This document shows positions 1 to 20,153 of a DNA stretch of 20,153 bases, piece by piece. Numbering within the stretch: position 1 is the stretch's first letter; each line of letters opens with the position of its first letter. Below the pieces are notes generated by a model, which was not told the origin of the DNA, ran no database searches, and saw nothing but the letters and a program-made list of their open reading frames with translations. The translations under genes and the position numbers were made by a program. Source of the stretch: a virus; the IMG/VR virus record IMGVR_UViG_3300046804_001651, positions 1 to 20,153 of that record. One strand, given 5' to 3'.

Positions 1-445
1 CGGGGATCAATATAGATACCGGTGTGGTTTGGCTTGTAGTCGTAGAAAAAGAAGTCATCCAACGACCGCCTGTGCCATCAACATAACGACAGGCTGTACC
101 CGCCGAAACCGTACCAGAGTTAGGGTCGGTAATAGTGAACGAGTTAGCATCTACAACAGTGATTGTGTAGTTGCCGTCAGTACCCGATGCACCACCAGCC
201 GCTGTATAGCCAATACCTACACGGTCGCCGGTTGATAAGCCATGTCCTGTTTTAGACACAGTTACCGTAGCACCAGAGCGTCCGTATGTAGCAGTAACAG
301 GAGCAACAAGAGTGTCGTAAATTTCAATGACACCCGCCCCAGCACCGCTTCCTTGGTACACGATACTTTTCATACGACAACGCCCAACCTGACTGATGAA
401 GCCAGAGGTATCTATATGTCCACTTAAAACGTCTGTTTGCATCAT
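1..445 (-). CDS. Putative virion structural protein, partial (C-terminus beyond window edge)
   Basis: An open frame runs from ATG at 445 to the window edge without a stop, giving about 148 residues. A strong AAGGAGG site lies at 453-459, 7 bases upstream. The protein is rich in Gly, Thr, Ser and Val, as expected for a beta-structured virion protein. Around residues 55-70 it has the stretch GHGLSTGDRVGI, followed by DGNYTITVVDANSFTIT. This repeat type recurs in phage tail, baseplate and adsorption proteins. It is the last visible gene of the leftward late operon, after the 151-aa structural gene, with only 15 bases between them. Tail-related or head-decoration roles are both possible; I do not recognise a specific family. 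Confidence 0.7.
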   Translation of the reverse strand, partial: MMQTDVLSGHIDTSGFISQVGRCRMKSIVYQGSGAGAGVIEIYDTLVAPVTATYGRSGATVTVSKTGHGLSTGDRVGIGYTAAGGASGTDGNYTITVVDANSFTITDPNSGTVSAGTACRYVDGTGGRWMTSFSTTTSQTTPVSILIP

Positions 446-460
446 GGTGATGCCTCCTTA

Positions 461-916
461 TTAGACGTTCTGCTGACCAGCCAGCGGATCGACAACAAAG
501 TAAGTGATGTAGCCACCAACAGTGCCAGAACCGGAAGTGTCGATAGTTACAGTCACATACGACAGTTCGCTAATAGCAGTCAGGGTCAGGCCAGATGTAA
601 CAACGCCAAGAGAAGCAACAGACAGGTTGTTAGCGATAGCTGCGCCAGTAGCCGTACCAGAACTTACGCCAGTAGTACCAAGGTCAACAGAACCGCTACC
701 TGCGTCGTTAATAACAACACCGGTAACAACCGCACCTGCGGGAAGAATTAAAGCTGGAGCACCAGCAGTAGAAGAAACAGTTACGTTGGTTGCAGTAGCA
801 ACAGAAGCGTCAGCGATATAAAACTGAGCCGCCATCATGCCTGAACCGCAATACGACGTACGAGTTTGATCGCCGCCGCCCGAACGCCAAATGCTTTGGG
901 TAGTAGAAACTGCCAT
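461..916 (-). CDS. Putative virion structural protein, beta-rich (151 aa)
   Basis: The ATG at 916 is preceded by GAGGAC (925-930) at 8-base spacing. The 151-residue product is almost entirely small and beta-branched residues (Ala, Gly, Ser, Thr, Val). Its centre reads LPAGAVVTGVVINDAGSG then VDLGTT, the pattern of beta-sandwich phage structural proteins. There is no signal peptide or membrane segment. It is the first gene after the capsid-gene terminator and sits behind its own promoter-like box, so it may be expressed separately from the capsid gene. Head decoration, head-tail joining or tail roles are all possible; the assignment to the virion rests on composition and position. Confidence 0.7.
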   Translation of the reverse strand: MAVSTTQSIWRSGGGDQTRTSYCGSGMMAAQFYIADASVATATNVTVSSTAGAPALILPAGAVVTGVVINDAGSGSVDLGTTGVSSGTATGAAIANNLSVASLGVVTSGLTLTAISELSYVTVTIDTSGSGTVGGYITYFVVDPLAGQQNV

Positions 917-986
917 GATAAATTGTCCTCACATGCGAGTTAGGTAATGGCAATCTGCATGTCGTCAGCCGGGACTGTTTGCCATA

Positions 987-999
987 CCGGGTTTCCCGG
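987..999 (-). other. Small hairpin in the leader of the 151-aa gene
   Basis: CCGGG and CCCGG form a perfect 5-bp stem with a 3-base loop. In minus-strand transcripts starting near 1002 it would lie within the first 20 bases, where a hairpin could protect the RNA 5' end. It is not followed by a T-run, so it is not a terminator. The role is inferred. Confidence 0.4.
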
Positions 1000-1008
1000 A
1001 ATACTTCA

Positions 1009-1020
1009 TTTATACCACAC
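1009..1020 (-). promoter_or_regulatory. Candidate late promoter (extended -10 type) downstream of the capsid gene
   Basis: The minus strand reads GTGTGGTATAAAT. This has a TATAAA hexamer (1009-1014) and an upstream TG in the extended -10 position, with no good -35. Predicted start is near 1002, about 86 bases before the ATG at 916. The core GTGGTATA also occurs at two other leftward sites in the window (10297 and 10721 regions), and this copy directly follows a terminator, which strengthens the call. Confidence 0.5.
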
Positions 1021-1044
1021 AAAAGAGGGGGCCGAAACCCCCTC
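1021..1044 (-). terminator. Rho-independent terminator after the major capsid gene
   Basis: On the minus strand GAGGGGG and CCCCCTC form a perfect 7-bp G/C-rich stem (1038-1044 with 1025-1031) around a 6-base loop. A TTTT tract follows at once (1021-1024). It begins 8 bases after the capsid gene stop (1053). It would stop or attenuate leftward transcription and separate capsid mRNA from the two structural genes beyond. Confidence 0.85.
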
Positions 1045-1052
1045 GATTGCTA

Positions 1053-1961
1053 TTACGCACCTGCTGAGCCGTACATGCCCAGTGGGTCAGACCAACCGAA
1101 CGAATAACGCTCACGAGCCTTGTAACGTACGTTACCGGTGTCGAAATCGCCGTCCATTGAGTTAGCCAAAGGAGTACGAACAAAGTGCTTCATGCCGTTA
1201 GGAACGTCAGTGGTCAGGAACCATGCGTTTGTGTCGGTCAAGAAGTGGTTGATCGTATAGCCTTCAGGGATTGAACCGTTGTTCTTCAGGGCGTTGATGT
1301 CGTTGTCGTTAGTGCCGACGCGGAGTTCGGTTTCTAACAAACGAGTTGCAACGAACTGGAGAGCAGGTGGAACGATCAGCTTTTTAGGCTTAGCAGCGAT
1401 CAGCAGACCGCGTTCATCCGTCCACGCAGCGATCTGAATAACAGCGTTTTCCAACGAAGTTTCGTTCAGGTCAGCAGCGGTTGAAGGGATGTTGCTGTTA
1501 GAGCCGCCAGAGACAAGTGGGTGCGAAGCCGAGAACAGAGCAACACCGTCACCACCGGGGTAGGACGCTGAGAAGCCGTTGTTCAGGACGTTAGCAGCCT
1601 TAACCTGCTTGGTATAAGCCATAGCACGAGCCAGAGCCTTGGTGTAACGAGCAGACAAGCTGTCGTACAAGTTGTCCTCGATGGCCTCTTCGGTCAGCGA
1701 GAAACCCAAAGCGATGGTTTCGTGGTTGTATCGAGCAGTCCATGCCTCTTGTGCGTTGTCATAACGAATTGCACTACCTTCGTTTTTGACTGGTGCCGCA
1801 CTAAAGCCAGACAGCTTGGTTTCTTCTTCGAACGAACGCTCGGAAGTCTCTGTTTCGTAGATTTCCTTGTGCTCTTCGCCGTAACGAGCGTACTCCAAAC
1901 CGAACAGGGCGTTCAGACCGGGGAGTAGCTCTTTCAGTAGTTGTGCGCGTGAAATAGCCAT
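1053..1961 (-). CDS. Major capsid protein, Mu gpT-like (HK97 fold expected)
   Basis: This 302-aa protein forms the phage head shell. Its architecture follows the Mu gpT-like major head subunit family: a helical N-terminal half, then LNNGF (about 128-132), then a segment ending LFSASHPL, then a KPKKLIVPPAL strand and a helix with LLETELRV. Mu gpT shows the equivalent elements in the same order. Length fits a gpT-type subunit of about 300 residues. The ATG at 1961 follows an AAGGAGT site that overlaps the stop of the preceding 230-aa gene, so the two are coupled. A strong terminator follows, as expected for a very highly expressed gene. The family match is by recognition of pattern; the capsid role is also supported by the portal-scaffold-capsid gene order. 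Confidence 0.88.
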   Translation of the reverse strand: MAISRAQLLKELLPGLNALFGLEYARYGEEHKEIYETETSERSFEEETKLSGFSAAPVKNEGSAIRYDNAQEAWTARYNHETIALGFSLTEEAIEDNLYDSLSARYTKALARAMAYTKQVKAANVLNNGFSASYPGGDGVALFSASHPLVSGGSNSNIPSTAADLNETSLENAVIQIAAWTDERGLLIAAKPKKLIVPPALQFVATRLLETELRVGTNDNDINALKNNGSIPEGYTINHFLTDTNAWFLTTDVPNGMKHFVRTPLANSMDGDFDTGNVRYKARERYSFGWSDPLGMYGSAGA

Positions 1962-1971
1962 TATTTACTCC

Positions 1972-2664
1972 TTAGATACCTGTCGGATTGAGATACTGGT
2001 GTCCGCCTGTCATTACAGTTGTTACCGTAATAGGAGGGCCAGCGTTATACGTCGAAACCGCGTAGGGGGCGTTGAATTTGCAAATAAACTCACAGAAATT
2101 ACCGGAGCTATTAGCAGTTTCAGTCACTACGTCAACGATGCGAATAGGCAACGAGTTAGTAGTTGTACCGCCAGCGGCGCTATAAATAGCCACTTTCGAA
2201 TCACCGGTCAGAGTAGAGCCAGTGTTTTGAACGAGTTCAGCGTTCGAACCGATCATTGTTTGACCCAAGAAAGCAACTGTCAGACCGTTACCGTCTTCGG
2301 TGTTACCCGCAGCCAGAACAGCTTTGAACAGAACATCAGGATCATCCGCAACGTACGCATAGATGTCGGAAGCTGTAGTGCCGCCGGGCCAGTATTGTGC
2401 GTAAGTTTTTTGGGAAGTGGATGGGTTTGTATAAACGCAACCTAGGAAAATACCAACAGGTGTAGCTGTGGTTTCGCCAACGTCTTTCTCAACAGTACCA
2501 CCAGCAACAGTCTTAACTATGTCACCATAGAAAATGCTTGTTGCGTAGTTGTTAGTTACTTTGAGTAGACGAGTCGAACCGGCAAACACCTGACCACCGA
2601 TCAGATTGATCGGACGTAGCCCGTAAGGGGCTGCTACCGTCGGAAAGGGCGCAGTTTGTGCCAT
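1972..2664 (-). CDS. Putative capsid-associated structural protein (230 aa)
   Basis: A Gly/Thr/Ala-rich 230-aa protein is encoded immediately upstream of the major capsid gene, with 10 bases between them. It starts MAQTAPFPTVAAPYGLRP, followed by INLIGGQVFAGSTRLLK. I associate this N-terminal pattern with structural proteins lying next to capsid genes in environmental phage genomes. It has no transmembrane segment and looks beta-rich. The ATG at 2664 has a GGAG site about 10 bases upstream. Head decoration (cement) or minor capsid protein are the likeliest roles, inferred from position and composition only. Confidence 0.7.
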   Translation of the reverse strand: MAQTAPFPTVAAPYGLRPINLIGGQVFAGSTRLLKVTNNYATSIFYGDIVKTVAGGTVEKDVGETTATPVGIFLGCVYTNPSTSQKTYAQYWPGGTTASDIYAYVADDPDVLFKAVLAAGNTEDGNGLTVAFLGQTMIGSNAELVQNTGSTLTGDSKVAIYSAAGGTTTNSLPIRIVDVVTETANSSGNFCEFICKFNAPYAVSTYNAGPPITVTTVMTGGHQYLNPTGI

Positions 2665-2687
2665 GATTAAACTCCAAAGTTAAAGGG

Positions 2688-3137
2688 TTACTTACCTTTG
2701 CCAAACGTCGTCGTAGACTTCCGCTCATTAAACAGAGGCATACGAGGGTCGTTTTCACGCATGAAACTATTGTCGATTGCCAGAGTCTGCGCCTGAGTTT
2801 GGTCGTTGAAGTGGGCATTACGCTGTTCAACAAACTCCGACGGAGTCTTACAAAGCAACAATCCACCGATCTCAATATTGTCCTTAAAGCGACTAGCTGG
2901 ATCGATTAGCAGTTTAAATTTCGGTTGCTCAGTAATACTTACTGGCTCCCAACCTTCACGCAATTTTGCCGATAGGTTACGAGGATCAGCGTTATTCAAC
3001 GTCGAAACACGAATCCATCTGTAGTTGAAACCCGGCTGCTTGTCTGGTTCAGGAAGCAACTCCGCAGGTGCCCACTGCTTAGGGCGCATTTGCGTCTCAC
3101 GAGTTTCGAGTTCACGAGTTAATTTAGATTCAGCCAT
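2688..3137 (-). CDS. Conserved phage protein of the head-gene cluster (149 aa)
   Basis: This hydrophilic, charged 149-aa protein has a central block NYRWIRVSTLNNADPRN, then LREGWEPV. I recall similar blocks in uncharacterised proteins between scaffold and capsid genes of environmental phages. Start ATG at 3137 overlaps the previous stop as TAATG, with GGAGAA 7 bases upstream, so it is translationally coupled to the scaffold-like gene. It has no Cys, signal peptide or membrane segment; the C-terminal 35 residues look disordered (Asn, Asp, Gln, Lys rich). A role in head assembly or as a minor virion component is inferred from context. Confidence 0.65.
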   Translation of the reverse strand: MAESKLTRELETRETQMRPKQWAPAELLPEPDKQPGFNYRWIRVSTLNNADPRNLSAKLREGWEPVSITEQPKFKLLIDPASRFKDNIEIGGLLLCKTPSEFVEQRNAHFNDQTQAQTLAIDNSFMRENDPRMPLFNERKSTTTFGKGK

Positions 3138-4108
3138 TATTTGTTCTCCAATTTGAGGACTTCACGAGCATATTGCTCCGGGGTTAATTTAAATTTCTTA
3201 GCCAGCGCTGCTTGGGTCGCGGTTAATTTAATCTGCCTCGGGGCCGTGCTACGTTTGGCTGAAGCTACGACTGTACTCGTTCTGCGCTGAGGTTTGGATT
3301 CAGCATAGTCATCGTCTTCATCAGGCGTGTTTTGGAACGCCTCAGGGAATCTCTTACGCATTGTGTTGTCAATGCGCTTGTAGTAGTCATCAGTACCAAT
3401 ATATTGTGAGCCGTACTGTTGAGCTAACTTTTCATGCAAACCAAAAGCTGCTTGGGTCATCTCAGGGTCTTTTTGGAACCATGTCTCATTACGAGAAACC
3501 CAATTAGCGTATTTCGGGTCAGGGGCAGCGGTTTGAGGCTGGGCCTGAGTTTGCGGCAGTTGTACCTCATTTTCTATATCTTGTAAAGCAGGTCTAAAAT
3601 TCTTTGCTTTGTCCGCCCGTAGCGTAGCTTCCGTCAACTCTTGCTGGGCAGCGATAACTTGTTCGTTATCGTAAGAATCTAAAGCTTGCTTATACTTCTC
3701 TTTAGCCATCTCCAAGTCGCGGTCAGCCGCATACTTCATAGTGGAGATGTACTCTTGCTCTCCATAAGACAGGGTTTGCTTGAGGCGTTTGTTTTCTTCC
3801 AGCACCCGCTTAGCCATAGCAATAGCTTCTTGGTTTTCCCTAGCTATACGGTCTTTCTCACGACGCTCGTCGTGCCAGACTTTCTTAAGCTGCTTTAGGC
3901 GCTCTTTTGCTTTGTCAGAATATTCTTCCAACTCATCTGTTTCTAATTCGTCAACAACTTCCTTGGGCATGGGCTTTCTGCCCCTGTCCTCTGGCGGCGT
4001 GTCGTCTTCGATCTCAACTCTTACATCCTCTACCTCATCATCGGGACGAGTCATAGTTGACTCTATCTCGTCTGGGAATTTGTACTCGGGTTTGTCGATT
4101 GTTGCCAT
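3137..4108 (-). CDS. Putative capsid scaffolding protein
   Basis: The 323-aa protein has the features of a phage scaffold. The N-terminus is very acidic (about residues 10-75). A long charged helical, probably coiled-coil region follows (about 75-180) with blocks such as KAKERLKQLKKVW. Then come a Gln/Pro/Ala linker, a helical region with KYANWVSRNETWFQKDPEM, and a short basic C-terminal segment (about 285-323) with two KLTxxQ units (IKLTATQAALAKKFKLTPEQ). Scaffolds commonly use a basic C-terminal helix to bind capsid protein. It lies between portal and capsid genes, the usual scaffold position. The ATG at 4108 follows GGAGG at good spacing. There is no Ser-His-Asp protease pattern that I can see, so self-cleavage is not indicated. 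Confidence 0.72.
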   Translation of the reverse strand: MATIDKPEYKFPDEIESTMTRPDDEVEDVRVEIEDDTPPEDRGRKPMPKEVVDELETDELEEYSDKAKERLKQLKKVWHDERREKDRIARENQEAIAMAKRVLEENKRLKQTLSYGEQEYISTMKYAADRDLEMAKEKYKQALDSYDNEQVIAAQQELTEATLRADKAKNFRPALQDIENEVQLPQTQAQPQTAAPDPKYANWVSRNETWFQKDPEMTQAAFGLHEKLAQQYGSQYIGTDDYYKRIDNTMRKRFPEAFQNTPDEDDDYAESKPQRRTSTVVASAKRSTAPRQIKLTATQAALAKKFKLTPEQYAREVLKLENK

Positions 4109-4119
4109 TTTATTACCTC

Positions 4120-4527
4120 CTATACCCTAGAAATGCCGCGTGGGTCTTGAACCACAGCATCAACGGTATCCTCGTTAATCATCCGAAACTCGCGCCCGTG
4201 AATCTTTAGGCGGGTACCTGAGTTGGGTCGTGCTAAAACAAAGTCTCCCGGCTTGCACCACGGGCCGGTGGGGTACCGTTCCTTGTCGGTGTAGCAGTCA
4301 GGGCCTAGGGCTACGACAAAAAATACTGTAGCCAGCACTTCTTCATTCCGCCTAGTTTCATCGGATTTAATAAGGCCGCTTTCAAACTTCTCTTCTGCCT
4401 CGGGTAGAGCCACCAGAATTTTGTACCCAACAGGTGCTGGTAGTTGAGTCGCCTTTTCTTCTGCGGTCTGAGGTAATACGGTTGCATCCAAGCTATCGGG
4501 GTTTGAGCCGATTAGGATTTCAGTCAT
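4120..4527 (-). CDS. Phage GroES-like co-chaperonin (Cpn10 family)
   Basis: The 135-aa product matches the GroES fold in order. GYKILVAL (34-41) corresponds to the first strand. ESGLIKSDETRRNEEV (49-64) is the mobile loop, with GLI in the place of the GroEL-binding hydrophobic tripeptide. ATVFFVVALGPD (66-77) is the GEVLAVG-type strand. CKPGDFVLAR (91-100) is the VGDIVIF strand, and RMINEDTVDAVV (115-126) the C-terminal strand. About 30 N-terminal residues precede the fold. It would cap host GroEL during folding of phage proteins, as T4 gp31 does for its capsid protein; that job is inferred. The start at 4527 gives ATGACTGA, overlapping the preceding 65-aa gene by 8 bases. A longer in-frame extension to 4677 only runs through that gene and is rejected. 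Confidence 0.85.
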   Translation of the reverse strand: MTEILIGSNPDSLDATVLPQTAEEKATQLPAPVGYKILVALPEAEEKFESGLIKSDETRRNEEVLATVFFVVALGPDCYTDKERYPTGPWCKPGDFVLARPNSGTRLKIHGREFRMINEDTVDAVVQDPRGISRV

Positions 4528-4717
4528 CGTCGAAATGCTCCAAGTTTTTTGCGAGGTCAAGTAAGTACATCTCCACGTTGGTGAGGCCTCGAATCTCACC
4601 ACACATGTATCTATAGTCCTCGTAGCTTTTAGCCGCGCCTGAAGCGGCTGCTTCGGATAACTGCGTGCGTCTGGCACGCAACTCCTGTAAAACTACTTCA
4701 ATGACTTTGTTCATCAT
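4520..4717 (-). CDS. Small conserved phage protein between portal and GroES genes (65 aa)
   Basis: A helical, charged 65-aa protein with the central pattern YEDYRYMCGEIRGL and an acidic C-terminus. It starts by an ATGA overlap with the portal stop (ATG at 4717; a second ATG follows directly) and ends inside the GroES-like gene, so all three genes are translationally coupled. The YxxYRxxCGxIxGL pattern is one I associate with short uncharacterised proteins next to portal genes of podoviruses. Function unknown; a head-assembly helper is possible from position alone. Confidence 0.65.
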   Translation of the reverse strand: MMNKVIEVVLQELRARRTQLSEAAASGAAKSYEDYRYMCGEIRGLTNVEMYLLDLAKNLEHFDDD

Positions 4718-7194
4718 TCACCTTTTTTGGGAGGTCTATTGGCTTGTTGCATTAGCTGATGTTGGCGCTGTTGATGGCCTTCATGTCGCTTTTGTAAAAC
4801 TTGAATACCTTGACGGAAGCCTTCTCTTTCCTGCTCCGCTTGCAAACGATCTTTGTCGTTTATGTGTTTCATAGCCATGTTGGCACCAGCAATTTCTTGC
4901 TGTGACTTGATGCGTTCTTTTTCGACCTCGATCTGCGCTGCTTTGAGTTCTGCGTCTGCGGCATCTTTGTCTGCCTTGCGCTTCTGTTCGGCCTGTTTGA
5001 TAGCCAACTCTTGCATCTGCATCTGAATGACAGGGTCTTGCATCTGTTGCTGTGCTTGCTGCTGTTGAGCTTCTTGCTGATGTTGTTGTAGAAGTTGCTG
5101 CGATGCTTGTGCTGCCATCTGAGCAATCTGAGTCTCCATCTCTTTTGGAATCTCTTGTGCATCATCCTCGTCGTAGTCAGGAATCTGCATACCCATCTGC
5201 TGCTCGATCTGCTTCTTATATTCAAAGCCTAGGTGCTCTGTAATATGTGCTTGCATAGCAGCCATCAATGCTTGTGCGTTGGGGTCTTGACCCATCACGG
5301 ATTGAATCTTCGGGTCTTGCATTGCTGATTGGTGTACAGCGATGTGTGCTTGGTGATCTTGATAGTAGAACGCCTTAACAGGTTTGCCTTTCAGCACGTT
5401 CATGTTCTCTGTTACTGGATCACGCGGACGCTGATCGTCTGGCATCGGTACAAGCTTCTGTGCATTCTTAATACCCAACACATCTAACATCTGACGATGT
5501 AGCAGTGGCATGTCATACAACTGAGGTGCGCTCTGTGCTAGTTGCAGTACCGCTTGATACTGAACAACCTTTTGCGACATCGTTGCTGCGTTAGGATCAG
5601 ATACAGGAATGACGTCTACTTGGTCATAGTCTGACTGCTTAACTTGGCGATCACCTGTCTCTGGCTGATAAGAATAATCTTCAGGTGTGTAGTCACGAAT
5701 GATGTCTTTTAACAGACGTAGTTCTTCGTGCATCGAGTAGTGGATACGAGCTTGAACCGCTGACATAATCTTGAGCGTACGCTCTAAGATAGCTAGCGTT
5801 GTACCCACAGGTGAGTTAGCCGACATATCACTAACTTGCAGATCAGCCGCACTTGCGAAGCGACGACCCTCGTCAATGATTTGATTCATCAACGATGCTA
5901 AAACTTGCGATGGTTCTTTGTATGGTAAGGGGAGGATGTTGTCCCTAATACTTCCACTCGGGACATCGACATCTCTAAATTCTCCCGGAGTAATTGGGGT
6001 GTCATCGCCTTTAACTCGGAGGCCTCTAGATTTAAGCCCACCCGGAAGGTTCGACAAGGTTCCTGCATCAACCAGTTGGCGCAGAATGGAAGTTCCAGAT
6101 TTAGCATACGCACCGATTAAATGAATGAGGCCAAAGCAATAGAAGCCAAAGCCGGGGATGTAACCGTAGTGAACGAAGTGATTGCGTTTGAGTTTTAGTT
6201 TGTCGTCTGGTTGCCAATTACGACGAATAGCCAGCACCTTCTGGCTTGCCTTATCTATAGTGACGATATATGGCAGTGCTATATCATCCTCGTCTTCGTA
6301 ACCGGGCAGATTAAGATTAACCTGCATCTCAAGAAGTTTGTAACGGTCATCAGTTGTTGCTCTGAAGCCCATCTTCTCTGCGATCTTCTTCTCTACTTCG
6401 TCTAGTGTATTACTTGGTTCACCTAAGTCTATATCACGATAGAAGCCATCAACTTGCAAACGACGAATTTCGTTTTCTGTTTTACGCATCACATGTGTGA
6501 CACGATCTGCTGTTCTTAAGTCTGATGTACCGTAGGGCACAACAACATCTTCTGCGGCTACATAGATAGATACCTGACGACCTAATGATGGATCGTAATA
6601 AACTTTCTTGAATGCGTTACCTGACAGACCCAAGCCCCACAACATACGCTCGTGTTCTGGACGATACTCAGGCATTTCTTCCGTCAAGCGATAGTTCATA
6701 TCTGCTTGTACGCGTTCCGCCGCATCCTTTTTCTCTGGCGTTTCTTTACCAATGATCTTAGTCTTGACAGGCCCCGCTGCTGGAAACGTCTCCATAATCG
6801 TTTCACTTTGGAACTTAACAAGCGCCTCTGATAGGAGGGGATGCGTAACACCACAAGCACCCGCCCACGGCTCCGTTCTTTCTTCAAGCTTCATCCCCAA
6901 CAGATCAAGGCCATCGACGTAAGTCTGCAACCAATCCTTACGTGAACTGATGTCATCATCAAAGTCACCCAGCAACTCGCTTGCTAACAGAGACAACTCA
7001 GCATCATCCATCTCTTCAGCCAAGTTAGCATCAAAGTCATCCTCGTTCGGATCACCTTTGCGAATCTCTAACTCAAACCCATCGTTACCTATAGTGACTG
7101 ACTCTGGGTCTTCTATCTCTATATGTAAGTCAGAATCTTCCGCCTCTTGATCCAAGCCTAGCGGCGCTGCGTATAAGCCTTTCTCGATACTCAT
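4714..7194 (-). CDS. Portal protein (P22-type, podovirus-like)
   Basis: The 826-aa protein forms the dodecameric ring through which DNA enters and leaves the head. The first 80 residues are acidic and probably disordered. A conserved portal-like block follows (about 105-145: RTEPWAGACGVTHPLLSEA, then FPAAGPVK). The wing and stem region contains GFGFYCFGLIHLIG and a segment with RQLVDAGTLSNLPGG. The C-terminal ~150 residues are a Gln/Met-rich, then Lys/Glu-rich helix with long Gln runs, like the helical barrel of P22-type portals. The start at 7194 is preferred over an upstream in-frame codon at 7227: GAGGA at 7201-7205 is 6 bases away and the upstream extension would overlap the oxygenase gene. 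The next gene overlaps its stop as ATGA. Confidence 0.9.
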   Translation of the reverse strand: MSIEKGLYAAPLGLDQEAEDSDLHIEIEDPESVTIGNDGFELEIRKGDPNEDDFDANLAEEMDDAELSLLASELLGDFDDDISSRKDWLQTYVDGLDLLGMKLEERTEPWAGACGVTHPLLSEALVKFQSETIMETFPAAGPVKTKIIGKETPEKKDAAERVQADMNYRLTEEMPEYRPEHERMLWGLGLSGNAFKKVYYDPSLGRQVSIYVAAEDVVVPYGTSDLRTADRVTHVMRKTENEIRRLQVDGFYRDIDLGEPSNTLDEVEKKIAEKMGFRATTDDRYKLLEMQVNLNLPGYEDEDDIALPYIVTIDKASQKVLAIRRNWQPDDKLKLKRNHFVHYGYIPGFGFYCFGLIHLIGAYAKSGTSILRQLVDAGTLSNLPGGLKSRGLRVKGDDTPITPGEFRDVDVPSGSIRDNILPLPYKEPSQVLASLMNQIIDEGRRFASAADLQVSDMSANSPVGTTLAILERTLKIMSAVQARIHYSMHEELRLLKDIIRDYTPEDYSYQPETGDRQVKQSDYDQVDVIPVSDPNAATMSQKVVQYQAVLQLAQSAPQLYDMPLLHRQMLDVLGIKNAQKLVPMPDDQRPRDPVTENMNVLKGKPVKAFYYQDHQAHIAVHQSAMQDPKIQSVMGQDPNAQALMAAMQAHITEHLGFEYKKQIEQQMGMQIPDYDEDDAQEIPKEMETQIAQMAAQASQQLLQQHQQEAQQQQAQQQMQDPVIQMQMQELAIKQAEQKRKADKDAADAELKAAQIEVEKERIKSQQEIAGANMAMKHINDKDRLQAEQEREGFRQGIQVLQKRHEGHQQRQHQLMQQANRPPKKGE

Positions 7195-7196
7195 GA

Positions 7197-7742
7197 TTAT
7201 TCCTCGTAATATGTATAGGCCCAGCACACGGCGGCGTATCTGACACCACGGGTTACTGGAGTCACACGGTGTTCGGCTTTTGCATCGAACACAACTATGT
7301 CCCCCTGATTCTTTAGGAGGTTGTCGCTTTTGTCTTTAATCTGTAGCAGCCCACCTTCAAACTCTGATGGGTCGTTCAAGAGCATCACTAGTGATACCCC
7401 TCTAACCTTTCCGTCTCGTGGCGGCAGCACGTCGTTGTGCCACATGTAGTGCCCACCCTCGCCGTATCTAATGATCTGCACGACATCAAAGTCACAGATG
7501 GTCTTGACCCACTGACCTTGCCTCTCGCCGTCTATCAAGTAGTTCTTACACACTGAACCTATAGGTGACATCAAGTCTTGCGACACGATACTAGCCCTGC
7601 GGAGTATCTTAGATACTTCAGCGCCTTCATCCTTGTACACTGTAGCGTCCTGCGCCACAGCCCAATCTATCGAGCCTTTGACGTAGTCACAGAATGCCCG
7701 TGGCATCGCTTTCTCGTAGTACATACAGGTGAAGTTAGACAT
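7197..7742 (-). CDS. 2-oxoglutarate/Fe(II)-dependent oxygenase (prolyl 4-hydroxylase-like)
   Basis: The 181-aa product carries the complete facial triad of the family: H102 and D104 in YMWHNDVLPP, and H158 in AEHRVTPV. The 2-oxoglutarate-binding Arg is R168 in RGVRYAAVCW. This HRVTPVxRGxR layout is typical of the P4Hc/PKHD group. The domain fills the whole protein with no extra modules. Such enzymes hydroxylate protein side chains or nucleic acid bases using O2 and 2-oxoglutarate; the substrate here cannot be read from sequence. The start ATG at 7742 overlaps the previous stop (TGATG). It sits inside the packaging/head operon, so late expression and a virion or host-protein substrate are plausible inferences. 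Confidence 0.88.
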   Translation of the reverse strand: MSNFTCMYYEKAMPRAFCDYVKGSIDWAVAQDATVYKDEGAEVSKILRRASIVSQDLMSPIGSVCKNYLIDGERQGQWVKTICDFDVVQIIRYGEGGHYMWHNDVLPPRDGKVRGVSLVMLLNDPSEFEGGLLQIKDKSDNLLKNQGDIVVFDAKAEHRVTPVTRGVRYAAVCWAYTYYEE

Positions 7743-7969
7743 CAGATGTCCTTAAATGTATGCACGGGTACCTTGCGCACTTCTACTATGGTGCGTCGGG
7801 CGCAAAGCTCTTCACGCGTAATCTTGAACGGGTTCTTTTCAAACCATTCGTCCACATCCTCTTTAGTCGTTACGTACGGCGTCCTATCCGCCGTTTTTAG
7901 CGTTTGTAATAACTTGCGGTTGGCCTTTTTAACCCGCCACCAAAACTTAACTGTCTCTAAAAAACGCAT
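7742..7969 (-). CDS. Hypothetical protein (75 aa)
   Basis: A small basic protein with a strongly cationic amphipathic N-terminal half (residues 1-30 with KFWWRVKKANRKLLQ) and a mixed-charge C-terminal half containing DEWFEKNPFKITREEL. It joins the large terminase gene upstream (TGATG overlap at 7969) and the oxygenase gene downstream (TGATG at 7742), so it is firmly embedded in the operon and likely translated. I do not recognise the family. The basic amphipathic N-terminus could contact nucleic acid or membrane, which is speculation. Confidence 0.6.
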   Translation of the reverse strand: MRFLETVKFWWRVKKANRKLLQTLKTADRTPYVTTKEDVDEWFEKNPFKITREELCARRTIVEVRKVPVHTFKDI

Positions 7970-9495
7970 CAGTAGTACGCCGCTCTCTTGTGTGATTTAA
8001 AGAACCTAGGCTCATCTGGCTCGTCACTCGGCAGGCGTATGAAGCCCCCTGCGCGGAACCGCATCAATGCTAATGTTGTCGCATCCACCAAGTCATCATG
8101 CTCGCCTGACGGGAATGACGCTACCTCGTCAATTAACTCTTCAGCCCAGCGTGTCTCAGGAACCCAGACTTTACCACTAGCTATCAAGTCAGAGACACTA
8201 TTTAAGCGACTTATCTTGTCTTGTCCCTTACCCGGTGTAAACTCTTGTACAGGGATACCCATTGCACGAAACTCATAAATGAGAGGACCACCTGTCGCCT
8301 TCTTTTCTATAAGTACCCCGTCTGGCTCCCACTCCTTGTAGTGTTCGAACGCTTTTTTCTTAAGCTCGACCCACTCTAGGCGTTCTTTGTAAGAATTTAG
8401 CAGTATCAGGTTAGGCTGGTCGTTATCTTCTGGGTTGTACCAGACACCCCACGTCGTACAAGCTGAATAGTCCGCCCGTGTGTGCTTCTCATGCGCCGTA
8501 TCCCACGTCTGCAAGATATAGTCACAGTATGGCGGGTCATCTTTCTCCCAGATTTTCCACCATTCACGCTTAACAATCGCCGAATTGTCCGAGGTTGGCT
8601 GTTGTTGGTACTGCGCCATCCACTTACTGTTAGGAAGTTCGGTTCTTAACGCATCAAGCTCGTTCATCGACCAAAACTCAGGCCATAGCGGGTTGCCGCT
8701 AGGCAGGATTGCAGGAAACTCAATGATTTCCCACTCGTCCCCGCCTCGCGCAGCGCTTGCTTTAACAACTTGACCTGTTAAGTCACGTAATGACCACCTA
8801 GTCATCACTATAACAATGGCTCCGCCCGGCTGGAGACGCTGACGCGGACCTGACGTGTACCACTCGTACACCTTGTCGTATATATCTGGGTTAACTTGGG
8901 CCAAAGCGGCCTCTTGTTCGCTGTGCGGGTCGTCAATTATCAGAATATCTGCGCCCTTACCGGTCACAGCACCGCCCACACCGATAGCGAAGTAGTCACC
9001 ACCCTTGTTTGTGTTCCATCGACCGGCTGCTTTTGAGTCAGTTTGCAGCGAAACACCCGGAAAAATGCGGGTATATACCTCGGAATCTACCAAGTTACGT
9101 ACTTTTCGACCAAAACCGACCGCTAATTCGGCTGTATGGGAGGTCTGAATGACCTTTTTGTGTGGGAATTTACCTAAAAACCACGCTGGAAGCAGGTAAG
9201 ACGCGAATTCTGACTTGGTATGACGGGGTGGCATGTTGATTATCAGCCTCTTACACTCCCCACGGGCTACTCGCTCGAACGCTTCAGCCATTCTGCGGTG
9301 GTGTCTGCCCCCAATAAACGTAGGCCAGACCTCATGGACGAAATCCAAGAACTTAGTTTGTGCGCCTTCCTTGCGTTTTAGCTCTTGCAAGGCCTCTAAT
9401 TCATACAAAAGCTGGCGTTGCTCCGCCTCGCTAAGCAAAGGCAGTATCTTGGGTATGTCTTTTAGGTTGACGTTATTGATTATTGGTTGGGTCAC
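7969..9495 (-). CDS. Terminase large subunit
   Basis: This 508-aa packaging motor protein has both expected domains. The ATPase has Walker A MPPRHTKS (88-95), Walker B ADILIIDDP (182-190) and the coupling motif VMTRW (230-234). The C-terminal RNase H-like nuclease has acidic residues in TWDTA (D332), VLIEKKATG (E397) and EHDDLVDATT (D467/D468/D471). It cuts concatemeric DNA and pumps it through the portal. The start is GTG at 9495, overlapping the preceding gene's stop as GTGA, with only a weak GGTGGGG-type ribosome site. This suggests dependence on coupled translation. Length and motifs are complete, so the gene looks functional. Confidence 0.95.
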   Translation of the reverse strand: MTQPIINNVNLKDIPKILPLLSEAEQRQLLYELEALQELKRKEGAQTKFLDFVHEVWPTFIGGRHHRRMAEAFERVARGECKRLIINMPPRHTKSEFASYLLPAWFLGKFPHKKVIQTSHTAELAVGFGRKVRNLVDSEVYTRIFPGVSLQTDSKAAGRWNTNKGGDYFAIGVGGAVTGKGADILIIDDPHSEQEAALAQVNPDIYDKVYEWYTSGPRQRLQPGGAIVIVMTRWSLRDLTGQVVKASAARGGDEWEIIEFPAILPSGNPLWPEFWSMNELDALRTELPNSKWMAQYQQQPTSDNSAIVKREWWKIWEKDDPPYCDYILQTWDTAHEKHTRADYSACTTWGVWYNPEDNDQPNLILLNSYKERLEWVELKKKAFEHYKEWEPDGVLIEKKATGGPLIYEFRAMGIPVQEFTPGKGQDKISRLNSVSDLIASGKVWVPETRWAEELIDEVASFPSGEHDDLVDATTLALMRFRAGGFIRLPSDEPDEPRFFKSHKRAAYY

Positions 9496-9695
9496 ACCGC
9501 CACCCCACCAGCAGATTTAGGGCACGGCATCCCATTCCCATGCCCGTTTGGTTCCCCGCAGATAAAGCATCTGTACTGACCAAATATAGAAGGCGACCTG
9601 ACCGGGGCGTACTGAGGCAAAAAAGGGTTCTGACTTAACACTTCCTCAAAAGTGCCGTCGTCGTAGAACACAACAACTTTACTTATCTTTCTCAT
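9492..9695 (-). CDS. Small Cys/His-rich protein between the terminase genes (67 aa)
   Basis: The N-terminal half reads as a short beta unit (MRKISKVVVFYDDGTFEEVL). The C-terminal half holds CFICGEPNGHGNGMPCPK, a CxxC followed by HxN and another Cys, suggesting a small zinc-binding knuckle. The start at 9695 is chosen over in-frame ATGs at 9707 and 9716 because a GAGGGGG run lies just upstream; it overlaps the small terminase stop by 17 bases. Its own stop overlaps the GTG of the large terminase. Placement between the terminase subunits suggests a packaging accessory, but that is inference from position. Confidence 0.6.
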   Translation of the reverse strand: MRKISKVVVFYDDGTFEEVLSQNPFLPQYAPVRSPSIFGQYRCFICGEPNGHGNGMPCPKSAGGVAV

Positions 9696-10290
9696 CGTCC
9701 CCCTCATTGATCTCATCTAGTAGTGCACGGGGTTCATCCTCGATAACACCTAACTCTTCGTCCAGATTGTCTGCAATGGGGGTTACGTCTACTACGGTCG
9801 CATTAAGAAGCCTTTTTACTCGTTCTTTAATCGCTTCTTCTAGGTCGCTAGACGTCTTGTGGTTGATGGTGATTTCACTTCGTTCAGTGAAAAGACCTAT
9901 GTCTGAGTGTTTGCCTAGTAACTCTAGGGCTTTAAGTTCGTATCGCGGGTCCCCGCAGTTAGCAATTTCCATCAGTTTTGAGGTGATGGCGGAGCGCATC
10001 TCGGCGGCATCGGTAGCTACTTGGTTGGCATAGCTTCGTAAGAATAATGCGGCGGCGCTTGCTGTACTGGGTTGCTTTAGTGCGTGTTTGGCAACATGAC
10101 GATTTGCAGCTTTGAACAAATCTAACGTCTTGTCTATGTCGTCCTTCTCGATCTCGATGGGTGCACCGAGTTCTTGCAGTAAGTCCGCTGTATTTGCAGC
10201 GACGACTACAGTCTCGTGGAAGTTTTTGGCTTCCTCGGTTTCTAAACTGTAAGGGACGGCATGGCCCCCTGTTGGCTCAATATTAACCAT
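9679..10290 (-). CDS. Putative terminase small subunit
   Basis: A 203-aa, mostly helical acidic protein is encoded just upstream of the large terminase. The block YELKALELLGKHSDIGLFTE, followed by RSEITINHKTSSDLEEAI, resembles the C-terminal part of small terminase subunits that recognise phage DNA and recruit the large subunit. An N-terminal helix-turn-helix is not obvious to me. The start ATG at 10290 lacks a clear ribosome site; a promoter-like box at 10297-10307 would put transcription start at or next to the ATG, so a leaderless mRNA is possible. An in-frame TTG at 10368 is a weaker alternative. Function rests on gene order plus the C-terminal pattern. Confidence 0.65.
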   Translation of the reverse strand: MVNIEPTGGHAVPYSLETEEAKNFHETVVVAANTADLLQELGAPIEIEKDDIDKTLDLFKAANRHVAKHALKQPSTASAAALFLRSYANQVATDAAEMRSAITSKLMEIANCGDPRYELKALELLGKHSDIGLFTERSEITINHKTSSDLEEAIKERVKRLLNATVVDVTPIADNLDEELGVIEDEPRALLDEINEGDDEKDK

Positions 10291-10296
10291 GCGGGG

Positions 10297-10307
10297 TATA
10301 TACCACG
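10297..10307 (-). promoter_or_regulatory. Candidate promoter immediately upstream of the small terminase gene
   Basis: The minus strand reads CGTGGTATATA: an extended -10 (TG one base before the TATATA hexamer). TTTACT sits 17 bases upstream as a possible -35 (4 of 6 consensus). Counting from the hexamer puts +1 at about 10290, the first base of the ATG. It shares CGTGGTATAT exactly with the box near 10721. Inferred from motif only. Confidence 0.45.
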
Positions 10308-10369
10308 TATTTAGGAAGCAGTAAAGGTTGGTACTCGCTGCACTGGAAGATAAAACCGGATTCCGCAAT

Positions 10370-10710
10370 CCCCACTATTTCCAGCATCCGCTTTCCCAAC
10401 ACGGCTGAGGACTGCTAGACCAGAATACTCGGCAAACCTCCCTCTGGTGAGGGGTACCCAGACTGCAACCTAAATTGCACTCCTGCCTTATTCCCAATCC
10501 TCATGCGTGTTGGTCCTCGTCTTTCCGAGGTGTCAGGAAACTTATCGCCCCCTAGAATCCGTACTCCATAGCGTCCTATGGCATCACCTGTAAATTCAGG
10601 GTTGCGCTATTGCTGCCCAGATAACCAAAATCAATCCTCATGCGTCTTAGTGTTGGCGCTCCTGAGCTTGGTCAGGCATTTAAGGGAAACCGATTCGCTA
10701 CCAGCCACAC
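10370..10710. other. Non-coding region with a two-copy hairpin element
   Basis: No convincing gene is visible. The sequence CAATCCTCATGCGT occurs twice in direct orientation (10495-10508 and 10632-10645). Each copy is followed by TGTTGG and then a 5-bp hairpin with a 6-base loop: CCTCG/CGAGG (10515-10530) and CCTGA/TCAGG (10661-10676). Stems differ in sequence but both pair perfectly, a compensatory pattern. Further perfect stems are CCCTC/GAGGG with a TGGT loop (10440-10453) and CCATAG/CTATGG with a CGTC loop (10566-10581). If transcribed leftward from the 10721 promoter candidate, this would be a roughly 420-base structured leader of the late operon. A packaging site next to the small terminase gene is an alternative. 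Confidence 0.5.
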
Positions 10711-10720
10711 CAACAAAATA

Positions 10721-10731
10721 AATATACCACG
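10721..10731 (-). promoter_or_regulatory. Candidate upstream late promoter
   Basis: The minus strand reads GCGTGGTATATT: extended -10 TG, then TATATT (10721-10726, 5 of 6 consensus). No good -35 is seen. Predicted start is near 10714. It matches the boxes at 10297 and 1009 over GTGGTATA. Confidence 0.4.
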
Positions 10732-10740
10732 CTTTGCAGA

Positions 10741-10935
10741 GGAGGTTGGGACTCCTACCCGGGGGGTGTTGCTATATTGTGTTTTTGCTAAGCTTTGTAA
10801 GAAGAGTTGTGGGGGGTGGTATTGACTGTGCAAATTAGAGTGTAAGTCGGGACTTGGGACTCCTAAGCTATGGCTTTGGGGGGTCGGGGGGTCTGACCCC
10901 GTTAAAAATGAGTTTTTTCCGATTCCATTTTTAAC
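10741..10935. other. Non-coding G-run region with 12-bp direct repeats and a long inverted repeat
   Basis: TTGGGACTCCTA occurs at 10746-10757 and 10854-10865. Runs of six G follow each repeat and also occur near 10811. A GGGGT-CTG-ACCCC hairpin lies at 10888-10900. Directly after it GTTAAAAATG (10901-10910) and CATTTTTAAC (10926-10935) form a perfect 10-bp inverted repeat with a 15-base loop. No open frame with a ribosome site covers the region. It may contain a bidirectional transcription barrier, operator or replication signal; none can be proved from sequence. Confidence 0.45.
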
Positions 10936-11356
10936 CTGATTTTCTTACAAAGCATGTAGAGTGCGAAGCAAGTGGAGCAACAACGCACCACGCAGCGCAA
11001 AGCAGGTTACATGTCGCGCTTAGTTCGATGCACTAAGGTGTTCTGATTAAGTAGCAACAAGTAAGCGCAAGTTCTTACACAATTCGGGCGGTAATCAATC
11101 CGCAAAGTTAGATGCAAGTAACTTAGAGTAGTGACGATGCACGATGCCTTATGGCGGTTATGCAAATAGGGAAGGGACGCCCTTAGTTCACGAAGGTTAT
11201 CAGTATGCTAGACGGTCTAACTATAAAACTTATTCAGCGCATAAAGCATAGCAAAACTTTATGAGCACGCGCTGACAGACCGCGACATAGTCTGTCTATA
11301 TGCAAGCGTACTCACTGAGTATTCTTGTTTATAACTTAACTTTTTAGGGGAACATT
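10936..11356. other. Non-coding leader/control region before the rightward genes
   Basis: No supported gene. Three overlapping short stems occur: GTGCG/CGCAC (10961-10988), AGCGC/GCGCT (10994-11020) and CTTAG/CTAAG (11019-11037). AAGGG/CCCTT lies at 11172-11184. The odd palindrome TAGACGGTCTA (11209-11219) is followed by TATAAA. A perfect 7-bp inverted repeat GACAGAC/GTCTGTC (11274-11296) lies about 60 bases before the first rightward gene. No tRNA can be folded here. Confidence 0.45.
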
Positions 11357-11824
11357 ATGTCAAACACAATCGCTCAATTCTCGTCAACTGAAGTTGATTT
11401 CGCTGTTGCTGCTGTTATCGTCGAAGGCAAAACGCTAACAGAGAAAAAGTTGTCAGTTGTTAATCAGGCATCATCCGCTGCATTGGCTTACATGTGCAAT
11501 GTTAAGGGTAAAGTCGGTAAAGCAGCACGCGAGAATATCTCGCAACATGGCGAGCAACTTATAGCTACGCAAGCACGCTCAGGCAACTATAAGCCACTCG
11601 CGGATGCAATCGCGTCAATCACTGGACAATCTCTAACAATACCGAACCGCGCCACATACGAGACACTCGCCGGACGCTTTGCGGATGCATTGCAGGACTT
11701 ACCACGCGAAGGCTACGCACTATCTAAGAAAGACAACACACTCAAGCCAACTGCAAAACGCTTAGCATTGATGCAAGTAATTGGTTTAATCAGCGAAGTT
11801 CAGGCTATCGCTGCAGCTTTGTAA
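11357..11824 (+). CDS. Hypothetical protein, first rightward gene (155 aa)
   Basis: The ATG at 11357 follows AGGGGAA at good spacing. The protein is Ala-rich and predicted helical, with blocks KAARENISQHGEQLIATQAR, NYKPLADAIASITG and a basic stretch SKKDNTLKPTAKRLALMQV near the C-terminus. It has no Cys pair, Walker motif, signal peptide or membrane segment. I do not recognise the family. Its stop codon lies inside an iteron (11819-11826), and iterons flank it on both sides. As the first gene of the rightward arm inside the repeat region, it is a reasonable candidate for a protein that binds those repeats, but nothing in the sequence proves DNA binding. Confidence 0.75.
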   Translation: MSNTIAQFSSTEVDFAVAAVIVEGKTLTEKKLSVVNQASSAALAYMCNVKGKVGKAARENISQHGEQLIATQARSGNYKPLADAIASITGQSLTIPNRATYETLAGRFADALQDLPREGYALSKKDNTLKPTAKRLALMQVIGLISEVQAIAAAL

Positions 11825-11906
11825 GATTGTTAGAATTGCCAAAGGTTAATCTTACAGCGTAAGTCCTTGATTCTATTGAATAAAGTGGCTTTGTAAGACT
11901 GTAAGA
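11819..11906. repeat. Iteron cluster A with inverted arrangement
   Basis: TTGTAAGA and TTGTTAGA abut head to tail (11819-11834). TTGTAAGA and CTGTAAGA abut the same way (11891-11906). Between them lies an opposed TCTTACAG (11850-11857). The outer and opposed units form a 9-bp inverted repeat, TGTAAGATT (11820-11828) with AATCTTACA (11848-11856). It begins within the stop codon region of the 155-aa gene. Confidence 0.65.
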
Positions 11907-12004
11907 TAAAAAAAGCAGTGATTTGGAAAATCGAGGTCACTTGACTTCTTACGCAACTGCATCACCCATGCACCAATGCAATTTTGGGTCGTCGTTATCT
12001 ATCG

Positions 12005-12050
12005 TCTTACAATCTTACAATCTAACAATATAATATATTTATTCTTACAA
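12005..12050 (+). repeat. Iteron cluster B: three exact tandem 8-bp units plus one
   Basis: TCTTACAA (12005-12012), TCTTACAA (12013-12020) and TCTAACAA (12021-12028) follow each other without spacers. A 14-base A/T-only stretch and a fourth unit TCTTACAA (12043-12050) come next. Tandem repeats beside an A/T-rich segment are the layout of iteron-type origins, where the A/T segment is the unwinding site. Confidence 0.7.
12006..12034 (+). promoter_or_regulatory. Candidate rightward promoter overlapping iteron cluster B
   Basis: A consensus TATAAT lies at 12029-12034. Exactly 17 bases upstream is CTTACA (12006-12011), matching 4 of 6 bases of TTGACA. The -35 lies in the first iteron and the spacer is the next two, so a protein bound to the iterons would block this promoter. 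Confidence 0.45.
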
Positions 12051-12084
12051 AGTAGTATCTATGCGGGTTTTCAGAGCATCACCA

Positions 12085-12093
12085 TGATATACT
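12085..12093 (+). promoter_or_regulatory. Candidate rightward extended -10 promoter
   Basis: TGATATACT has the extended TG and a 5-of-6 -10 hexamer (TATACT, 12088-12093); no good -35 is seen. An iteron-like TTGTTAGA (12095-12102) covers the predicted start site. It would drive the small genes from 12159 onward. Confidence 0.4.
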
Positions 12094-12158
12094 ATTGTTA
12101 GAATCACCCTTTGCATCTTCTTACAAACCCTGCTTTCTCTTACACTCAAAGGCACGCT

Positions 12159-12344
12159 ATGACTACGCACATTCTTACAAAGGGTGCACTCGGCATCCCT
12201 GCACCTGCACTCAAACTCGGCACATGGAATAAACCGCATCAAGGCGGTCACACACCAATGCCATATCGTCAACATTCTAACAACTGGACTCGCGCCAACA
12301 AGTTCGCTCGTGTTCCCTCAAATCTTGCACCGTGGAGAGACTAA
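12159..12344 (+). CDS. Hypothetical small basic protein (61 aa)
   Basis: The ATG at 12159 follows AAAGG (12148-12152) at 6-base spacing; an upstream in-frame start at 12111 lacks a ribosome site and would cross iterons. The protein is rich in His, Pro, Arg, Asn and Trp (for example GTWNKPHQGGHTPMPYRQHS) and has no Cys and little predicted regular structure. Two iterons lie within it (12173 and 12276). The next gene starts 2 bases after its stop with GGAGAG inside this frame, so the pair is coupled. Function unknown. Confidence 0.55.
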   Translation: MTTHILTKGALGIPAPALKLGTWNKPHQGGHTPMPYRQHSNNWTRANKFARVPSNLAPWRD

Positions 12345-12346
12345 TA

Positions 12347-12511
12347 ATGAAAGACTCAACCTTGCTATTACTCGGCGGCACATTACTCAACCTATACACA
12401 ATCGCGGCATGCATGATGGACTTACCGACTCTGCTTTGCTGTGCTCTAGGTTTCGGCGGCATCTTTCTTACAGCAGGTGCAATACACACAATGATCTTCC
12501 ATCGCAATTAA
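12347..12511 (+). CDS. Small membrane protein (54 aa)
   Basis: The ATG at 12347 is preceded by GGAGAG (12334-12339) at 7-base spacing, two bases after the previous stop. The product is mostly hydrophobic. Segment 1 (about 4-24: LLLLGGTLLNLYTIAACMM) and segment 2 (about 27-50: LLCCALGFGGIFLTAGAIHT) would form two membrane-spanning helices joined by a short DLPT turn, with a basic end HRN. Its role could be host-membrane modification, superinfection exclusion or lysis control; none is indicated specifically. An iteron (12466-12473) lies within it. Confidence 0.6.
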   Translation: MKDSTLLLLGGTLLNLYTIAACMMDLPTLLCCALGFGGIFLTAGAIHTMIFHRN

Positions 12512-12547
12512 CGCAGCACCAACTCAACTTGTCAAAGGAGTAACACC

Positions 12548-12736
12548 ATGCAACTCATACACTTGGAAACTCTACTGAATAACGCATTCAACTCTATTGA
12601 TCTAACCCCCGAAGAAGAAGCAATGATCGCGGCGTACGAATACCAATGCGTAATGCTCGACCACGCAGAGGACTTAGAGGACTTTGATTACTGGAGTATC
12701 CGTAAAGAAGTGGGTGAGGTGAGAGCATGGAGTTGA
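12548..12736 (+). CDS. Hypothetical acidic protein (62 aa)
   Basis: AAAGGAG (12534-12540) precedes the ATG at 12548. The product is strongly acidic and helical, with DLTPEEEAMIAAYEYQC and HAEDLEDFDYW. There are no membrane segments and only one Cys. Small acidic early phage proteins are sometimes host-enzyme inhibitors or DNA mimics, but there is no specific match and I do not assign a function. A possible tiny gene begins inside its end at 12727. Confidence 0.6.
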   Translation: MQLIHLETLLNNAFNSIDLTPEEEAMIAAYEYQCVMLDHAEDLEDFDYWSIRKEVGEVRAWS

Positions 12737-12825
12737 TAACGCGCAAGAAGGGAAAGCCAGTTCCCCCCGACGCCACGCAACCTGACGGGGAAGTGAGGGA
12801 GGGTCTATGCGATACGTATGCTTAG
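12727..12825 (+). CDS. Possible tiny protein overlapping two genes (32 aa)
   Basis: ATG at 12727 follows GAGGTGAG and reads 32 codons (MELITRKKGKPVPPDATQPD and 12 more) to TAG at 12823-12825. It overlaps the previous gene by 10 bases and the zinc-ribbon gene by 19. It fills what would otherwise be a 70-base gap and would couple the two genes. Lysine/proline-rich; no family recognised. It may be only a translational bridge. Confidence 0.35.
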   Translation: MELITRKKGKPVPPDATQPDGEVREGLCDTYA

Positions 12826-13013
12826 AGTGTGGCGATGACGTAGACGAGCGGCGCGTTGCACTAGGTTATAGGTTCTGCCTAGAGTGTGGCGAGGTACGAG
12901 CGCGTGACGTGAAGCACTGCATCGTGCCGATGCCTAAGAGTAACTACATAGTAGTAACTGACCCTGCATTACTGATAGGGCTAAACAGTTCACACAAAGG
13001 AGGCGTGAGATGA
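12807..13013 (+). CDS. Small zinc-ribbon protein 1 (68 aa)
   Basis: Two CxxC knuckles, C5-C8 (VCLECG) and C24-C27 (FCLECG), separated by 15 residues, make a classic four-Cys zinc ribbon in the first 30 residues. The rest is a short tail with no clear fold. Start ATG at 12807 follows GGGAGGG. It is clearly paralogous to the next gene: both share the pattern (R/K)Y(V/L)CxEC, then GYRxC and a second Cys with identical spacing. Such ribbons usually bind nucleic acid or partner proteins; the target is unknown. Ends in an ATGA overlap with its paralogue. Confidence 0.75.
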   Translation: MRYVCLECGDDVDERRVALGYRFCLECGEVRARDVKHCIVPMPKSNYIVVTDPALLIGLNSSHKGGVR

Positions 13014-13189
13014 GCATGAAATACCTATGCCCCGAATGCAGGGGCTTTATCGATTGGGCGTGGGCTAACAAGGGCTATCGTACCTGTAAGCAATGCGTAG
13101 AAGAGACGGCGCTAGTCCGAGCACGAGAGGTAATGCAACGCAGACCAGACCTAGCCGAGCTAGCCAAAGAGATACTAAAAGAAACCTGA
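13010..13189 (+). CDS. Small zinc-ribbon protein 2 (59 aa)
   Basis: The ATG at 13010 overlaps the stop of the preceding gene (ATGA), with GGAGG at 12999-13003. The product has C7-C10 (LCPEC) and C26-C29 (TCKQC) with the same 15-residue gap as its neighbour and a shared GYRxC segment, then a charged helix (VRAREVMQRRPDLAELAKEI) instead of the neighbour's tail. It is a tandem duplicate that has diverged. Nucleic-acid or protein binding through zinc is likely from the family type; specific function unknown. Confidence 0.75.
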   Translation: MSMKYLCPECRGFIDWAWANKGYRTCKQCVEETALVRAREVMQRRPDLAELAKEILKET

Positions 13190-13326
13190 GTTGTGGCAGG
13201 TAGCCCACAAACACTAGCGACAGTGAGCGTAGGTAGAACGAAAGCCTACGGCGTGAATGAGCCGGTGCTTGACCATTGCGAGCCGGTAAGGAAATGCGCA
13301 GCACGGAATGGCGGTGCATAAACTAA

Positions 13327-13348
13327 GTGACCGAAGCACCGTGGTCAC
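13327..13348 (+). other. Inverted repeat upstream of the 95-aa gene
   Basis: GTGACC (13327-13332) and GGTCAC (13343-13348) form a perfect 6-bp stem with a 10-base loop, just before the AAGGAGG site at 13355-13361. It sits in the 176-base gap after the zinc-ribbon pair and could affect translation of the next gene or be an operator. Confidence 0.35.
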
Positions 13349-13365
13349 ACTAACAAGGAGGTGTA

Positions 13366-13653
13366 ATGAAACCAATGCAACTAAAACCACGTAACTACGT
13401 AGCCCGAGCGCAACAGTCAGGCGCGGGCAGACATACGAAGAAGAGCATGGAAGAGAAGAAGCTGCGAGCGCACGAGGCTCAAGCACTGAGAGAGAACGAG
13501 CTACACGCTACGTTCTTTGGTATGGACAACGTACCAGTAAGAGAGATACGCAACAAGCTAGACAGCAAGCTGCGAGCGCACGAGATACGCGAGATCACTA
13601 AGTTAGATGTCAACTGGCGCGAGCAAGACGGGGGCGACGATGGAGATGTCTGA
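13366..13653 (+). CDS. Hypothetical basic protein with internal duplication (95 aa)
   Basis: A strong AAGGAGG precedes the ATG. The protein is highly charged and basic in its first 40 residues and ends in an acidic tail (GGDDGDV). KLRAHE occurs twice (32-37 and 68-73), encoded by an identical 18-bp sequence at 13459-13476 and 13567-13584, so part of the gene arose by a recent duplication or is under strong constraint. No known domain recognised; a long helical, possibly RNA- or DNA-binding protein is suggested by composition only. Confidence 0.65.
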   Translation: MKPMQLKPRNYVARAQQSGAGRHTKKSMEEKKLRAHEAQALRENELHATFFGMDNVPVREIRNKLDSKLRAHEIREITKLDVNWREQDGGDDGDV

Positions 13654-13852
13654 AGAGAAGGGAAGCATCGAGTACATCGCTGCGGTTAAGTGGGGTGAGT
13701 ACGAGGGCGACATAGATACGTTAAAAACAGTAGACAAAATCTGGGGTGACGATGCACATGAGTTGGTTCGGCATGGGCTACGAAACAATTTCATCGAAGG
13801 GTTTAAACAGGGCTTTATGTTACGACTAACGGGAGATGACGATGGATGCTGA
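13640..13852 (+). CDS. Hypothetical acidic protein (70 aa)
   Basis: The start at 13640 overlaps the preceding gene by 14 bases and has a GGGGG run about 7 bases upstream; an alternative ATG at 13646 would give an ATGTCTGA overlap. An earlier in-frame ATG at 13607 lies deep in the previous gene and is rejected. The product is acidic with SIEYIAAVKWGEYEGDI, then DDAHELVRHGLRNNFIEGFK, consistent with a compact alpha/beta protein. No family recognised. The stop lies within the following tiny membrane gene. Confidence 0.6.
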   Translation: MEMSEEKGSIEYIAAVKWGEYEGDIDTLKTVDKIWGDDAHELVRHGLRNNFIEGFKQGFMLRLTGDDDGC

Positions 13853-13925
13853 CGAGATTTTATTTTGGGTAATGATAGGCATGGCTTTGTTGGTGTCATT
13901 CCTTTTGACGACGGGGGTTATATGA
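13842..13925 (+). CDS. Tiny single-pass membrane peptide (27 aa)
   Basis: ATG at 13842 overlaps the previous gene by 11 bases. After an acidic start (MDADEI) it is one hydrophobic helix (LFWVMIGMALLVSFLLTTGV), and its stop overlaps the next ATG as ATGA. The hydrophobic composition plus overlaps at both ends argue that it is real. Function unknown; with the next protein it may form a membrane pair. Confidence 0.5.
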   Translation: MDADEILFWVMIGMALLVSFLLTTGVI

Positions 13926-14116
13926 CTGACGTATTTTGGCTAGGCGTGATAGCTGCGGGGCTGGGGGCGTACTGCCTACACCTGCAATCGAAGTACAAGC
14001 ACCTGCTATACATGATGCAGGTTTTATTAGAAGGACTAAAGAACGGTGACGTTGAGATCATCGAGCGTAACGGGGTGTTCTTCCCCATACCAAAGCAGCA
14101 GCAAGAGAAGGCGTAA
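13922..14116 (+). CDS. Small membrane-anchored protein (64 aa)
   Basis: The ATG at 13922 overlaps the preceding stop and follows a GGGGG run. An N-terminal hydrophobic helix (about 4-20: VFWLGVIAAGLGAYCLHL) is followed by a charged cytoplasmic or periplasmic part with LLEGLKNGDVEIIERNGVFF and a basic end. A longer in-frame reading from 13865 has no ribosome site. One membrane anchor with a small soluble tail; role unknown. Confidence 0.6.
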   Translation: MTDVFWLGVIAAGLGAYCLHLQSKYKHLLYMMQVLLEGLKNGDVEIIERNGVFFPIPKQQQEKA

Positions 14117-14160
14117 CGGATTCAAATACCTATTTCAATCACTTATCAAGGAGCTAACAC

Positions 14161-15234
14161 ATGGCATCACTAAACTTCGGCAAGTCAGTATCACTCAAAC
14201 AAGCAGCCAAGCTAATCGGTACTGTAAGAAACAATCGCTTCATGTTGCAAGGCGAGCCTGGCATCGGTAAGTCTAGCCTTATGGGTGCGCTAGCAGATAT
14301 GTACCCCGACTATCACCTAGCCTACATCGACGTGCCGAACATGGACTTGGGCGACATCTGCATGCCCGTCATTGACCATGACTCTAAGACTACTAAGTAC
14401 TACCCCAACGCACGCTTCGGTATCCACACAGGCAAGCCGAGCATCATCATGTTGGACGAGTTTTCGAAAGGCTCACCGCCCGTAATCAACATGCTGCACC
14501 CGCTACTCGAAGCACATAACCCTCGCCTCGGTGACTTGCCATTGCATCCCGACAGTATCGTGTTCATGACAGGCAACCTAAGTACTGACGGCGTAGGTGA
14601 CAATCTCAAGGCGCATACACTTAACCGTGTGTCTAAGGTCGTAGTGCGCAAGCCTGACGGTGACGAGTGGACAGAGTGGGCTATCGCTAACGGCGTAGAA
14701 CCCATCGTTATCGCTGCTGCTCGTGAGTACAAGGGCGATTGGTTTGCGTCCTACTTAGATCACCCCGAGGGCTTGCCTAAAGAGGCGGTTGTGTTCAACC
14801 CTAAGATGCCAACGACTGCGTACGTATCAGGTCGTTCGTTAGAGCGTGCGTCCAACATCATCAAGCATCGTGACGTGTTCGACAGTGACAGTCTTATCGC
14901 TGCGTTGTCAGGCACTATCGGCGAGAAAGCATCGCGTGACTTAGAAGCGTACATCACCTTCGCAGATCAGCTACCTACGTGGGAAGCAATCATCAAGTCA
15001 CCAACAACTACACCTATACCAGAGGGTGCAGGTGCGTGTGCATTGGTAGCGTTCAACGCTATCGCTAAGGTAGAGAAGGACACCATGACCCCATTCATGG
15101 ATTACATATCTCGCTTCGCTCCCGAGTGGCAAGCATGCTTCGCAATCAACATCGCTAAGTCACCACGTCAAAAGATCGCGTTCGGTTGCAAGGCGTTCAG
15201 TGATTGGGTAGCTAAGAACGAGGACTTACTGTGA
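14161..15234 (+). CDS. MoxR-type AAA+ ATPase
   Basis: The 357-aa protein has the full ATPase core. Walker A is GEPGIGKSS (31-39), Walker B IIMLDE (95-100), sensor 1 MTGNLS with N139, an arginine-finger-like R156 in HTLNRVSKV, and a sensor 2 Arg in VSGRSLERA (R225). The layout matches the MoxR/CbbQ/NorQ class, whose ATPases work with VWA-domain partners to remodel or activate target proteins. The partner is apparently the HExxH-VWA protein two genes downstream. AAGGAGC precedes the ATG; the next gene starts by GTGA overlap. The ATPase activity is well supported; the target in the host or phage is unknown. Confidence 0.9.
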   Translation: MASLNFGKSVSLKQAAKLIGTVRNNRFMLQGEPGIGKSSLMGALADMYPDYHLAYIDVPNMDLGDICMPVIDHDSKTTKYYPNARFGIHTGKPSIIMLDEFSKGSPPVINMLHPLLEAHNPRLGDLPLHPDSIVFMTGNLSTDGVGDNLKAHTLNRVSKVVVRKPDGDEWTEWAIANGVEPIVIAAAREYKGDWFASYLDHPEGLPKEAVVFNPKMPTTAYVSGRSLERASNIIKHRDVFDSDSLIAALSGTIGEKASRDLEAYITFADQLPTWEAIIKSPTTTPIPEGAGACALVAFNAIAKVEKDTMTPFMDYISRFAPEWQACFAINIAKSPRQKIAFGCKAFSDWVAKNEDLL

Positions 15235-15443
15235 GTATCAGCGACGATAGAAAGTTTTGGGAGTACCTGCACTCTAGGTATCAAGGCAAGGTACATCGGC
15301 TAGAACGGATGCACACTCCTGAGTTTATCGGGCTGCGTGTACTTGTGGAGTTCCGCATACCTGAAGGCGAGGCTGACGAGCTTGAGATGTACCGACGCAT
15401 CAACAAAGTAATCCACGTGATAGCAGAGGGTGATGATGAGTGA
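15231..15443 (+). CDS. Hypothetical protein coupled to the AAA+ gene (70 aa)
   Basis: The start is GTG at 15231 within GTGA, overlapping the ATPase stop, so translation is probably coupled. The protein has a helical N-terminus (DRKFWEYLHSRYQGKVHRLE), a strand-like LRVLVEFRIP, and an acidic end EGDDE. No membrane segment or metal motif. No family recognised. Its place between ATPase and VWA genes makes it a candidate adaptor of that complex. Confidence 0.65.
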   Translation: MSISDDRKFWEYLHSRYQGKVHRLERMHTPEFIGLRVLVEFRIPEGEADELEMYRRINKVIHVIAEGDDE

Positions 15444-15723
15444 TTACTTCTATGACTACGGGTGGCAGTACGAGGACAACAAAGATACTGCGTACCGCAC
15501 AGGTAAGGAGAACAGACACTATCGTGTGTTCAAGCACTACAGAGATGGACGCATAGAGGGTGTGACTGAAATCATGTCCAGAGATGATGCAATAGAGATG
15601 TGCAAACAAATCCAACTGCTTGACCCCGTAGGTCAGATGGATTGGGTAGATGATTGGCACGAAGCAGAGCAAGAGAGGTTAGCACAACGTAACGATTACT
15701 TAACAGCAAAGGGGAGACTATGA
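15436..15723 (+). CDS. Hypothetical protein (95 aa)
   Basis: GAGGG (15426-15430) favours ATG 15436 over the ATG at 15433 or the GTG at 15430; all overlap the preceding gene. The product is rich in Tyr, Asp and Arg (YFYDYGWQYED, HYRVFKHYRDGRIEGVTE) followed by a helix with SRDDAIEMCKQIQLLD. The strand-then-helix layout faintly resembles the small LTxxE-motif proteins downstream. It ends in an ATGA overlap with the HExxH-VWA gene. Function unknown. Confidence 0.65.
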   Translation: MSDYFYDYGWQYEDNKDTAYRTGKENRHYRVFKHYRDGRIEGVTEIMSRDDAIEMCKQIQLLDPVGQMDWVDDWHEAEQERLAQRNDYLTAKGRL

Positions 15724-16895
15724 CTGAAGAGAGAAAGCTAGCGAAGGTAAAGATCGCAATCATGCGGAACCCTAAGTTCGCATTCTGGTCGGGCATCTTG
15801 ATGGTCGGTAAGACTAGCATCGTAGATGGACTACCAACAGCAGCAACCAACGGGCGCGATGAATTGTATGGGCGTGAGTTTGTAGCCAAGCTGAACGAGA
15901 AGGAACTGGCATTTGTCATTCTTCACGAGGCTATGCACAAATGTTATCGACACTTAACTACGTGGCGTAAGTTATGGGAAGAAGAACCCATGCTAGCCAA
16001 TGCAGCTATGGACTACGTAATCAATCTTGAGTTGCATGACATGGCTAAGGCAACAGGCTTACTTGCTTTCCCTGTGATTGACGGTAAGCAGCTAGGTCTA
16101 CTCGATGAGAAGTATCGAGGCATGAATACCAAGCAAGTGTTCGACTTACTCAAGCAGCAATGCCAAGACGGTAACGGTGAAGGCAATGGGTTTGACGATC
16201 ACGATTGGGAGGGTGCGGGTAAGTTGTCTGACGAAGAGAAAGAAATGTTAGGCAAAGAGATTGACCGAGCTATTCGTCAAGGTGTACTTGCAGAGAAGCG
16301 TGCAGGTGTAGGTGCAGGGGGGCGTAGCCTTGAGCTTGAAGATTTACTCAACCCACAAGTTAACTGGCGCGAGGTACTGCGCGAGTATGTCAAATCAATA
16401 TGCAGTGGAAAGGACGCATCATCATGGCGCAAAGTCAATCGACGTTTCCTGTCAAGCGACACGTATATGCCTACGTTGGTAAGCGAAAGGGTAGGTCACT
16501 TAGTCGTAGCCGTGGATACATCAGGCTCTATTGGGGGTCGTGAGTTAGCTAACTTCTTAAGCGAAGTTAAGTCTATAGCAGAGGAGGTAACACCTGACAA
16601 GGTTGACTTGCTCTATTGGGATGGGGAGGTAGCAGGGCATGAAGAGTATGACAGTAGTACGGTGGCTAGTATCGTTGAGTCAACTAAGCCGCGTGGTGGT
16701 GGAGGCACTTCGCCTAGTTGTGTTAGCACGTATCTTAAAGATAAGGGCATCAAGCCTGAGTGCGTCATCATGCTCACAGACGGATATGTTGGTAACGATT
16801 GGGGTGAGGGTTGGGAAGTACCTGTACTCTGGACGATCGCTGGTAACAACAGTGCCGTTGCACCTAATGGACAAACTATTCACATCAATGACTAG
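15720..16895 (+). CDS. HExxH metallopeptidase-like / VWA (MIDAS) protein, DUF2201-type
   Basis: This 391-aa protein joins two domains. The N-terminal part has HEAMHKCYRH (69-78), an HExxHxxxxH zinc-site pattern, and then NAAMDYVIN (94-102) with conserved polar residues, as in DUF2201 N-terminal putative metallopeptidases. A Gly/Asp-rich linker (about 148-200) follows. The C-terminal VWA fold has MIDAS residues VDTSGS (D266, S268, S270), Thr in GGGGTSP (T330) and D354 in MLTDGY. VWA proteins with an intact MIDAS bind metal and partner proteins, and act with MoxR ATPases. Here all key residues appear intact, so both metal sites may be active. Start overlaps the previous gene (ATGA). Substrate and role in infection are unknown. 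Confidence 0.88.
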   Translation: MTEERKLAKVKIAIMRNPKFAFWSGILMVGKTSIVDGLPTAATNGRDELYGREFVAKLNEKELAFVILHEAMHKCYRHLTTWRKLWEEEPMLANAAMDYVINLELHDMAKATGLLAFPVIDGKQLGLLDEKYRGMNTKQVFDLLKQQCQDGNGEGNGFDDHDWEGAGKLSDEEKEMLGKEIDRAIRQGVLAEKRAGVGAGGRSLELEDLLNPQVNWREVLREYVKSICSGKDASSWRKVNRRFLSSDTYMPTLVSERVGHLVVAVDTSGSIGGRELANFLSEVKSIAEEVTPDKVDLLYWDGEVAGHEEYDSSTVASIVESTKPRGGGGTSPSCVSTYLKDKGIKPECVIMLTDGYVGNDWGEGWEVPVLWTIAGNNSAVAPNGQTIHIND

Positions 16896-16905
16896 GGGGA
16901 AACGT

Positions 16906-17148
16906 ATGGCTAAGATAGTGGTGCAGGTTGGATACAAGAGCTTTGTGATGGAAGGCGATAAAGCATTGCAATTGTTAGACACGCTAGCAAACGCGGAGAT
17001 ATACGAGTCAAAGTATCGCAGTGAGACCGAGGGTGGTACGACATATCACATCTATCCCCAAGAATCTACGTCACGCATAGTAGAGATAGGCTACCTGACT
17101 GACACACAGTACAACATGTACAAGTTAGCAGGTAAACCAAGTGAGTAG
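16906..17148 (+). CDS. Hypothetical protein (80 aa)
   Basis: A GGGGG run (16895-16899) at the end of the VWA gene precedes ATG 16906. The first strand MAKIVVQVGYKSFVMEGDKA leads into a helix (LQLLDTLANAEIYESKY), then strands with TTYHIYPQES and a final helix. It reads as a compact alpha/beta domain. No known family recognised. The next gene begins 8 bases inside its end. Likely an accessory of the ATPase-VWA cluster by position. Confidence 0.65.
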   Translation: MAKIVVQVGYKSFVMEGDKALQLLDTLANAEIYESKYRSETEGGTTYHIYPQESTSRIVEIGYLTDTQYNMYKLAGKPSE

Positions 17149-17380
17149 GCTAATAACCATGCAGCAGCTACAAGACGATGTGGTGCGTATGTTAGAGGAT
17201 GCAGCAAAACCTCAACCCACTAGAGTGCTTATCTTTGATACGGGAGAAGCTATATACGAGTTGAACGAATACCCTACAGGGTGGACGATACAAAGAAATA
17301 GCGATAGAGATGCGCGTATAAAACTCGTAGAGAATCTAACCGAGGAGGAGATGTGGGCGATGCTGAAGTTGTTGAAGTAA
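17141..17380 (+). CDS. Small protein with C-terminal NLTEEE motif (79 aa)
   Basis: The GTG at 17141 overlaps the preceding gene by 8 bases; an ATG at 17159 (MQQLQDDVV) is an equally possible start and neither has a strong ribosome site. The second half reads GWTIQRNSDRDARIKLVENL then TEEEMWAMLKLLK. This strand-plus-helix ending recurs in the proteins at 17390 and 19221 in this window, so the three appear paralogous. Function unknown. Confidence 0.6.
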   Translation: MSRLITMQQLQDDVVRMLEDAAKPQPTRVLIFDTGEAIYELNEYPTGWTIQRNSDRDARIKLVENLTEEEMWAMLKLLK

Positions 17381-17389
17381 GGAGGTGAT

Positions 17390-17557
17390 ATGAGTGACGT
17401 GCTGATGAGTGACTTCTGGCCGACGTACGATAAAGCGTTTGACCGAGGCACACAGGATTGGTGCATAGTAAGTTATGTAATAACAGACCCAAAGATAATA
17501 AAAACAGGACTAACCGAAGAAGAAGCAGACGCATTTCTAAAACTATTAAGGAGCTAA
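17390..17557 (+). CDS. Small protein with C-terminal LTEEE motif (55 aa)
   Basis: GGAGGTGAT lies directly before the ATG at 17390. The 55-aa product reads DWCIVSYVITDPKIIKTGLT then EEEADAFLKLLRS, closely matching the C-terminal half of its upstream neighbour and the protein at 19221: W/Y-x-I-V strand, a second strand ending in IK, then (N/G)LTxxE and a helix with KLL. The gene's own end supplies the AAGGAGC ribosome site for the 288-aa gene. Function unknown; it may be a minimal version of this domain. Confidence 0.65.
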   Translation: MSDVLMSDFWPTYDKAFDRGTQDWCIVSYVITDPKIIKTGLTEEEADAFLKLLRS

Positions 17558-17558
17558 T

Positions 17559-18425
17559 ATGAGTATCTCATCAAGTGCAGTGCTAGTAGAGCTTAACGTA
17601 TCCACATGGGGTGCGAGCAAACTAGATCGGGATGTAGCCGATGGTGTTAACCGTAACAACAACGCATCGAACGATGCAAGTAAGGTGTATAAGAATCTCG
17701 CAGCAGGTACTACGCTAGTCAATGACATCAGTAAGTATGCTGCACGTATTCGCCTGTATCACAACGAGATGACGTTGCCGTGGTCTAACAAGGGTGCGCG
17801 TATCTTGCCTGTGGCATCAGTGCTTGAGTACAAGCAGAACATGAATCAATTCCGTACGCAGTACGAAGCTATGTGTAATAACCTGTACACACAGTATGCA
17901 AACCTAGTATCAACAGCGCAAGCTAATCTCGGTGCGTTGTACAAAGCAAGTGACTATCCAGATGTAGAGGACATCAAGTCTAAGTATGGCTTACGTCTAG
18001 TGTTCAGCCCACTACCTGAGGCGGGTGACTTCCGTCTCGATACAGCTAACGAAGATATGGCAGCGTTGCGTGAAGAGATGGCTGCATCATACGAAGCTGA
18101 CTTCCAAGACCGACTAGCTAAAGCAGTACGTGAACCGTGGGATAGACTGCACGACGAGCTACGTGCACTATCTAATAAGCTGCATGACGTAGAGGGTGAC
18201 GAGACTAAGAAGCGTTACCACGACAGTCTTATTACTAACCCACAACAGCTATGCTCGCTGCTAACTAAACTCAACATCACTAATGACCCGCAGCTTGAGG
18301 AGGCACGACGTGACCTTGAGCGTGCGTTGGTAGGTGTAGAGATTGAGGACATCAAAGAGTACGGTCATGTACGCAGCGATGTCAAAGCTAAGGTCGATGC
18401 AATCATCGGCAAGTTCAACTGGTAA
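17559..18425 (+). CDS. Helical phage protein of the AAA-VWA cluster (288 aa)
   Basis: AAGGAGC overlapping the previous stop precedes ATG 17559. The N-terminus (MSISSSAVLVELNVSTWGAS, then KLDRDV) begins with a strand-like segment and a conserved-looking NVSxW. Most of the rest is helical and charged, with YHNEMTLPWSNKGARILPVA and RLVFSPLPEAGDFRL as more ordered blocks. A long helix spans about residues 180-260. I recall similar LNxSxW proteins near MoxR/VWA genes in other phages, but cannot verify a family name (a DUF3150-like assignment is possible). No catalytic motif is visible. A structural or adaptor role for the ATPase system is an inference from position. Confidence 0.7.
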   Translation: MSISSSAVLVELNVSTWGASKLDRDVADGVNRNNNASNDASKVYKNLAAGTTLVNDISKYAARIRLYHNEMTLPWSNKGARILPVASVLEYKQNMNQFRTQYEAMCNNLYTQYANLVSTAQANLGALYKASDYPDVEDIKSKYGLRLVFSPLPEAGDFRLDTANEDMAALREEMAASYEADFQDRLAKAVREPWDRLHDELRALSNKLHDVEGDETKKRYHDSLITNPQQLCSLLTKLNITNDPQLEEARRDLERALVGVEIEDIKEYGHVRSDVKAKVDAIIGKFNW

Positions 18426-18435
18426 GGGGGCAAGC

Positions 18436-18831
18436 ATGGAAGAACTAATCGGGCGCAAGATATTAAAGGTGCAGCTAGATGCTGAGAAGGTGTACTTAAA
18501 CTTTGTTACTGACATAGGCAATGTTACCTATGGTTGCTTCGCTGATTGTTGTAGTGAGTCATGGATTAACCACATCAACGGTATATCTGAATTGCTTGGT
18601 GGTACGGTGCAAGACGCAGATGAGGTGGACTTCTTTAGCTTACTTCAAATAGAACCAGAGGCAACAAGGCAAGAATATGATCGCGTGTTGTTTCACCGCA
18701 TCAAAACAGAGAAGGGGTGGTGCTCCTTTGAGTTTCGCAACTCAAGCAATGGCTACTACGGTGGGTCATTAGATAAGGAAGATACATTACCTGACGACGT
18801 AGAGATGCAAGATATAACCGATGACTTTTAA
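18436..18831 (+). CDS. Conserved phage protein with DCCSESW motif (131 aa)
   Basis: AAGGGGG (18424-18430) precedes ATG 18436; an upstream in-frame reading from 18343 lies within the previous gene. The protein starts MEELIGRKILKVQLD and has the conspicuous block FADCCSESWINHINGISELL (about 36-55), followed by an acidic region and VLFHRIKTEKGWCSFEFRNS. DCCSxSW followed by a G-x-x-x-LLG helix is a pattern I have seen in uncharacterised phage and bacterial proteins (possibly a DUF7448-like family; not verified). The paired Cys could bind metal or form a redox pair. Function unknown. Confidence 0.65.
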   Translation: MEELIGRKILKVQLDAEKVYLNFVTDIGNVTYGCFADCCSESWINHINGISELLGGTVQDADEVDFFSLLQIEPEATRQEYDRVLFHRIKTEKGWCSFEFRNSSNGYYGGSLDKEDTLPDDVEMQDITDDF

Positions 18832-18840
18832 GGGGGGTGT

Positions 18841-19224
18841 ATGGGATACCGAAGTGATGTGGTTGCTGTGTTCTATGTAAGTAAGGTGGAGCACTTCCCT
18901 ATACTTAAGCTGTGGTTGCAAGAGAACTTCCCTATGGATACGTTCAACGACAACATACGATGGTTCGATAGGGGCATGGTGTTTAAAGAAGATAGCGTTA
19001 AATGGTATCCAGACTACGATGAGGTCAAAGCTTTTGATAGGGCTGTGGATGCGTACGAAGAATTAGTTGAAGAGTTTGATGACTCGCAGGTTGAAGGTCA
19101 ACCTACGTTTTGTTACGAGTTCGTACGTATCGGTGAGGAGCTAGACGATGTTGAAGCTATCGAGCTTGGTCACTGTAACGAGGGTTTGGTAAATGTAAAC
19201 AGAAGCATAATGGTGGAAGTATGA
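18841..19224 (+). CDS. Conserved phage protein, MGYRSDV type (127 aa)
   Basis: AAGGGGGG precedes ATG 18841. The protein opens MGYRSDVVAVFYVSK, an N-terminus shared by a broad set of uncharacterised phage proteins. It continues with FDRGMVFKEDSVKWYPDYDE and ends in YEFVRIGEELDDVEAIELG, consistent with an acidic alpha/beta domain. The W-Y pair and RIGEE segment look conserved. Its stop overlaps the next ATG (ATGA). No activity can be inferred. Confidence 0.7.
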   Translation: MGYRSDVVAVFYVSKVEHFPILKLWLQENFPMDTFNDNIRWFDRGMVFKEDSVKWYPDYDEVKAFDRAVDAYEELVEEFDDSQVEGQPTFCYEFVRIGEELDDVEAIELGHCNEGLVNVNRSIMVEV

Positions 19225-19478
19225 GCTTCAACGGACTGACATCTAGGAAGTGGGGGCTTGGGCGACGTGGAGTGTGGAGTGATTCAGTTGTAGCGATTCG
19301 CAATTCATTCATTGCGCAAGGCCGACTTTATAACGTCAAGAAACATTCGACACGTAGTAAGCACAGGGGCTACTACATCGTTGAGTTACGAGGGTCAATC
19401 GTAAACCAAGAGATAAAGGTAGCTAAGAACTTAACTAAGTCAGAGGTTGTATCGTGGATAAAACTTTTAGGGAGCTAA
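19221..19478 (+). CDS. Small basic protein with C-terminal NLTxxE motif (85 aa)
   Basis: The ATG at 19221 overlaps the previous stop (ATGA). The N-terminal half is basic (SRKWGLGRRGVW, NVKKHSTRSKHRG). The C-terminal half, YYIVELRGSIVNQEIKVAKN then LTKSEVVSWIKLLGS, follows the same order as in the genes at 17141 and 17390: Y-x-I-V strand, second strand ending in IK, NLTxxE, then a helix with KLL. The extra N-terminal part may add nucleic-acid binding, which is speculative. Its 3' end supplies the GGAGC ribosome site of the next gene. Confidence 0.65.
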   Translation: MSFNGLTSRKWGLGRRGVWSDSVVAIRNSFIAQGRLYNVKKHSTRSKHRGYYIVELRGSIVNQEIKVAKNLTKSEVVSWIKLLGS

Positions 19479-19479
19479 C

Positions 19480-20153
19480 ATGTACGGAACTTATAGGAAC
19501 AGCGGCATACGCCGCATCACACGCTACGAAGAAGCATTACACAGACTAAACAATACCAAACCTATTGCGGGTAACGGACGTAACGCAGGGATAGTGCCGC
19601 TAGGTCACCGCAACAGACCACACTTCCAACTGCGTATGCGACAAGACGAGAGCATTGCATGTAGGTTGTATCGCTCTGACGTGGTGGTGTTTGATAAGGA
19701 CGGCACTATTACCATTGACCCCGATGGGTATAGCACAATTAGTACGGCTAGCTTTATATCTGAGGTGTTAGGTGTAAGTGCTAGACAGTATGACAATCGC
19801 TTAGTAGTTCATGTGAATAATGGTACGTACCAAGCGGAAGGGTTGAAGCTGCGCTCAGTAGATGCATGGGATCACAGATACGAGGTAGTCGAGTGTGAGC
19901 AAGATGTAGTACATAACATTGACCGCAAGGTGATGAATGCGCTACGCAAAGATACGCAGGAGTATCGCAAGTTCTTGCATGGCTTCATGAAGATCAAAGA
20001 CTATACGTTGACAGATGAAGAGTTGCAGGAGTTAGACTTAAAAGAAATAGGTAGGTTGGCGTTTGACGTATGGCAGCACAACGCCGAGAACGTAATGGGT
20101 AGGTTCAATTGCTTCATGGGTATGGTTAGGAGTGGGGATGCAGGGAACTGGCA
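19480..20153 (+). CDS. Conserved phage protein, partial at window end (224+ aa)
   Basis: An open frame runs from ATG 19480 (GGAGC at 19471-19475) to the window edge with no stop. It opens MYGTYRNSGIRRITRYEEAL, then KPIAGNGRN and VPLGHRNR, then CRLYRSDVVVFDKDGTITID. This order (KPI.G..., PLG.R, YRTD-like, DG.I.I) matches a type of uncharacterised phage protein I recognise by pattern but cannot name. The later part is helical and charged. No catalytic motif is visible in the part present. A long soluble early-region protein. Confidence 0.65.
   Translation, partial: MYGTYRNSGIRRITRYEEALHRLNNTKPIAGNGRNAGIVPLGHRNRPHFQLRMRQDESIACRLYRSDVVVFDKDGTITIDPDGYSTISTASFISEVLGVSARQYDNRLVVHVNNGTYQAEGLKLRSVDAWDHRYEVVECEQDVVHNIDRKVMNALRKDTQEYRKFLHGFMKIKDYTLTDEELQELDLKEIGRLAFDVWQHNAENVMGRFNCFMGMVRSGDAGNW

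Follow-up and report, generated by a model that had tools for sequence, protein, structure and literature searches.

The locus and its genes

The window, by which we mean the whole stretch of DNA analysed, is an entire IMG/VR fragment of 20153 bases. Its structural genes run leftward and its early genes rightward. PHROG matches identify the portal gene (4714–7227), the gene of the terminase large subunit (TerL, 7969–9495) and, both rightward, those of a MoxR-like ATPase (14161–15234) and a VWA-type protein (15720–16895), and a 56-bp stretch shared with the capsid gene annotated in phage DSL-LC04 places the major capsid protein at about 1053–1961. That stretch, in the capsid gene, was the single match obtained when the window was compared by megablast with phage records, and the named relatives are distant by terminase (60% for phage DSL-LC04, 50–54% for the Pelagibacter phages HTVC027P and HTVC023P). 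Searches of the window returned no Rfam families or tRNAs, and its probable terminase small subunit (TerS) has no PHROG or Pfam match. The features that concern us here, centred on a field of 8-bp iterons, are as follows.

9679–10368, minus strand: probable TerS, so named from its position beside TerL; a neighbour outside the proposed origin
10795–10802, minus strand: outlying exact iteron, terminase side
10943–10950, plus strand: outlying exact iteron, terminase side
11357–11824, plus strand: orf155, gene adjoining the field, of the same type in relative G003
11819–11834, minus strand: left iteron pair, TCTTACAA (11819–11826, exact) abutting TCTAACAA (11827–11834), overlapping the orf155 stop codon
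11850–11857, plus strand: iteron TCTTACAG, counted as a one-mismatch copy
11860–11872, minus strand: match to the IHF consensus WATCAANNNNTTR, in the window AATCAAGGACTTA
11891–11906, minus strand: tandem pair TCTTACAA (exact) and TCTTACAG with an 8-bp step, beside the IHF site; equivalent pair in about 30 related records
12005–12028, plus strand: TCTTACAA TCTTACAA TCTAACAA, three units in direct succession, pointing the opposite way from the left pairs
12007–12062, no strand: stretch with the highest A/T content per 40 bp anywhere in the record (34 of 40), a probable DNA unwinding element, with an A/T-only core at 12029–12042
12043–12050, plus strand: iteron TCTTACAA
12095–12102, minus strand: iteron TCTAACAA
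12119–12145, plus strand: iterons TCTTACAA (12119–12126) and TCTTACAC (12138–12145)
12159–12344, plus strand: small conserved ORF of 61 aa, read from the sequence
12173–12180, plus strand: exact iteron within a small ORF
12276–12283, plus strand: one-mismatch copy TCTAACAA within a small ORF
12466–12473, plus strand: one-mismatch copy TCTTACAG within a small ORF

Between the left and right iterons, at 11918–11943, there is also an imperfect inverted repeat, GTGATTTGGAAAATCGAGGTCAC; the hairpin looks conserved by eye, and a similar arrangement with a GGAAAT-like loop occurs in several relatives.

Number and arrangement of the iterons

The original prediction, made from the window alone, described nine exact and about ten one-mismatch copies of the repeat in this region and two exact copies elsewhere, and counting on both strands gives the same figures (9, 10 and 2). 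TCTTACAA is the commonest 8-mer across the whole window, in which 11 exact copies occur on the two strands against a mean of 0.87, and a maximum of 4, in 100 dinucleotide shuffles. Nine of the 11 lie within 10795–12180, the other two being at 2846 and 8387; the ten one-mismatch copies in 10795–12473 are at 11073, 11632, 11827, 11850, 11899, 12021, 12095, 12138, 12276 and 12466. The tandem arrays had been called exact, which is slightly overstated, since the only exact tandem is the two-unit one at 12005–12020, and the abutted units at 11819–11834, 11891–11906 and 12021–12028 carry one mismatch each. The reported A/T-only stretch of 14 bases between iterons is real (12029–12042) and falls inside the 40 bp where the record reaches its highest A/T content. 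Copies do lie within small coding genes, as had been noticed (12173–12180 in the ORF at 12159–12344, 12466–12473 in the ORF at 12347–12511); the dense iteron core, 11825–12158, is non-coding.

A repeat of this kind could be an accident of composition, the noise of A/T-rich non-coding DNA, and the region is indeed the most A/T-rich of the record. We regard this as extremely improbable and in effect refuted: the dinucleotide shuffles show real enrichment, nine other records have the repeat at the corresponding locus, and the layout has survived a change of repeat sequence, as described in the next section. The original prediction had staked itself on enrichment over shuffled sequence and on conservation in close relatives; the enrichment is 11 against 0.87, the relatives carry the same repeat at the same locus, and the prediction thus passed its own refutation test.

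Conservation of the field and a second repeat lineage

Relatives were retrieved via TerL and orf155. Those with the same repeat have TCTTACAA clustered where it is clustered in the window, with nine of ten exact copies falling within 342 bp in G001 (50 kb); in G003 (30.6 kb) the same proportion, nine of ten, occupies about 360 bp. The genes that flank the field vary: a phrog_1448 protein is encoded beside it in G001 and an orf155-type protein in G003 and the window, and the 61-aa ORF stands on the right side of the core in the window and on its left side in G003. We rejected orf155 as the reader of the iterons because G001 carries a different gene in its place with the field unchanged. Outside the field, a single TCTTACAA stands directly upstream of a Gam-like gene in both of these relatives (G001:40796 and G003:18836).

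Most relatives whose TerL is 72–82% identical have no TCTTACAA cluster, and in the same interval carry TAACAT/ATGTTA repeats instead. Reading about 30 records side by side, we recognised a shared block that starts with the IHF consensus WATCAANNNNTTR, in either orientation, followed after 6–20 bases by a tandem pair TGTNA...TGTNA with 7–8-bp steps, usually with a run of T or A; next come about 100 variable bases, an opposed iteron tandem pair and an A/T-rich tract, in some cases TAATAATAAT. On the window the block maps to 11860–11872, 11891–11906 and 12005–12028, with the tract at about 12007–12062; the equivalent of the pair at 11891–11906 in the other lineage is TGTTA-n-TGTTA. The layout is thus common to two lineages with different repeats (TCTTACA and TAACAT). 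A further repeated element, approximately ACCAGTTCYCTRTGCGGSGGTAGGA, is present in at least one copy per phage in the interval between TerS and moxR of G011, G017, L132, L144 and L169.

Opposed repeat arrays resemble the layouts of plasmid centromeres, and the field might accordingly be a centromere-like partition site. The genes examined in the window and its relatives, however, included none recognisable as ParA- or ParB-like, nor was an integrase seen there, and we consider partition very improbable.

The same 8-mer also occurs in a 69-kb phage contig, G035 (L258, L269), in which homology to the window was undetectable for TerL and initiator alike. It has two loci with TCTTACAA arrays, 37810–38190 and 65437–65723. 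At each of them a pair of arrays facing opposite ways, both of six TCTTACAA units and almost entirely with 8-bp steps, surrounds about 190–290 bp of A/T-rich DNA. The loci have the look of an origin or partition site that has been duplicated and that employs this 8-mer independently.

IHF consensus sites, the A/T-rich tract and GC skew

Across 29 contigs, the fields contain 32 sites matching the IHF consensus (the consensus of E. coli, which need not be the host), or 1.40 per kb, whereas the remaining 948 kb contain 48, or 0.051 per kb, so that the fields are 27 times denser; in 100 shuffles of the fields the mean was 1.7 sites and the maximum 5, against the 32 observed. At least one site lies in the field of 24 of the 29 contigs, comprising 10 of 10 with the window's repeat (TTACA type) and 14 of 19 with the other, and five contigs have none there. 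The A/T-richest 40-mer of the record lies inside the field in the window and in G002, G003, G027, G036, G037 and G021; six of the seven relatives listed have it there, the exception being G001. Where the position of the field is known, the minimum of cumulative GC skew is 0–2.8 kb from it, but GC skew does not discriminate an origin here, because the minimum coincides with the switch in gene direction.

Terminase small subunits can bind repeats together with IHF, as at lambda cosB, and the field, with its IHF consensus sites, is situated towards the terminase end of the genome, which invites its reading as a packaging site (cos or pac). The contig ends of relatives, however, pile up before the start of TerL, at upstream distances of 500–1000 bases in 24 of 69 contigs (mostly at 622–872), which corresponds to the 5' end of TerS (about 10117–10367 in the window), 1.5 kb from the core of the field and with orf155, a separate gene, between TerS and the field. 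Given this position of the pile-up, an indirect sign of where the genomes end, and since TerS does not follow the type of repeat (residual −3.0 in the comparison described below), we think a cos or pac function improbable. The pile-up by TerS itself (loci L001–L080) may represent a genome terminus or a pac site, or else a variable region at which assembly broke off.

A candidate initiator outside the window

The absence of a recognisable initiator from the window, already noticed in the original prediction, is explained by the record being a fragment, whose 20 kb stop short of the replication genes. In relatives, the complete early regions examined, including those of G036 and G041, carry a gene for a protein of 943–953 aa. 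Relatives have this gene about 17–23 kb rightward of the field; in G001, for example, the field is at 25.5 kb and the gene at 42.4 kb. Profiles assign the protein PrimPol and DUF927 domains. Its AF2 model has a middling pLDDT of 73, with parts of residues 610–712 poorly modelled. The N-terminal PrimPol (model residues 3–209) aligns to 6zp9 with a VIA-align Z of 19.3. The helicase half has its best match, in structure and sequence alike, in SCCmec Cch (5dgk): the profile E value is 4.4e-12, Foldseek with the model gives E 2.6e-14 for Cch and 2.1e-11 for SaPIbov1 Rep, and VIA-align of residues 376–944, a span that runs on to the C-terminal end, gives Z 18.8 for 5dgk and 17.3 for 8tch (SaPIbov1 Rep), although the overall rmsd is large.

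The C-terminal domain of this protein has a winged-helix-like order of elements at residues 865–930 of the predicted model, and its wing reads STTRRMTTGTKI in phages with TCTTACA and mostly NKRMSKGMK in those with TAACAT; in G050 the wing and domain are intermediate, yet the repeat is TAACA. After removal of background identity, identity in this domain is 5.9 points higher for pairs of phages with the same repeat, a value reached in 3 of 1000 label shuffles, and this residual is the largest among 15 proteins or domains (4.3 for a 300-aa SSB-like protein, 3.2 for moxR, a positive value for orf288, 0.0 for the primase domain and −3.0 for TerS); an earlier run with another baseline gave 6.9 points and 3 of 2000 shuffles. 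We stress that the label shuffles ignore the tree and that the repeat data hold essentially one evolutionary switch (TTACA versus TAACA), so that the comparison does no more than suggest that the iteron type and the C-terminal domain have changed together. The contig G035 lends the pairing no support, because a homologue of the C-terminal domain is undetectable there despite the long exact TCTTACAA arrays. We consider it likely that the reader of the iterons is this primase-helicase of about 950 aa, encoded beyond the 20-kb fragment.

Possible operators and the ribbon-helix-helix protein

The field could alternatively consist of cooperative operator sites through which the divergent early region is controlled by a transcription regulator of the phage, for which a ribbon-helix-helix (RHH) protein is a possible candidate. 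An RHH-like small protein is encoded in G001, G003, G027 and most TAACA phages with long contigs, with its gene upstream of a DUF3310 gene in G001, G003, G011, G012 and G017; an AF2 monomer, a weak model (pLDDT 63), shows an extended strand followed by two helices, and the strand residues differ between the repeat types. Units that abut with 8-bp steps, direct as well as inverted, suit RHH arrays, the TAACA relatives have palindromic dyads of similar half-site beside sigma70-like promoters TTGAC-N-TGTGGTATAAT, and a CTTACA-17-TATAAT match overlaps iterons in the window. The RHH protein was at first our favoured reader, its use alone as a query of viral contigs having led to L129/G027, which was then shown to have a TCTTACA field.

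It was weakened as a candidate by two phages whose orf288 (78%) and moxR (65–66%) are the most similar to those of the window. One of these, G036 (55.7 kb, TerL 88% identical to that of the window), has a TCTTACA field, an IHF site and a complete early region, but no RHH homologue by profile search or in its gene list; in the other, G041, whose contig starts after its field, the protein was likewise not found, and an RHH protein is therefore not a necessary reader. Nor does it track the dyads, since phages with CCTCACA dyads keep the same RHH strand though the dyad has changed. The promoter-like matches in the region (4 found) equal the mean of shuffled sequence (4.0 expected), and an overlap of iterons with the −35 box, considered for the window, was discarded as the spacing differs between relatives. 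We therefore regard an operator field as unlikely, while keeping it as a rival.

The view that all these repeats form a single family was wrong. The dyads CCTAACA-n-TGTTAGG, CCTCACATTGTGAGG, CCTAACGCGTTAGG and TTTCATACCGTATGAAA, found near promoters in TAACA relatives, constitute a separate class, because their sequence changes independently of the core iterons (phages with CCTCACATTGTGAGG keep ATGTTA cores); no palindromic dyads were seen in the window's lineage. A conserved early promoter TTGAC-N-TGTGGTATAAT with lineage-specific palindromic operators lies between TerS and moxR in G011, G017, G012, L132, L144, L168 and others, and proteins resembling helix-turn-helix repressors in the early region of some relatives (G015:2553–3275 and G036:25736–25954) are candidate readers of such operators.

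Proposed function

Four observations support the reading of the field as a replication origin: its layout is conserved, it has IHF sites, it includes an A/T-rich tract, and relatives encode a credible initiator. Of the three roles that the original prediction had offered for it (origin, partition site or operator), the first is thus favoured, partition is unsupported here and the operator is the rival retained. We propose, with a probability of roughly two in three, that the field is the iteron replication origin of a tailed phage, bent by IHF and melted by an initiator that combines a PrimPol with a helicase like SaPIbov1 Rep and SCCmec Cch. In such an origin the 8-bp iterons, in opposed groups, would be binding sites for the phage initiator, the protein of about 950 aa in which a PrimPol is fused to the SaPIbov1 Rep/SCCmec Cch-like AAA+ helicase (DUF927), and its winged-helix-like C-terminal domain would read the iteron. 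IHF would bend the DNA beside the tandem pair at 11891–11906, and the loaded initiator would melt the A/T-rich tract at about 12007–12062, where replication would start. The analysis itself shows the enrichment, the conserved layout, its association with IHF consensus sites and the A/T maximum, the occurrence and the fold of the protein among relatives, and a change of this domain and of the repeat from one lineage to the other; the binding of the iterons, the melting and the origin activity, as well as the presence of the same initiator in the window's own phage, are inferred.

More tentatively, and with the odds in our judgement somewhat against it, the proposal may be extended to a large group of phages of about 60–66 kb. 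These would start replication from an iteron origin by means of IHF and a single initiator, PrimPol plus SaPI-Rep-like helicase, and would fall into specificity groups in which the iteron (TCTTACA or TAACAT) and the C-terminal wing have been switched together; certain lineages would have faster-changing palindromic operators overlying the region. The iterons might also double as primer start sites for the fused primase.

For tailed phages seen only in metagenomes it is rare that an origin can be placed on the genome, and here the layout, the association with IHF and the credible initiator make of an anonymous repeat field a directly testable origin. The two natural versions of its specificity, TCTTACA and TAACAT, permit swaps of initiator and iteron. 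If the proposal is true, the self-loading initiation of SaPI Rep and Cch extends to large phages.

Comparison with known systems

The Rep helicases of SaPIs recognise iteron origins with their C-terminal domain, and these origins lie directly downstream of rep (PMC7581432). The system proposed here resembles the SaPIbov1 replicon in its self-loading DUF927-type initiator helicase, the relatives' model aligning to 8tch over residues 376–944; it differs in the fusion of the helicase to a PrimPol, in an origin about 17–23 kb from the gene, in its 8-bp iterons and IHF consensus sites, and in being part of the genome of a tailed phage and not of an island. The helicase half of the relatives' protein is likewise similar to SCCmec Cch (5dgk), although the PrimPol fusion is found only here; in the part of the literature available to us we did not find a description of the origin of Cch, as opposed to Cch2.

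The alpha protein of phage P4 unites a primase and a helicase with an origin-binding domain at the C-terminus, by which 8-bp iterons are read (ori1/crr type I). The likeness to the present case lies in the single protein with primase and helicase and in the length of the iterons, whereas the iteron sequence is unrelated and the helicase here is of the Cch/SaPI Rep kind; IHF sites are not known to be a feature of P4.

The origins of the iteron plasmids pSC101 and R6K work with IHF (reviewed in PMC4980987), and share with the field their iterons, A/T-rich unwinding element and IHF site. Plasmid iterons are longer, however, and the plasmid Rep initiators are without primase or helicase and work with the host's DnaA (compare PMC4980987). 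The PrimPol of phage NrS-1 has a helicase-like C-terminus, as here, and likewise an 8-nt recognition sequence, TTTGGTTA (PMC8718748), but, in the part of that source available to us, this sequence is a primer-start signal on single strands, and opposed groups of iterons and IHF sites are not described.

Two kinds of regulatory array differ from the field: the RHH operator arrays of MetJ and omega in that an RHH protein is not encoded in every phage with the field, and the stoperators of mycobacteriophage L5, which are asymmetric sites dispersed between genes throughout the genome, in that 9 of 10 exact copies in G001 lie within 342 bp. With origins of the iteron type, by contrast, the field shares short repeats clustered at one locus, an adjoining A/T-rich tract and an IHF consensus, the last being a common though not universal feature of such origins.

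Follow-up and report, generated by a model that had tools for sequence, protein, structure and literature searches.

A 288-aa protein encoded in a virus fragment beside a MoxR-type AAA+ ATPase and an HExxH-VWA protein is a third core component, new here, of what was already known as a MoxR-VWA pair, and the three genes very probably constitute one functional module. The fragment (IMG/VR record IMGVR_UViG_3300046804_001651, positions 1 to 20,153) is 20,153 nt long and is referred to in its entirety as the window. An initial annotation of this DNA had overlooked both that N4-like and jumbo phages were known to carry the pair and that the main novelty lies in the 288-aa protein.

The operon and its ATPase and VWA proteins

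The minus strand of the window holds capsid, portal, GroES-like, 2OG-oxygenase and terminase genes, and the plus strand carries the MoxR-VWA-288-aa operon, all genes of which were confirmed where they had first been placed. On the minus strand, a GroES/Cpn10-like co-chaperonin gene (4120-4608; PF00166, 1.4e-6) is part of the structural block, and a 2OG-Fe(II) oxygenase gene (7197-7742; PF13640, 1e-16) is located between the portal and terminase genes. The operon had been described as tightly coupled, which is borne out by start/stop overlaps at 15231, 15436 and 15720; all features below are on the plus strand.

The first gene (14161..15234) encodes the putative motor, a 357-aa protein that had been called a complete MoxR-type AAA+ protein, and this description holds. 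The protein matches PF07728 (AAA_5) above the cut-off at 1.6e-7 and PHROG 1297 'ATPase' at 3.9e-46, and it has the Walker A (GEPGIGKS, K37), Walker B (DE99-100), sensor 1 and arginine residues (N139, R156, R225) by which it is assigned to the MoxR group. G34, G36, K37, D99, E100, N139, R156 and R225 are invariant in 22 relatives. When its profile was compared with the PDB, midasin AAA domains, CbbQ and NorQ were matched.

The second large gene (15720..16895) encodes a 391-aa protein, a putative adaptor and possible peptidase, in which both PF13203 (DUF2201_N; 6.6e-18, 65.7 bits, cut-off 23.2) and PF09967 (DUF2201; 2.3e-17, 63.7 bits, cut-off 26.4) score above the Pfam cut-off, so that it counts as a DUF2201 HExxH-VWA protein (COG3864-like). 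The predicted model (pLDDT 83) has a VWA fold at residues ~256-391 (Z ~12). The PHROG 1314 label 'HNH endonuclease', under which many phage records name this family, is contradicted for the window's protein by its DUF2201 and VWA domains as well as by the VWA fold, and was rejected.

An intact zinc-site pattern and an intact MIDAS had been claimed for this protein, and the motif columns of 53 relatives agree. The metal site consists of an HExxHxxxxH motif, H69-E70-x-x-H73-x4-H78 (15924..15953), and of D98 (16011..16013), a candidate third metal ligand in an NxAxDxxIN helix that resembles the D of NxxEDxRIE in DUF3150-linked VWA proteins. H69, H73 and D98 are present in 53/53 relatives, H78 in 52/53 and E70 in 48/53. 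In the MIDAS (16515..16781), D266, S268, S270 and D354 of the set D266-T-S268-G-S270, T330 and D354 are found in 53/53, and T330 is T in 51 and S in two. In five Desulfobacterota homologues (L091, L092, L095, L101, L109), which keep the two H and the D, L or T stands in place of E70. The loci of all five lack a 288-aa gene, and in that alignment E70 is kept wherever the 288-aa gene is present. The VWA tree, a quick version with long branches, was used only to place the loss of E70 and the members lacking the 288-aa gene. Since H69, H73 and D98 are invariant but E70 is replaced in five homologues, metal binding looks constant and catalysis dispensable in some branches. The HExxH domain may bind metal, with cleavage of a client possible.

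A conserved trio in viral loci

The 288-aa gene (17559..18425) had been listed as an operon member, and its presence in related loci goes beyond this. In a scan of viral contigs, the VWA gene was found at 59 loci and the 288-aa gene at 15. Of the related viral loci, 40, falling into 20 non-redundant groups, extend 2 kb or more on either side of the VWA gene, and MoxR, VWA and 288-aa genes occur together in 40/40 of these. The gene-neighbourhood survey across phages that the initial annotation had proposed therefore clearly finds co-occurrence, the lack of which was to count against the grouping. In the 54 loci that could be ordered, the three genes lie on one strand as MoxR-VWA-288 (43), 288-MoxR-VWA (6) or MoxR-288-VWA (5), and because there are three gene orders, all on one strand, the linkage survives rearrangement.

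Among the smaller ORFs of the operon and the 288-aa gene, only the latter is constant across clade loci, and the earlier proposal that the small proteins are components is not upheld. The 70-aa ORF (15231..15443), which has a GTG start over the MoxR stop and a weak match to phrog_14809 (0.0058), is probably no core part; it and the 95-aa ORF (15436..15723), which overlaps both neighbours, are clade-specific, and like the 79- and 55-aa ORFs they are poorly conserved and not core. The 80-aa protein (16906..17148) is a frequent companion in clade loci and is not present in all of them. Two further families, F6 (~310 aa) and F3 (~279 aa), adjoin the trio in many clade members and have neither a Pfam match nor a convincing PHROG match. 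The start of an F6 gene, recognized from an ORF with the F6 opening and from the gene order in relatives, lies at 19480..20153, where the end of the contig truncates it.

MoxR genes next to DUF2201-VWA genes occur widely, in phages, on plasmids and in chromosomes. One such pair is gp24/gp25 of N4, which are core genes there (PMC4193335), and group 2.2 jumbo phages have a MoxR-vWA pair with an N-terminal metallopeptidase, for which a role in virion assembly was proposed (PMC7824862); as in the window, a MoxR-like ATPase and a DUF2201-type HExxH-VWA protein are encoded together in both. In the Alteromonas phage vB_AemP_PT15-A5, the MoxR-VWA pair directly follows rIIA/rIIB-like genes. The 288-aa gene occurs in a subset made up of this phage clade, Planktothrix/Synechococcus phages, Simplicispira and Burkholderia plasmids and a few bacterial contigs. 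Unlike in the window, no 288-aa or DUF3150 relative was found in the N4-like records or the PA5oct record searched, and 288-aa relatives are likewise absent from pSYSA, HTVC and the other records searched. The vWA-MoxR-VMAP ternary conflict systems resemble the phage trio in joining MoxR-vWA to a third constant component (PMC7159879), but they are host conflict systems and VMAP is not known to be a DUF3150 protein.

DUF3150 and the plasmid trios

When the 288-aa family was compared with nine true DUF3150 proteins by hhalign, a match of 96% (2.9e-9) over 144 N-terminal columns was obtained, against 0.0-0.6% in controls with reversed, shuffled and unrelated profiles. PF11348 matches 3/20 family members (best 3.6e-6); two clade members that were rescored, L081 (2.1e-5) and L108 (3.1e-4), reach 24.4 and 20.6 bits, slightly under the cut-off of 24.9, and the window's own protein has no PF11348 match and does not reach the DUF3150 gathering score. 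At the profile level, the 288-aa family is homologous to DUF3150 but has diverged from it. The predicted model of the protein (pLDDT 81) has no convincing PDB match (Foldseek best E ~1) and found generic helix bundles only in VIA-align (Z up to 8.9), which gives no evidence for a new fold. Matches to apolipoprotein, tape-measure and portal-like proteins were weak, far under the cut-offs, and these assignments were rejected. No paper on DUF3150, or on DUF2201 with MoxR, was found in the open-access literature. Through the link to the phage trio, DUF3150 acquires a set of partners and a role that can be put to the test.

True DUF3150 genes in nine gammaproteobacterial genomes have a VWA gene as neighbour in 9/9, an AAA gene in 8/9 and a YqaJ exonuclease gene in 6/9. 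The neighbouring VWA proteins carry HExxH and MIDAS; in the DUF3150 trios tested, CbbQ_C was found in two of three AAA genes, and the VWA proteins match CobT. DUF3150 is present in 1078 plasmid records, 962 of them conjugative; a scan of alphaproteobacterial DUF3150 returned no match and was uninformative. On conjugative plasmids and chromosomal elements, the DUF3150 trios usually adjoin recombination genes; RecT, YqaJ exonuclease, SSB and, once, DnaN are among their neighbours. The Burkholderia/Cupriavidus plasmid cluster has the same three families as the phage in adjacent genes; on Cupriavidus pRK1-1, for example, MoxR, DUF3150 and DUF2201-VWA genes are adjacent, and the DUF3150 gene is reached by a query from the 288-aa family. 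Unlike the phage trio, this cluster resides on large plasmids and no F6 or F3 was noted there. In plasmid pBcp895-1, an IS21 element interrupts the 288-aa homologue, which has the MoxR gene on one side and the VWA gene on the other.

The genes of pVCR94deltaX stand in the order AAA, 301-aa, ssb, bet, exo, DUF3150 and VWA, and pSH111_166 has the same gene set. In IncC plasmids, vcrx091-093 encode an SSB, an annealing recombinase and an exonuclease (PMC12753305; PMC8744291). We infer that vcrx089 is the AAA gene of the trio and vcrx090 the gene next to it, because both precede vcrx091-093 in the gene order. The pVCR94 AAA protein, with AAA_5 and CbbQ_C domains, matches the trio AAA seed at 1e-104. 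Deletion of vcrx089-90 in pKAZ3 increased restriction by EcoBI 424-fold and by EcoKI 906-fold (PMC11602122). As in the phage, vcrx089-093 and the downstream genes bring an AAA_5 ATPase, DUF3150 and an HExxH-VWA protein into one block, and a DNA-stage mobile-element function is likely common to both. Unlike in the phage, the AAA protein is of the CbbQ_C/CobS type, the VWA protein is CobT-like, and vcrx090, ssb, bet and exo are inserted.

Proposed role and alternatives

Since the matching ATPase of conjugative plasmids and its neighbour gene shield the plasmid from host DNA-cutting enzymes, the phage trio may protect DNA. Our best explanation, put forward tentatively, is that the trio forms an AAA+ machine, expressed early, that takes apart a DNA-targeting complex of the host. 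Three roles had been offered initially, namely dismantling or activating a host complex, countering host defences and maturing a phage enzyme; of these, DUF3150 and the IncC hde operon now favour the countering of host defences. The MoxR hexamer would be the motor pulling on a client protein, which the VWA adaptor would hold via MIDAS metal coordination, and the 288-aa DUF3150 protein would be a subunit dedicated to adaptor function or to recognition. The HExxH domain would bind metal and might cut the client, and that the client is in fact proteolysed seems doubtful. The trio would be produced early, ahead of and alongside the replication genes, and would disarm a host complex attacking DNA as it enters; the likeliest target is a type I restriction enzyme or a comparable defence complex that translocates DNA.

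Several observations count against this anti-defence reading. The deletion took out vcrx089 and vcrx090 together (PMC11602122), and the published hde locus is vcrx089-093, with DUF3150 and VWA as the next two genes outside it. The phage and IncC trios are very divergent versions: their AAA genes are only distantly alike (3.2e-8, in a small database), and the A5-A7 match is restricted to the common VWA domain. No vcrx090 relative was found in the phage, and single-sequence comparison showed no relation of F6 or F3 to vcrx090. MoxR, VWA and 288-aa proteins had no match in PADLOC, a library of defence genes and not of counter-defence genes. Our confidence in anti-restriction is held down because the inference spans distant homologues and a double deletion lies behind it. 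An early or DNA-stage role rather than a virion-stage one is likely, and it fits both the position of the trio and its distribution on plasmids.

The main rival, rather unlikely in our judgement, is also a DNA-stage role: the trio would remodel or load the element's own replication or recombination complex, for example by clearing SSB or a recombinase or by activating a phage polymerase or nuclease. In many clade loci, where the contig extends far enough, the trio lies upstream of genes for VRR-NUC, DNA polymerase A and PD-(D/E)XK proteins, and the recombination genes beside the DUF3150 trios point the same way. Position alone, however, is weak evidence, and the phenotype of the vcrx089-90 deletion was lost protection from restriction. 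Moreover, HTVC027P, HTVC023P, DSL-LC04 and 023Pt_psg01, which have homologous terminases and similar PolA/primase/helicase blocks, lack a 288-aa relative in their whole records.

It is improbable that the trio is a chaperone-protease for virion assembly or maturation, as proposed for the jumbo-phage MoxR-VWA pair (PMC7824862) and for the p618-p892 pair of ATV (PMC4124505). The PA5oct MoxR ATPase record bears an ESI-MS/MS note, and in roseophage RPP1 the gp24/25 homologues lie close to structural genes, both of which would suit such a role. However, it fits this lineage poorly because plasmids carry the same trio, and conjugative plasmids have no virion. The trio is also on the strand opposite the terminase and the structural block, which already encodes a GroES-like protein; N4 gp24/25 are middle genes, and the phages with a homologous terminase do without the 288-aa gene.

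RavA-ViaA, NorQ-NorD, CbbQ-CbbO and CobS-CobT resemble the phage proteins in combining a MoxR AAA+ motor with a MIDAS-VWA partner, and we know of no DUF3150 third component in any of them. A machine of the CobS-CobT, NorQ-NorD or CbbQ-CbbO type, which activates a particular enzyme or inserts its metal cofactor, would agree with the CbbQ and NorQ matches of the AAA profile, with CbbQ_C in the plasmid-type AAA genes and with the CobT-like VWA proteins, but we consider it quite improbable, as no constant client enzyme stands beside the trio across elements and no cobalamin or cofactor gene is close by. That the 288-aa gene is a mere neighbour of a MoxR-VWA pair with unrelated hitchhikers can be given very little credence, for although pairs without it are common in N4-like phages and bacterial chromosomes, it co-occurs in every one of the 40 loci and in three gene orders, and DUF3150 has the same association in distant plasmids and genomes.

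Returning to the anti-defence machine, a broader proposal, which we regard as speculative and on balance unlikely, is that MoxR/CobS AAA+, HExxH-VWA and DUF3150 proteins form a machine, found across phyla in both phages and conjugative elements, by which DNA-targeting defence complexes of the host are unfolded or cleaved, as an encoded equivalent of the host's ClpXP-style restriction alleviation. Linking DUF3150 to the phage trio also suggests a way in which the AAA gene of the IncC hde locus might act. If the anti-defence reading is true, this lineage would differ from the other phage MoxR-VWA pairs, for which virion assembly has been proposed, and phages and plasmids would have a common AAA+ machine against host DNA defence.
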